Source: Paenisporosarcina sp. FSL H8-0542 (GTDB taxonomy: Bacteria; Bacillota; Bacilli; Bacillales_A; Planococcaceae). From it: 64,000 nucleotides of DNA. Positions 1 to 64,000 of this stretch are shown piece by piece (positions within the stretch are counted from its first letter, which is position 1; the number at the start of each line of letters is the position of its first letter). The translations under genes and the position numbers were made by a program. Under the pieces are notes generated by a model. That model was not told where the DNA came from, did no database searches, and saw only the letters and a list, made by a program, of their open reading frames with translations. Location of the stretch: NCBI RefSeq assembly GCF_038632915.1, contig NZ_CP152050.1, positions 1,519,001 through 1,583,000 of the forward strand, read 5' to 3'.

Positions 1-177
1 GTGGCATTGCATGTGGCAATTGCGAAAAACCAAGCAGCAACTTTAATTAAAAATGGGCAATTGTCAGGTGAAATATTTCTCGACAATGTGTCTTATTCCT
101 GGCAATGGACAGATCCAACAATGTGTGTACGGTATGTTTTTTTGGGAGAGAGCACAGAGTCGTGCGAAACCTTTTAA
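1..177 (+). CDS. comGE: ComGE-like competence pseudopilin, 3' end only
   Basis: The reading frame is open from the window edge and encodes the last 58 residues of a protein whose start lies outside. The tail contains a Trp-rich stretch (SYSWQW) and two late cysteines around CVRY. Its position directly before a ComGF-like and a ComGG-like gene, with a 16-base overlap into the next gene, fits the last part of the comG operon, which builds the transformation pseudopilus at the membrane. Without the N-terminal prepilin motif I cannot separate ComGE from ComGD by sequence; order in the operon favours ComGE. Confidence 0.5.
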   Translation: MALHVAIAKNQAATLIKNGQLSGEIFLDNVSYSWQWTDPTMCVRYVFLGESTESCETF

Positions 178-602
178 CGGATAGGGGATACACATTAGTC
201 GATGCAGTCATTCAGCTTGCAGTTCTGTTGTTGTTTTCTCAACTCATTTTGTTTTATGCTGTATGGTTTACGCAAGTGGAAAAGCATTTCTTTCAATCAG
301 TATCACTTGAATGGGAAATGTTTTCATTGGAAATGGAAAAAATCCTCTTTTCGGTCACTGTGATAGAAGAACAAGTCAATCAGACAGGAATTCGTCTGAA
401 AAAAGATGGGGTGGAGTATGATATTGAATGTTACCCATCACTCATTCGCAAACAGAAGAATCGTTTGGGACATGAGCCTTTGTTAACGGGGGTTAAAATG
501 TGTAAGTTTCAAGTTGATGGTGATCAAGTAATCGCCAAAGTTGAGTTTTTAAACGGACGAAAAGAGGAACGTGCATATGAAGTGTTTATATCCTTGCAAT
601 GA
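162..602 (+). CDS. comGF: ComGF-like competence pseudopilin
   Basis: A 146-residue protein that starts with a short cytoplasmic stretch (RNLLTDRGYTLVDAV) followed by one hydrophobic helix (about residues 13-35). This is the type IV pilin-like N-terminal anchor of competence pseudopilins, which make up the DNA-uptake pseudopilus. I chose the GTG at 162 because the pilin-like anchor starts there and a GGGAGAG ribosome-binding sequence lies about 12 bases upstream; an upstream ATG at 105 would add an unrelated hydrophilic leader. It overlaps the preceding gene, as is usual in comG. The soluble part is poorly conserved in this family, so the assignment rests on anchor plus order. Confidence 0.6.
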   Translation: MRNLLTDRGYTLVDAVIQLAVLLLFSQLILFYAVWFTQVEKHFFQSVSLEWEMFSLEMEKILFSVTVIEEQVNQTGIRLKKDGVEYDIECYPSLIRKQKNRLGHEPLLTGVKMCKFQVDGDQVIAKVEFLNGRKEERAYEVFISLQ

Positions 603-756
603 ATCTGGATTTTTACTGCCCGTATCCATCGTTCTATTATTTATTGTGTCCGGTATACTTCTTTACTTTGTTACTTCTTACATATCACAGATGAATATCT
701 ATGAAATGTTGGAAAGTCATTATATTTCTGCTACTATTATTAAAATGGAAAATTAG
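577..756 (+). CDS. comGG: ComGG-like competence protein, short
   Basis: A 59-residue protein with a hydrophobic helix near the N-terminus (FLLPVSIVLLFIVSGILLYFV) after the segment NESG, as in ComGG, the last minor pseudopilin of the comG operon. It overlaps the end of the preceding gene, and an AAAGAGGA sequence sits 8 bases before the ATG at 577. A GTG at 571 is the alternative start but is too close to that site. ComGG proteins are usually about 120 residues, so the soluble C-terminal half is missing here. It may be a natural short version or a truncation; no continuation is visible in other frames before aroK. Confidence 0.5.
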   Translation: MKCLYPCNESGFLLPVSIVLLFIVSGILLYFVTSYISQMNIYEMLESHYISATIIKMEN

Positions 757-807
757 CGATAATAGTCGTTTAGTGATGATTTGTAGTGAAGTGAGCGGGG
801 TAGGGAT

Positions 808-1326
808 ATGAAAAAAATTTATTTAATTGGTTTCATGGGATCAGGAAAAAGCGCTATCGGCCGACGATTAAGCTTTTCGCTAAAAATTCCTTATTACGAC
901 ATGGATCAGGAGATTGTGAAAAAAATGGGGATGACCATCCCTGAAATTTTTGAAAGATACGGCGAGCCTTTTTTTCGTCAACAAGAACATGAATTTCTGA
1001 AAACCTTCAGAGATGAGTGGTGTATCGTATCGACTGGGGGAGGTGTTGCTGTTAACCCAAGCAATAGTAAAGTCATGCGTCAAACCGGTTTAGTATTGTT
1101 TTTGGATGCAACGTTTGCTGATATATGGAAACGAATTCATCGTGATGTTAACAGACCCATTGTACAATCATCTACTAAGGAAGAGTTGGAAGCGTTATAT
1201 ACCATGCGAAAGCGTTATTATAAAGCCGCAGCCCATATTACCGTAAGAACCGAAGGACGCTCGTTGAGACAGATAACTGAATATGCAGCATTTCAAGTAA
1301 ATCGCTTAAAGGCGAACGATTTTTGA
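808..1326 (+). CDS. aroK: shikimate kinase
   Basis: A 172-residue cytoplasmic enzyme that phosphorylates shikimate to shikimate 3-phosphate in aromatic amino acid synthesis. The P-loop GFMGSGKS is at residues 8-15, the shikimate-binding YDMDQEI follows near residue 31, GGG (STGGGVAV) near residue 77, and the lid arginine region (NRPI) near residue 116. Length matches the family. It starts with a GTAGGGAT site before the ATG. In Bacillales aroK often stands alone near comG and gcvT, as here. aroQ of the same pathway is about 10 kb downstream in a separate operon. Confidence 0.95.
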   Translation: MKKIYLIGFMGSGKSAIGRRLSFSLKIPYYDMDQEIVKKMGMTIPEIFERYGEPFFRQQEHEFLKTFRDEWCIVSTGGGVAVNPSNSKVMRQTGLVLFLDATFADIWKRIHRDVNRPIVQSSTKEELEALYTMRKRYYKAAAHITVRTEGRSLRQITEYAAFQVNRLKANDF

Positions 1327-1353
1327 TAGTAATCATAAATCGTTCGTCTTTAG
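1312..1353 (+). terminator. possible terminator after aroK
   Basis: The arms GCGAACGATTT and AAATCGTTCGT form a long stem that overlaps the last aroK codons and the stop. The T-run after it is weak (CTTTA), so termination efficiency is uncertain. Confidence 0.5.
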
Positions 1354-1372
1354 AGTGTAATAAGAAAATAGA

Positions 1373-1401
1373 TTGCGCTTACTTTGAATCAATGTTAGGA
1401 T
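1373..1401 (+). promoter_or_regulatory. candidate sigma-A promoter of the gcv operon
   Basis: TTGCGC, 17 bases, TAGGAT. It lies about 75 bases before the glycine aptamers, so the transcript would carry the riboswitch. The hexamers are only moderate matches. Confidence 0.35.
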
Positions 1402-1477
1402 ATAGACGAAGCGGTACACGCTTTTGTTCATTGATTTCTTAATATACCAAAACGCATGTTTTGGGCGGATGAATATA

Positions 1478-1650
1478 CGGGGAGAGAACGCGCCAGTCGC
1501 GTCGCCGAAGGAGCAAGTAGAAGCTACGAATCTCTCAGGTAAAAAAGACTCGTATAGGACGCATCTCTGGAGAATGCTATTACACTTCATAGCTACCAAA
1601 GAGGAAAGCCGATTTCAGGTAAACTTTCAGGTGCCAGGACAGAGAATTCT
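1478..1650 (+). promoter_or_regulatory. tandem glycine riboswitch
   Basis: Two glycine-aptamer signatures occur in tandem. The first runs from GGGGAGAGAACGCG through GTCGCCGAAGGAGCAAG to AATCTCTCAGGTAAAA. The second runs from ATCTCTGGAGAATGC through CTACCAAAGAGGAAAGCC to TTTCAGGTGCCAGGACAGAG. The short linker between them is typical of the cooperative double aptamer. It precedes gcvT and ends in a terminator stem. In the known Bacillus version glycine binding lets transcription proceed into the glycine-cleavage genes; that this copy works the same way is inferred from its layout. Confidence 0.93.
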
Positions 1651-1679
1651 CATATAAAGGGGATTCTCTGTCCTTTTTT
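1637..1679 (+). terminator. riboswitch expression-platform terminator
   Basis: GGACAGAGAAT and ATTCTCTGTCC form an 11-bp stem followed by TTTTTT. The 5' arm overlaps the 3' side of the second glycine aptamer, so ligand binding can compete with the stem. Confidence 0.9.
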
Positions 1680-1766
1680 GTGGGTACAAGATTATTCATT
1701 TTGAAATCGGGAAACCAGAATTTCACCTTATAAGAAAGATTGCTTAGTGAAGAGGAGGAAAATGAA

Positions 1767-2870
1767 ATGTCAGAAAATTTAAAACGCACGCCGTTATTTG
1801 ATTCGTATAAAGCGTACGGTGGCAAAACTATTGATTTTGGTGGATGGGAACTACCTGTTCAATTTTCCAGTATAAAAGAAGAACATGAAGCGGTACGCAC
1901 AAAAGCAGGATTATTCGATGTCTCACATATGGGAGAAATCATTGTTCGCGGTGAAGATAGCCTTGTATATCTTCAAAAATTGCTGACTAATGACGTTTCC
2001 AAACTTCAAGATGGCCAAGCGCAGTATAATGCAATGTGCTATGAAGATGGAGGGACTGTCGATGATTTATTAGTATATAAAATTGCACAGAATGACTATT
2101 TACTTGTCGTCAATGCTTCTAATATCGAAAAAGATTTTGAGTGGATGAAAAAATTCTTGATCGGTGACACCGTTGCACTTAATGTTTCAGATTCATATGG
2201 TCAACTTGCATTGCAAGGACCACTTGCAGAAAAAGTTCTGCAAAGACTGACAAAAGAAGACTTAAGCGAAATCGGCTTCTTTAAATTCAAAACAAATGTA
2301 AAACTTGGCGAATATGATGCTTTAGTGTCGCGAACAGGTTATACAGGTGAAGATGGTTTTGAAATATACGGAGAACCTGCTTCCATAGTCGCGCTATGGG
2401 ACTTGATTTTGGAAGAAGGAAAAGAAGACGGAGTATTAGCTTGTGGTCTAGGTGCTCGGGATACTCTTCGGTTTGAATCATGCTTGGCACTGTATGGCCA
2501 GGAGCTTTCAAGTGAAATTTCACCACTGGAAGCGGGAATTGGGTTTGCAGTGAAATTGAAAAAAGAAGATGACTTTATCGGTCAAAAAGCGCTTGTTGCA
2601 CAAAAAGAAGCGGGTATCCCACGCAAATTGGTAGGATTGGAAATGATTGATAAAGGCATTCCTAGACATGGCTATACCATTTTTAAAGATGATCAAGCTA
2701 TTGGAGAAGTTACAACAGGTACACAATCCCCTACGCTGAAGAAAAATATTGGCTTGGGCTTGATTGTCAGCGAATTCACGGAGCTTGGAACTGAAGTTGA
2801 AGTGGAGATTCGTGGGAAGCGCTTGAAAGCTGTTACCGTGGCAACTCCGTTTTATAAACGCCAAAAATAA
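1767..2870 (+). CDS. gcvT: aminomethyltransferase, glycine cleavage T protein
   Basis: A 367-residue cytoplasmic protein that moves the methylene carbon from lipoyl H protein to tetrahydrofolate. It shows the N-terminal [22 protein letters not shown], the folate-site aspartate in GTVDDLLVY (near residue 96), NASN near 112, and the [12 protein letters not shown] and ARDTLRFE motifs. I chose the ATG at 1767 because a GAGGAGG site ends 8 bases before it; an upstream frame extension has no site. It is the first gene behind the glycine riboswitch and is followed 24 bases later by gcvPA. The H protein gene (gcvH) is not in this window, as in other Bacilli. Confidence 0.96.
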
Positions 2871-2894
2871 CTGTCGGAAAGAGGTCATGACCCA

Positions 2895-4241
2895 ATGAAA
2901 CATCGTTATTTGCCTATGACGGAACAAGATCAAAAAGAAATGTTGGATACAATTGGTGTTACTTCTATAGATGAGCTATTCTCGGATATTCCTGAAAAAG
3001 TTCGTTTCCAAGGAGAATATCAAATTAAAGCAGCCAAATCAGAGTCTTCTTTATTAAAAGAGTTGTCTCAAATGGCTGCGAAAAATGCGGACAATAAAGC
3101 ATATGCATCCTTTTTAGGTGCTGGTGTATATGACCATTACAAGCCGATTATTGTAGACCATGTTATTTCTCGTTCTGAATTCTATACAGCTTACACTCCA
3201 TATCAGCCAGAAATTTCACAAGGTGAGCTTCAAGCTATTTTTGAATTCCAAACAATGATTTGTGAGTTGACTGGAATGGATTTGGCGAACTCTTCGATGT
3301 ATGACGGCGGTACAGCACTTGCAGAAGCAGGTATGCTTGCAGCTGGTCATACAAAACGCAAAAAACTTCTCGTTTCCGGTGCAGTCAATCCAGAATCTCA
3401 AGACGTGGTTCGCATGTATGCATTGGGTCAATCGATTGAAGTTGTTCAGATTCCAACTAAAGACGGCATAACTGATATTGATGCATTAAGCGAAATGATC
3501 GATGACAATACTGCTGCTGTTCTTGTTCAATATCCTAACTTCTTTGGTCAAGTGGAAGACTTACGCAAAGTTGAAGCAGTTACACATGGAGCGAAGGCTT
3601 TGATGGTGGTTTCTTCAAACCCATTGGCACTTGGGATTTTGACTTCACCAGGTAAATTTGGTGCAGATATTGTCGTAGGGGATGCACAGCCATTCGGTAT
3701 CTCTGAGTCCTTCGGCGGACCTCACTGTGGATACTTTGCGGTTACGAATAAATTAATGCGTAAAGTTCCAGGGCGTCTAGTAGGAGAAACAACAGATGAA
3801 GTGGGACGACGTGGTTTTGTTTTAACTTTGCAAGCGCGTGAGCAACACATTCGTCGTGACAAGGCGACTTCTAACATTTGTTCGAATCAGGCATTGAATG
3901 CACTTGCTGCTTCAGTAGCAATGACTGCGCTTGGTAAAAAAGGTGTGCAGGAAATTGCCACTCAAAATATCCTGAAAACGAACTATGCTAAAAAAGCATT
4001 TGAAGCGGCAGGATTTGAAGTAGCGTACCAAGGTCCACACTTCAACGAAATCGTTGTCAACGTTAAAACATCTGTAACAACAATAAATAAAGAGTTGTTT
4101 AATAAAGGCATCATTGGTGGATTCGACTTAGGAAAAGTTGATGAAAAATTGGAAGGGCATGCGTTGATCGCAGTCACTGAACAACGGACGAAAGAAGAAA
4201 TCGATGCACTTGTGCAAGAAATGGGGTCTTTCCGTGCATAA
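2895..4241 (+). CDS. gcvPA: glycine dehydrogenase (decarboxylating) subunit 1
   Basis: A 448-residue N-terminal-half subunit of the two-piece P protein of the glycine cleavage system. Features seen include [21 protein letters not shown] at the start, the [11 protein letters not shown] and [11 protein letters not shown] motifs, and the GGPHCGYFA region. The pyridoxal phosphate lysine lies in the partner subunit. It ends inside the start of gcvPB, which indicates translational coupling of the two subunits. Regulation is through the upstream glycine riboswitch. Confidence 0.95.
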
Positions 4242-5694
4242 AGATAATCAACCATTAATTTTTGAAATTACAAAAGAAGGCCGAGTAGGCTATAGCTTAC
4301 CTGATCTTGATATTCCAGAAGTAGATTTATCAACGTTGTTGCCTGAAGGTTTGCTTCGAGAAGAAGCGGCGGAACTTCCTGAGGTATCTGAACTGGATAT
4401 CATGCGTCACTATACAGCACTTTCTAAGCGTAATCACGGTGTCGATTCAGGATTTTATCCATTAGGCTCTTGTACGATGAAATACAATCCGAAAATCAAT
4501 GAATCAATTGCGCGTTTCCCTGGATTCGCTAATATTCATCCACTTCAAGATGAAGAGACTGTTCAAGGTGCAATGGAATTAATGTATGATCTTCAAGAAC
4601 ATTTGATTGAAATTACGGGAATGGATGATTTAACGCTTCAACCGGCTGCAGGTGCTCATGGAGAGTGGACTGCTCTAATGATGATTCGTGCTTTCCATGA
4701 AGCAAACGGGGACACACATCGTACGAAAGTAATCGTACCTGACTCTGCTCATGGGACAAACCCAGCATCGGCAACGGTAGCTGGATTTGATACAATCACG
4801 GTTAAATCTGACGAAAACGGCTTGGTTGATTTAGAAGATTTAAGAAGAGTGGTTGGGGAAGATACAGCTGCGTTAATGTTAACGAACCCGAATACTTTAG
4901 GATTATTTGAAGAAAACATTTTAGAAATGGCTTCTATTATCCACGGTGTTGGTGGGAAGTTGTACTATGATGGAGCAAACTTAAATGCGGTTATGTCAAA
5001 AGCACGTCCAGGCGATATGGGCTTCGACTGTGTTCATTTAAACTTGCATAAAACATTCACAGGCCCACACGGTGGTGGTGGACCAGGATCCGGTCCAGTT
5101 GGCGTGAAGAAAGACTTGATTCCATTCTTGCCAAAACCAGTACTTGTAAAAACAGAAGAAGGCTACCACTTCGATTACAATCGTCCTCAATCAATCGGGC
5201 GAGTGAAGCCGTTCTATGGAAACTTCGGAATCAATGTACGTGCCTATACGTATATTCGTTCAATGGGTCCAGACGGATTGAAAGCCGTAACGGAATACGC
5301 TGTATTAAACGCAAACTATATGATGCGTCGTCTGCAGCCTCATTTCGACTTGCCATATGATCGTCACTGTAAACATGAATTTGTATTGAGTGGCCGTCGT
5401 CAAAAGAAATTGGGAGTCCGTACACTCGATATGGCTAAACGACTGCTTGACTTTGGATATCATCCGCCAACAATTTACTTCCCATTAAATGTAGAAGAGG
5501 GCATGATGATCGAACCGACAGAAACAGAATCTAAAGAAACGCTAGATGCGTTCATCGATGCGATGATCCAAATAGCGAAGGAAGTCGAAGAGACACCTGA
5601 AATCGTGCAACAAGCTCCTCATACAACAGTTATTAAACGTCTGGATGAGACTAAAGCTGCCCGTACACCAGTATTACGTTATAAAAAAGCATAA
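4234..5694 (+). CDS. gcvPB: glycine dehydrogenase (decarboxylating) subunit 2
   Basis: A 486-residue C-terminal-half subunit of the P protein. The pyridoxal phosphate lysine is K273 in [19 protein letters not shown], and the HGTNPASA and [10 protein letters not shown] motifs are present. I chose the GTG at 4234, which overlaps the gcvPA stop by 8 bases, because the product then begins with [16 protein letters not shown] as family members do; a longer frame from 4204 would run far into gcvPA. A strong terminator follows, closing the three-gene gcv operon. Confidence 0.95.
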
Positions 5695-5703
5695 GAATGA
5701 AGA

Positions 5704-5733
5704 AAGAGAGCTCATCAATCGAGCTCTCTTTTA
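5704..5733 (+). terminator. terminator of the gcv operon
   Basis: AGAGAGCTC and GAGCTCTCT form a perfect stem around CATCAATC, followed by TTTTAG. Confidence 0.85.
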
Positions 5734-6175
5734 GATTCACTTCATTTACTGTTTATAAATATAAGAACATGTCTTTCGATGACGCGTTCGGCAAGAAAAC
5801 CATGGAATTCCTCAATTTAGAACCATTGATTAAACATAAAAAGACCCCCAGTTAAGAGTATCTTTTGTTTTTATAATATCAATTTTGTAGTAGTATAAAT
5901 CTCTTATCAAAGGTCGTATGAAATGTGTGAAATACAGGAGTAGCAGGTTTGAACCTATCAACATCCGGATATTTTTCGTTATATTCTTCGATAAAGTTAT
6001 TTATTGGCATATTATTACTCTCTAAATTTAGCTGTATTCCCGGTGCATGCTGTCCGAATCCTATAAAATCAAGGAAATGAGTGTAATTGGTTTCATTGAG
6101 ACCTCAGTTATTGTAAAATTTCATACATATGTTTTTGATGAAAAAAGTCCCTCCATTTGGAAGAACTTTAATGAC
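5734..6175. other. decayed intergenic segment with short open fragments
   Basis: About 440 bases lie between the gcv terminator and the rhodanese gene without an intact gene. On the plus strand 5769-5855 reads as a 28-residue fragment beginning MSFDDAFGKKTMEF, with no ribosome-binding site. On the minus strand an unrelated fragment (listed separately) is open for 74 codons. I see no terminal repeats or transposase motifs. The segment looks like remnants of lost genes, but no parent gene is recognised. Confidence 0.4.
5879..6103 (-). pseudogene. possible gene remnant, 74 open codons
   Basis: The minus strand is open for 74 codons. It contains FLDFIGFGQHAPGIQ, then NNFIEEYNEKYPDVDRF and ends with KRFILLQN. 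The only ATG in frame (at 6010) would give 43 residues and has no clear ribosome-binding sequence. The upstream limit is a TGA. The composition looks like real protein rather than random frame, yet there is no start region, so I read it as the C-terminal scrap of a lost gene. I do not recognise the family. Confidence 0.3.
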
Positions 6176-6556
6176 TTATTTTGTTCTGATTTTCCCAGTC
6201 CACTGACGGAAACCGCCTTGCAGTTGGTAAATCTGGTTATATCCTTTTTTCTTAAGGAACAATGCCGTACGTGCGCTTCTTGCGCTATTTTGGCAATATA
6301 AGTATACGGGCTTGTCCGCACGAATTTCTTTGTAACGCTGACGCATTTGTGATGAAGGAATATTACGTGCTCCAAGGATATGTCCACCTTCAAATTCTTT
6401 AGGTTCACGCACATCCACAAGTTGTGCTTTACGGTATCCTTCAATGAATTGTTCTTGTGTTAAACCTGATACAGCCTTTTTTAATCGCAAAGACGAGATT
6501 AAAAAGTAAATGATCAAACCAAATAATGCAGCAGAGCTAATGTATACAAATGTCAA
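6176..6556 (-). CDS. yqhL: membrane-anchored rhodanese-domain protein (YqhL-like)
   Basis: A 126-residue protein with an N-terminal membrane helix (FVYISSAALFGLIIYFLI) and one rhodanese domain. The domain shows QLVDVREPKEFEGGHI, then VYLYCQNSARSARTA with the active-site cysteine, and YNQIYQLQGGFRQW. Rhodaneses bind sulfur on that cysteine; the substrate here is unknown. I chose a TTG at 6556 because AAAGGGG lies 9 bases upstream and the product then equals the usual 126-residue YqhL length. It is divergent from lipM, the arrangement seen in B. subtilis. A role in sulfur supply for lipoyl synthesis is tempting but not shown. Confidence 0.85.
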   Translation of the reverse strand: MTFVYISSAALFGLIIYFLISSLRLKKAVSGLTQEQFIEGYRKAQLVDVREPKEFEGGHILGARNIPSSQMRQRYKEIRADKPVYLYCQNSARSARTALFLKKKGYNQIYQLQGGFRQWTGKIRTK

Positions 6557-6665
6557 AACAACTTTCCCCTTTCTATCTATGTTCTTATTATAAAAGAAAG
6601 TGTAGCCACAATACAATCGGTTTGTTAATATGAATAGCATTGTGACATTTTGAGGAGGAAAATAT

Positions 6666-7502
6666 ATGTCTAAACCGATTTGGTATTTTATTAATTCTGG
6701 CGCTTGCAGTCCGTCCTTCAATATGGCGCTGGATGAAGCTTTAATGGACTGGCATAGTGATGGGATCCTTCCACCTATTGTCCGATTCTATGGATGGGCA
6801 CCTGCAACATTATCCATAGGTTATTTTCAAAATGTCAAAAAAGAAATCAACATGGAAGCTGTCAAAGAGCATAACTTAGGTTTTGTCAGACGTCCCACCG
6901 GAGGACGTGGCGTATTGCATGAACATGAATTAACATATAGCATTATCGTCAGTGAAGACTATCAAGATATGCCTGCGACCGTCACGGAAGCTTACCGTGT
7001 GCTGAGTGAAGGGTTATTGATTGGCTTTCAGAAGCTTGGATTGAACGCCTATTTCTCGGTGCCTGATACTGATAAAATGAAGAGTGATTTAAAAAATCCA
7101 AAAAGTGCCGTCTGTTTCGATGCACCGTCATGGTATGAATTAGTTGTGGAAGGTAAAAAAGTAGCAGGAAGTGCACAAACAAGACAAAAAGGTGTCATTC
7201 TTCAACATGGAGCGATTCTTTTAGACCTGGATGAAGATAAACTAGTTTCTTTATTTAACTATCCATCGGAAGCAGTAAAAGAGCGAGTTCGTAGAGGCCT
7301 TCCGCAAAAAGCTGTGGCAATAAATCGTTTGCGGGAAACTCCAGTTACGATCGAAGAATGTGAAGAAGCATTTAAAGATGGTTTTGCTGAAGGTCTTAAT
7401 GTCAATTTTCAACCATATGTGCTAACAATCGAGCAATTGGATTATGTGAAAAAGCTTGAAACTCGACGTTATGCAAATGACGAATGGACATACCGTAAAT
7501 AA
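6666..7502 (+). CDS. lipM: octanoyl-[GcvH]:protein octanoyltransferase / octanoyltransferase LipM
   Basis: A 278-residue enzyme of the biotin/lipoate ligase fold that moves octanoate from acyl carrier protein to the glycine cleavage H protein, the first step of lipoate assembly in Bacilli. The catalytic cysteine falls at residue 150 ([13 protein letters not shown]), the known LipM position, and [18 protein letters not shown] and [12 protein letters not shown] are present. A GAGGAGG site precedes the ATG. Its product is needed by the glycine cleavage system just upstream and by the branched-chain dehydrogenase encoded at 41.6-46.4 kb. Confidence 0.93.
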
Positions 7503-7562
7503 TAGGTAAAAAGAATTAATTTGACCAAAAAATAAGTAGTATTTTCCTATAGACGTTGTGTG

Positions 7563-7580
7563 TGTATGTTCGAACATACA
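7563..7580. promoter_or_regulatory. 18-bp perfect palindrome upstream of nrdJ
   Basis: TGTATGTTCGAACATACA reads the same on both strands. It contains the half-sites TATGTTCG and CGAACATA of the Gram-positive LexA/DinR box, but in outward (everted) order sharing the central CG. The regulator is unknown. Confidence 0.6.
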
Positions 7581-7600
7581 TCCGCTTTATTTGATTTAGA

Positions 7601-7649
7601 TGTCAATATATAGTACCCTAAACACAACGCGTAACACTATATGTAGTGT
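7601..7649. promoter_or_regulatory. pair of NrdR boxes upstream of nrdJ
   Basis: Box 2 is ACACTATATGTAGTGT at 7634-7649. Box 1 is TGTCAATATATAGTAC at 7601-7616. Both match the NrdR consensus acaCwAtATaTwGtgt. They are 33 bases apart, about three helical turns, the spacing expected for cooperative NrdR binding. NrdR is the ATP/dATP-sensing repressor of ribonucleotide reductase genes. Its own gene is not in this window. Confidence 0.88.
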
Positions 7650-7678
7650 TTTTTCTGTTAATTAAGGAGGAGTAGTAA

Positions 7679-10243
7679 ATGGTACTAGTTTCCAAGCAAC
7701 AAATAGGGGAGTTAAACATTGAAATGTTGAATAATGACATCATTTCATTCCCTCAAGTTCATCCCATCACGAATGACATGACATTAACTCACAAAGGTGT
7801 ATCTAGGTTAGTCATGATTGACCGCTATTCTTTTAAAGATACTGAAAAGAAAACACTAAAAGCAGGCGACTTTGTCGTATTGACGGTTAAGGAAGACCCG
7901 AAATTCCCTGCCCGCGGTTTGGGTTATGTTGTTTCCATCGATCATTCGACAAATAAAGTACGTGTTTTAATTGAAGAAGATTATAGAAGTGCAATTGATG
8001 ATCCAATTGAGCAGGAGTCGGGTATTGTAACTCGTTCCATTAATGTCATCGAAAAACCTTTGGAAGTTTTCTATGAGCAAATTGCTAAACGCAATGCGAC
8101 CGGACTTGCTTCTGTTGAAACTTCTGAAGAGAAGAAAAAAGAATGGTTTGAAAAGTTTTATCAGCAATTGGTCCAATTGAAATTTATTCCCGCAGGACGT
8201 GTGCTTTATGGAGCGGGTGCAGGAACAGACGTTACATACTTCAATTGTTACGTTATGCCCTTTGTGCCGGATTCCCGTGAAGGTATTTCCGATCACCGTA
8301 AACAAGTAATGGAAATTATGAGTCGAGGTGGGGGAGTTGGAACAAACGGATCAACTTTGCGTCCACGCAATACACTCGCTAAAGGTGTAAACGGAAAGTC
8401 ATCTGGTTCTGTTTCATGGTTGGACGATATCGCAAAACTAACACATTTGGTTGAGCAAGGCGGCAGTCGCAGAGGCGCTCAAATGATTATGTTGGCAGAT
8501 TGGCATCCTGACATTGCGGAATTCATCATTTCCAAAATGCAAAATCCTAGAATTCTACGTTTCCTGATTGAAAATACAAATGATGAAACTATCAAGCAAT
8601 TAGCGAAAGACAAGCTTAAATTTAAAGCTCTGACACATCAAGAAGAAGCAATGTACCAAGGGATAGTAAATTACAAGACAATTCCTGGCCAGGGTGGATT
8701 CAGTGATGCAATTTTCCGTGATGCAGAAACGAAACTCCACGATGGAGGCACATATAGTGTTAACAATTCCGAATTCTTAACAGGAGCCAATATATCTGTG
8801 ACATTGACCGACGATTTCATGAAAGCTGTGGAAGAAGACGGCGATCACGAGTTACGCTTCCCCGCTGTTGAAAGTTATTCAGCTGAGGAAATGGTAACGT
8901 ACAATGAGAAATGGCACGAAGTCGGGGATGTACGTGAATGGGAAAAACAAGGACATGCCATCCGAACTTACCGTACGATGAAAGCGAAAGATTTGTGGAA
9001 TCTCATTAACGTTTGTGCAACGTATTCTGCGGAGCCTGGCATTTTCTTTATCGACAATGCAAACGAAATGACCAATGCAAAAGCGTATGGACAACAAGTG
9101 GTTGCTACCAACCCGTGTGGAGAACAACCGTTGGCACCAAATTCTGTATGTAACTTGGCAGCTGTGAATTTAGCTCAGTTTGCGAATAAAGATACAAAAA
9201 CTGTCGATTTTGATAGCTTGAGAGAAACAGTACGTGTTGGAGTTCGCATGCAGGACAATGTTATTGATGCAACACCTTACTTCCTTGAAGACAATAAAAA
9301 ACAAGCTTTGGGTGAACGTCGTGTTGGTCTAGGAGTAATGGGGCTTGCAGACTTACTAATTTATTGTGAAAAAGAGTACGGTTCAGAGGAAGGTAACGTT
9401 CTTGTCGACCAAATCTTCGAAACGATAGCAGTAACAGCATATGAAACATCTGCAGAACTTGCTGCAGAACGTGGAAGTTTCCCGTTCTTGCAAGGGGAAA
9501 CAAATGAAGAAACTAACCGTCTGAGAGACGCTTTCATCAATACTGGATTTATGAAAAAAATGCCTGAGCATGTTCGTCAGTCAATCAAAGAAACAGGCAT
9601 TCGCAACTCTCACTTGTTGACCGTTGCACCAACTGGATCAACTGGAACATTAGTGGGAGTGTCGACAGGTCTGGAACCTTATTTCTCTTTCACGTACTAT
9701 CGTAGTGGCCGTTTAGGGAAATTCATCGAAGTAAAAGCGGACATTGTTCAGGAATACTTGAACGCAAACCCTGAAGCAGATGAACAAAGCTTGCCAGAAT
9801 GGTTTGTTGCTTCAATGGAATTGGCACCTGAAGCGCATGCGGATGTTCAGTGCATAATTCAACGTTGGATTGACAGCTCGATTTCGAAAACTGTTAATGC
9901 ACCACGCGGTTATACAGTTGAACAAGTACAAGGCGTTTATGAAAGACTTTATCGTGGTGGTGCTAAAGGCGGGACAGTTTATGTGGATGGCAGCCGTGAT
10001 GCACAAGTCCTGACACTTAAAGCGGAAGAAAATGTGATGGATGAACATCATTATGAAGAAACCATCATTGGGAAACGTCCAGTTGTCCTGATCGATACAA
10101 TCCAAGATCTTCGTTCAACGAATGTCACAATCGGCTCAGAAGTAGGAAACACTTGTCCTGTTTGCCGTCAGGGGACCGTAAAAGAAATGGGTGGCTGTAA
10201 TACGTGTACAAATTGCGGTGCTCAATTGAAATGTGGACTTTAA
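7679..10243 (+). CDS. nrdJ: adenosylcobalamin-dependent (class II) ribonucleotide reductase
   Basis: An 854-residue enzyme that makes deoxyribonucleotides using coenzyme B12 instead of an oxygen-dependent radical, so it works with or without oxygen. The redox cysteines fall at C190 (YFNCYVMPF) and C491 (NSVCNLA). The radical-site NPCGEQ places C480 and E482. The C-terminal end has a CPVC/CNTCTNC zinc-ribbon-like cluster followed by a final cysteine that can re-reduce the active site. AAGGAGGAG precedes the ATG. It stands alone with its own terminator and sits where B. subtilis has mntR, yqhO, yqhP and yqhQ. Two NrdR boxes control it. Confidence 0.95.
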   Translation: MVLVSKQQIGELNIEMLNNDIISFPQVHPITNDMTLTHKGVSRLVMIDRYSFKDTEKKTLKAGDFVVLTVKEDPKFPARGLGYVVSIDHSTNKVRVLIEEDYRSAIDDPIEQESGIVTRSINVIEKPLEVFYEQIAKRNATGLASVETSEEKKKEWFEKFYQQLVQLKFIPAGRVLYGAGAGTDVTYFNCYVMPFVPDSREGISDHRKQVMEIMSRGGGVGTNGSTLRPRNTLAKGVNGKSSGSVSWLDDIAKLTHLVEQGGSRRGAQMIMLADWHPDIAEFIISKMQNPRILRFLIENTNDETIKQLAKDKLKFKALTHQEEAMYQGIVNYKTIPGQGGFSDAIFRDAETKLHDGGTYSVNNSEFLTGANISVTLTDDFMKAVEEDGDHELRFPAVESYSAEEMVTYNEKWHEVGDVREWEKQGHAIRTYRTMKAKDLWNLINVCATYSAEPGIFFIDNANEMTNAKAYGQQVVATNPCGEQPLAPNSVCNLAAVNLAQFANKDTKTVDFDSLRETVRVGVRMQDNVIDATPYFLEDNKKQALGERRVGLGVMGLADLLIYCEKEYGSEEGNVLVDQIFETIAVTAYETSAELAAERGSFPFLQGETNEETNRLRDAFINTGFMKKMPEHVRQSIKETGIRNSHLLTVAPTGSTGTLVGVSTGLEPYFSFTYYRSGRLGKFIEVKADIVQEYLNANPEADEQSLPEWFVASMELAPEAHADVQCIIQRWIDSSISKTVNAPRGYTVEQVQGVYERLYRGGAKGGTVYVDGSRDAQVLTLKAEENVMDEHHYEETIIGKRPVVLIDTIQDLRSTNVTIGSEVGNTCPVCRQGTVKEMGGCNTCTNCGAQLKCGL

Positions 10244-10307
10244 GTTTAACAGTTAAAAACGCTGTTTTGAGAATGCCACTAGCAAGTAGATTTATTAGAT
10301 GAAGAAA

Positions 10308-10346
10308 ACGCACGCTGTATCCTTGGGATACAACGTGCGTTTTTTC
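10308..10346 (+). terminator. terminator of nrdJ
   Basis: ACGCACG(C)TGTATCC and GGATACA(A)CGTGCGT form a long stem with a TTGG loop region, followed by TTTTTT. Confidence 0.85.
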
Positions 10347-10503
10347 GTTTTAGATTAATCTGTTTAACAATGAAAGAGCCGTATCAACGCTTGCAACAGT
10401 AATTATCGCTTTAATTGTACTAATTTTTAAAAAAACACTATATCTATGAATAGAGAGAGTGAGGTTAGTCAAAATTGAATAAATAGAAAGGATTGTGATT
10501 TGA
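10347..10503 (+). promoter_or_regulatory. intergenic with candidate promoter for yqhR-aroQ-yqhT-efp
   Basis: TTGTAC at 10415, 18 bases, then TATATC at 10439 form a plausible sigma-A promoter. A 30-codon open stretch (10356-10449) with a hydrophobic segment TLATVIIALIVLIF has no start codon or ribosome-binding site and is probably a remnant. Confidence 0.35.
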
Positions 10504-10926
10504 ATGAAAGGTACTCACTTCTTAACGATTTCAGTAGCACATGCTGTGGTTTTCACTATAATATTAAAGTTTTTATATGTTTTTGATTATATTCCATGGA
10601 GCCCAATAAAATGGACTAAGAGATGGCAAGTATTTTCCGACGCTCACCCATCAGTCAAATGGTTTCTTACTTTTCTGGTCGTCTTCTTGGTCATCAATCT
10701 TGCGATGGCTCTGTTCATGATTGTCAGCAAAATGCCGGCGATTGCCACGTCAATTGTTGTTGGATTTGCCATCTGGATTCTGCTGGAATGGAGTATTTAT
10801 CAAGATTTTTCCCATATAAGTTGGAAGTCGGTACCGATTATTTCAGTTATTTTAATAATTTGCAGAGCCCTTGCCGAGACGATTCATTACTATGACCAAG
10901 AGGTTTATGATGACAAGAGAAAGTAG
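10504..10926 (+). CDS. yqhR: YqhR-like integral membrane protein
   Basis: A 140-residue protein with four hydrophobic helices, roughly at residues 8-30, 55-75, 78-97 and 108-125, and a short charged tail (YDQEVYDDKRK). Function is unknown. It lies directly before aroQ, the place of YqhR in Bacillus, and resembles that family in length and in the SP[IW]KWTKRW-type loop. AAAGGA precedes the ATG. It probably starts the yqhR-aroQ-yqhT-efp operon. Confidence 0.75.
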   Translation: MKGTHFLTISVAHAVVFTIILKFLYVFDYIPWSPIKWTKRWQVFSDAHPSVKWFLTFLVVFLVINLAMALFMIVSKMPAIATSIVVGFAIWILLEWSIYQDFSHISWKSVPIISVILIICRALAETIHYYDQEVYDDKRK

Positions 10927-10986
10927 TTGCTGCAACTATTTGTTATGATAAAATGAAGGGGGCACGATGGAACTGGAGGAAAAAAG

Positions 10987-11430
10987 ATGAAAATTCTTTG
11001 TTTAAATGGGCCAAACCTAAATCGTTTAGGAAAACGTGAACCTGCTATTTATGGACATGAAACGTTGGAAGATGTAGAGCAAAAGCTTATAACTCACGGA
11101 AAACAATCGGATATTCATGTTCAATGTAAGCAATCGAATCACGAAGGTGAACTAATTGATTGGCTGCACAATGCAGAAGATGATGGAATTAACGGCATTA
11201 TTTTCAACCCTGGAGCTTATACTCATACAAGTTATGCGATACGTGATGCCATCGCTTCCATTACCGTTCCGGTAATAGAGGTTCATATTTCTAATATCCA
11301 TAGCAGAGAAAGTTTTCGTCACAAATCTGTCTTGGCTCCTGAATGTGTTGGTCAAATATGTGGTCTCGGAACTTTCGGTTATACTTTAGCACTAGAAACA
11401 TTTTTACATAGAAGAAAAGGGGAATCTTAA
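10987..11430 (+). CDS. aroQ: type II 3-dehydroquinate dehydratase
   Basis: A 147-residue dodecameric-type dehydroquinase that converts 3-dehydroquinate to 3-dehydroshikimate. It shows [18 protein letters not shown] at residues 5-22 with the catalytic tyrosine and arginine, [10 protein letters not shown] with the substrate-binding asparagine, and [15 protein letters not shown] near residue 95. Length fits the family. Its TAA is followed immediately by the ATG of yqhT, indicating coupling. It supplies the step before shikimate, the substrate of the aroK product. Confidence 0.95.
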
Positions 11431-12492
11431 ATGGAGAAATTGTCTAAATTACGTGAAGCTTTAGGGGAACACCAGATTGACGCCTTGTTAATTACAAGTG
11501 GCTACAATCGCCGGTACATAACTGATTTTACGGGGACTGCTGGTATTGCCATCGTTTCCAAAGATCAAGCTGTTTTTATTACGGATTTCCGTTACACGGA
11601 ACAAGCGGCAAAACAGATTAAAAACTTTGAAATTGTCCAACATACGAAAACGATGCTGGAAGAAGTAAGTGTTCAATTAGAAAAAATGAATGTGAGAAAA
11701 GTAGGTTTTGAGAAAGACGACATGAGCTATGCCATGTATGAGAGTTACAAAAAGGCAGTTAATACTGAACTTGTACCTGTATCAGGTCTTATTGAGAAAA
11801 TCCGCTTGATTAAGACGCCACAAGAGATTACTATTATTAAGGCTGCCGCGGATATCGCTGAAGCGGCTTTTGAACATATCCTTACATTTATCGCACCTGG
11901 AAAAACGGAATTGGAAGTTTCTAATGAACTTGAATTCTTTATGCGCAAACAAGGAGCATCATCATCTTCATTCGATATTATTGTGGCATCTGGGCTTCGT
12001 TCTGCACTTCCACATGGTGTCGCGACGGATAAAGTCATCGAAAAAGGTGATTTTGTTACATTGGACTTCGGTGCGTTGTATAATGGATATGTATCAGACG
12101 TAACGAGAACTGTTGCTATCGGTGAACCGAGTGAGCAATTAAAAGAAATTTATCAAATTGTACTAGACTCACAACTGTTGTCTTTGGAAAAAATCAAACC
12201 AGGTATGACTGGAATTGAGGCGGATGCAATCGCTCGCGATTATATAAAATCCAAAGGTTATGGTGAAGCGTTCGGTCATTCTTTAGGACATGGTATCGGA
12301 TTAGAAGTACACGAAGGGCCTGGATTATCTTTCCGTTCGGAAACTGTTCTGGAAGAAGGTATGGTAATCACTATTGAGCCGGGCATTTATTTACCTGGTG
12401 TCGGTGGGGTTCGTATTGAAGATGATGCGATTGTTACAGCTACAGGGCTTGAAAAATTAACACATTCTACAAAAGAGTTACTTATCTTATAA
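11431..12492 (+). CDS. yqhT: Xaa-Pro peptidase family protein (YqhT-like)
   Basis: A 353-residue M24 metallopeptidase with an N-terminal creatinase-like domain (about 1-130) and a pita-bread catalytic domain. Metal ligands are visible in [17 protein letters not shown] (two aspartates), [13 protein letters not shown] (histidine), TIEPGIY (glutamate) and VRIEDD (glutamate). It should cleave N-terminal residues before proline, or dipeptides with C-terminal proline. It sits between aroQ and efp as in Bacillus. Next to efp, which relieves polyproline stalling, a link to proline-rich peptides is attractive but unproven. Confidence 0.88.
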
Positions 12493-12508
12493 TTTTGGAG
12501 GAACACTC

Positions 12509-13069
12509 ATGATTTCTGTAAATGATTTTAAAACTGGTTTAACAATTGAAGTAGATGGTGGTATTTGGCGCGTACTTGATTTCCAACACGTGAAACCAGG
12601 TAAAGGTGCAGCGTTTGTTCGTTCTAAACTACGCAACATTCGTACAGGTGCAGTGAATGAAAAAACATTCCGTGCTGGAGAAAAAGTGGAGAAAGCTCAA
12701 ATTGATAACCGCAAAATGCAGTATCTTTACGCAAATGGTGATACTCATAATTTCATGGATACTGACTCGTATGAACAAATTGAACTTGATTCAAAACAAA
12801 TCGAGTACGAATTGAAATTTCTTCGTGAAAACATGGAAGTGCATATCATGCAATACCAAGGGGAAACGTTAGGCGTAGAATTGCCGAATACGGTTGTTTT
12901 GGAAGTTACTGAAACAGAACCTGGTATTAAAGGTGATACAGCTAGTGGCGGAACGAAACCTGCAATTTTGGAAACTGGATTATCAGTTCAAGTTCCTTTC
13001 TTCATCAACCAAGGTGATAAACTGATCATCAACACATCTGAAGCGGCTTACGTTTCAAGAGCACAATAA
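12509..13069 (+). CDS. efp: translation elongation factor P
   Basis: A 186-residue three-domain protein that enters the ribosomal E site and speeds peptide bonds at proline runs. The tip loop reads VKPGKGAAF with lysine at residue 32, the position that Bacillus modifies with a 5-aminopentanol group. The C-terminal domain shows the family's [11 protein letters not shown] and PFFINQGD signatures. TTTTGGAGG lies before the ATG. It closes the yqhR-aroQ-yqhT-efp group; a copy of the dispersed repeat begins 5 bases after its stop. Confidence 0.97.
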
Positions 13070-13073
13070 TTAG

Positions 13074-13139
13074 AAAAGTGTAAAGTGCCACTCTAGCCTG
13101 ACGCCGGCGTGGAGGGAAGGTTTCCTTTGCGACGAGTAA
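13074..13139 (+). repeat. dispersed intergenic repeat, copy A
   Basis: It begins AAAAGTGTAAAG just after the efp stop and continues through ACGCCGGCGT and ends with TTTCCTTTGCGACGAGTAA. The same modules occur at 46409 (same strand), at 16061 (opposite strand) and, more diverged, at 40264 (opposite strand). This copy is the shortest and lacks the CCGCAGGAGCA extension. Confidence 0.7.
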
Positions 13140-13173
13140 AATTTATTGCTTACCTAAATAATGAATAAAAAAT

Positions 13174-13213
13174 AAAGTTGCCAATTGCACCTAGTGCTAT
13201 TGGCAACTTTTTT
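13174..13213 (+). terminator. terminator between efp and spoIIIAC
   Basis: AAAGTTGCCAAT and ATTGGCAACTTT form a perfect 12-bp stem followed by TTTTT. It separates the efp operon from the spoIIIA genes. Confidence 0.9.
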
Positions 13214-13242
13214 TCATGTCTCAGCTCCTTTTTGCATACGAT
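13213..13242 (+). promoter_or_regulatory. candidate sigma-E promoter of the spoIIIA operon
   Basis: TTCATGTC, 14 bases, CATACGAT. The -10 differs from the sigma-E consensus CATACAAT at one base; the -35 is a partial match; the spacing is typical. spoIIIA is a sigma-E operon in B. subtilis. Here the promoter precedes spoIIIAC directly. Confidence 0.5.
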
Positions 13243-13274
13243 GAATAGACAGAGGAGGGGACAAGTCGGAATTT

Positions 13275-13475
13275 ATGGATGTAATTCGAGTGGCAGGAAT
13301 CGGATTGATTCTTGCATTGTTACACCTTTTCTTTGAACAGACGGGGAAAAAAGAATTTTCATTCTTTTTATTTGTATTTGGGTATCTGTATATGACCGTG
13401 GAAATGTTACGTTTCCTACGTTTCTTCTTTCAAGAAATCACTACTTTTTTCGAATGGCTTACCATTTCGGTGTAA
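13275..13475 (+). CDS. spoIIIAC: stage III sporulation protein AC
   Basis: A 66-residue membrane protein with two hydrophobic helices. VAGIGLILALLHLFFEQTGKKEFSFFL matches the SpoIIIAC pattern, including the HxxxxQxGKKE core. It is part of the mother-cell half of the feeding-tube channel that links mother cell and forespore. GAGGAGGGG lies 14 bases before the ATG, a rather long spacing. In other spore formers spoIIIAA and spoIIIAB precede this gene; here the preceding 205 bases hold only a repeat, a terminator and a promoter. Confidence 0.88.
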   Translation: MDVIRVAGIGLILALLHLFFEQTGKKEFSFFLFVFGYLYMTVEMLRFLRFFFQEITTFFEWLTISV

Positions 13476-13478
13476 GTC

Positions 13479-13856
13479 ATGCAAATGATCCTGGTAACGA
13501 TAGTAATCATATTTCTGATGTTGTTGCTTAAACAAATCCTACCGCAATTTACACCTCTACTTTTGAGCTTTTTCTTTTTTATTTTACTCTCGAATATTTT
13601 ATTTCAAACTCTTTTTCCAATCGTAAGAAACGTTCTTGAATCTGCACCTAAGGAAGCGCTCCCAATAGCCAGAGTATTGCTGATTTCTGTATTCGTGACA
13701 TTTATAGGTGAAGCCTTGATTGAATGGTGCCGAAATTTAAATCTGAATACATTTGTTCCCATCATTTCGATAAGTTGTCATGTGTTGATTCTCACCTATT
13801 GGTTGCCTCTCATTCAGCAAATGTTTAACACGCTGACGCGGCTATTGATCGAATAA
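13479..13856 (+). CDS. spoIIIAD: stage III sporulation protein AD
   Basis: A 125-residue membrane protein, slightly shorter than the 133 residues of the B. subtilis protein. Four hydrophobic helices are visible, with KQILPQFTPLLLSFFFFILLS near the N-terminus and VTFIGEALIEWCRNLN in the middle, typical SpoIIIAD motifs. It lies 3 bases after spoIIIAC. It belongs to the mother-cell SpoIIIA complex needed for late forespore gene expression. Confidence 0.88.
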   Translation: MQMILVTIVIIFLMLLLKQILPQFTPLLLSFFFFILLSNILFQTLFPIVRNVLESAPKEALPIARVLLISVFVTFIGEALIEWCRNLNLNTFVPIISISCHVLILTYWLPLIQQMFNTLTRLLIE

Positions 13857-13884
13857 TATAGGTGTAAAAGAGGTGAGAAGGTTC

Positions 13885-14787
13885 ATGCTTGAACCCTTGT
13901 ATGCCTATTTTTTTGGTGTAACCCGATACTTTATCGTACTGCTGATCGCTATTGTTTTTGCGATGATCATCGATATTTTATTTCCTGCAGCCAAACGATG
14001 GACAAGGTTATCCCTGTTTTGTATTGCTGTCCTGTATACATTGACGCCTGCCATTGATGCGATGCATATTATGCAGCAATTTGCGCGACAGATGGTGACG
14101 GTTTTTATGAGTGTCTACCCCGTGTTGACAGCGGGCTTGTTGATGAATAGTGGAACGATGGCATTTTCAATTTGGAACCCTGCGCTCTATGTATTTATTC
14201 AATTTACAGTGGTGCTGACCGAAAGAATCCTTATTCCATTACTTATGACCACCATATTGCTGGACTTCATTAGTCGCTTTCATCCGGCTACCCCATTTTC
14301 AAAACTGACCGATATTATTCGCACTTCTTTACTAAGTATCGTTTCAGCAGTAGTCGTCATTTATAGTTTTTTCATTTCGGTGCAAGGGTTTATTTCTTGG
14401 AATATCTCAAGTGCTGTTACGGAGCCCATCAAAAAAATCATTCAGCAAAACATCCCGTTTGTTGGTTCTTTTTTTTCTGAGAGTCTTAGTACATTTACTC
14501 GATTTTCTTCTTCAATCACTTCGATTACTGGCGGTGGCATTGCCATCACAATCCTACTGGTTGTGTTGATCCCTACTTTGAAAACCATCAGTATCGCGTT
14601 TTGCTATCGAGTAGTGGCTGCCATTATTGAACCATTCGGACCAGAGGATCTGGCCAGTTTTCTTGATGATATCGGAAAGTCGATTTTCGTTTTAAGTATC
14701 TTGTCATTTCTTATTGCCTTTGCGTTTTTCTATACAGCCATTTTCATTGTGATATTAGTAAAATTCTCCATGATGATGAGGGGTTAA
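13885..14787 (+). CDS. spoIIIAE: stage III sporulation protein AE, short form
   Basis: A 300-residue multi-helix membrane protein. The core motifs GLLMNSGTMAF, a Leu-Pro-free helix at residues 115-130 and the C-terminal PFGPEDLASFLDDIGKSIFVL identify SpoIIIAE. The B. subtilis protein is about 399 residues with a signal peptide and a soluble N-terminal segment; that first part, near 90 residues, is absent here. I chose ATG 13885 with AGAGGTGAG 8-9 bases upstream; GTG 13873 would add four residues. The short N-terminus parallels the shortening of its neighbours. Confidence 0.85.
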   Translation: MLEPLYAYFFGVTRYFIVLLIAIVFAMIIDILFPAAKRWTRLSLFCIAVLYTLTPAIDAMHIMQQFARQMVTVFMSVYPVLTAGLLMNSGTMAFSIWNPALYVFIQFTVVLTERILIPLLMTTILLDFISRFHPATPFSKLTDIIRTSLLSIVSAVVVIYSFFISVQGFISWNISSAVTEPIKKIIQQNIPFVGSFFSESLSTFTRFSSSITSITGGGIAITILLVVLIPTLKTISIAFCYRVVAAIIEPFGPEDLASFLDDIGKSIFVLSILSFLIAFAFFYTAIFIVILVKFSMMMRG

Positions 14788-14789
14788 TG

Positions 14790-14951
14790 ATGGCTGAATG
14801 GTTAAAGGGATTAATGTTCATTATTCTGCTGAGTGAAGTTCTTCAGGCTATCTTCCAGAAGTCTGATTCAAATGAAAAGATAGAAGAATATACGAAGCTG
14901 GGACTTGCCATGTACATGTTATTGTTTATCTCTTCTTTTTTCTATGAATAG
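14790..14951 (+). CDS. spoIIIAF: stage III sporulation protein AF, membrane part only
   Basis: A 53-residue protein of two helices: AEWLKGLMFIILLSEVLQAIF and then EYTKLGLAMYMLLFISSFFY. The WL..I, then LxxxF.KS..x(K)Y.KL pattern matches the first 55 residues of SpoIIIAF, which in B. subtilis is about 206 residues with a large extracytoplasmic domain. That domain is wholly missing, with only 56 bases before the next gene. GAGGGG ends 6 bases before this ATG; ATG 14787, overlapping the previous stop, is the alternative. Too short for most gene callers. Confidence 0.65.
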   Translation: MAEWLKGLMFIILLSEVLQAIFQKSDSNEKIEEYTKLGLAMYMLLFISSFFYE

Positions 14952-15007
14952 TTGAGGAATGCTTGTCATATAGTTTATCAAATGCCTGTCTCACTTAAGA
15001 GAGGAGC

Positions 15008-15448
15008 GTGATTCCATCCATTAAAACGAATCGAATGAAAAGCGGGATCCTGCTCGCGAGTCTCTTGGTATTCATGGTGTTTTTCTTACTGAATGAATCC
15101 ATTTTCACCAAGCAACCTAACACATCCAGTCAGTCACAAGATGCAGTAACGCTGGAACACTCATTGAAAACGGCATTGGAAAAAATGGCTGGGGTAGGTG
15201 AAGTCGAATTATTTTTTTACACAGGCATGAACGAGCCTCAACAAACAGTTACGGAAAAACCTAGCTTTGCCTTGTTTGATCAGACAACCAATGAGCAAAA
15301 AACTATTCAATCAGTATTGGTAGTAGCCACTGGAGCAGATCAAGCAAAAACCAGAATTATGTTAAAAGAATACTTAGCAGCAGTATTATTACTGCCAGAA
15401 CATCGAATTGTCGTCGTCCCGATGGATGAGAAAGGGGTTTCTAAATGA
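15008..15448 (+). CDS. spoIIIAG: stage III sporulation protein AG, short form
   Basis: A 146-residue protein with an N-terminal membrane helix (GILLASLLVFMVFFLLN) and the SpoIIIAG ring-building domain: LEKMAGVGEVELFFYTG, then IQSVLVVATGADQAKTRIMLKEYL and PEHRIVVVPM. B. subtilis SpoIIIAG is 229 residues and forms a 30-subunit ring in the intermembrane space; the lost length is mostly the insert that forms the beta-barrel extension. GTG 15008 has GAGAGGAG only one base away; ATG 15035 is an alternative without a site. It overlaps spoIIIAH by ATGA. Confidence 0.8.
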   Translation: MIPSIKTNRMKSGILLASLLVFMVFFLLNESIFTKQPNTSSQSQDAVTLEHSLKTALEKMAGVGEVELFFYTGMNEPQQTVTEKPSFALFDQTTNEQKTIQSVLVVATGADQAKTRIMLKEYLAAVLLLPEHRIVVVPMDEKGVSK

Positions 15449-15987
15449 AAGTCAAAAAACGTACAGTATGGATGCTAACTCTATTAAGTTTGGTAGCAGT
15501 AATTTCGGTGTATTACGTGAACGAACCTAACAATATGCCCTTTGATGGTTTAGCTATTTTCTCAGATGAAGACCTTGATCAAATGAAGGTCGAAGACACA
15601 ACTGAAGATGAATCAGTTACACCAGTATATGCTCAAAGTGCGTTATTTGAAGAAATGAGAATGGAATTACTAAACGAACGCAGTGAGTTAAAAACACAAT
15701 TAACAACACAAATTGCGTCAAACGAAATGTCGGCTGATGAGGTAAATGAAGCTTACTCAACTATTAACGATTTAACAGTACGCGAATCAACGGAAGCAAT
15801 GCTTGAAATGCTCATTCGTTCACTAGGTTACTCAGATGCCTATGTACAGACAGATACAGGAAAAGTAGATGTAACTGTAATCGCTGATGAACTTGGAAAA
15901 TCACAAGCAAATGAAATTATTCACATCGTAATGAAACAATGGGAAGATGCAAAAAAAGTAACGGTAGCATTCCAACCAGCTTCATAA
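15445..15987 (+). CDS. spoIIIAH: stage III sporulation protein AH
   Basis: A 180-residue protein with an N-terminal anchor helix (VWMLTLLSLVAVISVYYV), a linker, and a C-terminal YscJ/FliF-like ring domain (about residues 90-175). The domain contains ESTEAMLEMLIRSLGYSDAYVQ and VDVTVIADELGKSQANEI. In B. subtilis SpoIIIAH binds forespore SpoIIQ across the two membranes. Its start overlaps the spoIIIAG stop (ATGA). The protein is about 35 residues shorter than in B. subtilis, mainly in the linker. Confidence 0.88.
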   Translation: MKVKKRTVWMLTLLSLVAVISVYYVNEPNNMPFDGLAIFSDEDLDQMKVEDTTEDESVTPVYAQSALFEEMRMELLNERSELKTQLTTQIASNEMSADEVNEAYSTINDLTVRESTEAMLEMLIRSLGYSDAYVQTDTGKVDVTVIADELGKSQANEIIHIVMKQWEDAKKVTVAFQPAS

Positions 15988-15993
15988 TGAACG

Positions 15994-16019
15994 AAAAGGG
16001 CCGATATGGTCCTTTTTTT
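15994..16019 (+). terminator. terminator of the spoIIIA operon
   Basis: AAAGGGCC and GGTCCTTT pair around GATAT with a following T-run. Confidence 0.7.
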
Positions 16020-16060
16020 CATTTTTCTTAGAAAACCATGCCGGATTAAAATCGAATCGT

Positions 16061-16139
16061 TGCTCCTGCGGTTATTCGTCGCAAAGGAAACCTTGTTTAT
16101 CAACGCCGGTGTCGGACTAAAACGGGCTTCTTCACCTTT
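16061..16139 (-). repeat. dispersed intergenic repeat, copy C (inverted)
   Basis: Read on the minus strand it contains GACACCGGCG, GGTTTCCTTTGCGACGA and TAACCGCAGGAGCA, matching the copy at 46409 almost base for base in these modules. It lies just after the spoIIIA operon in the orientation opposite to the copy after efp, so the operon has inverted copies on both sides. Confidence 0.7.
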
Positions 16140-16248
16140 CGGATTAGGACCAACTCTTAAAAAATTTAGGTTATCTATTTCAAATTTTCTCAATAACGTC
16201 TAAAATAGAAGAGGAACGTAATTCGATATAGGGTAAGGGGAGTTCGGT

Positions 16249-16761
16249 ATGTTAAAAGTACAAGAAATTCGTGAAATTATTAAATTAATTGACCACTCAT
16301 CCATTGATGAGTTTATTTACGAGTCAGAAGGCACGAAAGTTAAACTGAAAAAGAATGGTGTACATGTATCTACTGAAACAGTTGTACCTCAATCAAAACC
16401 AGCGGCACCTGCTGTTGAAGCTCCAGTGGCAGTAGAAGTGAATCCAACACCGGTTGCTCAAACTGTAAAAGAAACAATTGCAAATGTAGAGACGAAAGAA
16501 TCAGCTGTTAATGATGAATCTCTTCTTAAAATTTCTTCACCAATGGTAGGAACTTTCTATCAGTCATCTTCACCGGATACACCGGCATATGTTCAAGTAG
16601 GTGATAAAGTAACAGAAGACGGGATTGTATGTATTGTGGAAGCGATGAAATTATTCAACGAAATCGAAGCAGAAGTGTCTGGCGAGATTGTAGAAATTTT
16701 AGTAAAAGATGGACAACTCGTAGAGTACGGCCAACCTCTGTTCTTAGTAAAAGCGAACTGA
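16249..16761 (+). CDS. accB: biotin carboxyl carrier protein of acetyl-CoA carboxylase
   Basis: A 170-residue carrier that holds biotin and shuttles carboxyl groups between biotin carboxylase and carboxyltransferase. The biotinylated lysine lies in [13 protein letters not shown] in the C-terminal domain, which starts with [21 protein letters not shown]. The middle is a Pro/Ala/Val-rich linker (about residues 45-85). AAGGGGAG precedes the ATG. It is followed 10 bases later by accC. The same AccC/AccB could also serve the YqjD carboxyltransferase encoded at 53.9 kb; that is an inference. Confidence 0.95.
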
Positions 16762-16771
16762 GGGGGAACGG

Positions 16772-18124
16772 ATGATGAAAAAAGTATTAATTGCTAACCG
16801 TGGTGAAATCGCGGTTCGTATTATTCGTGCGTGTAAAGAGTTGGATATCGAAACAGTTGCCGTCTATTCGGAAGCTGATCGTGAAGCGTTGCATGTTCAA
16901 ATGGCAGATGAAGCTTATTGTATCGGTCCTAAACAATCGAAAGATAGTTACTTGAACTTCAGCAATATTATCAGTGTTGCAAAGTTAACGGGTTGTGATG
17001 GCATTCATCCCGGTTATGGCTTTTTGGCAGAGAATGCGAGTTTCGCGGAGCTTTGTGAACAATGTAATATAACGTTCATCGGTCCTACTTCTGACGCTAT
17101 CTCCAGAATGGGTACGAAGGATGTAGCGCGTGAAACAATGCGAAAAGCGGGCGTACCAGTTGTGCCTGGATCAACAGGTATTGTTGCGGATGAAAAAGAA
17201 GGTCTGGAAATCGCTCGTGAAATAGGATTCCCGGTCATTATTAAGGCAACTGCCGGTGGTGGCGGTAAAGGTATTCGTGTCGCACGTACGGAAGAAGAAC
17301 TTGTTAAAGGCATTCAGATTACACAAAAAGAAGCTGCTGCTGCTTTTGGTAACCCTGGTGTCTATATTGAGAAGTTCATTGAGATTTTCCGTCATGTTGA
17401 AATTCAAGTTTTGGCTGATAGTTTTGGCAATGCGATTCATTTAGGCGAACGTGATTGTTCAATTCAACGCCGTATGCAAAAACTAGTAGAAGAAGCACCA
17501 TCTCCAGCGCTATCCCCGGAAATTCGTAATCAGATGGGTGACGCGGCTGTTAAAGCTGCACTAGCCGTTAATTATCGCAGTGCAGGGACAGTTGAATTTA
17601 TTTTCGATCACATCAATCAAAAGTTTTACTTTATGGAAATGAATACGCGTATTCAAGTTGAACATCCTGTTACTGAAATGGTAACCGGCATTGATTTGAT
17701 TCAACAACAACTTAAAGTCGCTTCTGGTGAAAAATTAGCTTATACACAAGATGACGTGAAAATTAAAGGTTGGGCAATTGAGTGTCGTATTAACGCTGAA
17801 AACCCTTCGAAAAACTTCATGCCTTCAGCGGGTAAAGTTGATATGTATTTAGCGCCGGGCGGATATGGTGTACGCGTGGATTCAGCAATGTATTCAGGCT
17901 ACAGCATTCCTCCTTACTATGATTCAATGGTCGCAAAACTGATTACTTATGCAGATACCCGTGAAGAAGCGGTTGCAAAAATGAAGCGTGCACTGAGTGA
18001 GTTTGTTGTAGAGGGTGTTCATACAACAATTCCTTTCCATGCAAAATTGATGGACCATAAAGAATTCAAATCTGGTGATTTCGATACGAAGTTTTTAGAG
18101 AAATACGACGTCATGAATTCCTAG
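16772..18124 (+). CDS. accC: acetyl-CoA carboxylase, biotin carboxylase subunit
   Basis: A 450-residue ATP-grasp enzyme that carboxylates biotin on the carrier with bicarbonate and ATP. It shows KKVLIANRGEIAVRIIRAC, the glycine-rich ATP lid KATAGGGGKGIRVA, ERDCSIQRRMQKLVEEAPSP and the active-site FMEMNTRIQVEHPVTE. Length is that of the family. The ATG at 16772 aligns with the usual start; ATG 16775 is also possible. It forms an operon with accB and yqhY. Confidence 0.96.
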   Translation: MMKKVLIANRGEIAVRIIRACKELDIETVAVYSEADREALHVQMADEAYCIGPKQSKDSYLNFSNIISVAKLTGCDGIHPGYGFLAENASFAELCEQCNITFIGPTSDAISRMGTKDVARETMRKAGVPVVPGSTGIVADEKEGLEIAREIGFPVIIKATAGGGGKGIRVARTEEELVKGIQITQKEAAAAFGNPGVYIEKFIEIFRHVEIQVLADSFGNAIHLGERDCSIQRRMQKLVEEAPSPALSPEIRNQMGDAAVKAALAVNYRSAGTVEFIFDHINQKFYFMEMNTRIQVEHPVTEMVTGIDLIQQQLKVASGEKLAYTQDDVKIKGWAIECRINAENPSKNFMPSAGKVDMYLAPGGYGVRVDSAMYSGYSIPPYYDSMVAKLITYADTREEAVAKMKRALSEFVVEGVHTTIPFHAKLMDHKEFKSGDFDTKFLEKYDVMNS

Positions 18125-18139
18125 GAAAGGATGATTGGA

Positions 18140-18547
18140 ATGGCTGAAAAAACAACAACGGCTTATTTGCAAATGATTCCGTCTGGTAAAGAAGAGTTAG
18201 GAAAGATTGAAGTAGCACCAGAGGTTTTAGAAGTAATCGCTGGGATTGCCACCACAGATGTTGAGGGAGTGGCCGGTACCCGTGGAAGTTTCGCAACAGG
18301 AGTTGCAGAACGTCTCGGCAAAAAAGTCCACGGTAAAGGAATCAAGACAGAATTGACTGATCAAGGTCTATTTGTTGAAATTTATTGCACCGTGAAATAC
18401 GGCGCGTCGATTCCTAAAGTAGCCAAAGAAGTTCAAAGTCAAGTGCGTCAGGCAATTTTAAATATGACGTTACTTGAAACTCAAGAAGTAAATGTCCATA
18501 TTACTGGCATTCAATTCGAACAACAAAAAGAAACAACAAACGAATAA
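18140..18547 (+). CDS. yqhY: Asp23/Gls24 family protein (YqhY)
   Basis: A 135-residue cytoplasmic Asp23-domain protein: GKIEVAPEVLEVIAGIATTDVEGVAGTRG at the start of the domain and VEIYCTVKYGASIPKVAKEVQ, then EVNVHITGIQF near the end. In B. subtilis loss of YqhY disturbs acetyl-CoA carboxylase control, and the gene always follows accBC, as here. I chose ATG 18140 because AGGAAAGGA lies 7-8 bases upstream and the length becomes the usual 135; ATG 18131 overlaps that site. Confidence 0.9.
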   Translation: MAEKTTTAYLQMIPSGKEELGKIEVAPEVLEVIAGIATTDVEGVAGTRGSFATGVAERLGKKVHGKGIKTELTDQGLFVEIYCTVKYGASIPKVAKEVQSQVRQAILNMTLLETQEVNVHITGIQFEQQKETTNE

Positions 18548-18550
18548 CTC

Positions 18551-18588
18551 ACAACATCGTTCGGTCTATCCGGACGGTGTTTTTTTGT
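18551..18588 (+). terminator. terminator of accB-accC-yqhY
   Basis: CATCGTTCGG and CCGGACGGTG pair, with some G-U pairs, followed by TTTTTTT. Confidence 0.75.
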
Positions 18589-18749
18589 ATTGATAATAAA
18601 GTTTGTGGTAACCGCACAATTTAGTACGTAAATAATGCGCGACATCATCCACATCCTCTTAATAGAATTGTCGATAAACAAATAGAGGGACACCAGTTAT
18701 CCGCAACGTTTACGGAAGCAAAAGAAGATGATAAGTAAATGATACAAAA
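18589..18749. other. intergenic with a 37-codon open fragment
   Basis: The plus strand is open from 18625 to 18738 and ends with the peptide SATFTEAKEDDK. There is no start codon with a ribosome-binding site, so it is most likely a leftover from a gene that once lay between yqhY and the ABC transporter module. Nothing else is recognised. Confidence 0.3.
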
Positions 18750-18796
18750 GCAAAGACCTTTCATGTGTGCATTCACTTGGGTAAGGTCTTTTTTCG
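18750..18796 (+). terminator. terminator before the marR gene
   Basis: AAAGACCTT and AAGGTCTTT pair around a loop of about 20 bases and are followed by a T-run. The fragment upstream therefore ends in a proper terminator. Confidence 0.7.
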
Positions 18797-18806
18797 TATG
18801 GATAGA

Positions 18807-18835
18807 TTGACAATCTCTTATAATGAGAGTAAATT
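18807..18835 (+). promoter_or_regulatory. candidate promoter of the marR-ABC operon
   Basis: TTGACA, 17 bases, TAAATT. A perfect TATAAT also lies inside the spacer at 18819, but without a good -35. The inverted repeat that follows overlaps the expected start of transcription region. Confidence 0.5.
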
Positions 18836-18846
18836 TGAAAGACCAA

Positions 18847-18878
18847 AAACGAACTGTTCGATTCGGAACAGTTCGTTT
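18847..18878. promoter_or_regulatory. operator-like inverted repeat of the MarR regulator
   Basis: AAACGAACTGTTC and GAACAGTTCGTTT are perfect 13-base arms separated by 6 bases. The site lies between the promoter and the regulator gene, the usual place for MarR autorepression. Confidence 0.75.
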
Positions 18879-18901
18879 AGGAAGGAATGGTGAGGAGTCA
18901 A

Positions 18902-19378
18902 TTGGACAATGAAAATCAAAATTTAACAAGGTCCATTCAATTATTACGTTCATTTTCGAGCATTCAAAAGAACATGATGAGGTTCGTCCAGAAGTCAGCG
19001 GTGGAAAATGGATTATCCATTCCCCAGTACACAATATTGATGACCATCGTCATCCATAAGGAAATGACTCAAAAAAACGTGGGCGAGAAAACCTTTCTCC
19101 CCAAAAGTACTCTGAGTCAAGCTGTAGATGGGTTGGTTCGGGAAGGTTTGCTGAACCGTCAACAAGTCGAAGGGAACCGACGGGAGGTTTTGTTGTCACT
19201 CAGCGAAAACGGATTGGCACGGATCAAAGAGATTCATATGCAAGAAAATGGCATTCACCAAACATTTCAATCGGTTGCGGAATCCCTGACTGATAAGCAA
19301 TTCGAGGAACTGCTTGGTACCCATCAACAAATTACAAAGCATCTGGAAGAACTGGGACAAGAGGAGTGTTCAAATTGA
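18902..19378 (+). CDS. MarR family transcriptional regulator
   Basis: A 158-residue regulator with a winged helix-turn-helix: LSIPQYTILMTIVIHKEMTQ, then VGEKTFLPKSTLSQAVDGLVREGLL, and the wing NRREVLLSLSENG. It likely represses the exporter genes behind it and its own promoter, and responds to a drug-like ligand; the ligand is unknown. I chose TTG 18902 because GGTGAGGAG ends 4-5 bases upstream. ATG 18887 would add five residues but overlaps its own ribosome-binding site. Its stop overlaps the next start (TTGA), so expression is coupled. Confidence 0.9.
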   Translation: MDNENQNLTRSIQLLRSFSSIQKNMMRFVQKSAVENGLSIPQYTILMTIVIHKEMTQKNVGEKTFLPKSTLSQAVDGLVREGLLNRQQVEGNRREVLLSLSENGLARIKEIHMQENGIHQTFQSVAESLTDKQFEELLGTHQQITKHLEELGQEECSN

Positions 19379-21099
19379 TAAAATTACTGAAATATTTATC
19401 CGTTTATAAGTGGCTTGTAATCGCGGTTATCGGACTCGTATTCATTCAATCGATGGCTGACCTCTTTTTACCAACACTGATGGCGGACATCATTGATAAA
19501 GGTGTTGTTACGGGAGACACCCCTTATATTTGGAAAATTGGAGGATTCATGCTGTTGGTTTCATCACTTGGAGCCACTGCATCAGTCATTGCAAGCTATT
19601 ATTCTTCCAAAGCGGCTATGGGACTCGGACGTGACATTCGCAGAAAAGTCTTCAATCATGTCGGGAAGTTTTCATTGCAGGAATTTGACGAGGTGGGAAC
19701 CGCTTCACTGATCACGAGAACAACAAATGACATCACGCAAGTCCAGCAAGTCGTCATCATGATGCTCAGAATGGTTGTCAGTGCACCGATCATGTTAATA
19801 GGCGGGGTCATCATGGCCGTATCGAAAGATGCCAAATTATCATTGGTGATTGTTGCCACCATGCCTGTATTGATTGGTTCCGTCCTGCTGATTCTGAAAA
19901 AAGGGGTACCTCTTTTTCAAACGGTGCAAGAACGTCTGGATCGCTTGAATCTGGTCTTACGCGAGAACCTCACGGGGATTCGCGTCATTCGCGCGTTCAA
20001 TCGGGAAACCGAAGAGAAAGTGCGCATGAAGCAAGCAAATAAAGAGTTGACGGATGTTTCGATTAAAGTAAATAAAGTCATGGCGTTTTTGATGCCTGTA
20101 ATGATGCTTGTCATGAACTTAACAGTCGTCGGCATCATTTGGTTCGGTGGGATTCGGATCGATAATGGAGCAATGCAAATCGGTGACTTGATGGCGTTTA
20201 TCCAATACGTCATGCAAATCATGTTTGCTCTTGTCATGGCATCCATGATGTTCGTCATGATTCCACGTGCTGCTGTGTCTGCGAAACGAATTAACGAAGT
20301 ACTGGAAATGAAACCGTCTTTCTTGGATGAAGGAACGGAAAAGGCAGATCGTGAAAGAGGGACGCTTGAATTTGAGCATGTGACATTCAGCTATCCAGGA
20401 GCGGAAGAACCTGCCTTATCCGACATCAGCTTTACGGCCAAACCTGGTGAAATTACCGCCATCATTGGCGGGACAGGATCTGGAAAATCAACTCTCGTCA
20501 ATTTGATTCCACGGTTTTATGACATATCAAGTGGAAGCATTCGCGTAAACGGTGTTGATATCCGCAAGGCGTCACAAGATGAAATCCGTTCGAAAATCGG
20601 TTTCGTTCCACAAAAAGCTATACTTTTCACGGGAACGATTGCCGATAACATTCGCTTTGGAAAACAGGATGCCTCGCAGGATGAAATGGAGCACGCGGCT
20701 ACTATTGCACAAGCAGATGATTTCATTGGCAAGATGAAAGAAGGCTATGCTGCAGAAATCGAACAAGGTGGCTCGAACTTGTCCGGCGGGCAAAAGCAAC
20801 GGCTGTCGATAGCTAGAGCGCTCATTCGAAAACCGGATCTTTATATATTCGATGACAGCTTTTCCGCACTTGATTTCAAGACAGATGCCAAACTCCGGGC
20901 AGCCTTGAAAGATGAAACGAAAAATGCGACGGTGTTACTGGTTGCACAACGTGTCAGCACAGTGGTCGACGCGAATCGGATCATCGTGTTGGACGAAGGA
21001 CGAATAGTCGGTTTGGGGACTCACCAAGAGTTGCTTGCAACAAATGATGTATACCGTGAAATCGCCCTATCACAGCTTTCAGAGGAGGAAATCGCATGA
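19375..21099 (+). CDS. ABC multidrug exporter, subunit with degenerate ATP site
   Basis: A 574-residue half-transporter: six membrane helices in the first 310 residues, then a nucleotide-binding domain with Walker A GGTGSGKST and signature LSGGQKQR. Walker B is YIFDDSFSALD, in which aspartate replaces the catalytic glutamate. Heterodimeric exporters such as BmrC/BmrD and LmrC/LmrD have one such subunit. Its stop overlaps the next gene (ATGA). TTG 19375 is the start, with GAGGAG 8 bases upstream. Substrate is unknown; regulation is by the MarR protein just upstream. Confidence 0.92.
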   Translation: MIKLLKYLSVYKWLVIAVIGLVFIQSMADLFLPTLMADIIDKGVVTGDTPYIWKIGGFMLLVSSLGATASVIASYYSSKAAMGLGRDIRRKVFNHVGKFSLQEFDEVGTASLITRTTNDITQVQQVVIMMLRMVVSAPIMLIGGVIMAVSKDAKLSLVIVATMPVLIGSVLLILKKGVPLFQTVQERLDRLNLVLRENLTGIRVIRAFNRETEEKVRMKQANKELTDVSIKVNKVMAFLMPVMMLVMNLTVVGIIWFGGIRIDNGAMQIGDLMAFIQYVMQIMFALVMASMMFVMIPRAAVSAKRINEVLEMKPSFLDEGTEKADRERGTLEFEHVTFSYPGAEEPALSDISFTAKPGEITAIIGGTGSGKSTLVNLIPRFYDISSGSIRVNGVDIRKASQDEIRSKIGFVPQKAILFTGTIADNIRFGKQDASQDEMEHAATIAQADDFIGKMKEGYAAEIEQGGSNLSGGQKQRLSIARALIRKPDLYIFDDSFSALDFKTDAKLRAALKDETKNATVLLVAQRVSTVVDANRIIVLDEGRIVGLGTHQELLATNDVYREIALSQLSEEEIA

Positions 21100-22955
21100 C
21101 CAATCAAAAAAAACCTCAAAGTGGTGGGCCGGGGCACGGTCCTGGTGGCGGTAACATGATGATGATGGGCGGGCAAAAAGCAAAAGATTTCAAAGGGACA
21201 CTGAGACGTCTTTTGACTTATTTGAAGCCGCGTCGAAACAAATTGGTTGCCGTTTTCTTTGCAGCAATCTTGAGTACCATATTTATGATCGTTGGACCAA
21301 AAATAATGGGGACGGCAATCACGGAACTATTTGAGGGTGCATACGGGAAATTCCAAGGGATACCTGGTGCAGCCATCAATTTCGATAAAATTGGGCAGAT
21401 TCTTCTGGTCCTTGTTGGGCTCTATGTTTTAAGTAGCCTTTTCAACTATGTGCAACAGTATATTATGTCGAGTGTTGCACAGGAAACGGTTTACGATCTA
21501 AGGGAAGACGTCAATCATAAGCTTGAAAAACTGCCGCTCAAATATTTTGATGGGCGATCAAACGGCGAAACGCTCAGCCGTATGACAAATGATATCGATA
21601 CAATAGGGAGCACGTTGCAACAAAGTCTAACTCAATTCATTACCTCGATCGTGACAATATTAGGGATTATCATCATGATGCTTTCGATCAGTCCATTATT
21701 GACGCTGATATCAATTGTCAGTTTACCGCTGTCTATATTTGTGATAAAACCGATCCTGAAAAAATCCCAAAAACACTTTGCCGATCAGCAGCGTACACTT
21801 GGCCAGCTGAATGGGCACATCGAAGAAATGTATACTGGTCACCAAGTGGTTAAAGCGTTCGGGTATGAGAAAAAGTCCGTTGCTCAGTTTGATAAGGTCA
21901 ATGAAGAATTGTATGAAGCGGGAAGCAAAGCTCAATTCATTTCTGGTATCATCATGCCGATGATGTTCTTCATTGGGAATTTAAGTTATGTCCTAATCAG
22001 TGTTGTGGGAGGAATTTTGGTAACGCAGCGTGCCATCTCAATAGGTGACATACAAGCTTTCATCACTTATTCAAAACAGTTCACACAACCAATCACACAA
22101 ACAGCCAACATCGCGAACATCATTCAGTCCACGGTTGCAGCTGCAGAGCGGGTATTTGAACTGCTCGAAGAAGCAGAAGAGATGAAAGAAGTGACGACCG
22201 ACAGTCTGAAGCGTGCCAATGGCGCTGTGACATTCGAAAGTGTGGATTTTGGGTATGAAGATGATTTGTTGATCCAAGACATGAACATCGATGTGTTGCC
22301 TGGTCAGACCGTTGCAATCGTTGGGCCTACCGGGGCAGGAAAAACGACGATGATCAATCTATTGATGAGATTTTATGAACTCAATGGCGGAAAGATCAAA
22401 ATCGATGGTCTTGATACACGGAACATGTCCCGAAACGATCTCCGCAAGAGTTTTGGAATGGTTCTTCAGGATACGTGGCTCTTCAATGGAACGATCAAGG
22501 ACAATATCGCGTATGGAAAAAGTGGTTCAACAGATGAAGAAATCTTCGAGGCTGCCCGTACGGCCCATGCTGACCATTTCATCCGTACACTACCGGATGG
22601 TTATGATACCGTGTTGAACGAAGAAGCTTCGAATATATCACAAGGGCAAAAACAACTTCTGACAATCGCAAGAGCGGTCCTGGCGGATCCACCTATCATG
22701 ATACTGGATGAAGCTACTTCCAGTGTGGACACACGTACGGAAATCTTCATCCAAAAGGCGATGAACCGTTTGATGGAAGACCGTACCAGCTTTGTTATTG
22801 CCCATCGTCTGTCAACGATTAAGGATGCGGATTTGATTTTGGTGATGGACCAAGGGAAAGTGATTGAACAAGGGGATCATGTTGAATTATTGGAGAGAAA
22901 TGGTTTCTATGCAGATCTTTACAATAGCCAATTCTCAGAAAAATTAGCGATTTAA
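21096..22955 (+). CDS. ABC multidrug exporter, catalytic subunit
   Basis: A 619-residue half-transporter. A glycine/methionine-rich N-terminus (PGHGPGGGNMMMMGG) precedes six membrane helices and a nucleotide-binding domain with Walker A GPTGAGKTT. Walker B is MILDEATSSVD with the catalytic glutamate intact, while its signature motif is ISQGQKQ instead of LSGGQ. It therefore complements the preceding subunit: one site is degenerate and one active, as in BmrCD-type pairs. The extra N-terminal tail is a feature of this subunit type. Confidence 0.92.
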   Translation: MTNQKKPQSGGPGHGPGGGNMMMMGGQKAKDFKGTLRRLLTYLKPRRNKLVAVFFAAILSTIFMIVGPKIMGTAITELFEGAYGKFQGIPGAAINFDKIGQILLVLVGLYVLSSLFNYVQQYIMSSVAQETVYDLREDVNHKLEKLPLKYFDGRSNGETLSRMTNDIDTIGSTLQQSLTQFITSIVTILGIIIMMLSISPLLTLISIVSLPLSIFVIKPILKKSQKHFADQQRTLGQLNGHIEEMYTGHQVVKAFGYEKKSVAQFDKVNEELYEAGSKAQFISGIIMPMMFFIGNLSYVLISVVGGILVTQRAISIGDIQAFITYSKQFTQPITQTANIANIIQSTVAAAERVFELLEEAEEMKEVTTDSLKRANGAVTFESVDFGYEDDLLIQDMNIDVLPGQTVAIVGPTGAGKTTMINLLMRFYELNGGKIKIDGLDTRNMSRNDLRKSFGMVLQDTWLFNGTIKDNIAYGKSGSTDEEIFEAARTAHADHFIRTLPDGYDTVLNEEASNISQGQKQLLTIARAVLADPPIMILDEATSSVDTRTEIFIQKAMNRLMEDRTSFVIAHRLSTIKDADLILVMDQGKVIEQGDHVELLERNGFYADLYNSQFSEKLAI

Positions 22956-22962
22956 ATAGGAA

Positions 22963-23001
22963 GAGGCTCATTTCTTGATTGAAATGAGCCTCATTTTTAT
23001 T
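22963..23001 (+). terminator. terminator of the marR-ABC operon
   Basis: GAGGCTCATTTC and GAAATGAGCCTC form a perfect 12-bp stem followed by ATTTTTATT. Confidence 0.9.
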
Positions 23002-23243
23002 ATGGGAAATGATTGAAACGCGCATAGTAATGGCCGAACTTCTTGGGCTTTCGAGCAAAGATAACGTTAATAAACAATAATAAAAAGGATAGGTTATTAC
23101 GTTGGATGAGATTAAGTGATTTTCACTTCATTCAGAAATTTGATGGAGTACTTTTTCTGAACATTCGAACTTCCCTTTGAGGATGTCTTGTGTACGCAAA
23201 ATATGCTATGATGTGTTCGAATGCATATAAAAGGAGACTACCC

Positions 23244-23633
23244 ATGAAACGTAGAGAAGCCCGTGAAAAAGCGTTGCAAACTTTGTTTCAGTTAGAAAAC
23301 ACCGAGTTAACAATAGAAGATGCAATGAGCCACGTTTTAGATGGCGACAATGATCCTTTCTATGAAAAGCTTGTACGTGGAACGACTGAACAACTAACGC
23401 AAATAGATGAATCACTTAAAACAAAGTTAGAAAATTGGTCTTTGGATCGTTTACCTAAGATCGAACGCACGGTATTGCGCTTGGCAGTTTATGAATTGTT
23501 ATTTATGCAGGATGCACCTTCAAAAGTAGTCATGAATGAAGCGATTGAATTATGTAAAACGTTTGGTGATGAGAAATCAAGCAAGTTTGTGAACGGAGTT
23601 CTATCTAAATATACGGTCGAGACTTCTAACTGA
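23244..23633 (+). CDS. nusB: transcription antitermination factor NusB
   Basis: A 129-residue all-helical protein that acts with NusE (S10) on boxA RNA to support rRNA transcription. It begins MKRREAREKALQTLFQLE and contains LPKIERTVLRLAVYELLF and NEAIELCKTFGDEKSSKFVNGVL, all family hallmarks. AAAAGGAG lies before ATG 23244; the frame extends upstream but without a site. The preceding 240 bases after the ABC terminator show no gene; a TATGAT at 23211 may be its -10. Confidence 0.95.
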   Translation: MKRREAREKALQTLFQLENTELTIEDAMSHVLDGDNDPFYEKLVRGTTEQLTQIDESLKTKLENWSLDRLPKIERTVLRLAVYELLFMQDAPSKVVMNEAIELCKTFGDEKSSKFVNGVLSKYTVETSN

Positions 23634-23652
23634 CAGCAGGGGGAATAAAGAC

Positions 23653-24513
23653 ATGTCGAGTGCATTAATTAATGGAAAAGAAATTGGACAAGCGATACGC
23701 AATGATTTATCTGAACGTATCATTCACTTAAAAAATCAAGGCATTACTCCAGGCTTAGCGGTTATTTTAGTCGGTGACAACGCAGCTTCGAAAACCTATG
23801 TTTCCAATAAACAAAAAACGTGTGAAGCACTTGGTATGAATTCACGTTTACTTTCTTTTGAGTCAGATTTAACTGAAAGTGAACTCGTGCATACGATTCA
23901 ATCACTGAATGAAGACCCAACCATTCATGGCATATTAGTTCAGTTACCATTACCGAAGCACATTGGAGAATCTGCCGTATTGGCAGCCATTTCCCCAACT
24001 AAGGATGTAGATGGTTTCCATCCAATCAGTGTTGGAAAAATGATGCTCGGACAGGAGACTTTCCTTCCATGCACGCCATACGGGGTCATGAAACTTCTGG
24101 AATACTCTGGAATTGATCTTGCAGGCAAACACGCTGTTGTCATAGGACGTAGCCATATTGTAGGAAAACCAATGGGCCAATTACTTTTACAAAAAGATGC
24201 AACCGTGACATATGCGCATTCTAAGACGCCGAACCTACAAGAAATTACCTTGCAGGCTGATATTCTCGTGGTGGCAGTTGGTAAAACGAAATTCATTACG
24301 AGTGAATACGTCAAAAACGGAGCGGTCGTCATCGATGTAGGTATGAATCGTGATGAAAACAATCGCCTGTGTGGAGATGTGGATTTTGAAGCAGTAAAAG
24401 AAAAAGCTTCATACATAACACCTGTTCCAGGCGGAGTGGGACCCATGACAATCACCATGTTAATGGCCAACACCGTACAATCTGCAGAAAATGAGTTGCG
24501 TCAAGACAAATGA
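23653..24513 (+). CDS. folD: bifunctional methylenetetrahydrofolate dehydrogenase / methenyltetrahydrofolate cyclohydrolase
   Basis: A 286-residue NADP-dependent enzyme that converts 5,10-methylene-THF to 10-formyl-THF in one-carbon metabolism. Seen are VGDNAASKTYVSNKQKTCE with the active-site lysine, QLPLPKHI, PCTPYGVMKLLE, the Rossmann segment VVIGRSHIVGKPM and VTPVPGGVGPMT. Together with the glycine cleavage genes it interconverts one-carbon units. It follows nusB by 19 bases. Confidence 0.96.
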   Translation: MSSALINGKEIGQAIRNDLSERIIHLKNQGITPGLAVILVGDNAASKTYVSNKQKTCEALGMNSRLLSFESDLTESELVHTIQSLNEDPTIHGILVQLPLPKHIGESAVLAAISPTKDVDGFHPISVGKMMLGQETFLPCTPYGVMKLLEYSGIDLAGKHAVVIGRSHIVGKPMGQLLLQKDATVTYAHSKTPNLQEITLQADILVVAVGKTKFITSEYVKNGAVVIDVGMNRDENNRLCGDVDFEAVKEKASYITPVPGGVGPMTITMLMANTVQSAENELRQDK

Positions 24514-24538
24514 AGTTAAAACAGGTAAAATAAAGGGA

Positions 24539-24580
24539 AGAAGCTGTTTTTCTTATAGAAAGACAGCTTTTCTATTTCTT
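24539..24580 (+). terminator. possible terminator after folD
   Basis: AAGCTGT and ACAGCTT pair around a 15-base loop, followed by TTCTATTTCTTCTT. Moderate stem; xseA may still be partly read from upstream. Confidence 0.5.
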
Positions 24581-24597
24581 CTTCGTGAGGAGTTTGA

Positions 24598-25962
24598 ATG
24601 CACGTGACTGCATCGACATATTTAACAGTGAAAGCACTGACCAAATACATAAAAAGAAAATTTGATGCGGATCCTCATTTGCGCAATGTTTATGTCAAAG
24701 GGGAACTATCCAATGTCAAAATACATACAAGCGGACACATTTACTTCACGATTAAAGACGATCAAACAAGAATGCCTGCTGTTATGTTTGCGGCACAAGC
24801 AAGAAGTTTGAAATTTAAACCGGAGAGCGGAATGAATGTTCTTTTGCAAGGTGATGTGAATGTTTATGAAGGCTCAGGCCAATATCAGTTGTATGCACAA
24901 TTGATGCAGCCTGATGGTATTGGAGAACTATTTGTAGCCTTTGAACAGCTGAAAGAAAAATTGGCGAAAGAAGGACTTTTCCATCCTTCTAGAAAGAAAC
25001 AGATTCCAAAATACCCTCAAAAGATTGGTGTTATTACAGCTTCAACAGGTGCAGCCATTCGGGATATTGTCACGACTTTGAGCCGCCGTTATCCTTTGGC
25101 AGAAGTTATCATTTTTCCAGCTCTGGTTCAAGGGGCTGGTGCAGCGCCAAGTATCGTAAAAGCATTAAAACGTGCTCATAGCTATCCGGATCTTGATGTT
25201 TGTATTGTTGGACGCGGGGGCGGGTCGATTGAAGACTTATGGGCTTTCAACGAAGAAATCGTTGCGCGGGAAATTGCGAATAGTACCATTCCTATTATTA
25301 GTGCTGTCGGACATGAAACGGATACGACAATCGCTGACTATGTCTCAGATCTTCGCGCACCAACGCCAACTGCAGCAGCAGAGCTTGCCGTACCAAATCA
25401 ACTGGATTTGCTTGAACGTGTATCCAATAGAAAATCGCAAATGGTATCGATCGTTACGGCTATTTTATCACAGGAGCGAAAAAGGTTGACGCGGGTGATG
25501 TCTGCATATCCACTGGCCTATCCTGAAAGATTATACCGACCGTTTGTTGAAAGACTGACCCGAGCGAATGAACAGATGGAGAGAAACGGACGTACGATTT
25601 TCCAACAAAAACAACAACACCTTGCACAGCAAACCATGCGTCTGTCATTGCAAAGTCCACAAAGAATGGTTTTGCTACATCAAAAAAATGTACAGGCTTC
25701 TCAACAACGTTTGCATATGGCAGCTCAAAAAAATGTACAAACGAAAGCTCGTTCTTTCAGTAATATGATTCAGTTACTGGAAGCATTGAACCCGCTGAAA
25801 ATCATGGATCGGGGCTACAGTCTGACCTATCAAAATGATCAAGTTGTCAAATCAATTGAAGATATCAATCCAGATCAACCACTTCATATCAAATTACAAG
25901 ATGGAGTCATAATCGCATCTATAGACTCTATAAACAAACAGTCTAAAGGAGAATCATCATGA
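24598..25962 (+). CDS. xseA: exodeoxyribonuclease VII large subunit
   Basis: A 454-residue subunit with an N-terminal OB-fold (residues 8-100: VYVKGELSNVK, SGHIYFTIKDD), the catalytic domain (KIGVITASTGAAIRDI, VGRGGGSIEDLWAFN, ISAVGHETD, DLRAPTPTAAAE) and a long coiled-coil tail. Exonuclease VII degrades single-stranded DNA from both ends. The last four bases overlap xseB (ATGA). Start at ATG 24598 after GTGAGGAG. Confidence 0.95.
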   Translation: MHVTASTYLTVKALTKYIKRKFDADPHLRNVYVKGELSNVKIHTSGHIYFTIKDDQTRMPAVMFAAQARSLKFKPESGMNVLLQGDVNVYEGSGQYQLYAQLMQPDGIGELFVAFEQLKEKLAKEGLFHPSRKKQIPKYPQKIGVITASTGAAIRDIVTTLSRRYPLAEVIIFPALVQGAGAAPSIVKALKRAHSYPDLDVCIVGRGGGSIEDLWAFNEEIVAREIANSTIPIISAVGHETDTTIADYVSDLRAPTPTAAAELAVPNQLDLLERVSNRKSQMVSIVTAILSQERKRLTRVMSAYPLAYPERLYRPFVERLTRANEQMERNGRTIFQQKQQHLAQQTMRLSLQSPQRMVLLHQKNVQASQQRLHMAAQKNVQTKARSFSNMIQLLEALNPLKIMDRGYSLTYQNDQVVKSIEDINPDQPLHIKLQDGVIIASIDSINKQSKGESS

Positions 25963-26201
25963 CAAAAACCAACGTATCTTTTGACCAAGCAATTCAACAA
26001 TTAGAGGAAATTGTACGTCAGCTGGAGCAAGGCGATGTTCCTCTTGAGGATGCTATTTCACTTTATAAAAAGGGAATGGAAATGTCGACGGTATGCCACG
26101 AGAAATTGCACAATGCAGAAAAACAATTGATTTCAATCATGGATGACAGCGGTGAAAAAGTGCCATTTGAAGCCATCGAAAAAGAGGATGCATCACAATG
26201 A
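25959..26201 (+). CDS. xseB: exodeoxyribonuclease VII small subunit
   Basis: An 80-residue helical subunit that caps the XseA coiled coils. It contains SFDQAIQQLEEIVRQLEQGDVPLEDAISLYKKGME, the full family signature. It overlaps both neighbours by four bases, consistent with a tightly coupled xseA-xseB-ispA unit. Confidence 0.96.
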   Translation: MTKTNVSFDQAIQQLEEIVRQLEQGDVPLEDAISLYKKGMEMSTVCHEKLHNAEKQLISIMDDSGEKVPFEAIEKEDASQ

Positions 26202-27079
26202 CTTGTTTGCAAAATTTTACTGAACTGAATATTCCAGAAATAGACCGTCAATTGACCGAGCAAGTTCAGTCGATCAATGCACCTGAAATTTTGAAAGAAG
26301 CGATGAATTATTCATTGGCTGCAGGAGGCAAAAGGGTAAGGCCATTATTTTTACTGGCTGTCTTAGACTTTTTACAAGTTAAACATTCAGAAGCCTCTAC
26401 AGTTGGAGCAGCTATTGAAATGGTTCATACCTATTCTCTAATCCATGATGACCTACCGAGCATGGATAATGATGATTACCGCCGTGGGAAATTAACTAAC
26501 CATAAAGTTTATGGGGACGCGTTGGCGATTTTAGCTGGAGATGGATTGTTAACATATAGTTTTGGCGTACTTTCTCGTTTGAAAACAGTACCCGCAGAAG
26601 ACAAACTGGAACTTATACAATTGATGAGCGAGGCTGCAGGAGCTGAAGGTATGGTTGGCGGACAAGTTTTGGATATTGAAAGCGAAAGAAAAATCATTTC
26701 TGTAGAAGAATTGGAAACCATACATATCAATAAAACGGGTGCTTTATTATCCTTTAGCATTTTAGCAGGTGCGATTTTGGCTTCGGCGGATGCCAGTACT
26801 AGAAAGGCGTTGCAAGATTTTGGTTTCCATATCGGACTGGCATTTCAAATTCAGGATGATATTTTGGATATAGAAGGAACCACAGAGTCATTAGGAAAAA
26901 CTGCAGGAAAAGATGTTGCGAGTGAAAAAAATACGTACCCTGCATTATTAACACTGGATGGAGCGAAAATAAAACGTGATTGGCACTATAACCAATCTAT
27001 CGAATCACTTCGCCACATTTCAAGTGAGCCTGGTCTATTGGATGAATTGGCTGCTTACATCGTTAATCGCAGCAAATAG
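26198..27079 (+). CDS. ispA: farnesyl diphosphate synthase (polyprenyl synthetase)
   Basis: A 293-residue prenyltransferase that condenses isopentenyl and allylic diphosphates. GGKRVRPLF, the first aspartate-rich motif HDDLPSMDNDD, GQVLDIE and the second motif FQIQDDILDIEG are in the expected order. It overlaps xseB by ATGA. With dxs directly downstream it groups two isoprenoid genes, though dxs has its own promoter. Confidence 0.95.
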   Translation: MTCLQNFTELNIPEIDRQLTEQVQSINAPEILKEAMNYSLAAGGKRVRPLFLLAVLDFLQVKHSEASTVGAAIEMVHTYSLIHDDLPSMDNDDYRRGKLTNHKVYGDALAILAGDGLLTYSFGVLSRLKTVPAEDKLELIQLMSEAAGAEGMVGGQVLDIESERKIISVEELETIHINKTGALLSFSILAGAILASADASTRKALQDFGFHIGLAFQIQDDILDIEGTTESLGKTAGKDVASEKNTYPALLTLDGAKIKRDWHYNQSIESLRHISSEPGLLDELAAYIVNRSK

Positions 27080-27086
27080 TTAATGT

Positions 27087-27114
27087 TTGTACATTCGTAC
27101 GACATTGATATAAT
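27087..27114 (+). promoter_or_regulatory. sigma-A promoter of dxs
   Basis: TTGTAC, 16 bases, TATAAT, located about 40 bases before the dxs start. Confidence 0.6.
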
Positions 27115-27152
27115 GAAAGATAATAATCGCAAGTATTGTGTAAAGGTGTGTG

Positions 27153-29063
27153 ATGTCGGTGGATTTAAATACAATTACAAGTCCATCCTTTATTAAAGAA
27201 TTATCTCAAGATGAACTATTGACTTTAAGTGAAGATATTCGTTCGTTTTTAATTGAAAAATTATCGGTCACTGGTGGACATATTGGTCCTAACTTGGGTG
27301 TGGTCGAACTGACTGTATCTCTTCACCGTATTTTTAATAGTCCAGATGATAAATTTATATGGGATGTAGGACATCAAGCGTATGTCCATAAAATTTTGAC
27401 TGGTCGTGCAAATCAATTTGATACATTACGTCAATATAAAGGGTTGTGCGGTTTTCCAAAGCGCAATGAAAGTGAACATGATGTTTGGGAAACAGGTCAC
27501 AGCTCAACTTCGTTGTCTGCTGCGATGGGTATGGCAGCTGCACGTGATATTAAAAAAGATAAAAACCATATCATTCCCATTATCGGGGATGGAGCTCTTA
27601 CAGGTGGAATGGCTTTAGAAGCACTGAATCACATTGGACATGAAAAGACCAATATGATTGTTATTTTGAATGATAATGAAATGTCAATCGCGCCTAACGT
27701 TGGCGCACTCCATACAGTATTAGGAAAACTTCGCACAGCCGGTAAATATAAAAAGGCTAAAGACGAACTGGAATATTTGTTGAAAAAAATCCCGGCAGTC
27801 GGTGGAAAACTGGCAGCTACGGCGGAACGGGTTAAAGACAGTTTAAAATATTTACTAGTTTCAGGTGTGTTTTTCGAAGAACTTGGATTTACGTATTTAG
27901 GTCCTATTGACGGACATAATTACGAAGATTTGCAAGAGAATTTGTTATACGCGAAAAAAATGAAGGGACCAGTATTGGTTCATGTCATCACGAAAAAAGG
28001 CAAAGGGTACCGCCCGGCAGAAGAAGATAAAATTGGTACTTGGCATGGGACAGGTCCTTATAAAATGGAGACCGGTGCATTCGTAAAGTCTTCGACTAAA
28101 GCACCTTCATGGAGTGGATTGGTCGCTGAAACCGTGCGTAAACTTGCACGTGAAGATGAGCGGATTGTAGCTATAACACCTGCTATGCCAGTTGGTTCGA
28201 AATTAGAAGGCTTTGCGTCTGAATTCCCTGAACGCATGTATGACGTCGGCATTGCTGAACAACATGCAGCCACTATGGCGGCTGGCCTTGCCACACAAGA
28301 CATGAAACCGTTTTTAGCCATCTACTCAACTTTCCTGCAACGCGCATATGACCAAGTTTTACATGATATTTGTCGTCAAAATTTAAATGTCTTCATCGGA
28401 ATTGACCGTTCAGGGCTTGTTGGCGCTGACGGGGAAACCCATCAAGGCGTATTCGATATTTCATTCCTACGTCATTTGCCAAATATGGTGATCATGATGC
28501 CTAAAGATGAAAATGAAGGCCAGCATATGGTGAAAACCGCCATCGATTATAATGATGGTCCAATTGCATTGCGCTACCCTAGAGGGAATGGGCTCGGTGT
28601 TCCGATGGATGCAGAATTACATTCCATACCGATTGGTTCATGGGAAGTTTTAAGAAAAGGTTCGGATGCGGCAATTTTAACATTCGGTACCACAATCCCA
28701 ATGGCTATGGAAGCGGCAGAACGCTTGGCACTTGAAGGTATCCAAGCAGAAGTAATCAATGCAAGGTTCATTAAACCACTTGATGAGGGTATGCTGCATA
28801 AATTAGTGGAACGTAATCTTCCAATATTTACTGTGGAAGAAGCGATTTTACAAGGCGGATTTGGAAGCAGCATATTGGAATTTATGCAAGACCATGAGTA
28901 TACGGGCGTTTCCGTTAGTCGAATGGGCATTCCAGACCAATTTATTGAACACGGAAACGTTGATGAACTGTTAAATGAAATACATTTAAATTCGGCTGAA
29001 TTAATCACCCGGATACAAAATAAAATGAATAAGATCGGTAAGGCTGGTACTCACGTATTATGA
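27153..29063 (+). CDS. dxs: 1-deoxy-D-xylulose-5-phosphate synthase
   Basis: A 636-residue thiamine diphosphate enzyme that starts the non-mevalonate isoprenoid pathway from pyruvate and glyceraldehyde 3-phosphate. Seen are [33 protein letters not shown], the cofactor motif [16 protein letters not shown]...[20 protein letters not shown] and [16 protein letters not shown] chose ATG 27153 with AAAGGTG 5-6 bases upstream; GTG 27150 is equally near. It overlaps the next gene by four bases. Confidence 0.96.
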
Positions 29064-29878
29064 TAAAAACCCCAAAAGAAAGAGTCGATGTCCTTCTAGT
29101 GGAACGTGGACTTTGTGAAACAAGAGAAAAAGCAAAACGTGCAATTATGGCGGGAACCGTATATACGAATGAACTTCGTTTGGAAAAGCCAGGTGAAAAA
29201 ATCGCAATGGATTCACCTTTGCAGGTAAAAGGTAATGAATTGCGCTATGTCAGCAGAGGCGGCTTGAAGCTTGAAAAGGCATTGGAATTCTTTCAAGTGA
29301 ATGTTAAAGACAAACTGATGCTCGATATTGGAGCTTCAACTGGCGGTTTCACGGATTGTGCCCTGCAAAACGGAGCGCGCCACTGTTATGCGCTGGATGT
29401 TGGCTATAATCAGCTTGCATGGAAAATCCGACAAGATGAACGTGTCACGGTTATGGAACGTACCAATTTCCGATATGTAACGGCTGCCGACCTTGCAGAA
29501 GGGATGCCTGAATTCGCGACAATCGACGTTTCATTTATATCATTGAAGCTAATTCTGCCTGTATTAAAAACTTTGCTTGTACCTGGCAGTGATGTTATTG
29601 CGCTGGTAAAGCCTCAATTTGAAGCAGGAAAAGCAAATGTCGGAAAAAAAGGTGTCGTCCGCGATCCAAAAGTCCACATAAATGTGCTTGAAACAATCGC
29701 GAACTTTGCACAACAAACTGGTTTTACTCTAAAAAATGCTTCTTTTTCTCCGATTACGGGTGGGGAAGGGAATATAGAATTCCTTTTCCATTTAATAGCG
29801 ACGGAAGAAAATGAAACAACCTTTACAGAGGAACATTTAAAAGAAATTGTGCGTGAAGCACATTCACAACTATCATGA
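29060..29878 (+). CDS. yqxC: TlyA family rRNA methyltransferase / hemolysin-like protein (YqxC)
   Basis: A 272-residue protein with an N-terminal S4 RNA-binding domain ([26 protein letters not shown]) and an FtsJ-like methyltransferase domain ([50 protein letters not shown]). TlyA of mycobacteria methylates 2'-hydroxyls of 16S and 23S rRNA; the function of the Bacillus relatives is less clear. It overlaps dxs by ATGA, and its stop lies in the stem of the following terminator. Confidence 0.9.
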
Positions 29879-29908
29879 CACGGCCTACATTGTAGGTCGT
29901 GTTTTTCT
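29878..29908 (+). terminator. terminator after yqxC
   Basis: ACACGGCCTACA and TGTAGGTCGTGT pair almost perfectly, with GTTTTTC after the stem. Confidence 0.85.
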
Positions 29909-29962
29909 TGTACGCAAGAGCCGTAAATGGTACGATATGAATAATTAAGCATATTTATTCAT
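29908..29962 (+). promoter_or_regulatory. ahrC promoter overlapping an ARG-box-like inverted repeat
   Basis: TTGTAC, 17 bases, TACGAT gives a sigma-A promoter (29908-29936). Directly behind it ATGAATAA (29937-29944) and TTATTCAT (29955-29962) form an inverted repeat. ATGAATAA is the core half-site of Bacillus ARG boxes, so the repressor probably binds at its own start site. Confidence 0.55.
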
Positions 29963-29979
29963 TTTAGGAGTGACCATTG

Positions 29980-30429
29980 ATGAACAAGGGGCAACGACAT
30001 ATACGAATTCGGGATATAATAGCCAATCACGAAATTGAAACACAGGATGATTTAGTGGAAATCCTTAAAAATGCCGGATACAATGTGACGCAAGCAACTG
30101 TTTCCAGGGACATAAAAGAGTTACATTTAGTCAAAGTACCACTGCAGGATGGTCGATACAAATATAGCCTACCTGCGGATCAGCGTTTTAATCCAATGCA
30201 AAAACTGCATCGTGCGTTAACTGATGCTTTCGTCAGTATCGATGGAGCAAGTCATTTTCTAGTAATGAAAACGTTGCCAGGGAATGCACATGCAATTGGC
30301 TCATTGATTGATCATTTAGATTGGAAAGAAATCCTGGGTACAATTTGTGGCGATGACACGTGTTTGATTATTTGTAAAGATACCGATCAGCGGGATATCA
30401 TTCGGACAAGACTACTCGAAATGCTTTAA
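29980..30429 (+). CDS. ahrC: arginine repressor / catabolism activator
   Basis: A 149-residue hexameric regulator. The N-terminal winged helix reads [31 protein letters not shown] with [19 protein letters not shown] as recognition region. The C-terminal arginine-binding domain has [34 protein letters not shown] chose ATG 29980 with TAGGAGTG 8 bases before it; a TTG three bases earlier is less likely. It is the usual neighbour of recN in Bacilli. Confidence 0.96.
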
Positions 30430-30444
30430 AAGAGGTGATGCATT

Positions 30445-32139
30445 GTGCTAAAAGAATTATCAATTAAAAACTTTGCCATTATTGAAGAGGTATCGGTGAG
30501 CTTTACTGATGGTTTGACGGTGCTGACCGGGGAAACAGGAGCGGGTAAATCCATCATTATTGATGCGGTGCACCTGCTGGCCGGTGGAAGAGGTTCACAG
30601 GAATTTATACGCCACGGTGCTAAAAAAGCAGAGCTTGAAGGCTTGTTTTTTATACAAAATCCACAACATCCCGTATTTCAAAAGCTTCAGGAAGTCGGAA
30701 TCGAAGTAGACGATGATTCTGTTATTTTGAGAAGAGATATTAATGATCATGGGAAAAGCGTCTGTCGAGTAAATGGCAAATTGGTGACTATAGCCATTTT
30801 AAGAGAAATTGGTGGCTCGTTGATTGATATTCATGGACAACACGAAAGTCAGGAATTAATGGACGAGCGTTTCCATATTTCCTTGCTCGATCAATTTGCG
30901 GGAAGTAAACTTCACCGAGCGAAAGAAAGTTATAACGGTCTTTACCAGACGTACATAAAGTTAAAAAAAGAATTGGCTTCTGTCAGTGACAATGAACAAC
31001 AAATTGCACAGAGGATCGATTTGTATCAATATCAAATTAATGAAATTGATGCGATGCAGTTAATTGAAAATGAAGATGAAGATCTTCAACTCGAACGCAA
31101 GAAATTTCAAAACTTCCATAAGACATTCGAACGTATTTCTGCGGCATATGAAGCCTTAAACGGCGAGTCTAAAGGCTTGGACTGGATTGGAAATGCCATG
31201 AGCGAACTTGAAGATATTGCTTCATTTGACGATACGTACAAAGAGCAGGCTGAGCTTGTATCGAATTCTTTCTATTCCCTACAGGAAATGTCCTACCAAC
31301 TAAAGAATGTGATGGACGAATCGGAATTTGATGAAGAACGATTAAATGTCATTGAAGAAAGATTAGCTGCCATTCAGTCATTAAAAAGAAAATATGGGAA
31401 CTCAATTGAAGAAATACTTTTATATCGACAAAAAATTGGCGATGAACTGGATGGTCTCGTGAATCGCGATGAACGAATTCAACAACGTCAAAAAGCACTG
31501 GATCGAGTGGAAAAAGACTTGGAAGTGGAATCGAAAGAACTAACGTTAATTAGAAAAAAAGCAGCGAAAAAGCTGAGCGAAGCAATTGTGATTCAACTTC
31601 GTGAATTATTTATGGAAAAGGCTACTTTTGAAGTGATTTTTAAAACACTGAACATGTTTGATAAAAACGGAAAAGATGATGTATCTTTTTATATGTCAAC
31701 CAATGTTGGTGAACCTGCCAAACCGATTTCCAAAATTGCTTCGGGCGGGGAATTGTCTAGAATGATGCTTGCCCTAAAAGGAATTTTTTCAAAACATCAA
31801 GGCATTACATCCATTATTTTTGATGAAGTGGATACAGGTGTCAGTGGACGAGTTGCTCAGGCTATTGCCGAAAAAATTGCCAACATTTCTCGTTCTTCAC
31901 AAGTATTGTGTATTACACATTTGCCACAAGTAGCTGCAATGGCCGATCAACAATTATTGATTGAAAAACAAGTGATGGGCGAACGGACCATGACGAAGTT
32001 AACGGAAGTTACTGGCAAAGATCGTGTCCAGGAGTTAAGCCGTATGATGTCCGGTGCAGAAATTACATCATTGACTTTAGACCATGCAACAGAATTATTG
32101 TCGATTGCCGAGCAACGAAAAAAAATATCATATGTATAG
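30445..32139 (+). CDS. recN: DNA repair protein RecN
   Basis: A 564-residue SMC-like ATPase that gathers double-strand break ends early in repair. It has KNFAIIEEVSVSF, Walker A TGETGAGKSIIIDAV at residues 28-42, a long coiled coil in the middle, the signature ISKIASGGELSRMMLALK and Walker B SIIFDEVDTGVSGR. GTG start with AGAGGTGA 8 bases upstream, 15 bases after ahrC, so the two are likely cotranscribed. Confidence 0.96.
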   Translation: MLKELSIKNFAIIEEVSVSFTDGLTVLTGETGAGKSIIIDAVHLLAGGRGSQEFIRHGAKKAELEGLFFIQNPQHPVFQKLQEVGIEVDDDSVILRRDINDHGKSVCRVNGKLVTIAILREIGGSLIDIHGQHESQELMDERFHISLLDQFAGSKLHRAKESYNGLYQTYIKLKKELASVSDNEQQIAQRIDLYQYQINEIDAMQLIENEDEDLQLERKKFQNFHKTFERISAAYEALNGESKGLDWIGNAMSELEDIASFDDTYKEQAELVSNSFYSLQEMSYQLKNVMDESEFDEERLNVIEERLAAIQSLKRKYGNSIEEILLYRQKIGDELDGLVNRDERIQQRQKALDRVEKDLEVESKELTLIRKKAAKKLSEAIVIQLRELFMEKATFEVIFKTLNMFDKNGKDDVSFYMSTNVGEPAKPISKIASGGELSRMMLALKGIFSKHQGITSIIFDEVDTGVSGRVAQAIAEKIANISRSSQVLCITHLPQVAAMADQQLLIEKQVMGERTMTKLTEVTGKDRVQELSRMMSGAEITSLTLDHATELLSIAEQRKKISYV

Positions 32140-32146
32140 AATCGTG

Positions 32147-32181
32147 AAGCACTGCTGCTACAGCATGTGCTTTTTTTTTTC
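32147..32181 (+). terminator. terminator of recN
   Basis: AGCAC-TGCTG and CAGCA-TGTGCT pair around CTA, followed by ten T residues. Confidence 0.85.
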
Positions 32182-32194
32182 GAAAATTTACCGT

Positions 32195-32223
32195 TCATAA
32201 CAATGCTGTTCAGACACATAGTA
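32195..32223 (+). promoter_or_regulatory. candidate sigma-G/sigma-F promoter of spoIVB
   Basis: TCATA, 17 bases, CATAGTA. The -10 fits the forespore sigma consensus CATnnTA and the -35 fits GnATR at four of five positions. spoIVB is transcribed by sigma-F and sigma-G in B. subtilis. Confidence 0.5.
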
Positions 32224-32251
32224 AGAACATCCCGTTAAATGGAGGTGAAAT

Positions 32252-33211
32252 ATGCGATGTGTTGCGAATAAAAGGATTGTTACCATGTTTTTGGGATTTT
32301 TGATTCTCTTCCCGGCTCATTCATGGGCTGAGAAAAATGACAATGCTTTAATCCCGCTTGGACAGTCTATTGGTGTGCAATTGAAGTTAGAAAAACCTAC
32401 ATTTGTTCATGATGTACTGATTAATGACAAGTGGTGGTTTAAAAGTGGAGACCAAATAGTCTCATTTAATGAAAATTCCATCGGCTCAATTGACGATTGG
32501 AAAAAAATGAGTAAAAATGCGAATGAAGCACAAGTATCCATTGAAATTCTTCGTGAAAATAAAAGAAAATCTGTATTAGTATCAACAGATCAGTTAGAAA
32601 GTATGCTTCCTTTCATTCGCGATCACACTGAAGGAATTGGTACTATCACATACGTTGACCCAAAAACCCAAGAATATGGTGCATTGGGACATCAAATAGT
32701 GGATCAGCAAATTTCTGAAACACCACCATTTTTAGGTGGATCAATTTTTTTATCAGATATAGCCCGCATACACAAAAGCACTCCCGGTAATCCAGGATAC
32801 AAAATCGCCAAACAGGCATCTGTTCATGTTCAAGCAGGAGACGTGAAAGAAAATACTGTATATGGTGTCTTTGGGGAATTGCTTGAATCGGACTTGCAAA
32901 CTGGAGACGCAATTCCAACGCTAACAGCGAAACATATCAAGAAAGGATATGCTGAGCTATTAACGGCAATCGATGGAAATGACGTTAATTCTTATGATAT
33001 CGAAATCATCAAAGTGGAAGAAACAACATTCCAGTTTATCGTCACTGATAAAGAATTGATTAAAAAGACTGGCGGCATTTTGCAAGGAATGAGCGGATCT
33101 CCGATTATTCAAGATGGAAAATTTGCTGGAGCCATTACACATATGGTGGTGGACAATCCTGTAAAAGGAGCAGCCATCCCAATACAAGAAATGATGAAAA
33201 AACATCCATGA
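32252..33211 (+). CDS. spoIVB: SpoIVB serine peptidase, shorter form
   Basis: A 319-residue S55 peptidase secreted from the forespore that triggers pro-sigma-K processing in the mother cell. It has a signal sequence (IVTMFLGFLILFPAHSWA), a PDZ domain (about residues 30-115: QSIGVQLKLEKP, DKWWFKSGDQIVSFN) and the catalytic part. The equivalents of the B. subtilis triad are H147 (YGALGHQI), D266 (VTDKELIKK) and S281 (LQGMSGSPI). The B. subtilis protein has about 426 residues; the N-terminal spacer is shorter here, but the active site is intact. It lies between recN and spo0A as expected. Confidence 0.93.
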   Translation: MRCVANKRIVTMFLGFLILFPAHSWAEKNDNALIPLGQSIGVQLKLEKPTFVHDVLINDKWWFKSGDQIVSFNENSIGSIDDWKKMSKNANEAQVSIEILRENKRKSVLVSTDQLESMLPFIRDHTEGIGTITYVDPKTQEYGALGHQIVDQQISETPPFLGGSIFLSDIARIHKSTPGNPGYKIAKQASVHVQAGDVKENTVYGVFGELLESDLQTGDAIPTLTAKHIKKGYAELLTAIDGNDVNSYDIEIIKVEETTFQFIVTDKELIKKTGGILQGMSGSPIIQDGKFAGAITHMVVDNPVKGAAIPIQEMMKKHP

Positions 33212-33221
33212 AAAAATTTTT

Positions 33222-33253
33222 TACCACACTGTAAAAAGTGTGGTATTTTTTTG
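33222..33253 (+). terminator. terminator of spoIVB
   Basis: ACCACACT and AGTGTGGT pair around GTAAAA, followed by ATTTTTTT. Confidence 0.88.
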
Positions 33254-33282
33254 CGTATTTGTTATGATGTATATAACGATTA

Positions 33283-33289
33283 TTCGACA
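33283..33289 (-). promoter_or_regulatory. 0A box upstream of spo0A (distal)
   Basis: TTCGACA, the exact complement of the Spo0A-binding consensus TGTCGAA, about 100 bases upstream of the proximal box. Confidence 0.55.
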
Positions 33290-33304
33290 TTTTGTTAGAA
33301 AAAC

Positions 33305-33332
33305 TTGACAATAGACGAAAAATGTCTAAATC
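33305..33332 (+). promoter_or_regulatory. candidate vegetative promoter of spo0A
   Basis: TTGACA, 16 bases, TAAATC. It corresponds in position to the sigma-A promoter Pv of B. subtilis spo0A; the -10 is weak. Confidence 0.45.
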
Positions 33333-33363
33333 ATCAGACTATGTGCTCCTTTTTCAAATCTTA

Positions 33364-33392
33364 AAAGGATTTACTAACAATATGTCGAATTA
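33364..33392 (+). promoter_or_regulatory. sigma-H promoter of spo0A with overlapping 0A box
   Basis: AAAGGATTT, 11 bases, GTCGAATTA-type -10 (GTCGAATTA from 33384). Both elements match the sigma-H consensus (RnAGGAWWW and RnnGAATWW) at every position with correct spacing. A forward 0A box TGTCGAA (33383-33389) lies exactly over the -10. This mirrors the sporulation promoter Ps of B. subtilis spo0A. Confidence 0.8.
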
Positions 33393-33471
33393 ACTTTGCA
33401 GTGTGAAATTGGGAGAATGTGCCGTAAAAACAAACATCCATGTTCGCGAGACGTTTAAGGGGGAAATACTA

Positions 33472-34263
33472 ATGGAAAAAATTAAAGTAGCAATCGCAGA
33501 TGATAACAAAGAATTAGTAAAAACACTAGAATCTTATTTATCAAGTCATCCTCAAATTGAAGTAATTACAACAGCTCCAAATGGAAAAGTCATTCTTACC
33601 ATGATGGAAAATGACTTACCAGATGTATTGTTGCTAGATATTATCATGCCTCACTTGGATGGATTGGCTGTACTGGAAATGATGCAGGCAAACGAAAATT
33701 TTGCTAAAGTACAAGTGATTATGCTGACTGCTTTCGGTCAAGAAGATGTAATGAAACAAGCAGTGGAATTAGGTGCTTCCTACTTTATGTTGAAGCCATT
33801 TGAATTTGATCGCTTAGTCAATCAAATTCTTCAAGTAGCGGGCCATAAGACAGAAAGTGCTCCACGTACGAGCGTTCTTCAGAGCCAACCACAGCAAAAA
33901 GTGAATCAAAAAATGATTGATACAACGATTACAGCAGTTATTAAAGAAATTGGTGTACCTGCTCATATCAAAGGTTACGCGTACTTACGTGAAGCTATTC
34001 ACATGGTATATGAAGATATCGAATTATTGGGTTCAATCACAAAAGTCTTGTACCCTGAGATTGCGATTAAATTTAACACAACGTCATCTCGTGTAGAACG
34101 GGCAATCCGTCATGCTATTGAAGTCGCTTGGAACCGCGGAAACTATGAGTCCATCTCGAAAACATTCGGTTATACTGTTCATCACTTGAAGAGCAAACCG
34201 ACAAATTCTGAGTTCATAGCAATGATTGCTGATAAAATCCGCTTGGAAAACATGGCGAGTTAA
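33472..34263 (+). CDS. spo0A: sporulation master regulator Spo0A
   Basis: A 263-residue response regulator. The receiver has the acidic pair D10-D11, phosphorylation site D56 (LLLDIIMP) and K108 (MLKPFEFD). The DNA-binding domain contains [21 protein letters not shown] and [16 protein letters not shown], conserved across spore formers. I chose ATG 33472 because AAGGGGGAA precedes it and the receiver begins there; the longer open frame from 33403 has no site. Both its key residues and its promoter region look intact, which argues for an active sporulation or related developmental pathway. Confidence 0.97.
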
Positions 34264-34350
34264 TCATTGAGATGACTAGGTTTGCGGACATTCGTAAGCC
34301 AACCAATGTAACTAAAATCCGATTCAAAACCAAAATACTTTTACTAAAAT

Positions 34351-34386
34351 GACCGATGAATTTTATTATTCATTGGTTTTTTTTAT
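34351..34386 (+). terminator. terminator of spo0A
   Basis: ACCGATGAA and TTCATTGGT pair around an A/T loop, followed by TTTTTTT. Confidence 0.85.
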
Positions 34387-34572
34387 TATATCGAAAAGTA
34401 TGTCATATAAAGTCAACTAGAATTTTTCTAACAAAACCGCTTAGCTCAGTTCTCAGATCTAGCAATCCATGTCATAGTGTTATTTCTTTGGTAACTAATT
34501 CACGGAAAATTCATTAATCAAAGGAGTGCTGTTAAGTGAACTTGGTATAATATGTAAAGAGGAGATGGTGAT
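34387..34572 (+). promoter_or_regulatory. intergenic with an extended -10 promoter
   Basis: Most of this stretch holds nothing I recognise. Near its end TGGTATAAT (34543-34551) is a full extended -10 (TGn plus TATAAT) without a clear -35. It should drive the small gene and the phosphodiesterase gene that follow. Confidence 0.5.
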
Positions 34573-34668
34573 TTGAATAAGCTATTAGAAAAAATATGGC
34601 TGGTAAATAATAAATTATTTACCTCAGTTCCATGGAAAAAGATGCATATATTAGTGAAGATAGGGTAA
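34573..34668 (+). CDS. small 31-residue protein, function unknown
   Basis: A TTG-started frame with AGAGGAG 8 bases upstream encodes 31 residues: NKLLEKIWLVNNKLF, then SVPWKKMHILVKIG. It is basic and amphipathic rather than clearly membrane-spanning. It lies 23 bases after an extended -10 promoter and 36 bases before the phosphodiesterase gene, so it could be a leader peptide or an independent small protein. The good ribosome-binding site is the main evidence; conservation is unknown. Confidence 0.4.
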   Translation: MNKLLEKIWLVNNKLFTSVPWKKMHILVKIG

Positions 34669-34704
34669 AGAAAACTATACATACAGATAAGGTGTTGACG
34701 ATAG

Positions 34705-35430
34705 ATGATGAGAGTACCAATATACGCACATCGTGGTGCATCTGCGTATGCACTTGAAAATTCATCTGCGGCTTTTGCAAAAGCGATTGAACTGGGAGCG
34801 GATGGGTTAGAGATCGATTTACAGTTAACAAAAGATTTAGTACCTATTGTAACCCATGATTTGGACTTTTGGCGCTTAGCCAAGACTCGTAGGGATGTTT
34901 CGTCAATGTATTATGAAGAAGTGAAAAAATTAAAATTAGGAACCTCTTTCTGGCGATTAGTAAATGGGGAATCTATACAAACTTTTGAGGAAGTGCTGGC
35001 TTTTGCTGCGAAAAATGGACTGGCATTGAATGTAGAATTAAAAGAAACGTTTGTGAATGCTCCAGAACAAATTGACCTATTGTTTAAACGGACATATTCA
35101 CATTTGAATATTCATTTTTCATCGTTTCATTACGATGTTTTGGAACGAATTAAAAAATGTAATCCGATGTTACAGACTGCTTATATCGGGACGAAAAAAA
35201 CAAATTGGGAAGAGCTTGGTCGATTAACTGCAGCAGATGCACTTCATATGCACAAAAGGCATTATTCGAAGAGGAAGTTGGATTTGGCCTATAAAGCTAA
35301 CATGCCACTAAGATTTTATGGTATTGATGGAAATGAAAAATATTTAGTTGATCCTCACCCGGTAGTTTTGGGGTGGATCACCGATTATCCCGATAAAGTA
35401 TTAATGAAACAATTGAAAAAGGAATCCTGA
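34705..35430 (+). CDS. glycerophosphodiester phosphodiesterase family protein (YqiK-like)
   Basis: A 241-residue TIM-barrel enzyme without signal peptide. The catalytic motifs are YAHRGASAYALENS near residue 7 (first histidine), GADGLEIDLQLTKD with the metal-binding Glu/Asp, and IVTHD with the second histidine; LNVELKE supplies another metal ligand. It should hydrolyse glycerophosphodiesters to glycerol 3-phosphate and an alcohol in the cytoplasm. The position after spo0A corresponds to yqiK of B. subtilis. Confidence 0.88.
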   Translation: MMRVPIYAHRGASAYALENSSAAFAKAIELGADGLEIDLQLTKDLVPIVTHDLDFWRLAKTRRDVSSMYYEEVKKLKLGTSFWRLVNGESIQTFEEVLAFAAKNGLALNVELKETFVNAPEQIDLLFKRTYSHLNIHFSSFHYDVLERIKKCNPMLQTAYIGTKKTNWEELGRLTAADALHMHKRHYSKRKLDLAYKANMPLRFYGIDGNEKYLVDPHPVVLGWITDYPDKVLMKQLKKES

Positions 35431-35455
35431 TGTCGAAATCGGGATTCCTTTTTTA
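35419..35455 (+). terminator. terminator of the phosphodiesterase gene
   Basis: AAGGAATCC and GGGATTCCTT pair across the stop codon, followed by TTTTTT. Confidence 0.85.
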
Positions 35456-35474
35456 GTGGCTAACGCAATTAAAG

Positions 35475-35723
35475 TTAATTCTTCGTTTTTCCTTTAGCGA
35501 ATTTAGCTTGTACTTTACCATTTTTCCGATCTCTATGTAGTAAGAAACCTGCAAAAAATCCAAATCCGATAACTAATAAAACAATACCTATCAGGAATTG
35601 TAGCCATAAAAATGGGATGGATCCAATTAATTTTCCGAATAGGGTATCACGTATAAGTTTAATTCCACCCGCCGCCATCAATCCAGGAATCAATAACACA
35701 AGAAAAGCTAACATTCGTGCCAA
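35475..35723 (-). CDS. yqzF: DUF2627 membrane protein (YqzF-like)
   Basis: An 82-residue protein with two helices: MLAFLVLLIPGLMAAGGIKLIRD, the DUF2627 signature, and LWLQFLIGIVLLVIGFGFFAGFLLHRDR, followed by a lysine-rich cytoplasmic tail (KNGKVQAKFAKGK). The family is confined to Bacilli and unstudied. It lies convergent to the phosphodiesterase gene and divergent from bkdR, where B. subtilis has yqzF. Confidence 0.85.
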   Translation of the reverse strand: MARMLAFLVLLIPGLMAAGGIKLIRDTLFGKLIGSIPFLWLQFLIGIVLLVIGFGFFAGFLLHRDRKNGKVQAKFAKGKTKN

Positions 35724-35914
35724 TAGTATTCATCTCCTACTGCATTAAATTAAATTACTAAATTAAAGAAAGCTGTTAATTATTCAGCCGTGCATGCCGT
35801 AAGGGTGCAGATTTACGATAAACAATAGCATTTTTAACAGAGCCAATTAAATTATAATCTAGTCTAGTTTAACACGGAATATCATTTTCGTTCCATTGCA
35901 CTACCCTAGAATAA

Positions 35915-35943
35915 TTGTCAGGTCAAACTCAATGAGGTATGAT
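35915..35943 (+). promoter_or_regulatory. sigma-A promoter of bkdR
   Basis: TTGTCA, 17 bases, TATGAT: five of six matches in the -10 and four or five in the -35. Confidence 0.65.
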
Positions 35944-35955
35944 AGAGGAAGGTTT

Positions 35956-35969
35956 TGCAATATATTGCA
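35956..35969. promoter_or_regulatory. palindrome at the bkdR start, candidate BkdR autoregulatory site
   Basis: TGCAATATATTGCA is a perfect 14-bp palindrome just behind the bkdR promoter. Its half-site TGCAAT also occurs in the larger palindrome upstream of ptb. Confidence 0.5.
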
Positions 35970-35990
35970 CACGACGAAAGAGGGATGTGA

Positions 35991-38042
35991 ATGTCCTTGC
36001 AAAATGTTTTAATCATTGGAGGCGGCGTTGGCGGAACCGCGATTTTGAAATTATTATTATCAGCTGAATTTTTTCATGTAAAACGAGTAGTTGATATTGA
36101 TGAACGAGCACCTGCCATTCAGATTGCAAAACAGCATAACATTCCAGCAAGTGCGGAATGGAAGCCTTTTTTAACTGATGATTTACATATGATTTTTGAT
36201 TTGACTGGTCAGCCTGAAATTTTTGATGAACTTTTAATGGAAAGACCCTCACAAACCGTCTTAATACCTGGGTCAGTGGCGAATATACTGATTCGCTTGA
36301 TAAGAGAAAAGGACCAATTTATTCAAACGATTCGTGAAGAAACACATAAACAACAATTGATTTTTAATTCGATTGAAGAAGGTATGATAGGTATTGATGC
36401 CAATGGAAACGTCAACTTCTTCAATAAAAGTGCTGAGAGAATGACTGATATTTTAATGGACCAAGCTCTTGGTAAGCCAATTTATGATGTCATTGCTTCC
36501 AGTGAATTACCCCGAACTTTTGAAACCGGCAGAACAGAAGTGAATCGCGAATTAGTACTGAGTAATGGTACGAAAATTGTCACTTCAAGATTTCCCGTCA
36601 TAGATGAAAAAGGTGTCCGTATCGGGGCATTTTCAGTTTTCAAGGATATTACGGAAGTCGTTAGTTTAGCAGGTGAAATAACCAATTTAAAAGAAATACA
36701 GACCATGCTTCAAGCTATCATCCAGTCAAGTGATGATGCCATTTCCGTTGTGGATGAAGAAGGGAAGGGTATTTTGATTAACCCTGCCTATACGAGAATT
36801 ACGGGTCTGGAAACAGATGATATTATCGGAAAGCCAGCAACTGCAGATATTAGTGAAGGCGAGAGTATGCATTTGAAAGTGCTGCAACTGCGTAAGCCTA
36901 TCCGTGGTGTCAATATGCGTGTTGGTCCGTTGAAACGTGAAGTCATCGTGAATGTGGCACCAATCATTGTCAACAATCGATTGAAAGGAAGCGTCGGTGT
37001 CATTCATGATATGACTGAAATCCGTTCATTGATGAAAGAACTTAATCGCGCCAGAAGTATCATTCGTACACTTGAATCGAAGTACACTTTTGACGACATC
37101 ATTGGTGATTCACACGAAATGAGAATTTCAATTGAACAGGCTAAGCTGGCTGCTAAAACGCCTGTTACCGTGCTATTACGAGGCGAATCAGGAACAGGGA
37201 AAGAACTTTTTGCCCATGCCATTCATAGTTCCAGTGATCGGAAGTACAATAAGTTCATTCGTGTCAATTGTGCAGCCATCGCGGAGCATCTGCTTGAAAG
37301 TGAATTGTTCGGTTACGAAGAAGATGCTTTTGTTGGGGCAAAACTCGGTGGTAAACGAGGATTATTTGAAGAAGCGAACCATGGCAGTATTTTTTTGGAT
37401 GAAATTGGTGAACTTTCGAGCAACACGCAAGCAAAATTGCTTCGCGTCTTGCAAGAGAATGAAATCGTTCGAGTTGGTGGTACGAAATCCATCACGATAG
37501 ATGTAAGAGTAATTGCTGCAACCAATATCCATATGGAAAAAGCAATGCTAGAAGGTAAGTTCAGAGAAGATCTCTATTATCGATTGAACCGCATGCCCAT
37601 TCAAATTCCGCCGTTACGCAATCACAAACAAGATATTCCAGCTATTGCGGAACGACTGTTGGTTAAGCTTAATCAAGAATATGGTCGAAACGTCGAACGG
37701 ATATCCGAAGTGGCCATGCAAAGGCTGGTCGTTTATTCTTGGCCAGGAAACGTGCGGGAACTTGAAAATATTATCAGTAGGGGCATGATTTTTATGAGGC
37801 CAACTGAATCGATTTTAGATGACCATCATCTTCCATTGTCGATGTTGGAACACCAGGAACCAGACTCCAAAAAACCATTACAAGAGATATTGCCGCTTGC
37901 CGATCAAATGGAGCGTATGGAAAAAGAGATTTTATCATCAACTCTGAAAATGATGAATGGCAATAAATCTAAAACAGCTAAACATTTGGGGATTTCTCTT
38001 CGTACGCTTTATTATAAATTAGAAAAATATGAGCTAGAATAA
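35991..38042 (+). CDS. bkdR: sigma-54-type activator of branched-chain amino acid catabolism, BkdR
   Basis: A 683-residue regulator. An N-terminal Rossmann-like segment (NVLIIGGGVGGTAILKLLL, about 1-110) is followed by two PAS domains (about 120-225 and 240-345), an AAA+ domain with Walker A GESGTGKELFA near residue 398 and Walker B GSIFLDEIGEL, and a Fis-type helix-turn-helix at the end (NKSKTAKHLGISLRTLYYKL). The sigma-54 contact loop normally reads GAFTGA; here residues 445-450 are DAFVGA. It sits directly before ptb as in B. subtilis. AAAGAGGGA precedes the ATG. Confidence 0.9.
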   Translation: MSLQNVLIIGGGVGGTAILKLLLSAEFFHVKRVVDIDERAPAIQIAKQHNIPASAEWKPFLTDDLHMIFDLTGQPEIFDELLMERPSQTVLIPGSVANILIRLIREKDQFIQTIREETHKQQLIFNSIEEGMIGIDANGNVNFFNKSAERMTDILMDQALGKPIYDVIASSELPRTFETGRTEVNRELVLSNGTKIVTSRFPVIDEKGVRIGAFSVFKDITEVVSLAGEITNLKEIQTMLQAIIQSSDDAISVVDEEGKGILINPAYTRITGLETDDIIGKPATADISEGESMHLKVLQLRKPIRGVNMRVGPLKREVIVNVAPIIVNNRLKGSVGVIHDMTEIRSLMKELNRARSIIRTLESKYTFDDIIGDSHEMRISIEQAKLAAKTPVTVLLRGESGTGKELFAHAIHSSSDRKYNKFIRVNCAAIAEHLLESELFGYEEDAFVGAKLGGKRGLFEEANHGSIFLDEIGELSSNTQAKLLRVLQENEIVRVGGTKSITIDVRVIAATNIHMEKAMLEGKFREDLYYRLNRMPIQIPPLRNHKQDIPAIAERLLVKLNQEYGRNVERISEVAMQRLVVYSWPGNVRELENIISRGMIFMRPTESILDDHHLPLSMLEHQEPDSKKPLQEILPLADQMERMEKEILSSTLKMMNGNKSKTAKHLGISLRTLYYKLEKYELE

Positions 38043-38047
38043 CAATG

Positions 38048-38084
38048 TATGCAAATAATTGCATGGTTTGCAATCATTTGCATA
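38048..38084. promoter_or_regulatory. large inverted repeat upstream of ptb, candidate BkdR enhancer
   Basis: TATGCAAATAATTGCA and TGCAATCATTTGCATA are 16-base arms with one mismatch and a 5-base spacer. It lies just after the bkdR stop and about 100 bases before ptb, the distance of an upstream activating site. Confidence 0.65.
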
Positions 38085-38101
38085 CCGAAAAGTACGAAAT
38101 C

Positions 38102-38149
38102 TTGCCAAATAAAGCGTTTTCATTATTGTTATCAAGGTGCTTTTTATGC
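38102..38149 (+). promoter_or_regulatory. ptb-bkd operon promoter region (sigma-54-like and sigma-A-like elements)
   Basis: GG at 38136 and GC at 38148 have the 10-base gap of a -24/-12 promoter, and ATGCT resembles the -12 (TTGCT). The -24 half (AAGGTGC) is a poor match. In the same stretch TTGCCA (38102), 16 bases, TATTGT forms a competing sigma-A-like promoter. Which is used cannot be decided by reading. Confidence 0.45.
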
Positions 38150-38177
38150 TTAAATTATGAATGTTGAGGTGATTTCA

Positions 38178-39083
38178 TTGAATCTAAACGATTTAATACG
38201 ACAAGCTTCTTCTTCAGATGATAATGTAGTTGCGGTTGCATCTGCTGCTAATCTGGAAGTGCTTGAAGCGGTTAACTTGGCCATTGAGCATGACATGGCG
38301 AGTTTTCGTCTATATGATGACGAACACAAATTAAAAGAAATGATAGTCATGCACTATCCTCACTTGTTAAATCATCCGAAAATTTATACACAACACGTAA
38401 AGGATGATCAACAAGCAGCGATTGCAGCTGTCAAAGCCGTCCATTTAAATGAAGCGAACGTATTAATGAAAGGGCATATTCCAACCGCTCTTATCCTAAA
38501 AGCTGTTTTGAACCCAGACTTTGGATTGCGAACGGGAAGCGTCCTGTCTCATGTAGCTGCATTTGAAATTAATGGTTTTGATCGTTTGATTTTTGTTACG
38601 GATGCGGCTATGAACATTGCACCTGATTTAAAGCAAAAAGCGCAAATTGTGCAAAATGCCGTTAAGGTAGCTCACGCCGTGGGAGTCGAAACTCCTGTAG
38701 TTGCACCATTGGCTGCAGTTGAAACCGTCAACCCATCGATGCAACCAACTCTTGATGCAGCTGCTCTGGTTGCGATGAATACAAGAGGACAAATAAAAGG
38801 TTGCGTGATTGATGGTCCAGTTGCTCTGGATAATGCCATTTCAGTTGATGCGGCTCATCACAAAGGTTTGACAGGTCCACATGCTGGACAAGCAGATATT
38901 TTGCTTGTACCGAATATAGAATCAGGCAATATTTTATACAAATCACTTGTTTACTTTGCACATGCAAAAGTAGGGGCAGTGATTGTAGGGGCTAAAGCAC
39001 CTATTGTCCTAACTTCTCGTTCAGACAGCGCAGAAAGTAAATTAAACTCTTTAGCATTAGCAATTTGCTCATCTAAGAATTAA
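38178..39083 (+). CDS. ptb: phosphate butyryltransferase
   Basis: A 301-residue enzyme that converts butyryl-CoA (and branched acyl-CoAs) to the acyl phosphate. It contains LMKGHIPTALILKAVLN, GLRTGSVLSHVAAFE, TDAAMNIAPDL and KGCVIDGPVALDNAIS, family signatures. I chose TTG 38178 because TTGAGGTGA ends 5 bases upstream and the protein then has normal length; ATG 38157 would start before or at the likely transcription start. It opens the operon ptb-bcd-buk-lpdV-bkdAA-bkdAB-bkdB. Confidence 0.92.
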   Translation: MNLNDLIRQASSSDDNVVAVASAANLEVLEAVNLAIEHDMASFRLYDDEHKLKEMIVMHYPHLLNHPKIYTQHVKDDQQAAIAAVKAVHLNEANVLMKGHIPTALILKAVLNPDFGLRTGSVLSHVAAFEINGFDRLIFVTDAAMNIAPDLKQKAQIVQNAVKVAHAVGVETPVVAPLAAVETVNPSMQPTLDAAALVAMNTRGQIKGCVIDGPVALDNAISVDAAHHKGLTGPHAGQADILLVPNIESGNILYKSLVYFAHAKVGAVIVGAKAPIVLTSRSDSAESKLNSLALAICSSKN

Positions 39084-39113
39084 TGAACAACCAAATCAAA
39101 GGAGGAATTTAAA

Positions 39114-40208
39114 ATGGAAATTTTTAAATATATGGAGACTTATGATTACGAACAATTGGTGTTTTGCCAAGATAAAACTTCAGGCTTAAAAGCAATCATC
39201 GCGATTCATGATACTACTTTAGGACCAGCATTGGGTGGAACACGCATGTGGACTTACGCTTCTGAAGAAGCTGCAATTGAAGATGCACTTCGTCTAGCTA
39301 AAGGAATGACTTACAAAAATGCTGCTGCCGGTTTAAACCTTGGTGGTGGTAAAACGGTTATTATTGGCGATCCATTAAAAGATAAAAACGAAGAAATGTT
39401 CCGCGCGTTCGGTCGTTTCATCCAAGGCTTGAACGGTCGTTACATTACAGCTGAAGATGTTGGTACAACTGTAGCTGATATGGACTTAATCCATGAAGAA
39501 ACAAACTATGTAACAGGTATCTCACCTGCATTTGGTTCTTCAGGTAACCCATCTCCAGTAACTGCCTACGGCGTATACCGTGGTATGAAAGCTGCTGCAA
39601 TGGAAGCTTTCGGTAGCGATTCACTTGAAGGCAAACGCATCGCTGTTCAAGGTGTTGGTAACGTTGCATACAACTTATGCCGTCACTTACATGAAGAAGG
39701 CGCGAAATTAATTGTTACGGATATCAATAAAGCAGCTGTTGATCGTGTAGTAGAAGAGTTCGGTGCTACTGCAGTGAACACGGATGAAATCTACTCTCAA
39801 GATGTAGACATCTTTGCTCCATGTGCTCTAGGCGCAATCATTAACGACGAAACAATTCCACAATTGAAAGCAAAAGTTGTTGCAGGAGCTGCAAACAACC
39901 AATTAAAAGAAACAAAACATGGCGATCAATTGCACGAACTTGGAATCGTATATGCACCTGATTATGTAATCAATGCTGGTGGCGTAATAAACGTTGCTGA
40001 TGAACTATATGGCTACAACCGTGAACGTGCAATGAAACGAGTAGAAACAGTCTATGACAACATTGCTAAAGTAATGGAAATTTCACGTACACAAGGAATT
40101 CCTACATACGTTGCAGCTGACCGTTTAGCTGAAGAACGTATCGCTCGTGTTGGAAAATCACGCAGCAATTTTCTACTTAACGAAAAACATATTTTAAGCG
40201 GAAGATAA
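39114..40208 (+). CDS. bcd: leucine dehydrogenase
   Basis: A 364-residue NAD-dependent enzyme that deaminates leucine, valine and isoleucine to 2-oxo acids. Seen are [10 protein letters not shown], the catalytic-lysine region [31 protein letters not shown], the Rossmann motif [15 protein letters not shown] and [22 protein letters not shown] lies before the ATG. Its products feed the dehydrogenase complex encoded downstream. Codon use is strongly biased, suggesting high expression. Confidence 0.95.
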
Positions 40209-40263
40209 TACATTGCTCTGACAACGATTTTGTAGATAGCGAGGGAATAAGCGACAAAACCTG

Positions 40264-40380
40264 TGCTCCTGTTTCTGCGCTAGAATCGTCGCAAAGAATT
40301 AGGTCAAACTAAAGCTTTGACCAAATTCTTTCCTGCGGAAAAACGGGCTTGCAAGTTCGTCCGAGGAAAGGGAGCTAATT
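40264..40380 (-). repeat. dispersed intergenic repeat, diverged copy D (inverted)
   Basis: On the plus strand it shares GCTCCTG, CGTCGCAAAG and AAAACGGGCTT with the inverted copy at 16061. Between them an extra hairpin is present: AATTAGGTCAAA and TTTGACCAAATT. It lies inside the bkd operon, between bcd and buk. Confidence 0.5.
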
Positions 40381-40437
40381 CCCTCTGTTGTTAAAAAAAT
40401 CGACATAATAAAGTTAACAGAGCTTGATTAAAGAAAA

Positions 40438-40480
40438 GAAAAGGACAGATACTTTCATTTATGTTTGTATCTGTTCTTAT
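40438..40480 (+). terminator. possible weak terminator or attenuator before buk
   Basis: GACAGATAC and GTATCTGTTC pair around a 15-base loop; the following TTATCTTT is a poor T-run. It may reduce reading from bcd into buk, or stabilise the upstream message. Confidence 0.35.
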
Positions 40481-40509
40481 CTTTAAAGACATTTTTGGGA
40501 GGAATCATT

Positions 40510-41598
40510 GTGCAAGAACATTCATATCGCATTCTTGTCATCAACCCGGGTTCCACATCTACAAAAATTGGTGTTTTTGAAAACGATGTTTTATTGATGG
40601 AAAAAACGATCCGACACTCTTCTGAGGAAATCGGCAAATTTTCTTCTATCATTGATCAATACGAATTTCGTAAGCAAACCATTTTAGAAGCAATGGATGA
40701 AGAAGGAATCAACATTTCGAAATTGTCAGCTATCTGTGGCAGAGGCGGACTCCTTCGTCCAATTGAAGGCGGAACTTATGCGGTAAATGACGCAATGTTA
40801 GTAGATTTAAAAAAAGGTTTTTCAGGTCAACACGCTTCAAACTTAGGTGGGATTTTAGCATTTGAAATTGCAACAGGTTTAAATATTCCTTCTTACATTG
40901 TCGATCCAGTGGTCGTCGATGAGTTGGCTCCGATTGCACGCATTTCAGGATTCTCGTTAATCGAACGAAAATCGATTTTCCATGCATTAAATCAAAAAGC
41001 TGTTGCACGACGATATGCTAAAAAGTGCGGCAAAGCCTATGAAGACATGAGACTGATTGTAACCCATATGGGTGGCGGTATTACAATTGGTGTTCATGAG
41101 AATGGGCGGGTAATTGAAGTAAACAATGGTTTACACGGTGAAGGTCCATTCAGTCCGGAAAGAGCGGGAACAGTTCCTGCAGGCGACTTAATCGATATTT
41201 GTTTTTCTGGTGAATACTACCGTCACGAAATTATGAAGAAATTAGTCGGTCAAGGCGGATTAGTAAGCTATCTTGGAACCAATGACGCAGTGGCGGTTGA
41301 AAAACGTATTGCAAAAGGTGACAAAGAAGCTGAACTTGTTTACGAGGCAATGGCATATCAAGTTGCCCGTGAAATTGGCTCAGCTAGTGCCGTGCTTGAA
41401 GGTAAGATTGACGCTATCATATTAACTGGTGGATTAGCATATGGGAAAGATTTTGTTGAATCCATTTCAAAAAGAATCAACTGGATCGCTGATGTAGTAG
41501 TCCAACCCGGAGAGAACGAATTGCAAGCATTATCTGAAGGTGCAATTCGCGTATTAAATGGGGAAGAAAAAGCAAAAGTATATCCGAACCTCAAATAA
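40510..41598 (+). CDS. buk: butyrate kinase
   Basis: A 362-residue acetokinase-family enzyme that transfers phosphate from acyl phosphate to ADP, yielding ATP and butyrate or branched short-chain acid. It has [16 protein letters not shown] at the start, [30 protein letters not shown] and [16 protein letters not shown] 40510 follows GGGAGGA by 7 bases; the frame extends upstream without a site. With ptb it provides substrate-level phosphorylation from branched acyl-CoAs, or supplies branched acids in reverse for fatty acid primers. Confidence 0.93.
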
Positions 41599-41614
41599 AA
41601 GGAGGCCGAAAGTT

Positions 41615-43045
41615 ATGGCTCATAATTACGATATCGTTATTCTTGGAGGCGGAACAGGCGGGTATGTAGCAGCAATCCGCGCGGCTCAATTAGGACTTAA
41701 AACAGCAATCGTTGAAAAAGGTAACTTAGGTGGAACTTGCCTACATAAAGGATGTATTCCAAGCAAAGCCCTACTTCGCAGTGCAGAAGTATATTCGACG
41801 ACAAAAAATCATGCAGCTGACTTTGGCGTAAATACTGGAGAAGTTTCATTGGATTTCTCCCGTGTACAAGCCCGTAAAGAAAGCATTGTTTCCCAACTTC
41901 ATCAAGGCGTTCAAGGATTAATGAAAAAAGGGAAAATTGATGTATATGAAGGTACTGGCAGAATGTTAGGACCATCAATCTTCTCGCCATCTCCAGGTGG
42001 AACGGTTTCTGTTGAAATGAACAATGGCGATGAGAATGAAATGCTAATCCCTAAAAACGTGATCATCGCAACTGGATCACGTCCACGTACATTGCCTGGT
42101 TTAACAATCGATGGAACACACGTTATGAGTTCGGACGAAGCATTGGCTATGACCGAATTGCCAAAATCAATTTTGATTGTTGGTGGCGGTGTCATTGGGA
42201 TTGAATGGGCTTCAATGTTGAATGATTTTGGTGTTGAAGTAACAGTAGTTGAATATGCTGATCGCATTATTCCTACTGAGGACGCTGACATTTCAAAAGA
42301 AATGCAGAAGCTATTAGCGAAAAAAGGCATTACATTTGCGACAAGTGCAAAAGTTTTACCAGAAACATTGGAAACAGCTGAAGGAAGTGTAACAATTTCT
42401 GCCGAATTCAAAGGAGAAACAAAAACCTTTACTGCTGAAAAAATGTTGGTTTCGGTTGGCCGTCAAGCAAATGTAGAAGGCATCGGAATCGAAAATACGG
42501 ATATTGTGGTTGAAAAAGGATTTATTCATGTAAAAGACACGTTCCAAACAAAAGAATCTCATATTTATGCTATTGGTGATGTAATCGGAGGATTACAATT
42601 GGCACATGTTGCTTCTCATGAAGGTATTACAGCAGTGGAACACATTGCTGGTCAAAAAACTCATGCGATTGATTACAACTTGGTGTCACGTTGTATCTAC
42701 TCAAATCCAGAAGCAGCAAGCGTTGGAATTACACAACAGCAAGCTAAAGATCAAGGGTTTGATGTGAAAGTTGGTAAATTCTCATTTAAAGCCATTGGTA
42801 AAGCGCTTGTTTATGGTGAATCAGACGGCTTCGTGAAAATTATTGCCGATAAGAAAACGAATGATATTTTAGGTGTACACATGATTGGACCACACGTTAC
42901 AGATATGATTTCTGAAGCGGGTCTGGCAATGGTACTAGATGCAACACCATGGGAAGTTGCTAGTACAATTCATCCGCATCCTACACTTTCAGAAGTAATG
43001 GGCGAAGCGGCGTTGGCTGTTGAAGGTAAAGCAATTCACATGTAA
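41615..43045 (+). CDS. lpdV: dihydrolipoyl dehydrogenase (E3) of the branched-chain complex
   Basis: A 476-residue flavoprotein disulfide reductase that reoxidises the lipoyl arm of E2. It shows the FAD motif VILGGGTGGYVAAIRAAQLG, the redox disulfide GGTCLHKGCIPSKALL, the NAD-binding VGGGVIGIEWASML, YAIGDVIGGLQLAHVA and the active-site HPHPTLSE. ATG 41615 follows AAAGGAGG; the upstream extension of the frame lies inside buk. It is dedicated to the bkd complex by position. Confidence 0.95.
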   Translation: MAHNYDIVILGGGTGGYVAAIRAAQLGLKTAIVEKGNLGGTCLHKGCIPSKALLRSAEVYSTTKNHAADFGVNTGEVSLDFSRVQARKESIVSQLHQGVQGLMKKGKIDVYEGTGRMLGPSIFSPSPGGTVSVEMNNGDENEMLIPKNVIIATGSRPRTLPGLTIDGTHVMSSDEALAMTELPKSILIVGGGVIGIEWASMLNDFGVEVTVVEYADRIIPTEDADISKEMQKLLAKKGITFATSAKVLPETLETAEGSVTISAEFKGETKTFTAEKMLVSVGRQANVEGIGIENTDIVVEKGFIHVKDTFQTKESHIYAIGDVIGGLQLAHVASHEGITAVEHIAGQKTHAIDYNLVSRCIYSNPEAASVGITQQQAKDQGFDVKVGKFSFKAIGKALVYGESDGFVKIIADKKTNDILGVHMIGPHVTDMISEAGLAMVLDATPWEVASTIHPHPTLSEVMGEAALAVEGKAIHM

Positions 43046-43074
43046 AAAAATCAGATTAAAAGGGGGATGTTCAG

Positions 43075-44085
43075 ATGGTGAAAAATCGTCATGAAGAACT
43101 AGGGTTATCAAACGATGACGTACTGAAAATTTTTGAAACGATGCTTATGGCACGTCGAGTGGATGAGCGTATGTGGTTATTGAACCGTGCAGGAAAAATT
43201 CCTTTCGTTATTTCTTGTCAAGGTCAGGAAGCAACACAAGTAGGTGCTGCTTTCGCACTTGATAACACGAAAGATTATATCGCTCCTTACTACCGTGATA
43301 TGGGTGTTGTTTTACACTTTGGTATGACAGCTCGTGATTTGATGCTTTCAGCTTTTGCAAAAGCTGAAGATCCAAACTCAGGTGGACGTCAAATGCCTGG
43401 TCACTTTGGACAAAAGAAAAATCGTATTTTGACAGGTTCTTCACCTGTTACTACACAACTTCCACATGCTGTTGGTGTGGCATTAGCTGGTAAAATTCAA
43501 CAAAAAGACTTCATCACTTTTGTAACACTTGGTGAAGGTTCATCTAACCAAGGGGACTTCCACGAAGGATTGAACTTTGCAGGCGTTCATAAATTACCAT
43601 GTATCACAATGGTAGAAAACAATAAATATGCGATTTCAGTTCCTTACGACAGACAGGTAGCAGCTAAAAACGTTTCAGACCGTGCAATTGGTTACGGCAT
43701 GCCTGGATTCACTGTTGATGGAACAGATCCTTTAGAAGTTTATAAAGTAGTGAAAGAAGCTGCAGACCGCGCACGTAACGGAGAAGGCCCAAGCCTTATC
43801 GAAGCAGTATCGCATCGTTTGACAGCTCACTCATCTGATGATGATCAACGTCAATATCGTACAGCGGAAGACCTTGCTGAAGGGCAAGCTGCTGATCCAA
43901 TCGGCAAATTCGCAGCCTATTTGACAGAGTTGAACATTTTGACTGAAGAAATCGAAAAAGAACTGAATGACCGTATTATGAAGGAAGTAAATGAAGCAAC
44001 GGATTATGCAGAAAATGCTCCTTATGCTGCACCTGAAGATGCTTTAAAATACGTCTATGCTGAAAAAGACGGGGGGAACGCATAA
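43075..44085 (+). CDS. bkdAA: branched-chain 2-oxo acid dehydrogenase E1 alpha subunit
   Basis: A 336-residue thiamine diphosphate-binding subunit. Substrate and cofactor motifs include ARRVDERMWLLNRAGKI, YYRDMGVVLHFGMT, the cofactor motif LGEGSSNQGDFHEGLNFA...NNKYAIS, and the phosphorylation-loop-like HRLTAHSSDDDQRQYR. It decarboxylates 2-oxo acids from leucine, isoleucine and valine. Stop and next start overlap by one base (TAATG). Confidence 0.95.
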   Translation: MVKNRHEELGLSNDDVLKIFETMLMARRVDERMWLLNRAGKIPFVISCQGQEATQVGAAFALDNTKDYIAPYYRDMGVVLHFGMTARDLMLSAFAKAEDPNSGGRQMPGHFGQKKNRILTGSSPVTTQLPHAVGVALAGKIQQKDFITFVTLGEGSSNQGDFHEGLNFAGVHKLPCITMVENNKYAISVPYDRQVAAKNVSDRAIGYGMPGFTVDGTDPLEVYKVVKEAADRARNGEGPSLIEAVSHRLTAHSSDDDQRQYRTAEDLAEGQAADPIGKFAAYLTELNILTEEIEKELNDRIMKEVNEATDYAENAPYAAPEDALKYVYAEKDGGNA

Positions 44086-45068
44086 TGGCAGTTATGTCTT
44101 ATATTGACGCGATTACACTCGCAATGAAAGAAGAGATGGAACGTGATGAAAACGTATTCGTCCTTGGTGAAGACGTAGGTCGTAAAGGCGGCGTTTTCAA
44201 AGCTACTCAAGGTTTATACGATCAATTTGGAGAACACCGTGTAATGGATACTCCATTAGCAGAATCTGCTATTGCCGGCGTTGGAATCGGTGCAGCAATG
44301 TATGGAATGCGTCCAATTGCAGAAATGCAATTTGCTGACTTTATCATGCCAGCTGTTAACCAAATCATTTCTGAAGCTTCCCGTATTCGTTACCGTTCAA
44401 ATAATGACTGGTCTTGTCCAATCGTTTTCCGTGCACCTTTTGGTGGGGGAATTCATGGAGCTCTTTACCATTCACAATCTGTTGAAGCGATTTTTGCTAA
44501 CCAACCAGGTTTGAAAATCGTTATTCCTTCAACACCATACGATGCTAAAGGATTATTGAAAGCTGCTATCCGTGATGAAGATCCAGTAATGTTCTTCGAG
44601 CACAAACGCGCTTACCGTTTAATCAAAGGCGAAGTGCCTGAAGATGATTACACAATCGAAATCGGAAAAGCAGACGTCAAACGTGAAGGTGAAGACATCA
44701 CTGTTATCACTTACGGTCTTGCTGTCCACTTTGCACTTCAAGCTGCTGAGCGTTTAGAGCAGGATGGTATTTCTGCTCACATTCTTGATTTACGCACGAT
44801 TTATCCATTGGATAAAGAAGCAATTATTGAAGCTGCTTCAAAAACAGGAAAAGTTCTTCTTGTTACTGAAGATAATATGGAAGGTAGCATCATGGGTGAA
44901 GTTGCAGCAATCATTGCTGAAAACTGCCTGTTTGATCTAGATGCACCAATTAAACGTTTGGCTGGTCCTGATGTACCGGCAATGCCTTATGCACCGACAA
45001 TGGAGAAATTCTTTATGATCAATCCAGATAAAGTCGAAAAAGCAATGCGTGAACTTGCGGAATTTTAA
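44085..45068 (+). CDS. bkdAB: branched-chain 2-oxo acid dehydrogenase E1 beta subunit
   Basis: A 327-residue partner of E1 alpha. Seen are LGEDVGRKGGVFKATQGLYDQFG, DTPLAESAIAGVGIGAAMYGMRPIAE, QFADFIMPAVNQI, FGGGIHGALYHSQS and LRTIYPLDKEAI. Length and all motifs match the family. It is translationally coupled to bkdAA. Together they form the alpha2-beta2 E1 bound to the E2 core. Confidence 0.95.
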   Translation: MAVMSYIDAITLAMKEEMERDENVFVLGEDVGRKGGVFKATQGLYDQFGEHRVMDTPLAESAIAGVGIGAAMYGMRPIAEMQFADFIMPAVNQIISEASRIRYRSNNDWSCPIVFRAPFGGGIHGALYHSQSVEAIFANQPGLKIVIPSTPYDAKGLLKAAIRDEDPVMFFEHKRAYRLIKGEVPEDDYTIEIGKADVKREGEDITVITYGLAVHFALQAAERLEQDGISAHILDLRTIYPLDKEAIIEAASKTGKVLLVTEDNMEGSIMGEVAAIIAENCLFDLDAPIKRLAGPDVPAMPYAPTMEKFFMINPDKVEKAMRELAEF

Positions 45069-45088
45069 CCTGAAAGGAGGAGTTACAA

Positions 45089-46405
45089 TTGGCAATCGAA
45101 CAAATTAAAATGCCCCAGCTTGGTGAATCCGTAACAGAAGGAACAATCGAAAAATGGTTGGTTCAACCGGGTGACAAAGTGAATAAGTACGATTCACTTG
45201 CTGAAGTGAATACAGATAAAGTAACAGCTGAAATTCCTTCTTCATTTACAGGTGTAATTAAAGAACTGATCGCTACTGAAGGTCAAACTTTGGAAGTTGG
45301 CGCAGTTGTTTGTACAATCGAAACAGAAGGTGGTGCATCTTCAGAAGAATCAACATCTGAAGAAACTCCTACAGAAAAAGCAACAGCTGCAGAAATGCCT
45401 GCTGCTGAATCGAAGAAGGCTGCAGCACCGACTCCAGTTCGTGAAAAAGGTGCGAAAGCCCGTTATTCACCTGCGGTTCTGAAACTTGCTCAAGAAAACG
45501 ATATCGACTTATCACTAGTGGACGGAACGGGTAATGAAGGTCGTATTACGCGTAAAGACTTACTTGCGATTATCGAAAGCGGTAATATCCCGACGGCAAA
45601 AGCAGAACAAGCTGCTCCTAAAGCAGAAACTGCTGCGCCTGCTCAAAACACAGCTCAAGCTTCTAAACCAGCTGCGGCTCGTGTCAATGTACCAGTAGCT
45701 GTAGGTGATATCGAAATTCCGGTTACAGGAATTCGTAAAGCCATCGCTGCCAACATGTTGCGCAGTAAACATGAAGCACCACATGCGTGGACAATGATTG
45801 AAGTAGATGTAACAAACCTAGTTCAATACCGCGATTCCATCAAAAATGAATTCAAGAAAAAAGAAGGATTCAATGTGACGTATTTCGCATTCTTCGTAAA
45901 AGCTGTTTCTCAAGCTTTAAAAGAATTCCCAATGATGAACTCAATGTGGGCTGGTGACAAAATCGTACAGAAAAAAGACATCAACATTTCAATCGCTGTT
46001 GCGACGGAAGATGCTTTATTCGTACCGGTAATTAAAAATGCTGATGAAAAAACAATCAAAGGTATCGGTCGTGAAATCAATGAATTGGCAGGCAAAGTAC
46101 GTGCTGGTAAATTGAAATCTGATGAAATGCAAGGTGGTACATTCACAGTAAATAACACCGGTTCATTCGGTTCAATTCAATCAATGGGCATCATCAATTA
46201 CCCACAAGCAGCAATTCTACAAGTAGAATCAATCGTTAAACGTCCAGTAATCATGGATGGCGGAATGATTGCAGCTCGCGACATGGTTAATTTATGTTTA
46301 TCTCTTGATCACCGTGTATTGGATGGCTTGGTTTGCGGACGCTTCTTAGCTCGCGTAAAAGAAATCCTTGAAAACATGACGAAAGAAAACACTTCAGTTT
46401 ATTAA
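45089..46405 (+). CDS. bkdB: branched-chain 2-oxo acid dehydrogenase E2 (lipoamide acyltransferase)
   Basis: A 438-residue core protein. The lipoyl domain (1-80) carries the lipoylated lysine in AEVNTDKVTAEIPS. A Glu/Ala/Pro linker follows, then the E1/E3-binding domain (RYSPAVLKLAQENDIDLSLVDGTGNEGRITRKDL, about 128-165), a second linker, and the acyltransferase domain ending with the active-site DHRVLDG. The start is TTG 45089 after AAAGGAGG. Its lipoylation depends on the LipM route found at 6.7 kb. A dispersed repeat begins four bases after its stop. Confidence 0.95.
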   Translation: MAIEQIKMPQLGESVTEGTIEKWLVQPGDKVNKYDSLAEVNTDKVTAEIPSSFTGVIKELIATEGQTLEVGAVVCTIETEGGASSEESTSEETPTEKATAAEMPAAESKKAAAPTPVREKGAKARYSPAVLKLAQENDIDLSLVDGTGNEGRITRKDLLAIIESGNIPTAKAEQAAPKAETAAPAQNTAQASKPAAARVNVPVAVGDIEIPVTGIRKAIAANMLRSKHEAPHAWTMIEVDVTNLVQYRDSIKNEFKKKEGFNVTYFAFFVKAVSQALKEFPMMNSMWAGDKIVQKKDINISIAVATEDALFVPVIKNADEKTIKGIGREINELAGKVRAGKLKSDEMQGGTFTVNNTGSFGSIQSMGIINYPQAAILQVESIVKRPVIMDGGMIAARDMVNLCLSLDHRVLDGLVCGRFLARVKEILENMTKENTSVY

Positions 46406-46408
46406 AAG

Positions 46409-46552
46409 AAAAGTGTAAAGCGCAACTCGAGTTCGACACCGGCGCTTGAAAGGTTCCCTTTGCGACGAGTAACCGCAGGAGCAGGACCGAATTGAAAACC
46501 TGTTTTCGCATGAGGTACTGAAGCTTAGGTGCGAACTTGCGCTTGAAACTGG
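46409..46552 (+). repeat. dispersed intergenic repeat, copy B (longest forward copy)
   Basis: It begins AAAAGTGTAAAGCGCAACTC after bkdB, continues with GACACCGGCG, GGTTCCCTTTGCGACGAGTAA and CCGCAGGAGCA, and is followed by about 70 bases of GC-rich tail. The first 66 bases align with the copy after efp, and the middle aligns with the inverted copy after spoIIIAH. Confidence 0.75.
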
Positions 46553-46562
46553 ACAAAAAAAT

Positions 46563-46597
46563 TACCCGATACCGAAACTCGGTCATCGGGTTTTTTG
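46563..46597 (+). terminator. terminator of the bkd operon
   Basis: ACCCGAT-ACCGA and TCGGT-CATCGGGT form an imperfect stem with AAC loop, followed by TTTTTT. Confidence 0.85.
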
Positions 46598-46673
46598 TGC
46601 TTTTATCATGGCCCAAACTCAGTTAGACTAAGAGTGAGTAACAGATTCGAAGGAGGGAAGCGAAAGCGACCAC

Positions 46674-48329
46674 ATGACAATCGAACAAATGAAACAGGCA
46701 ACTTTTCCTAAAGCGAATTTTGAAAATTGGCAAGAAGAAGCTGTTCGTACTTTAAAAGGCAAACCGTATGAACAATTGATTACACCGACTTTTGAAGGTA
46801 TCGACCTCGAACCACTTTATACGGCTGAACATTTACATAAAACATTGAATCATTCCGCCGTCATTTCGCATGCGAAAAAAGAATCGACTTGGCTTGTTGC
46901 CCAAACGACAAATGCCGGTTCGGCTTCAGAATTTCTACATAAAGCAAAAAAACAATTAAATCTAGGTAACGACATGATTGTCTACAAAGCTACAGTGCCT
47001 TCATGGGCTTGGTCAGCTACTGAAATAGAGGACTTGGCTAAATTGTTGAATAGCCACCCATTCCTTTTATCAATTAAAGACTCTGACGATCAAATCATGC
47101 AAGTCTTTGACAGAATGACTAAGCAGCAGTTAGATGAACTGAATGGATACATTGAAGGTCCCGTCTCAGTTCAGTCACTTAGCAGAAATATTTCAACCAG
47201 TGCTATTCACTACGCTGGTGGTACTGCCGTTCATGAACTTGCCTATGCATTGTTGGCACTATCGAAACAAGCAGAAGAGCAAGCTGAATTAACAAAGGTC
47301 GCGACACAATTTGAAATCGACACGAACTTCTTTATGGAAATAGCTAAATTACGTGCATTCCGCGTATTATGGAAAGCGTTTTCAAGTGCATATAACCAAA
47401 AGGAAGAAGCAATTAACGTTATTGCTAATACTTCATTGAGATCATACTCGAAATTAGATCCGACTGTTAATTTATTACGAGCCGGAAATGCAGCTTTTTC
47501 AGCCGTACTAGGCGGCTCAGACATCCTATCGGTTTCACCTCATGATGCATTGACAGGCACATCTCCAACGTCAGAGCGAATTGCACGCAATGTACAACTG
47601 GTCATTCGCGAAGAGACGATGGTTAATAAAATGATTGATCCTTCAGCAGGTTCATTTTATGTCGAATCATTAACTGCAGACCTTGTCAGACAATCATGGG
47701 ATTTGTTCCTGAAAACATTGGATATGAATCCAGCGGAACAAGAAAATTATTTGATGTCACTGGCTAAAAACGTCCACTCATCAAGAATACAAGCAATCGC
47801 AAAACGCAAAGCTTCATTAATCGGGACGAATGTTTATGCCAATCCGTCAGATTCGATTGTTACAACTGACACTGCAAAAGAATACGGACGCTTAGCAGTT
47901 CCTTTCGAACAGCTTCGAAAACATTTCGGTGAGTTTCCACTTTCAACTGCCGTTGTGTTGTTTGGCGTTTTGAAAGACGTTAAACCGAGAGCTGATTTTG
48001 TCCAAGGTTTCCTGCAAGCTGGAGGATTAAATCCAGTCATGAGCCCAGTATTCTCTGATGCTCAATCTGCATGGCATTGGGTAAAATCTAACCAGATGGA
48101 ATATGTGGTATTTGCAGCTAAGGATGAAATGACGAACGAAATTCTGCCACAGTTCTTAAATATTGCCGATCAACAAACAATAATTGATGTTGCGGGTAGA
48201 CATACTGAAGAAAACAAATGGCGCGAGCAAGGTCTGAATGGTTCTATTTTTGCAGGCCAGGATGTCATTGCCAAAATGCAGCAATTGATTGATGTTAAAA
48301 AGAATGGGGGCCATGGTAATGAAGCCTGA
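46674..48329 (+). CDS. mutA: methylmalonyl-CoA mutase small subunit
   Basis: A 551-residue subunit homologous to the large one but without the cobalamin-binding DxHxxG. It shows the barrel-type motifs [31 protein letters not shown] and [26 protein letters not shown]. It pairs with MutB as heterodimer, as in Propionibacterium. The clearest ribosome-binding sequence (AGGAGGG) is 16 bases before the ATG, unusually far; no better start is visible. It overlaps mutB by 11 bases. Confidence 0.93.
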
Positions 48330-50472
48330 TTTCAAAGCAGTTCAACTGGAACAGTTTGTAACGCAACAACATGACTCACAAAAAGCTGACGAATCCTATT
48401 TAACGAATGAAGGTATTCGACTGGCTTCTAGATATACAAAAGAAGATGTAGAAAAACTTGATCATATGTCGGATTTTCCAGGTATTGCACCAAACACACG
48501 AGGACCTTATCCCACGATGTATGTGTCACGTCCATGGACTGTACGACAATATGCAGGATTTTCAACTGCGGAAGAAAGTAATGCCTTTTATCGCCGAAAC
48601 TTGGCAATGGGACAGAAAGGGCTTTCAGTAGCCTTTGATTTGGCTACCCATCGAGGATACGATTCTGACCATGAACGGGTAACAGGCGATGTTGGGAAAG
48701 CTGGAGTAGCAATTGATTCGATAGAAGACATGAAAATTTTGTTCGATGGCATTCCTTTAGATCAAATGTCAGTATCAATGACCATGAACGGGGCGGTATT
48801 GCCGATCTTGGCCTTTTATATTGTGACAGCGGAAGAACAGGGTGTTACGCATGAGCAATTAACGGGAACTATTCAAAATGACATTTTGAAAGAATACATG
48901 GTACGTAACACGTACATTTATCCACCGAAAATGTCGATGAAAATCATTGCGGATATTTTTGAATACACGTCGAAGTTTATGCCAAAATTCAATTCGATTT
49001 CGATTTCTGGTTACCATATGCAAGAAGCAGGTGCAACTGCTGATATCGAACTTGCTTATACATTGGCAGATGGATTGGAATATGTGAGAACTGGTTTGAA
49101 AGCAGGAATCGACATTGATTCATTTGCACCCCGATTGTCGTTTTTCTGGGCAATTGGCATGAATTATTTCATGGAAGTAGCGAAAATGCGTGCTGCTAGA
49201 AGAATATGGGCGCAAATGATGCAGACGTTTGATCCGAAGAATTCGAAATCTTTGGCACTCCGAACACATTCTCAAACGTCAGGATGGAGTTTAACGGAGC
49301 AAGATCCATTCAACAATGTGACACGTACATTAATTGAAGCAAATGCGTCAGCTATGGGGCATACGCAGTCCCTGCATACCAATGCATTGGATGAAGCAAT
49401 TGCGTTACCGACGGATTTCTCAGCGCGAATTGCACGTAATACGCAGTTGTTCCTACAGGAAGAAACGATGATGACTAAAGTGATCGATCCGTGGGGAGGT
49501 TCTTATGCTGTCGAGAAATTGACGGATGAATTGATGCAAAAAGCATGGGCATTGATTGAAGAAATCGAAGAACTTGGCGGAATGGCGAAAGCGATTGAAA
49601 CGGGATTACCGAAAATGAAAATCGAAGAAGCTGCTGCTAAGAAACAAGCACAAATTGACTCAGGTAAAGAAATCATCATCGGTGTCAACAAATTCCGACT
49701 TGCTGAAGAAGAACCGATTGATATCTTGAATATTGACAATACGGTCGTGCGTCAAAAACAAATCGACCGTCTTGAAAAAATGAAACAAACGCGAAATGAA
49801 GAAGACTTGCAATTGGCATTGACTGCTCTTACAAAAGCGGCTGAAACTGGGGAAGACAATTTGCTGGCATGTGCAGTTCAAGCGGCGCGTGTTCGTGCTA
49901 CTCTTGGCGAAATTTCAGATGCGATTGAAAGAGTATCAGGTCGACATAAGGCGGTGATTCGTTCCGTGAGTGGCGTATACAGTTCAAACTTCTCAAATGA
50001 AGAAGAAATCCAGGCAGTAAAAGACATGACGGAAGACTTTAAAGAAAACGAGGGTCGCCGTCCACGTATTATAATCGCGAAAATGGGGCAGGACGGACAC
50101 GATCGTGGTGCCAAAGTCATCGCGACGGCATTTGCCGATTTAGGTTTTGACGTGGATATTGGTCCGTTATTCCAAACACCAGAAGAAACAGCAAAACAAG
50201 CGGTCGAAAACGATGTGCACGTAATTGGAGTGAGTTCACTTGCAGCTGGACATATGACCTTAGTGCCTGCACTTCAAAGTGAACTGAAGAAAATGAATCG
50301 TGAAGATATTCTCATTGTGGTTGGAGGCGTCATTCCAGCTCAAGATTATGCGTTTTTACGTGAAAATGGAGCTGCTGCAATCTTTGGGCCAGGAACTGTC
50401 ATTCCGGTGGCAGCTGCGAAAGTGATAGAAGAAATCTATAGACGTCTTGGGTATGAGGAAGTGAAGGAATAA
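48319..50472 (+). CDS. mutB: methylmalonyl-CoA mutase large subunit
   Basis: A 717-residue adenosylcobalamin enzyme that isomerises methylmalonyl-CoA to succinyl-CoA. The substrate barrel has [36 protein letters not shown] and [23 protein letters not shown]. The B12 domain near the end has [13 protein letters not shown] with the cobalt-binding histidine at residue 594, GVSSLAAGH and VVGGVIP. I chose ATG 48319, 8 bases behind GGGGG. It is followed by meaB with overlapping stop and start. Confidence 0.96.
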
Positions 50473-51566
50473 TGGAAGGTCAAGAGAACCAGCAGAAAAG
50501 TGCAATGCATGTGATGGGTGGACTAAAGTCTACTCATGACGGCATGGGGCAAACGTCTCGAAAGCAATTTCGACGATCTCACAAAAAAGAGATTTCTGTC
50601 GATGATTTTTCGCGTGAAATTCGTCAAGGTTCCAGGCTCCATTTAGCTAAAGCCATCACTTTGCTTGAAAGTACCGTGATGGACGATAAACGTACTGGTC
50701 AACAGTTACTGCAGGAATTGCTGCCTCATACGGGAAATAGTATTCGTATCGGCATCACGGGTGTTCCAGGTGCGGGGAAAAGTACGTTTATCGAAGCGTT
50801 CGGGAAATATTTGTGTGACATTGGATTTAAAGTGGCTGTACTCGCCATTGATCCGAGCTCAAGCCTTACAGGTGGCAGTATTTTAGGGGATAAAACTCGA
50901 ATGGAAGAACTCGTTCGACACGAAAATGCTTTCATTCGACCATCTCCTTCTGCAGGGACACTCGGTGGCGTTCACAAAAAAACGCGAGAAACGATGTTGC
51001 TTTGTGAAGCTGCAGGTTACGATGTTATCTTGATTGAAACGGTCGGTGTTGGGCAAAGTGAAACGATTGTACGCGGCATGGTCGATTTCTTTATGTTACT
51101 CGTTTTAACAGGCGCGGGGGACGAACTTCAAGGAATGAAGAAAGGCATTATGGAACTGGCCGATTTGCTGATTGTGCATAAAGCGGATGGAGACAATCTG
51201 AAAATGTCGAAAAAGACCGTTGCCGAATATGAGCAAATTCTTCATTTCCTACAACCTGCCAGTCTAGGCTGGACGACAAAAGCTATGCCTGTCTCTTCTA
51301 TTGAAAAAATGGGAATACGCGAAGTTTGGAAAGTAATCGGTTCTTTTAAAGAAACGTTGACTGAATCAGGCGTTTTTGATGAACGCCGCCAGTCACAGAC
51401 AAAAGAGTGGTTTCGTACGATGATTTTAGATCGTCTAATGGATGAATTTTATGGAACCCCACAGACGAAATCGCAAGTGAAATCGCTGGAAAAAGAAATT
51501 TTACAAGGTGATTTGACCGTTTCACAGGCAGTTGAGCAATTATTTACAAACACGTCCAAAACCTAG
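50472..51566 (+). CDS. meaB: MeaB-type GTPase, methylmalonyl-CoA mutase chaperone
   Basis: A 364-residue G3E GTPase that guards loading and repair of B12 in the mutase. The P-loop is GVPGAGKST at residues 97-105, followed by LAIDPSSSLTGGSILGDKTRM, RPSPSAGTLGGVHKKTRE, ETVGVGQSE (Walker B region) and VHKADGDN (base specificity). Its ATG overlaps the mutB stop (TAATGG). An N-terminal extension of about 35 residues with KSTHDGMGQTSRKQFRRSHKK precedes the family core; its role is unclear. Confidence 0.94.
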   Translation: MEGQENQQKSAMHVMGGLKSTHDGMGQTSRKQFRRSHKKEISVDDFSREIRQGSRLHLAKAITLLESTVMDDKRTGQQLLQELLPHTGNSIRIGITGVPGAGKSTFIEAFGKYLCDIGFKVAVLAIDPSSSLTGGSILGDKTRMEELVRHENAFIRPSPSAGTLGGVHKKTRETMLLCEAAGYDVILIETVGVGQSETIVRGMVDFFMLLVLTGAGDELQGMKKGIMELADLLIVHKADGDNLKMSKKTVAEYEQILHFLQPASLGWTTKAMPVSSIEKMGIREVWKVIGSFKETLTESGVFDERRQSQTKEWFRTMILDRLMDEFYGTPQTKSQVKSLEKEILQGDLTVSQAVEQLFTNTSKT

Positions 51567-51569
51567 ATT

Positions 51570-51598
51570 TTGCGTGTCTATTAATGACCTGCTATTAT
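51570..51598 (+). promoter_or_regulatory. sigma-A promoter of brxB
   Basis: TTGCGT, 17 bases, TATTAT, ending about 30 bases before the gene. Confidence 0.55.
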
Positions 51599-51628
51599 TA
51601 ATGGTGAAGTTTGAGAGGAGTTTTACAA

Positions 51629-52069
51629 ATGAACATGGATTTTAACATATTGATGAATGATATAGTACGTCAGGCACGTGGTGAGATGGAGGCAAGTGGT
51701 TATGAGCAATTGACTTCTGCAGAAGATGTTGAACAAGCATTCTCCCGTCCAGGTACGTCTTTAGTGATGATTAACTCTGTATGTGGTTGTGCAGGCGGCA
51801 TTGCTCGCCCTGCAGCAGCGAATGCAGTACATTACGACAAACGACCAAATCATTTAGTAACAGTATTTGCAGGACAAGATAAAGAAGCAACTGCTCAAGC
51901 TCGTATGTTGTTTGGGGATGACCATTTGCCATCTTCACCTTCATTTGTTCTATTAAAAGATGGACAAGCTGTTGCTGATATCGGTCGCCACGAAATCGAA
52001 GGACATGACCCAATGTCAGTCATCACACACATTCAAGCGCTGTTTGAAGAACATTGTGACGAGCTATAA
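51629..52069 (+). CDS. brxB: bacilliredoxin (BrxA/BrxB family)
   Basis: A 146-residue thioredoxin-fold protein with the CGC motif at residues 52-54 (NSVCGCAGG), the hallmark of bacilliredoxins, which remove bacillithiol from oxidised proteins. ARPAAANAV and [21 protein letters not shown] follow as in the family. I chose ATG 51629 with GAGAGGAG before it. In B. subtilis the paralogue yqiW lies in the same neighbourhood after the bkd operon. Confidence 0.92.
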
Positions 52070-52076
52070 GGAAAGG

Positions 52077-52104
52077 AAGAGCACTTAGTTGGTGCTCTTT
52101 TTTC
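52077..52104 (+). terminator. terminator of brxB
   Basis: AAGAGCAC and GTGCTCTT pair around TTAGTTG, followed by TTTT. Confidence 0.82.
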
Positions 52105-52235
52105 TTCTTTATTTATTGACTCTACACTTGTGGGTCTCACTCTTCACGTATATAGCTAGAAGATTATATTTGGTTACTCTAAATGCATGTTAAGAATTGT
52201 TGATTTTCACTTTTCTTGCGAAAGTTGGTGTACTC

Positions 52236-53225
52236 ATGAATTTCCGACGATTTAAAATTGGTTATCGGACATTAAAAACGGCAGTTGGCGCGAGTATAGC
52301 CATGCTTATTGCCATGTTTTTGAATTTGGATTATTATAGTTCCGCCTTCATTTTGACCGTTTTGTGCATTCAACCCACTAAACGGAAGTCACTACGTGCA
52401 GTTTATTCACGTATCATTGCCAGCATCATCGGGGTGGGGTTCGCTTTCGTATTTTTTGAAGGAATCGCGTATCATCCACTAGTTTTCGGCCTTATTTTAA
52501 TATTATTTATTCCAACGCTTGTATCCTTAAGATTTCAGGATGGCTTTGTTTCTAGCGTTGTCATCCTCCTGCATTTATTTGATGCTAAAGATATGTCATG
52601 GTCACTGTTGTGGAATGAAGTTCAATTGATGATTGTCGGATTTGGTGTGGCATTGTTAGTTAACTTATATATGCCTTCAATCGAGAAGGATTTAAAAAAA
52701 TATCGTTTGGATCTCGAGTCCTTGTATTCGAAGATTTTTCATGAAATTACTTCGTATTTACGAAACGGAGAATCGGATTGGGATGGAAAAGAACTTGTTG
52801 AAGCCTCTGAAGTGATTGAAAAAGGAAAAGCTCTTGCTTATCAGGATGTCGAAAACCATTTAAACCGCAGACAAAATCTGCATTACCTATATTTCGATAT
52901 GCGCGAACAACAGTTCGAAATTATTGAGAGAGTTTTACCGAAAATAACTGCGTTGCCAGTTAATATTTCTCATTGTTACATTGTCGCTGACTTTATGGAA
53001 GAATTGGCGAATCACGTACATTCCGGAAATACGGCTCATAAGTTTATATCGAAGCTAGATGAGGTTAAAGAAGACTTTGCTAAGATGCCTCTTCCGAAAG
53101 ATCATGAAAACTTTCTGGCGATGGCGGCACTTTATCAATTCATCGAAGAGATGGAACAGTATTTACGTATCAAACGTAGCTTTGTTGGATTTAATATGAA
53201 AAAAAAGACAGCTTCGAAGGAGTAA
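52236..53225 (+). CDS. yqjA: aromatic acid exporter-like membrane protein (YqjA-like)
   Basis: A 329-residue protein. The N-terminal half (residues 15-155) has about five or six membrane helices with the family motif RTLKTAVGASIAMLIAM and TVLCIQPTKRKSLRA. The C-terminal half is soluble and helical, with EIIERVLPKITALP. The family is annotated as aromatic acid or fusaric-acid-type exporters (DUF939), with no proven substrate in Bacilli. I start at ATG 52236 in front of NFRRFKIGYRTLK; the upstream extension has no better site. The ribosome-binding sequence is weak. Confidence 0.82.
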   Translation: MNFRRFKIGYRTLKTAVGASIAMLIAMFLNLDYYSSAFILTVLCIQPTKRKSLRAVYSRIIASIIGVGFAFVFFEGIAYHPLVFGLILILFIPTLVSLRFQDGFVSSVVILLHLFDAKDMSWSLLWNEVQLMIVGFGVALLVNLYMPSIEKDLKKYRLDLESLYSKIFHEITSYLRNGESDWDGKELVEASEVIEKGKALAYQDVENHLNRRQNLHYLYFDMREQQFEIIERVLPKITALPVNISHCYIVADFMEELANHVHSGNTAHKFISKLDEVKEDFAKMPLPKDHENFLAMAALYQFIEEMEQYLRIKRSFVGFNMKKKTASKE

Positions 53226-53252
53226 TAAGATTCCCTTCGAAGCTGTTTTTTA
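53208..53252. terminator. bidirectional terminator between yqjA and the prli42-like gene
   Basis: ACAGCTTCGAAGG and CCTTCGAAGCTGT form a 13-bp perfect stem with T-run on the right and A-run on the left, so it can stop both converging transcripts. Confidence 0.88.
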
Positions 53253-53345
53253 AAAGAACAAGCTTAATCCAAACAAGATACTTGATAAAGCCATCATGAT
53301 GATCATTAAATAGATGACAAACTTGCGGAAATTAGCATTACGCAT
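53250..53345 (-). CDS. prli42: Prli42-like miniprotein, stressosome anchor
   Basis: A 31-residue protein on the minus strand with AAAGGAG about 8 bases before its ATG. It has a short basic N-terminus (MRNANFRKF) and one membrane helix (VIYLMIIMMALSSILFGLSLFF). This pattern, including the conserved YLM and the Ser/Gly near the end of the helix, matches Prli42, first described in Listeria as the membrane anchor of the stressosome. It lies next to yqjA, its usual place in Bacilli as I recall. It is too short for standard gene calling. Confidence 0.7.
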   Translation of the reverse strand: MRNANFRKFVIYLMIIMMALSSILFGLSLFF

Positions 53346-53471
53346 GCGAGACAACTCCTTTAACTAGCTATTCTTAAGTTTAGTAGAAACTGAAAAAATT
53401 CTCAAGAGGTAGAGTTTTCAAAAAGAAATCGGTACAATAGAGGATGGAGAAAACAGAAGGGTGTGGCTATT

Positions 53472-53882
53472 TTGAAAAAGGTCGATCATATCGGCATCGC
53501 CGTTAAAAGTCTAGATGAAACAATCCCTTATTATACAGAAACATTAGGTTTAACAGTTTTGAAAATCGAAGAAGTAGCTTCTGAATCAGTACGTGTGGCA
53601 TTCATTGATGCAGGTAACGTCAAACTTGAGTTACTGGAGCCAATGTCTGAACAAAGTGCCATTCACTCTTTCATTGAAAAAAAAGGGGAAGGCATTCATC
53701 ACATTGCTTTTGGAGTAGAGGGCATCGACGAACGCATGATTGAACTTCGTGAAAAAGGCGTACGAATATTAAATGAACAGCCGAAGATTGGAGCGGGTGG
53801 TGCTCAAGTTGCCTTCTTGCATCCAAAGTCTTCTTTCGGTGTACTTTATGAATTGTGTGATAAAAGCGGGTTAAAGGGGTAA
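53472..53882 (+). CDS. mce: methylmalonyl-CoA epimerase
   Basis: A 136-residue glyoxalase-fold (VOC) enzyme that interconverts the R and S forms of methylmalonyl-CoA. Metal ligands are visible in KVDHIGIAVKS (histidine), LELLEP (glutamate), GIHHIAFGV (histidine) and LYELCDKS (glutamate). I chose TTG 53472 with AAGGGTG 8 bases upstream; GTG 53463 would add three residues. It is the counterpart of yqjC and links the carboxylation product to MutAB. The yqjD gene follows after 5 bases. Confidence 0.92.
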   Translation: MKKVDHIGIAVKSLDETIPYYTETLGLTVLKIEEVASESVRVAFIDAGNVKLELLEPMSEQSAIHSFIEKKGEGIHHIAFGVEGIDERMIELREKGVRILNEQPKIGAGGAQVAFLHPKSSFGVLYELCDKSGLKG

Positions 53883-53887
53883 TATAC

Positions 53888-55435
53888 ATGGACATTTATG
53901 AAAAAATCAATGATTTATACGATCGCAAGCGTGAAATAGAACTGGGCGGCGGAGACGATAGAATTGAAAAACAGCACGCTAAAGGAAAATTGACAGCACG
54001 TGAACGCATCGATTTATTGGTCGATCCAGGAACGTTCGTTGAATTGAATCCATTCATTGAACACCGTACGGTCGACTTTGGCATGGACACTCAAAAAGGG
54101 CCAGGGGATGGAGTCGTTACAGGATACGGGAAAGTAAATGGTCGTGCGATTTATTTATTCTCTCAGGACTTCACAGTATTTGGCGGAGCACTTGGTGAGA
54201 TGCATGCGATGAAAATTGCCAATGTCATGGACTTGGCAGCCAAAAATGGCGCACCGTTCATTGGGTTAAATGATTCTGGTGGTGCACGTATTCAAGAGGG
54301 CGTTGTGTCTCTTGATGGATATGGCCATATTTTCTATCGTAATACCATTTATTCAGGCGTCATTCCGCAAATCTCGGTCATTATGGGACCATGTGCCGGT
54401 GGGGCAGTCTATTCTCCAGCAATCACGGATTTTGTCTTTATGGTCGATAAAACAAGCCAAATGTTTATTACCGGTCCAAAAGTTATTGAAACAGTTACAG
54501 GAGAAAAAATATCTTCTGAGGACTTGGGCGGTTCAAAAGTACATAATGCCATCAGTGGAAATGCTCATTTCCGTGCTGAAACAGAGCAGGAAATACTTCA
54601 GCAGGTTAGAGATTTACTAAGTTTCTTGCCACAAAATAACGATGAGAAACCACCTCGTCTGGAAGCTGACCAAATGGATGATTATCGACCTGAATTAACG
54701 GATGTTGTACCGTTTGATGCAATTCGTCCTTACGACATTCGTAAAGTTATCGAACAAGTGGTGGACCAGGATTCATTCATGGAAGTACAGAAAGAGTTTG
54801 CACGTAATATTGTAATTGGTCTGGCTCGTATTAAAGGGGAAGTCGTAGGTTTGGTGTGTAACCAGCCGAAAGTAATGGCTGGGGGTCTCGACATCAATTC
54901 TTCGGATAAAGCAGCACGTTTTATTCGATTCTGTGACTCATTCAATATTCCAATCATTACGTTTGAAGATGTAACCGGATTTTTCCCGGGAATTAAACAA
55001 GAACATGGTGGAATCATTCGTCACGGGGCAAAGATTTTATATGCGTATTCTGAAGCAACTGTTCCGAAGATGACAGTCATTTTAAGAAAAGCATATGGTG
55101 GAGCATATGTAGCACTAAACTCTAAATCCATCGGTGCTGATCTGGTGTTCTCTTGGCCAAACGCAGAAATTGCAGTAATGGGTCCACAAGGGGCAGCAAA
55201 CGTAATCTTTTCCCGGGAAATCGCGCAAAGCGACAATCCTGAACAAACGCGTGCGACAAAAATCGAGGAATATCGCGAAAAATTTGCAAACCCTTATGTA
55301 GCTGCTGCACGAGGTATGGTGGATGATGTAATCGATCCACGCGAAACGCGTATTAAACTCATTCAGGCTCTAGATATGATGCGTAATAAGAAAGAAACCC
55401 GACCTACCAAAAAACATGGCAATATCCCATTATAA
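53888..55435 (+). CDS. yqjD: propionyl/methylmalonyl-CoA carboxyltransferase subunit (YqjD, MmdA-like)
   Basis: A 515-residue carboxyltransferase with two crotonase-type halves: GKLTARERIDLLVDPGTFVELNPF, GLNDSGGARIQEGV with the first oxyanion region, GPCAGGAVYSPA, then VTGFFPGIKQEHGGIIRHGAK and KAYGGAYVALNSKS. Such subunits act in propionyl-CoA carboxylase or methylmalonyl-CoA decarboxylase together with a biotin carrier. No biotin carboxylase is adjacent; AccC and AccB at 16-18 kb or an unlinked carrier would be needed. With mce and mutAB it completes a propionyl-CoA to succinyl-CoA route. Confidence 0.92.
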   Translation: MDIYEKINDLYDRKREIELGGGDDRIEKQHAKGKLTARERIDLLVDPGTFVELNPFIEHRTVDFGMDTQKGPGDGVVTGYGKVNGRAIYLFSQDFTVFGGALGEMHAMKIANVMDLAAKNGAPFIGLNDSGGARIQEGVVSLDGYGHIFYRNTIYSGVIPQISVIMGPCAGGAVYSPAITDFVFMVDKTSQMFITGPKVIETVTGEKISSEDLGGSKVHNAISGNAHFRAETEQEILQQVRDLLSFLPQNNDEKPPRLEADQMDDYRPELTDVVPFDAIRPYDIRKVIEQVVDQDSFMEVQKEFARNIVIGLARIKGEVVGLVCNQPKVMAGGLDINSSDKAARFIRFCDSFNIPIITFEDVTGFFPGIKQEHGGIIRHGAKILYAYSEATVPKMTVILRKAYGGAYVALNSKSIGADLVFSWPNAEIAVMGPQGAANVIFSREIAQSDNPEQTRATKIEEYREKFANPYVAAARGMVDDVIDPRETRIKLIQALDMMRNKKETRPTKKHGNIPL

Positions 55436-55447
55436 AGGAGTTTTAAT

Positions 55448-56572
55448 ATGACAAACCAACGTTTAATTGATGAGTTTTTGGAACTCGTACAAATAGATTC
55501 AGAAACAAAACATGAGCAAATAATTGCACCTATCTTAAAAAGCAAAATGGAAGACCTGGGTTTTGACGTAATTGAAGACGACTCGGCTGCCCGAAGTGGC
55601 CATGGTGCTGGAAATTTAATCGCCACTTTAAAAGGAACTCTCGCAGATGTGGACACAATATATTTCACGACTCATATGGATACTGTAGTTCCCGGGAAAG
55701 GGATTAAACCTGAACTTCGCGAAGACGGCTATATTTATTCCGACGGCACAACGATTTTAGGTGCAGATGATAAAGCAGGCATTGCGGCGTTATTCGACAT
55801 GATTAAACGCCTAAAAGAAGAATCAGTTGAGCATGGGGACATTCAATTCATTATTACTGCTGGTGAAGAAAGTGGACTTGCAGGTGCAAAACAATTAGAT
55901 GCTTCTCTAATCACTGCCAAATATGGATTTGCAGTCGATTCAGATGGGAAAGTCGGTGGAATCGTTACGGCAGCCCCTTACCAAGCAAAAATTGGAGCGA
56001 AGATTTTGGGCAAAACTGCACATGCAGGCGTTGCACCAGAAAAAGGAATTTCTGCCATTAACATTGCTGCAAAATCAATAGCGAAAATGACATTAGGTCG
56101 TATCGATGAAGAAACGACTGCCAATATCGGACGTTTTGAAGGTGGCGGTGCAACGAATATCGTATGCGATGAAGTGAATATTCTAGCTGAAGCACGTTCG
56201 ATTGTGCCGGATAAATTGGACATTCAAACTGCGCATATGAAAACGGTATTTGAAGAGACCTCTGCTGCAATGGGTGGAAAAGCCGAAATCGATATTCAGT
56301 TAATGTATCCTGGCTTCCGTTTTGATGAAGATGAACATGTGACGCAAGTAGCCATTCAAGCAGTCAAGAACATTGGACGCACACCAAACCTTGGAACAAG
56401 TGGTGGCGGAAGTGATGCAAACATCATTGCAGGCTTCGGCATTCCTACGGTGAATTTGTCTGTTGGATATGAAGAGATTCACACGAAAAATGAACGCATG
56501 CCTGTAGAAGAACTTGAGAAATTGTCAGATTTACTCGTTGAAATTGTTAAGGTTTCCGCAAAACAAGCTTAA
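55448..56572 (+). CDS. yqjE: M20-family tripeptidase-like peptidase (YqjE/PepT-like)
   Basis: A 374-residue zinc aminopeptidase-like enzyme. Metal ligands appear in YFTTHMDTVVPG (histidine and aspartate), LGADDKAGIAALFD (aspartate), ITAGEESGLAGAK (two glutamates), AVDSDG (aspartate) and HTKNERMPVEEL (last histidine). The dimerisation insert is at about residues 180-290. It follows yqjD by 12 bases in the same order as B. subtilis. Substrate is inferred as small peptides. Confidence 0.88.
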   Translation: MTNQRLIDEFLELVQIDSETKHEQIIAPILKSKMEDLGFDVIEDDSAARSGHGAGNLIATLKGTLADVDTIYFTTHMDTVVPGKGIKPELREDGYIYSDGTTILGADDKAGIAALFDMIKRLKEESVEHGDIQFIITAGEESGLAGAKQLDASLITAKYGFAVDSDGKVGGIVTAAPYQAKIGAKILGKTAHAGVAPEKGISAINIAAKSIAKMTLGRIDEETTANIGRFEGGGATNIVCDEVNILAEARSIVPDKLDIQTAHMKTVFEETSAAMGGKAEIDIQLMYPGFRFDEDEHVTQVAIQAVKNIGRTPNLGTSGGGSDANIIAGFGIPTVNLSVGYEEIHTKNERMPVEELEKLSDLLVEIVKVSAKQA

Positions 56573-56585
56573 TACATGGCTAAAG

Positions 56586-56621
56586 TCGAGATTTCAGGTT
56601 AACCTGATGTCTCGATTTTTG
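56586..56621 (+). terminator. terminator of mce-yqjD-yqjE
   Basis: TCGAGAT-TTCAGGTT and AACCTGA-TGTCTCGA pair, followed by TTTTT. Confidence 0.82.
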
Positions 56622-56659
56622 TTATGATTATGTTCAGTACATGAAGAGGCGATGAGGAT

Positions 56660-57925
56660 ATGATGGATATAAAACGCAATAAATCTCGTATTATTTTTCA
56701 TATTGATATGAATAGTTTTTATGCGTCAGTTGAGCAATCGTATGATCCTACTTTAAAAGGGAAAGCGATTGCCATTGCCGGAAATCCAAAAGAACGAAGA
56801 GGTATTCTCGTAACTTGTTCATATGAGGCGCGTGCCCGTGGAGTCTATACAACGATGAGTGTGTGGGAAGCAAAGCGAAAATGTCCCGAACTAACATTGT
56901 TGCCTCCAAATTTCGAGCGTTATCGAATTGCATCTCGAGCGATGTTTGATTTATTAAGAACGTATACAAAACAAGTAGAACCAGTATCGATAGATGAAGG
57001 TTATATGGATGTCACAGAAATTGATAGCCCTATGTCACCCTTACAAATTGCAGCGGACATTCAGACAAGGTTAGTACAGGAGCTGGATTTGCCTTGTTCG
57101 ATTGGCATTGCGCCAAATAAATTTTTAGCAAAAACGGCGTCGAATTTGAAGAAACCCATGGGGATTACGGTCCTGCGAAAGCGGGATATAGATAAAGTTT
57201 TATGGCCACTACCAGTATTGGAAATGCATGGGGTAGGCGAAAGCACTGCGAAAAAATTGAACAGTATCGGTTTGAAAACGATTGGCGATATTGCCAACGC
57301 TGAAGAAGGTTTATTGAAAGAAGCACTTGGGAAGAATGGCATTCGACTGAAAAATCGAGCTAATGGACAAGATGAACGGTTTGTCGACCCAGATTCCGTT
57401 TATGATACAAAAAGTGTAGGAAACTCCACGACATTGCCGAGTGACGAAACCGATTTACATGAACTGCGAAAAGTCTTTCAAAACTTGAGTTCGAGAGTGG
57501 CAAACCGTTTGGAAGCAAAGCGACTCGCCGGTCCAACCGTGTCCATTCAAATTAGGGATGCGGATTGGAGAAATTCATCACGCAGTCAATCGTTTCGCAA
57601 TCTGCTTTATGAAAAGGATAAGATTTTTGAAGTGGCATGGTCATTGTTTACGAAAAATTGGGATGGCCAAGCTATTAGACTGCTTGGCGTGACTGTCAGT
57701 AACGTTGTAGACCGTGTAGACTTCACCGAACAATTATCCATATACAATTTTGAGGAACATGCAAAAGAAGAGCCTATATTGAAGCTGGTAGAATCTCTAC
57801 AATCAAAATTCGGCAAAGATATGATTACAAGAGGACATACACAAGCTAGGAAACCGACGTATGAATCCAAGACAAGTTTCAGTAAAGATTTTTTAGATGA
57901 TCACAAAGATAGGGAGAACACCTGA
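56660..57925 (+). CDS. dinB: DNA polymerase IV
   Basis: A 421-residue Y-family translesion polymerase. Catalytic acids lie in IFHIDMNSFYASVEQ and VSIDEGYMDVTE; steric and finger motifs include YEARARGVYTTMSVWEAKRKCP. The helix-hairpin-helix near HGVGESTAKKLNSIGLKTIGDIA and the little finger follow. ATG 56660 or 56663 are both possible behind GATGAGGA. No LexA box is visible in the preceding 80 bases. Its stop touches the next start (TGATATG). Confidence 0.95.
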   Translation: MMDIKRNKSRIIFHIDMNSFYASVEQSYDPTLKGKAIAIAGNPKERRGILVTCSYEARARGVYTTMSVWEAKRKCPELTLLPPNFERYRIASRAMFDLLRTYTKQVEPVSIDEGYMDVTEIDSPMSPLQIAADIQTRLVQELDLPCSIGIAPNKFLAKTASNLKKPMGITVLRKRDIDKVLWPLPVLEMHGVGESTAKKLNSIGLKTIGDIANAEEGLLKEALGKNGIRLKNRANGQDERFVDPDSVYDTKSVGNSTTLPSDETDLHELRKVFQNLSSRVANRLEAKRLAGPTVSIQIRDADWRNSSRSQSFRNLLYEKDKIFEVAWSLFTKNWDGQAIRLLGVTVSNVVDRVDFTEQLSIYNFEEHAKEEPILKLVESLQSKFGKDMITRGHTQARKPTYESKTSFSKDFLDDHKDRENT

Positions 57926-57926
57926 T

Positions 57927-58874
57927 ATGGAATTGCAATTTTTAGGCACAGGCGCAGGCATGCCTTCCAAACAACGAAATACAAGCGCACTCGTATTGAA
58001 ACTGATGCAGGAAAGAGGCACTTTTTGGTTGTTTGATTGTGGTGAAGCGACGCAGCACCAAATGCTGCACACGACCTTAAAGCCCAGAAAGCTTGAAAAA
58101 ATATTCATTACCCATTTGCATGGGGACCATATTTTCGGTTTGCCTGGCTTACTGGGTTCTCGTTCTTTTATGGACGGGAAAGAACCTTTGACCATTTATG
58201 GACCTATCGGTATTGAAGAGTGGATTACTACGACCCTTCGTATATCGCGAACCGTTTTACAATATAAAGTGAACTTTGTTGAGATAGAAGAAGGCGTAAT
58301 TTTCGAAGATGAGCAATTTACTGTTGAGGCTAAATTGTTGCAACATGTTATTCCTTGTTTTGGCTATCGAGTCATTCAAAAACCTTTACCACCACAATTA
58401 CTGATTGAAAAGGCCATTCAACTAGGAGTACCGAAAGGACCTTTGTTGGCAAAACTAAAAAAAGGGCAGGATGTAGTTTTAGAAAATGGTCAAAGTGTGT
58501 TAAGTCAAGATGTAACAGCTGGACCGGTAAATGGATTCTCTATAAGTATTCTCGGAGATACGCGTTATTGCCAGGCGTCAATTGAATTAAGCAGGGACGT
58601 TGATATTGTCGTCCATGAAGCGACATTTGATGCAGGTACAGAGGAACTTGCGAAACCTTATGGCCATTCAACAATTACACAGGCAGCACAAGTTGCGAAA
58701 GAAAGTGGAGCCAAACATCTCATCGTTCAACATATCAGCGCCAGATTTTTACCCAGCCAAGCAGAAGAACTGCGAAAACAAGGATTATCCGTATTTCCTT
58801 CCATTACTGTAGCGGAAGATTTTGCAGAATATGAATGGAAGCAAGATGAATTGAAAAGAATCAAAAATAAATAA
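57927..58874 (+). CDS. rnz: ribonuclease Z
   Basis: A 315-residue metallo-beta-lactamase nuclease that trims tRNA 3' ends. It shows ELQFLGTGAGMPSKQRNTSAL, the zinc motif FITHLHGDHIFGLPGLLGSR, the exosite-like insert around residues 150-190, SILGDTRYC, VHEATFD and AKHLIVQHISARF. The ATG is coupled to the dinB stop. Family length is normal (about 307). Confidence 0.95.
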   Translation: MELQFLGTGAGMPSKQRNTSALVLKLMQERGTFWLFDCGEATQHQMLHTTLKPRKLEKIFITHLHGDHIFGLPGLLGSRSFMDGKEPLTIYGPIGIEEWITTTLRISRTVLQYKVNFVEIEEGVIFEDEQFTVEAKLLQHVIPCFGYRVIQKPLPPQLLIEKAIQLGVPKGPLLAKLKKGQDVVLENGQSVLSQDVTAGPVNGFSISILGDTRYCQASIELSRDVDIVVHEATFDAGTEELAKPYGHSTITQAAQVAKESGAKHLIVQHISARFLPSQAEELRKQGLSVFPSITVAEDFAEYEWKQDELKRIKNK

Positions 58875-58910
58875 GCGTATCTGAATGAATTCAGGTACGC
58901 TTATTTTTCT
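58871..58910. terminator. terminator between rnz and the convergent gene
   Basis: AATAAGCGTATCTGAA and TTCAGGTACGCTTATT pair almost perfectly, with T-run to the right and A-run to the left. Confidence 0.88.
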
Positions 58911-58923
58911 TTTGTAAGACCAT

Positions 58924-59601
58924 TTACTTTTTCTTTCTTCGAAACAAATCCATGGATTTGAAGCCTTCCCCTAGAATGGTTTCCATTTCAAGTAAGCGTT
59001 TTTCCTGAGTTTCAAGTTTCTTCGCACTATACACATATCGTGCCCAATCTTTTTGATAGCCGAAAGTCAATTTATTATAAGCTTCCAGTAAATCTTCATT
59101 GCGACTCAAATATTCTTTGATGTGTTCTACATACTCAATATAGTCATCGGCGCATTGGCTATTTTTTATGCTGTCTGTTTTTTTAGGTTTCTTAGGCAAC
59201 GATTTCAATCCCACAATTGTAAAGGTTTCATTCAGACTGACCATGCGCGAAAATTTCAGCTGACTGTTTCGAACATAACCATCTTCATCAACTGATAAAT
59301 CTTCATACAATCGATCACGTTCAATAAATTCTTTATAGGTCGGATTCTTCTTTTTGGGATATGCAAAATACAGATAGCCATTGTCTTCTATCAGATTCTT
59401 GTCAATGATTGTGTTCAGTTGTTGTGTGAAATCTTCCAGTGTGAAAGTGAAGACAAATACGAACTGGTAACGAGTATCCTTTATGGTCGTATCATAGTGT
59501 AAATCTTCAAAATCATGGACTGTTTCTGGTTTATTTAAGATTAATTTGGTGGAGTAGTTATGTATGCCTAATTTTTCAATGACAGTTTTCGTAGAATTCA
59601 T
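58924..59601 (-). CDS. DUF3052-like / YdeI-OmpD-associated two-part protein
   Basis: A 225-residue soluble protein. The first 130 residues resemble the DUF3052 fold: KLGIHNYSTKLILNKPE at the start and GYLYFAYPKKKNPTYKEFIERDRLYE in the middle, then FSRMVSLNETFTIVGLKS. The last 70 residues carry the YdeI/OmpD-associated end, LTFGYQKDWARYVYSAKKLETQEKRLLEMETIL. YdeI-type domains were linked to resistance to cationic peptides, but the biochemistry is unknown. It stands alone, convergent to rnz. Family labels are from memory and need a profile search. Confidence 0.6.
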   Translation of the reverse strand: MNSTKTVIEKLGIHNYSTKLILNKPETVHDFEDLHYDTTIKDTRYQFVFVFTFTLEDFTQQLNTIIDKNLIEDNGYLYFAYPKKKNPTYKEFIERDRLYEDLSVDEDGYVRNSQLKFSRMVSLNETFTIVGLKSLPKKPKKTDSIKNSQCADDYIEYVEHIKEYLSRNEDLLEAYNKLTFGYQKDWARYVYSAKKLETQEKRLLEMETILGEGFKSMDLFRRKKK

Positions 59602-59773
59602 TCTTCATTCTCCTCTGGTACTTCAATAATATTATTATATATGAAAAATCAAATGAGCTAAAACGTAATCGTATCGGCTCATACATTTCCATAAAATGCA
59701 AAAAAACTATGATATCATCTACTTGTCTTGTTATTTAGAATAAACAAAATTTTCTGTATGGGGGAATCATGAG

Positions 59774-59959
59774 TTGGAAAATGAGAGTAAATCGAACAAG
59801 GAACCACATCGTAGACCCATGATTGATTTTGCAGACGCTGTTAACCGATCCATGGTTGGTGATTTAGGGGCTCTATCTAAAGGAGGTTGTTGGTCAACAA
59901 TCATGATGGTGCCTGTGGTCATTGTAGTAATATTTCTATTGTCAAAATGTTCTTCATAA
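59774..59959 (+). CDS. small DUF6366-like membrane protein
   Basis: A 61-residue protein: a charged N-terminus (ENESKSNKEPHRRP), then MIDFADAVNRSMVGDLGALSKGGCW and one membrane helix (STIMMVPVVIVVIFLLS). The NRSMVGDL and GG segments resemble DUF6366, a Bacilli-only family. TTG start with GGGGGA 8-9 bases before it. Function is unknown. Nothing ties it to its neighbours except that several small envelope proteins cluster here. Confidence 0.5.
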   Translation: MENESKSNKEPHRRPMIDFADAVNRSMVGDLGALSKGGCWSTIMMVPVVIVVIFLLSKCSS

Positions 59960-60028
59960 CCGCACCTCACTTTTTGGAACCTGTTTCTTGGAAATCCGTT
60001 ATGTACAATAAATGCAATTAAAGGAGAG

Positions 60029-60475
60029 ATGATTATCAAGAAGAGTCTAATAGGATTTTTCGTTTTGTCATTCATTTTGTTTAGTGTTGTTGGCTGTAGT
60101 AATGAAGGTTCGCCTACATTAACCAGAGTCTATTATGATATCGTCAACTCTGAGGAAAATACTGAAGGAACCTGGATGATTATTGATGAACAAAGTTTGA
60201 CTGATATCGATCAAGCGTTCAAAGAAATTAAGTGGGACCCGAATACGATGCCATCTATGTCTCGTGAGGAAGTCGTCAAAGTAACATTGTTTCGGGAAAC
60301 TGATAAGAATCTACCAGAACGTTTGGATTACTACAGCATTTGGTTCAATGCCGATGAGACGGCGACGATTATCAGTGAGAACGAAAGTGAAGGTTTTGGA
60401 AATTTGGAGCAGGAACAGACTCAGATTCTGAAAGAATATTTATTAAATACAACGGATAGAACCCTAGCTCCATAA
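60029..60475 (+). CDS. putative lipoprotein, function unknown
   Basis: A 148-residue protein with a signal peptide and lipobox FSVVGC (cysteine at residue 23), so the mature part should be anchored on the outer face of the membrane. The mature region is acidic (TWMIIDEQSLTDIDQAFKEIKWDP) with no domain I recognise. AAAGGAGAG lies directly in front of the ATG, closer than usual. The non-standard ATT three bases later would have better spacing. It may be a lineage-specific gene. Confidence 0.6.
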   Translation: MIIKKSLIGFFVLSFILFSVVGCSNEGSPTLTRVYYDIVNSEENTEGTWMIIDEQSLTDIDQAFKEIKWDPNTMPSMSREEVVKVTLFRETDKNLPERLDYYSIWFNADETATIISENESEGFGNLEQEQTQILKEYLLNTTDRTLAP

Positions 60476-60507
60476 CACATTGGTAATCATGAGAAAAGAG
60501 GGGGAGT

Positions 60508-61047
60508 ATGGATTTGAAACTGGGATTGAAAAAAGATGAGATCATATTAGCACCTCATTCAAATGAATGGGATACGGAATTTCTTAAGACAAAACATGAA
60601 ATACAAAATCACACCAAGCTTGAAAGTAGCAGGATTGAACACATCGGCAGTACATCCATTAAAGGGCTAATGGCAAAACCAATAGTGGATATTGTCGTTG
60701 GTCTTGATGAAATAAAACAAATCGATAAATCATTTTCAGAAGGTCTTAAAAAAGCAGGCTTTTTAAGATTAGGTGTGGAACGACCATCAGAAGTGGTTTT
60801 TGCGAAATTTACAGATGACACATATGATATGAAAACGCATTTTATCCATTTGGTTGAATATAAAAAAGAACTATGGAATAACTTAATTTTCTTCAGAGAT
60901 TATTTAAACTCGCACGAAGCAACTAGAAAAGAATATGAGCAACTCAAATTGGAATATGTAAAAGAGAGCAATAGTGGCATTCTGGAATACACGAATCATA
61001 AGGAAGAATTCGTCAAACGCATTTGTGCCATGAGATTGAATGGTTGA
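60508..61047 (+). CDS. GrpB family (UPF0157) protein
   Basis: A 179-residue protein of the nucleotidyltransferase-like GrpB family: SNEWDTEFLKTKHEI, RIEHIGSTSIKGLMAKPIVDIVVGL with the HxGST and PxxD pattern, and HFIHLVEYKKELWNNLIFFRDYL. Members are often fused to or near CoaE-type kinases or resistance genes, but their activity is not established. RBS GAGGGGGAG precedes the ATG. It starts 32 bases after the lipoprotein gene. Confidence 0.82.
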   Translation: MDLKLGLKKDEIILAPHSNEWDTEFLKTKHEIQNHTKLESSRIEHIGSTSIKGLMAKPIVDIVVGLDEIKQIDKSFSEGLKKAGFLRLGVERPSEVVFAKFTDDTYDMKTHFIHLVEYKKELWNNLIFFRDYLNSHEATRKEYEQLKLEYVKESNSGILEYTNHKEEFVKRICAMRLNG

Positions 61048-61064
61048 GATGGGAGTGAAAGTGA

Positions 61065-61355
61065 ATGACAAGAACGATACGCATCGCCTTGCTACTTGTA
61101 TTGTCTCTACTAGTCATTTCTTTCATATCCAATCCAAGTAATCAAGAATACCAGGAATTCAGTGAAGAAACGACCGGTATTAAGATTTCAGAAGATATAG
61201 AATTAGAAAGAATAAACTTTTATCTATTTTCCACTTATTCGGTGCAAGCATTGCCTTATGAACATGGAATAGTTCACTTAGGATTCATGGGGAAATTCTT
61301 TCAAATTTCGAATGGGCAGTATGATTATCCAAGTTGGTTGGAATTTTTCAATTGA
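61065..61355 (+). CDS. small anchored protein, possibly DUF4359
   Basis: A 96-residue protein with an N-terminal membrane anchor (RIALLLVLSLLVISFISNPS) and a short outer domain ending INFYLFSTYSVQALPYEHG and LGFMGKFFQISNG. The combination of NPS after the anchor, LFS.Y and LG.MG.FF recalls DUF4359. GGGAGTGAAAG lies before the ATG. It follows grpB after 17 bases. Function unknown. Confidence 0.5.
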   Translation: MTRTIRIALLLVLSLLVISFISNPSNQEYQEFSEETTGIKISEDIELERINFYLFSTYSVQALPYEHGIVHLGFMGKFFQISNGQYDYPSWLEFFN

Positions 61356-61426
61356 TGGGGAAGAAATAGCTTTCAATATGTTGTCAGGAAGAGGAAAATA
61401 GAGATAAATGTATAGTTCACTATCAT

Positions 61427-61456
61427 GGTTGCTTAGGCAGCCTATTTCTTTTTATA
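61427..61456 (+). terminator. weak hairpin before the FAD-linked oxidase gene
   Basis: GGTTGC and GCAGCC pair around TTAG, followed by TATTTCTTTTT. It probably ends the lipoprotein-grpB transcript or acts as a partial attenuator. Confidence 0.4.
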
Positions 61457-61474
61457 GACCTTTGGAGGTTAAGA

Positions 61475-62911
61475 ATGATCAAAATTCGATATTTAGCAAT
61501 CGTAATATATGCGGTAGTATTGGCTTCTTCCTTTACCATGTATCAGTCTCAACAAGTCAATCTGACACAAGAAGACAGAGGACGTCTGTTACCTGTCAAA
61601 ATGAAGTCCGTGAAATCAACCGATAGTGAAGATGAAATCCAAAGTATTGTTCGTAACGCGGATCTGAAGGACGAGAAGATTTCGATAGCAGGTATGCAAC
61701 ACAGTCAAGGTGGTCAAACCCTTTATCCAGGGGGGATAATGCTCGACATGAAGCAATATAATAAAATTCTCAACCTGGATGAAAAAAATAAGCTCATTAC
61801 AGTACAAAGTGGCGTGACATGGGCTGATATTCAATCTTACATAAATCCGTACGGTCTAGCTTTAAAAGTCAGTCAATCGCAAAACATTTTCACTGTTGGG
61901 GGGTCAATGAGCGTGAATGTTCATGGCCGTGATATCCGCCATCATACGCTGATTGAAACGATAGAATCATTTCGGTTACTTAATGCTGAAGGACAAATAA
62001 TCAATGTGAGCCGGAATGAAAATGCAGAGTTGTTTAAACTAGTAATCGGTGGCTACGGGCTTTTCGGAGTTATCTTAGATGTGACCTTGGAATTGACAGA
62101 AGACGAACTTTATCAAGTACATACAGAATCAATTTCTTACGATGAATACACATCGTATTTCACAAAAAATGTTTTGCAAAATGATGATGTAAAAATGCAT
62201 CTTGCCAGAATCTCAGTAGCACCAGATAGCTTTTTAACGGATATGTATGTAACTGATTTTTCTACTGCTTCTGATCAATCAAATTTAGAAGATTACACTT
62301 CGTTGAAACGGGAAAGTATCATTGCCATCCCTAAATTTTTCCTTGGTCTTTCGCGTCTGAGTGGTTGGGGTAAAAATACGTTCTGGAATATCCAAGAAGG
62401 ATATAATGACCGGTTGGAGCATTCATATATGTCCAGAAATAATGTTATGCGGTCTGAGACAACTTTTATGGATTATGATAATGCTACAAACACAGAAGTG
62501 CTACAGGAATATTTTGTTCCGATTGATCAGTATTCTTCGTATATCGATGATTTGAGAAAATTGCTGAAAGATGAAAAAGAGATAAACTTATTGAACATCA
62601 CAGTGCGCTACGTGGGGCAAAATGAAGAATCTGTCATGTCTTACACAAAAGATGACATGTTTGCACTCGTGATTCTTATTAATCAAGGCAAGAGTGAAGA
62701 GAGTATAGAATCCACAGGTCAAATCATCAGAAAAATGATTGATGTAACGCTGGACCATGATGGGAGCTATTATTTGCCTTATTATCACTATCCGACCAGG
62801 AAACAGCTGGAAAAAGCATATCCGAGAACAAATGAATTCTTCGAGATGAAAGAAAAATACGATCCAGAAGAGCGCTTCATGAATCTTTTCTATGAGGAGT
62901 ATCACAAATGA
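61475..62911 (+). CDS. membrane-anchored FAD-linked oxidase
   Basis: A 478-residue protein. An N-terminal helix (YLAIVIYAVVLASSFTMY) looks like an uncleaved anchor, placing the enzyme outside the membrane. An FAD-binding PCMH domain follows at about residues 40-220, with ISIAGMQHSQGGQTLYPGG, VQSGVTWADIQSYI, FTVGGSMSVNVHGRD and VIGGYGLFGVILDV. The C-terminal part resembles sugar-lactone oxidases and DprE1-like enzymes. TTTGGAGG precedes the ATG. Its last four bases overlap the next gene. Substrate is unknown. Confidence 0.82.
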   Translation: MIKIRYLAIVIYAVVLASSFTMYQSQQVNLTQEDRGRLLPVKMKSVKSTDSEDEIQSIVRNADLKDEKISIAGMQHSQGGQTLYPGGIMLDMKQYNKILNLDEKNKLITVQSGVTWADIQSYINPYGLALKVSQSQNIFTVGGSMSVNVHGRDIRHHTLIETIESFRLLNAEGQIINVSRNENAELFKLVIGGYGLFGVILDVTLELTEDELYQVHTESISYDEYTSYFTKNVLQNDDVKMHLARISVAPDSFLTDMYVTDFSTASDQSNLEDYTSLKRESIIAIPKFFLGLSRLSGWGKNTFWNIQEGYNDRLEHSYMSRNNVMRSETTFMDYDNATNTEVLQEYFVPIDQYSSYIDDLRKLLKDEKEINLLNITVRYVGQNEESVMSYTKDDMFALVILINQGKSEESIESTGQIIRKMIDVTLDHDGSYYLPYYHYPTRKQLEKAYPRTNEFFEMKEKYDPEERFMNLFYEEYHK

Positions 62912-63447
62912 ATGCAAGAAAATTTATACTTTATCAAGGTACAGTTGGAATGGCAGCAAGCATGATTTTTCCGTTTTATATATTGCTGCTAAAAAATGTG
63001 GGGAACAGCTACGTCCAGTTCGGATGGGCTTATGGGCTTTTCGCATTAACTGCTGCGCTAAGTTATCCTGTAATAGGGAAATTCGCTGACAAAGCAGGAG
63101 ACAAAATTCTTTTAATGATTTATTCATGGGGGATGGCATTGATTTTGCTGGTGTTCCCATTGGCTTTTGAAATCTGGCATATCTACGTACTTCAAATAAT
63201 CATGGGTTTACTAGGTGCCGTCCAAAAAAACTCTGAAAAAACGATTCTGGCACGTACCGTTCAAAAAGAAACGGCTGGGAAGGAAATCGGTCGTTATCAT
63301 GTTTGGACCTCTATAGGAGCTGCCGTTGCCGTGATTGGAACAGGCTATTTAGTCGATTTTCTGACGATTGGCAGTATCTTTTATCTGGCATCAATCGTTT
63401 TTGCATGGAGCGGGTTTTATGTGATGAGGCTTGATACGAAGGTTTAA
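62908..63447 (+). CDS. six-helix MFS-type half transporter
   Basis: A 179-residue membrane protein with about six helices. KFADKAGDKILLMIYS between helices 2 and 3 has the MFS motif-A pattern (G.xaDxxGxr), and a loop KNSEKTILARTVQKETAGKEIGRYH separates helices 4 and 5. MFS carriers normally have twelve helices and about 400 residues; this gene has a proper start, a proper stop and a terminator behind it, so it is complete as a half-size protein. It is coupled to the FAD-linked oxidase by ATGA. It might work as a dimer. Confidence 0.75.
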   Translation: MNARKFILYQGTVGMAASMIFPFYILLLKNVGNSYVQFGWAYGLFALTAALSYPVIGKFADKAGDKILLMIYSWGMALILLVFPLAFEIWHIYVLQIIMGLLGAVQKNSEKTILARTVQKETAGKEIGRYHVWTSIGAAVAVIGTGYLVDFLTIGSIFYLASIVFAWSGFYVMRLDTKV

Positions 63448-63458
63448 ACTTGGATTTT

Positions 63459-63497
63459 ACAAACACTGGGGTCTCGCTCCGGTGTTTGTTTTTTTTG
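63459..63497 (+). terminator. terminator of the oxidase/half-MFS pair
   Basis: ACAAACACTGG and CCGGTGTTTGT pair around GGTCTCGCT, followed by TTTTTTT. Confidence 0.88.
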
Positions 63498-63581
63498 ATG
63501 TCAATTCATTCAGAATAAAAAAATTAATTACTGTTCTTTTCTTACTGTGTTTTATATAAAATACACATAGTAGGTCTTAGA

Positions 63582-63974
63582 TTATGCTTGTTGTCCTATG
63601 AAGATAATTAAAAATATTACTAAAATCAAAATTGAACCTAACCATTCATAATAGTAAGCCTTTTCTTCCCGATGTAAAAGCCATTCCTCAAATCCGCGAG
63701 TTATCCCCAGTAAAAAAAACAGAGCAAACATGGGAGTAGTCAAAATTAATCCTAAATTTGTTTGATTGGATGTCTTCTCAGCCAAGCTCATCATACTTGC
63801 AAAAAATAAAAAACAAATAACAAACTCGAAAGCAAGTATATAACGGTTTCTATCTTGAGAAATCATTCCTCTCCATTTGCTTTTTATATTCAGTCTTTTT
63901 TTAAAGTAAAATTGGGTAATAAATAGATAACTGGCAAAGGCAATGAATAACCCTGTTAACGTAAAAGCATCCAT
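63582..63974 (-). CDS. DUF4181 membrane protein
   Basis: A 130-residue protein with about four helices: LTGLFIAFASYLFITQFYF, then RYILAFEFVICFLFFASMMS, GLILTTPMFALFFLLGITRG and GSILILVIFLIIFIG. The segment ITRGFEEWLLHREEKAYYYEW between helices 3 and 4 is the DUF4181 signature. AGGAGGTGC precedes the start on the minus strand. The family occurs in many Bacilli and has no known function. It is convergent to the oxidase pair. Confidence 0.72.
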   Translation of the reverse strand: MDAFTLTGLFIAFASYLFITQFYFKKRLNIKSKWRGMISQDRNRYILAFEFVICFLFFASMMSLAEKTSNQTNLGLILTTPMFALFFLLGITRGFEEWLLHREEKAYYYEWLGSILILVIFLIIFIGQQA

Positions 63975-64000
63975 GAAGCACCTCCTAATATTTGTAATTG

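Follow-up and report, generated by a model that had tools for sequence, protein, structure and literature searches.

In the window, the 64-kb stretch of DNA that was analysed, the interval between efp and accB contains spoIIIAC, spoIIIAD, spoIIIAE, spoIIIAF, spoIIIAG and spoIIIAH, and neither spoIIIAA nor spoIIIAB. The features are as follows.

12509..13069, + strand, efp, left neighbour (ORF; 96% identity to Paenisporosarcina indica EFP)
13176..13214, + strand, terminator-like hairpin AAGTTGCCAA/TTGGCAACTT with a T run in the gap between efp and the operon (found by eye)
13214..13242, + strand, sigma-E-like promoter TCATGTC-14-CATACGAT, at a place conserved in family loci
13275..13475, + strand, spoIIIAC, 66 aa (PF06686)
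13479..13856, + strand, spoIIIAD, 125 aa (PF06686; family profile against Bacillus-type SpoIIIAD)
13885..14787, + strand, spoIIIAE, 300 aa, without the N-terminal ~90 residues (PF09546; profile alignment)
14787..14951, + strand, mini-spoIIIAF, 54 aa (53 from ATG 14790), membrane part only (profile match, conservation, dN/dS)
15008..15448, + strand, spoIIIAG, 146 aa, with the ring-building domain and without the middle insertion (TIGR02830; 5wc3 alignment)
15445..15987, + strand, spoIIIAH, 180 aa, complete (PF12685; 3uz0, 3tuf)
15993..16017, + strand, terminator-like site 3′ of the operon, 11 pairs (terminator scan)
16249..16761, + strand, accB, right neighbour (ORF; AccB tblastn on relatives)

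A gap of 205 bases separates the end of efp (13069) from the start of spoIIIAC (13275), in agreement with the initial annotation, which had described the absence of spoIIIAA and spoIIIAB from the locus and the integrity of the remaining frames; all six are open. Three bases lie between spoIIIAC and spoIIIAD and 56 between spoIIIAF and spoIIIAG, spoIIIAG and spoIIIAH overlap by 4, and spoIIIAF begins one base within spoIIIAE or 2 bases past it, according to the start chosen. The terminator scan, whose loop limit was 8, does not list the hairpin at 13176..13214; it found five terminator-like sites in the region, against 2.4 expected in shuffles. A scan with Rfam returned one sub-threshold miRNA model, and a search for a longer repeat pattern gave no match.

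The sigma-E-like promoter proposed ahead of spoIIIAC stands above chance as a feature of the family. Using a general sigma-E consensus, and requiring at least 10 of 15 bases to match at a fixed place, we detected the site in 75 of 84 loci versus 5.7% of letter shuffles; in the nine other loci the site at this place was below threshold. This test supersedes an earlier scan over the full upstream stretch, in which the best score averaged 10.9 versus 9.6 in shuffles (83 loci, six of which gave no usable motif).

The membrane proteins SpoIIIAC, SpoIIIAD and SpoIIIAE are identified by Pfam matches above cut-off and by profile comparison. SpoIIIAC (26.2 bits) and SpoIIIAD (25 bits) just exceed the PF06686 cut-off of 24, while SpoIIIAC reaches 33.6 bits with the NCBIfam equivalog TIGR02848, below its cut-off of 56.65. 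The family profile of SpoIIIAD aligned with Bacillus-type SpoIIIAD at a probability of 92. No NCBIfam equivalog model matched SpoIIIAD or SpoIIIAF. SpoIIIAE scores above the cut-off of PF09546 (109.5 bits) and below that of its NCBIfam equivalog (82.8 bits for a cut-off of 247.45). Its profile alignment opens at residue 18 in the window and at residue 109 in the 399-residue Bacillus protein, which bears out the loss of about 90 N-terminal residues claimed previously. The most likely start of spoIIIAE is the ATG at 13885 (300 residues), as in the P. indica frame, rather than the GTG at 13873 (304 aa). In some genera, the SpoIIIAE profile matches read through a stop. Several proteins of this analysis score under the cut-offs of their family models.

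SpoIIIAF is indeed reduced to its membrane part, with 53-54 residues versus 164-220 in 37 SpoIIIAA-carrying loci. The short protein has no Pfam or NCBIfam match; nevertheless, a profile search recovered its frame in 89 of 90 family loci (E≤2e-11), with lengths of 40-59 residues and the membrane part without the ring-building domain. Its profile matches the N-terminus of full SpoIIIAF over a short stretch of 44 columns (probability 90), and median dN/dS values of 0.098-0.125 were obtained. An iterated profile search with a permissive threshold strayed into SpoIIIAD and was discarded. A later search took wrong stretches in some loci, and 15 such rows were dropped from the seed by eye; the final search used trimmed stretches of all 90 loci. 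As judged from these alignments, SpoIIIAF in the family is a conserved short remnant and not an absent gene, which is new with respect to the literature.

The shortening of SpoIIIAG was also confirmed (146 residues versus 189-254 in 36 SpoIIIAA-carrying loci), with a score of 44.2 bits for the NCBIfam equivalog TIGR02830, below the cut-off of 147.7. The two halves of its ring-building domain align to 5wc3, and about 33 residues between them, which we take to be the beta-collar insertion, are absent. SpoIIIAG thus seems to retain the ring domain minus the insertion, again a new observation with respect to the literature. Apparent breaks of spoIIIAG in two genera (g5 and g17, annotated with 45-114 aa) correspond to missing standard start codons, with no frameshift. 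On the contrary, the claim that SpoIIIAH is shortened did not hold: its 180 residues fall inside the 173-242 range of 34 SpoIIIAA-carrying loci. SpoIIIAH matches PF12685 (87.8 bits), 3uz0 (E 4e-17) and 3tuf (E 8.4e-17), and together with SpoIIQ of the same genome it matches the two chains (A and B) of 3tuf. SpoIIQ itself reaches 173.9 bits with NF053738, below the cut-off of 250.

Full-length spoIIIAA and spoIIIAB elsewhere in the genome would have spoken against a selected minimal form, and searches of the window's genome and of its family gave no match to either. SpoIIIAA was found in none of 37 family genomes including the window's own, every first-look candidate being scored. A class-wide survey, in part of which the best 8 candidates at most were scored per genome, detected it in none of the 19 SpoIIIAE-bearing family genomes, and together with SpoIIIAE in 189 of 190 genomes outside the family. 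SpoIIIAB was absent from all 27 SpoIIIAE-bearing family genomes searched and present in 5/5 outgroups. The two-domain form of GerM occurs in the same number of outgroups (5/5); among 27 family genomes, 22 gave no GerM match and five a single weak stretch, two of these above the Pfam cut-off.

SpoIIIAE is encoded by 89 of 121 family genomes, representing 13 of 19 genera. SpoIVA matches were obtained in 92 genomes, namely all 89 with SpoIIIAE (88 above cut-off and one cut at a contig end) plus three with broken pieces; the 32 genomes without SpoIIIAE have no SpoIVA or broken pieces of it. A full-length sigma-G relative is present in all 15 SpoIIIAE-bearing family genomes tested, and none comparable in the six tested without SpoIIIAE. 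The window's genome encodes SpoIIQ and SpoIID, the window itself gives matches to Spo0A (above cut-off) and SpoIVB (below cut-off), and the other sporulation genes tested in this genome are unbroken. SpoIIIAC, SpoIIIAD, SpoIIIAE, SpoIIIAG and SpoIIIAH were found in 90/90 family loci, ordered in 89; in genome G120, the SpoIIIAD pick lies outside the operon. Frameshifts throughout the operon of relatives, the other finding that would have spoken against a selected form, were not observed in any of the 90 loci from 13 genera. In the six of these 13 genera for which dN/dS was computed (pairs with dS of 0.1-2.5; G001, G002 and G061 of g1 and G104 and G120 of g4 excluded beforehand), medians for spoIIIAC to spoIIIAH are low, at 0.009-0.288, with a largest pairwise value of 0.48. 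The medians of spoIIIAC and spoIIIAE, 0.009-0.080, lie under that of spoIIIAG in all six genera and rank lowest and second lowest in four of them. Finally, 80 named EFP loci comprise 37 with SpoIIIAA, two with the six-gene form, 11 from Planococcus or Planomicrobium in which efp adjoins accB with no spoIIIA match, and 30 with EFP alone, uninformative as the locus is cut or the genes have moved.

From gene content, homology, conservation, the promoter-like site and co-occurrence with sporulation genes, we infer that the locus probably encodes a working reduced SpoIIIA-SpoIIQ (A-Q, feeding-tube) complex that assembles without a dedicated SpoIIIA motor and may be independent of any ATPase; we are less sure of the transport step. 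In the scenario that we favor, the SpoIIIAA-SpoIIIAB motor pair would have been lost at the stem of the Planococcaceae (Caryophanaceae), as would the ring-building domain of SpoIIIAF, the SpoIIIAG insertion and the N-terminal domain of SpoIIIAE, and the remaining six-gene form would have been kept in all sampled family genomes that kept SpoIVA. Under the control of sigma-E in the mother cell, SpoIIIAC, SpoIIIAD, SpoIIIAE and the SpoIIIAF hairpin would form a membrane core, SpoIIIAG and SpoIIIAH would build rings between the membranes, and SpoIIIAH would contact SpoIIQ of the forespore. The assembly would bridge the two membranes, small molecules passing by diffusion or membrane gradients with no dedicated ATPase. 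Published phenotypes count against a working motor-free complex, as does the report that direct SpoIIIAH-SpoIIQ contact can be dispensed with in B. subtilis (PMC12720343): loss of spoIIIAA, spoIIIAB, spoIIIAE, spoIIIAG or spoIIIAC-spoIIIAD in B. subtilis reduces sporulation to 0.001-0.003% (PMC12720343), the ATPase motifs of SpoIIIAA are required in this species (PMC2703783), and a Walker A change in C. difficile has a ~300-fold cost (PMC4605598).

The alternatives partly overlap with this reading. An early stage of sporulation loss in the strain would fit the short SpoIIIAE, SpoIIIAF and SpoIIIAG relative to their Bacillus-type counterparts, and losing lineages do exist in the family, as illustrated by g2 G008, G068 and G083 with broken SpoIVA and by the 11 Planococcus or Planomicrobium loci with no spoIIIA match between efp and accB. 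It is nevertheless highly improbable because the genomes with SpoIIIAE are those with SpoIVA (89/121), the other 32 having none or broken pieces. The same form is open in every family locus, shows purifying selection in each of the six genera with dN/dS values, is paired with SpoIVA in 89/89 genomes and is accompanied in the window's genome by unbroken copies of the other sporulation genes tested. To the extent that sequence data can decide, we reject early loss in favor of the selected minimal form preferred by the initial annotation.

An ATPase acting in trans could instead have replaced SpoIIIAA, leaving the complex motor-driven. Two weak SpoIIIAA-profile matches occur in the window's genome (G000), one of 21.8 bits (1516442-1516792) that lies in a frame of 351 residues, some 2.2 kb ahead of the window. 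This frame, a type II-like ATPase, is presumably ComGA; an unrelated sporulation ATPase could play the same role, and would escape a search that covered SpoIIIAA homologues. We find such a replacement quite unlikely given that SpoIIIAB, the SpoIIIAF ring domain and two-domain GerM were lost too, that family genomes lacking SpoIIIAE (G013, G016 and G031) also show weak matches of this kind in frames of 340-360 residues, and that no ATPase gene is found inserted among the ORFs of the window's operon. Rather unlikely as well is a remnant that serves as a membrane zipper or engulfment ratchet (SpoIIIAH-SpoIIQ plus an anchor) without transport. Of the parts, SpoIIIAH and SpoIIQ resemble a solved complex most clearly, as this explanation would have it, whereas the low dN/dS of spoIIIAC and spoIIIAE is consistent with an independent function of the membrane core, and direct SpoIIIAH-SpoIIQ contact is reported to be dispensable in B. 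subtilis (PMC12720343).

The slimmed form in sampled spore-gene-bearing family members suggests, at the level of sequence, that the channel core is able to work motor-free. We tentatively extend the reduced-complex reading to a proposal in which we place somewhat less than even confidence: the SpoIIIAA-SpoIIIAB motor, SpoIIIAF ring, SpoIIIAG insertion, SpoIIIAE N-domain and GerM may form a single module that can be removed as a unit, leaving the A-Q core as a passive conduit that joins mother cell and forespore in the manner of a gap junction. If so, nature would have supplied, in the Planococcaceae, a motor-free form of a complex that is held to depend on ATPase motifs, with the very small SpoIIIAF hairpin as the minimal membrane subunit of the conduit. 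A spore-gene-bearing family without the ATPase offers a natural six-gene set and a clear test of the core parts, at a time when A-Q cargo and active-secretion status are an open question (PMC12251134 and PMC12720343).

Compared with the B. subtilis A-Q complex, the window shares the efp-accB location, gene order, sigma-E-like promoter, homologous SpoIIIAC, SpoIIIAD, SpoIIIAE, SpoIIIAG and SpoIIIAH, and the SpoIIQ partner. Unlike B. subtilis, it is without SpoIIIAA, SpoIIIAB and two-domain GerM, and its SpoIIIAF lacks the ring domain, its SpoIIIAG the middle insertion and its SpoIIIAE the N-terminal domain. Spore-forming Planococcaceae, Paenisporosarcina among them, were described without SpoIIIAA, SpoIIIAB, GerM and SpoIIM in PMC7924749 (2021) and PMC3533761 (2012); the genome in the latter, Lysinibacillus sphaericus C3-41, was judged insufficiently reliable by that paper itself. 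The absence of SpoIIIAA, SpoIIIAB, SpoIIIAF and GerM in the family is therefore already published (PMC7924749), and the same source gives the same three absences for Erysipelotrichia. Our results correct this record, since shortened or diverged versions exist of SpoIIIAF, scored absent in the family, and of SpoIIIAD and SpoIIIAG, scored absent in part. Where both papers score SpoIIIAF absent, we find a conserved short gene; where PMC7924749 records SpoIIIAD and SpoIIIAG in Sporosarcina but no SpoIIIAD in five species and, in its discussion, no SpoIIIAG in the family, we find both in all family loci. PMC7924749 also lists SpoIIIAC and SpoIIIAE as missing in another Jeotgalibacillus, whereas the two Jeotgalibacillus loci analyzed here (L106 and L107) contain both and, as a new finding, all eight spoIIIA genes. 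Jeotgalibacillus, the sister genus, groups with the family in the EFP+AccC tree (support 1.0; family clade 0.92), and its operon is the nearest SpoIIIAA-carrying relative. Unlike the window, it retains SpoIIIAA (294), SpoIIIAB (167) and the SpoIIIAG insertion, and its SpoIIIAF (164) and SpoIIIAG (189) are the shortest among SpoIIIAA-carrying loci.

The efp-accB interval of the window carries six co-directional genes, spoIIIAC, spoIIIAD, spoIIIAE, a spoIIIAF of 53-54 residues, spoIIIAG and spoIIIAH, in a 3.63-Mb genome assembled as one contig. The features considered here are the following:

13069, stop of efp, left neighbour of the operon
downstream of efp, hairpin spotted by eye
13214-13242, sigma-E-like site
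15993-16017, terminator-like site
from 16249, accB, right neighbour of the operon
L219:3910-4572 (another locus of the window's genome), spoIIQ, flanked by spoIID and a frame resembling spoIIID

For the sigma-E-like promoter that the initial annotation placed ahead of spoIIIAC, a promoter-like site occurs at the expected place in 75 of 84 loci versus 5.7% of shuffled sequences. EFP of the window shares 96% identity with its Paenisporosarcina indica counterpart, and the P. indica stretch is itself present in G006, a genome of the same genus. An inverted 17-base repeat, shared with a genome of the same species (G061), lies on both sides of the operon at 13119-13135 (+) and 16076-16092 (−), with a further copy at 46452-46468; allowing at most one mismatch, there are seven copies in the window's genome and nine in G003, where they lie 33 or 66 bases apart, and the repeat was found in five of seven searched genomes of the genus. 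Four other genera of the family (g13, g14, g15 and g18) have a frame reaching 334-373 residues between efp and spoIIIAC (e.g. reversed locus L145, 1160-2164), which by eye resembles nitronate monooxygenase.

The absence of spoIIIAA and spoIIIAB, first noted at this locus, extends to all family genomes searched with models. No SpoIIIAA match exceeded 29.1 bits in any of 37 Planococcaceae genomes in which every first-look candidate was scored, the two matches in the window's genome reaching 23.5 bits (440-residue frame) and 21.8 bits (351-residue frame). Of 24 genomes from elsewhere in the class, the same search passed the cut-off in 20, came near it in G060 (217 bits) and gave no match in three. 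SpoIIIAB was found in none of 27 SpoIIIAE-bearing family genomes and in 5/5 outgroups. In a draw of 299 class genomes, SpoIIIAE matched in 209 and SpoIIIAA in 190, with both in 189; the genomes with SpoIIIAE but no SpoIIIAA were the 19 from the family and G358, whose match had a value of 4.5e-4, and the reverse was seen in G161 only. The 37-genome search is the stronger test for the family because the draw scored at most eight SpoIIIAA candidates per genome. The available text of PMC7924749 describes Planococcaceae spore formers, Paenisporosarcina included, as devoid of SpoIIIAA, SpoIIIAB, SpoIIIAF, SpoIIM, SpoIIB and GerM; its account of SpoIIIAD and SpoIIIAG is mixed, both belonging to a Sporosarcina signature while SpoIIIAD is missing in five species and SpoIIIAG is called missing in the discussion. 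Most of these absences had been found in L. sphaericus, whose genome was deemed insufficiently reliable in the portion available of PMC3533761.

Our results indicate that SpoIIIAF is reduced in the family rather than absent. A frame of 40-59 residues lies at or close to the spoIIIAE stop in 90/90 loci and scores E ≤ 2e-11 against the family profile in 89; the exception, G001, has a value of 0.48, yet its frame occupies the same place. A standard start codon is present in 83 loci and absent in six loci of genus g5 and one of g3. An independent test, needed because this profile was derived from these same sequences, was provided by comparison with full-length SpoIIIAF, which aligned 44 columns at the N-terminus (probability 90, E 1.5e-6), compared to a probability of at most 1% for the SpoIIIAC, AD, AE, AG and AH profiles. 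The annotated reduction of SpoIIIAF to a 53-residue membrane part is thus supported, the ring-building domain being lost.

In the available text of PMC8092281, SpoIIIAG builds a 30-fold ring with a cylindrical beta-barrel. Profile comparison recognized the window protein with a probability of 99. Its residues 49-70 and 97-140 align to 50-71 and 131-174 of the solved ring protein 5wc3 (E 0.0067 overall, 0.05 for the second piece alone, first piece not significant), with 26 residues between the two pieces versus 59 in 5wc3. An alignment with 24 Bacillus-type and two Jeotgalibacillus sequences places the same gap in the window protein as well as in those of P. indica and Edaphobacillus. The missing residues are presumably part of that beta-barrel. 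Profile comparison also bore out that SpoIIIAE keeps its membrane part and lacks its first ~90 residues. In the literature available on these genes in Planococcaceae, we found no description of the short SpoIIIAF or of the missing SpoIIIAG part. At least six of 11 g5 loci, such as L180 in G140 and L168 in G105, have between spoIIIAE and spoIIIAH a spoIIIAG without ATG, GTG or TTG start, whose first codon seems to be an ATT in place of the ATG of G086; no standard start was seen around the expected beginning in three g17 genomes either (loci L151, L152 and L175).

The initial annotation had left early loss of sporulation as the alternative to a minimal complex. Across 90 loci from 89 genomes (G082 contributes two), SpoIIIAC, AD, AE, AG and AH were all found, in order in 89, the SpoIIIAD pick of G120 being located elsewhere. 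The proposed comparison of relatives gave median pairwise dN/dS values from 0.009 (SpoIIIAC, g4) to 0.288 (SpoIIIAG, g11) in the six genera computed, with 0.098-0.125 for SpoIIIAF. Judged from these sequences, the six-gene operon is not decaying. SpoIIIAE occurs in 89/121 family genomes (13/19 genera). SpoIVA, a further sporulation protein encoded far from the window, passes the cut-off in 88 of the 121 and is cut by a contig end in G124; once three genomes with broken pieces are set aside, the SpoIVA-matching genomes are the same 89. Those three, G008, G068 and G083 of genus g2, lack SpoIIIAE and illustrate the form that loss takes in Planococcaceae. Unlike them, G026 of the same genus has both genes intact, a difference that reflects recent loss. 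Among 80 named EFP loci, 11 show efp followed by accB without any spoIIIA match, and every one of these is from Planococcus or Planomicrobium.

SpoIIQ of the window's genome matches the B. subtilis SpoIIQ chain of 3tuf (E 9.5e-26), and SpoIIIAH matches the other chain. SpoIID passes the cut-off in 26/27 SpoIIIAE-bearing family genomes, G007 falling slightly below, and Spo0A of the window does so at 361 bits. SpoIVB (32252-33211) remains below at 217 bits and matches its model only from position 87; its N-terminus seems short as well. A full-length sigma-G relative is present in 15/15 SpoIIIAE-bearing family genomes tested, at 325-400 bits, short of the 457 bits of the cut-off (passed by two outgroups), which indicates that sigma-G has diverged too; nothing above 132 bits was found in 6/6 tested family genomes without SpoIIIAE. 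Two-domain GerM was found in 0/27 family genomes (five with one weak stretch) and 5/5 outgroups, and SpoIIM in 0/21 family genomes, with both outgroups matching, one above cut-off.

What is lost here is the motor pair together with domains whose B. subtilis counterparts, as far as these proteins are known, sit in the space between both membranes or contribute to rings; the membrane core and SpoIIIAH-SpoIIQ are retained. What remains of the SpoIIIA-SpoIIQ complex probably forms a motor-free conduit or bridge. The SpoIIIAA ATPase motifs are needed in B. subtilis (PMC2703783, available text), and in C. difficile a Walker A change costs about 300-fold and a Walker B change about 3-fold according to the accessible part of PMC4605598; the same part of PMC4605598 reports that C. 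difficile sigma-G is independent of the complex. According to the available text of PMC12720343, B. subtilis can dispense with direct SpoIIIAH-SpoIIQ contact. An unrelated ATPase may act in trans on the remaining parts, or they may act as a bridge only, without transport. The available text of PMC7924749 states that the mechanism in Planococcaceae is still to be elucidated.

A tree of EFP and AccC from 26 named loci unites Jeotgalibacillus, Edaphobacillus, Paenisporosarcina and Planococcus with a support of 1.0, the last three being grouped at 0.92. The simplest reading would be a single reduction on the family stem, with total loss afterwards in Planococcus. Edaphobacillus and Paenisporosarcina each carry the operon in its six-gene form; Jeotgalibacillus retains all eight spoIIIA genes, its SpoIIIAF (164 residues) and SpoIIIAG (189 residues) being the shortest among 37 SpoIIIAA-containing loci chosen by tblastn match to SpoIIIAA.
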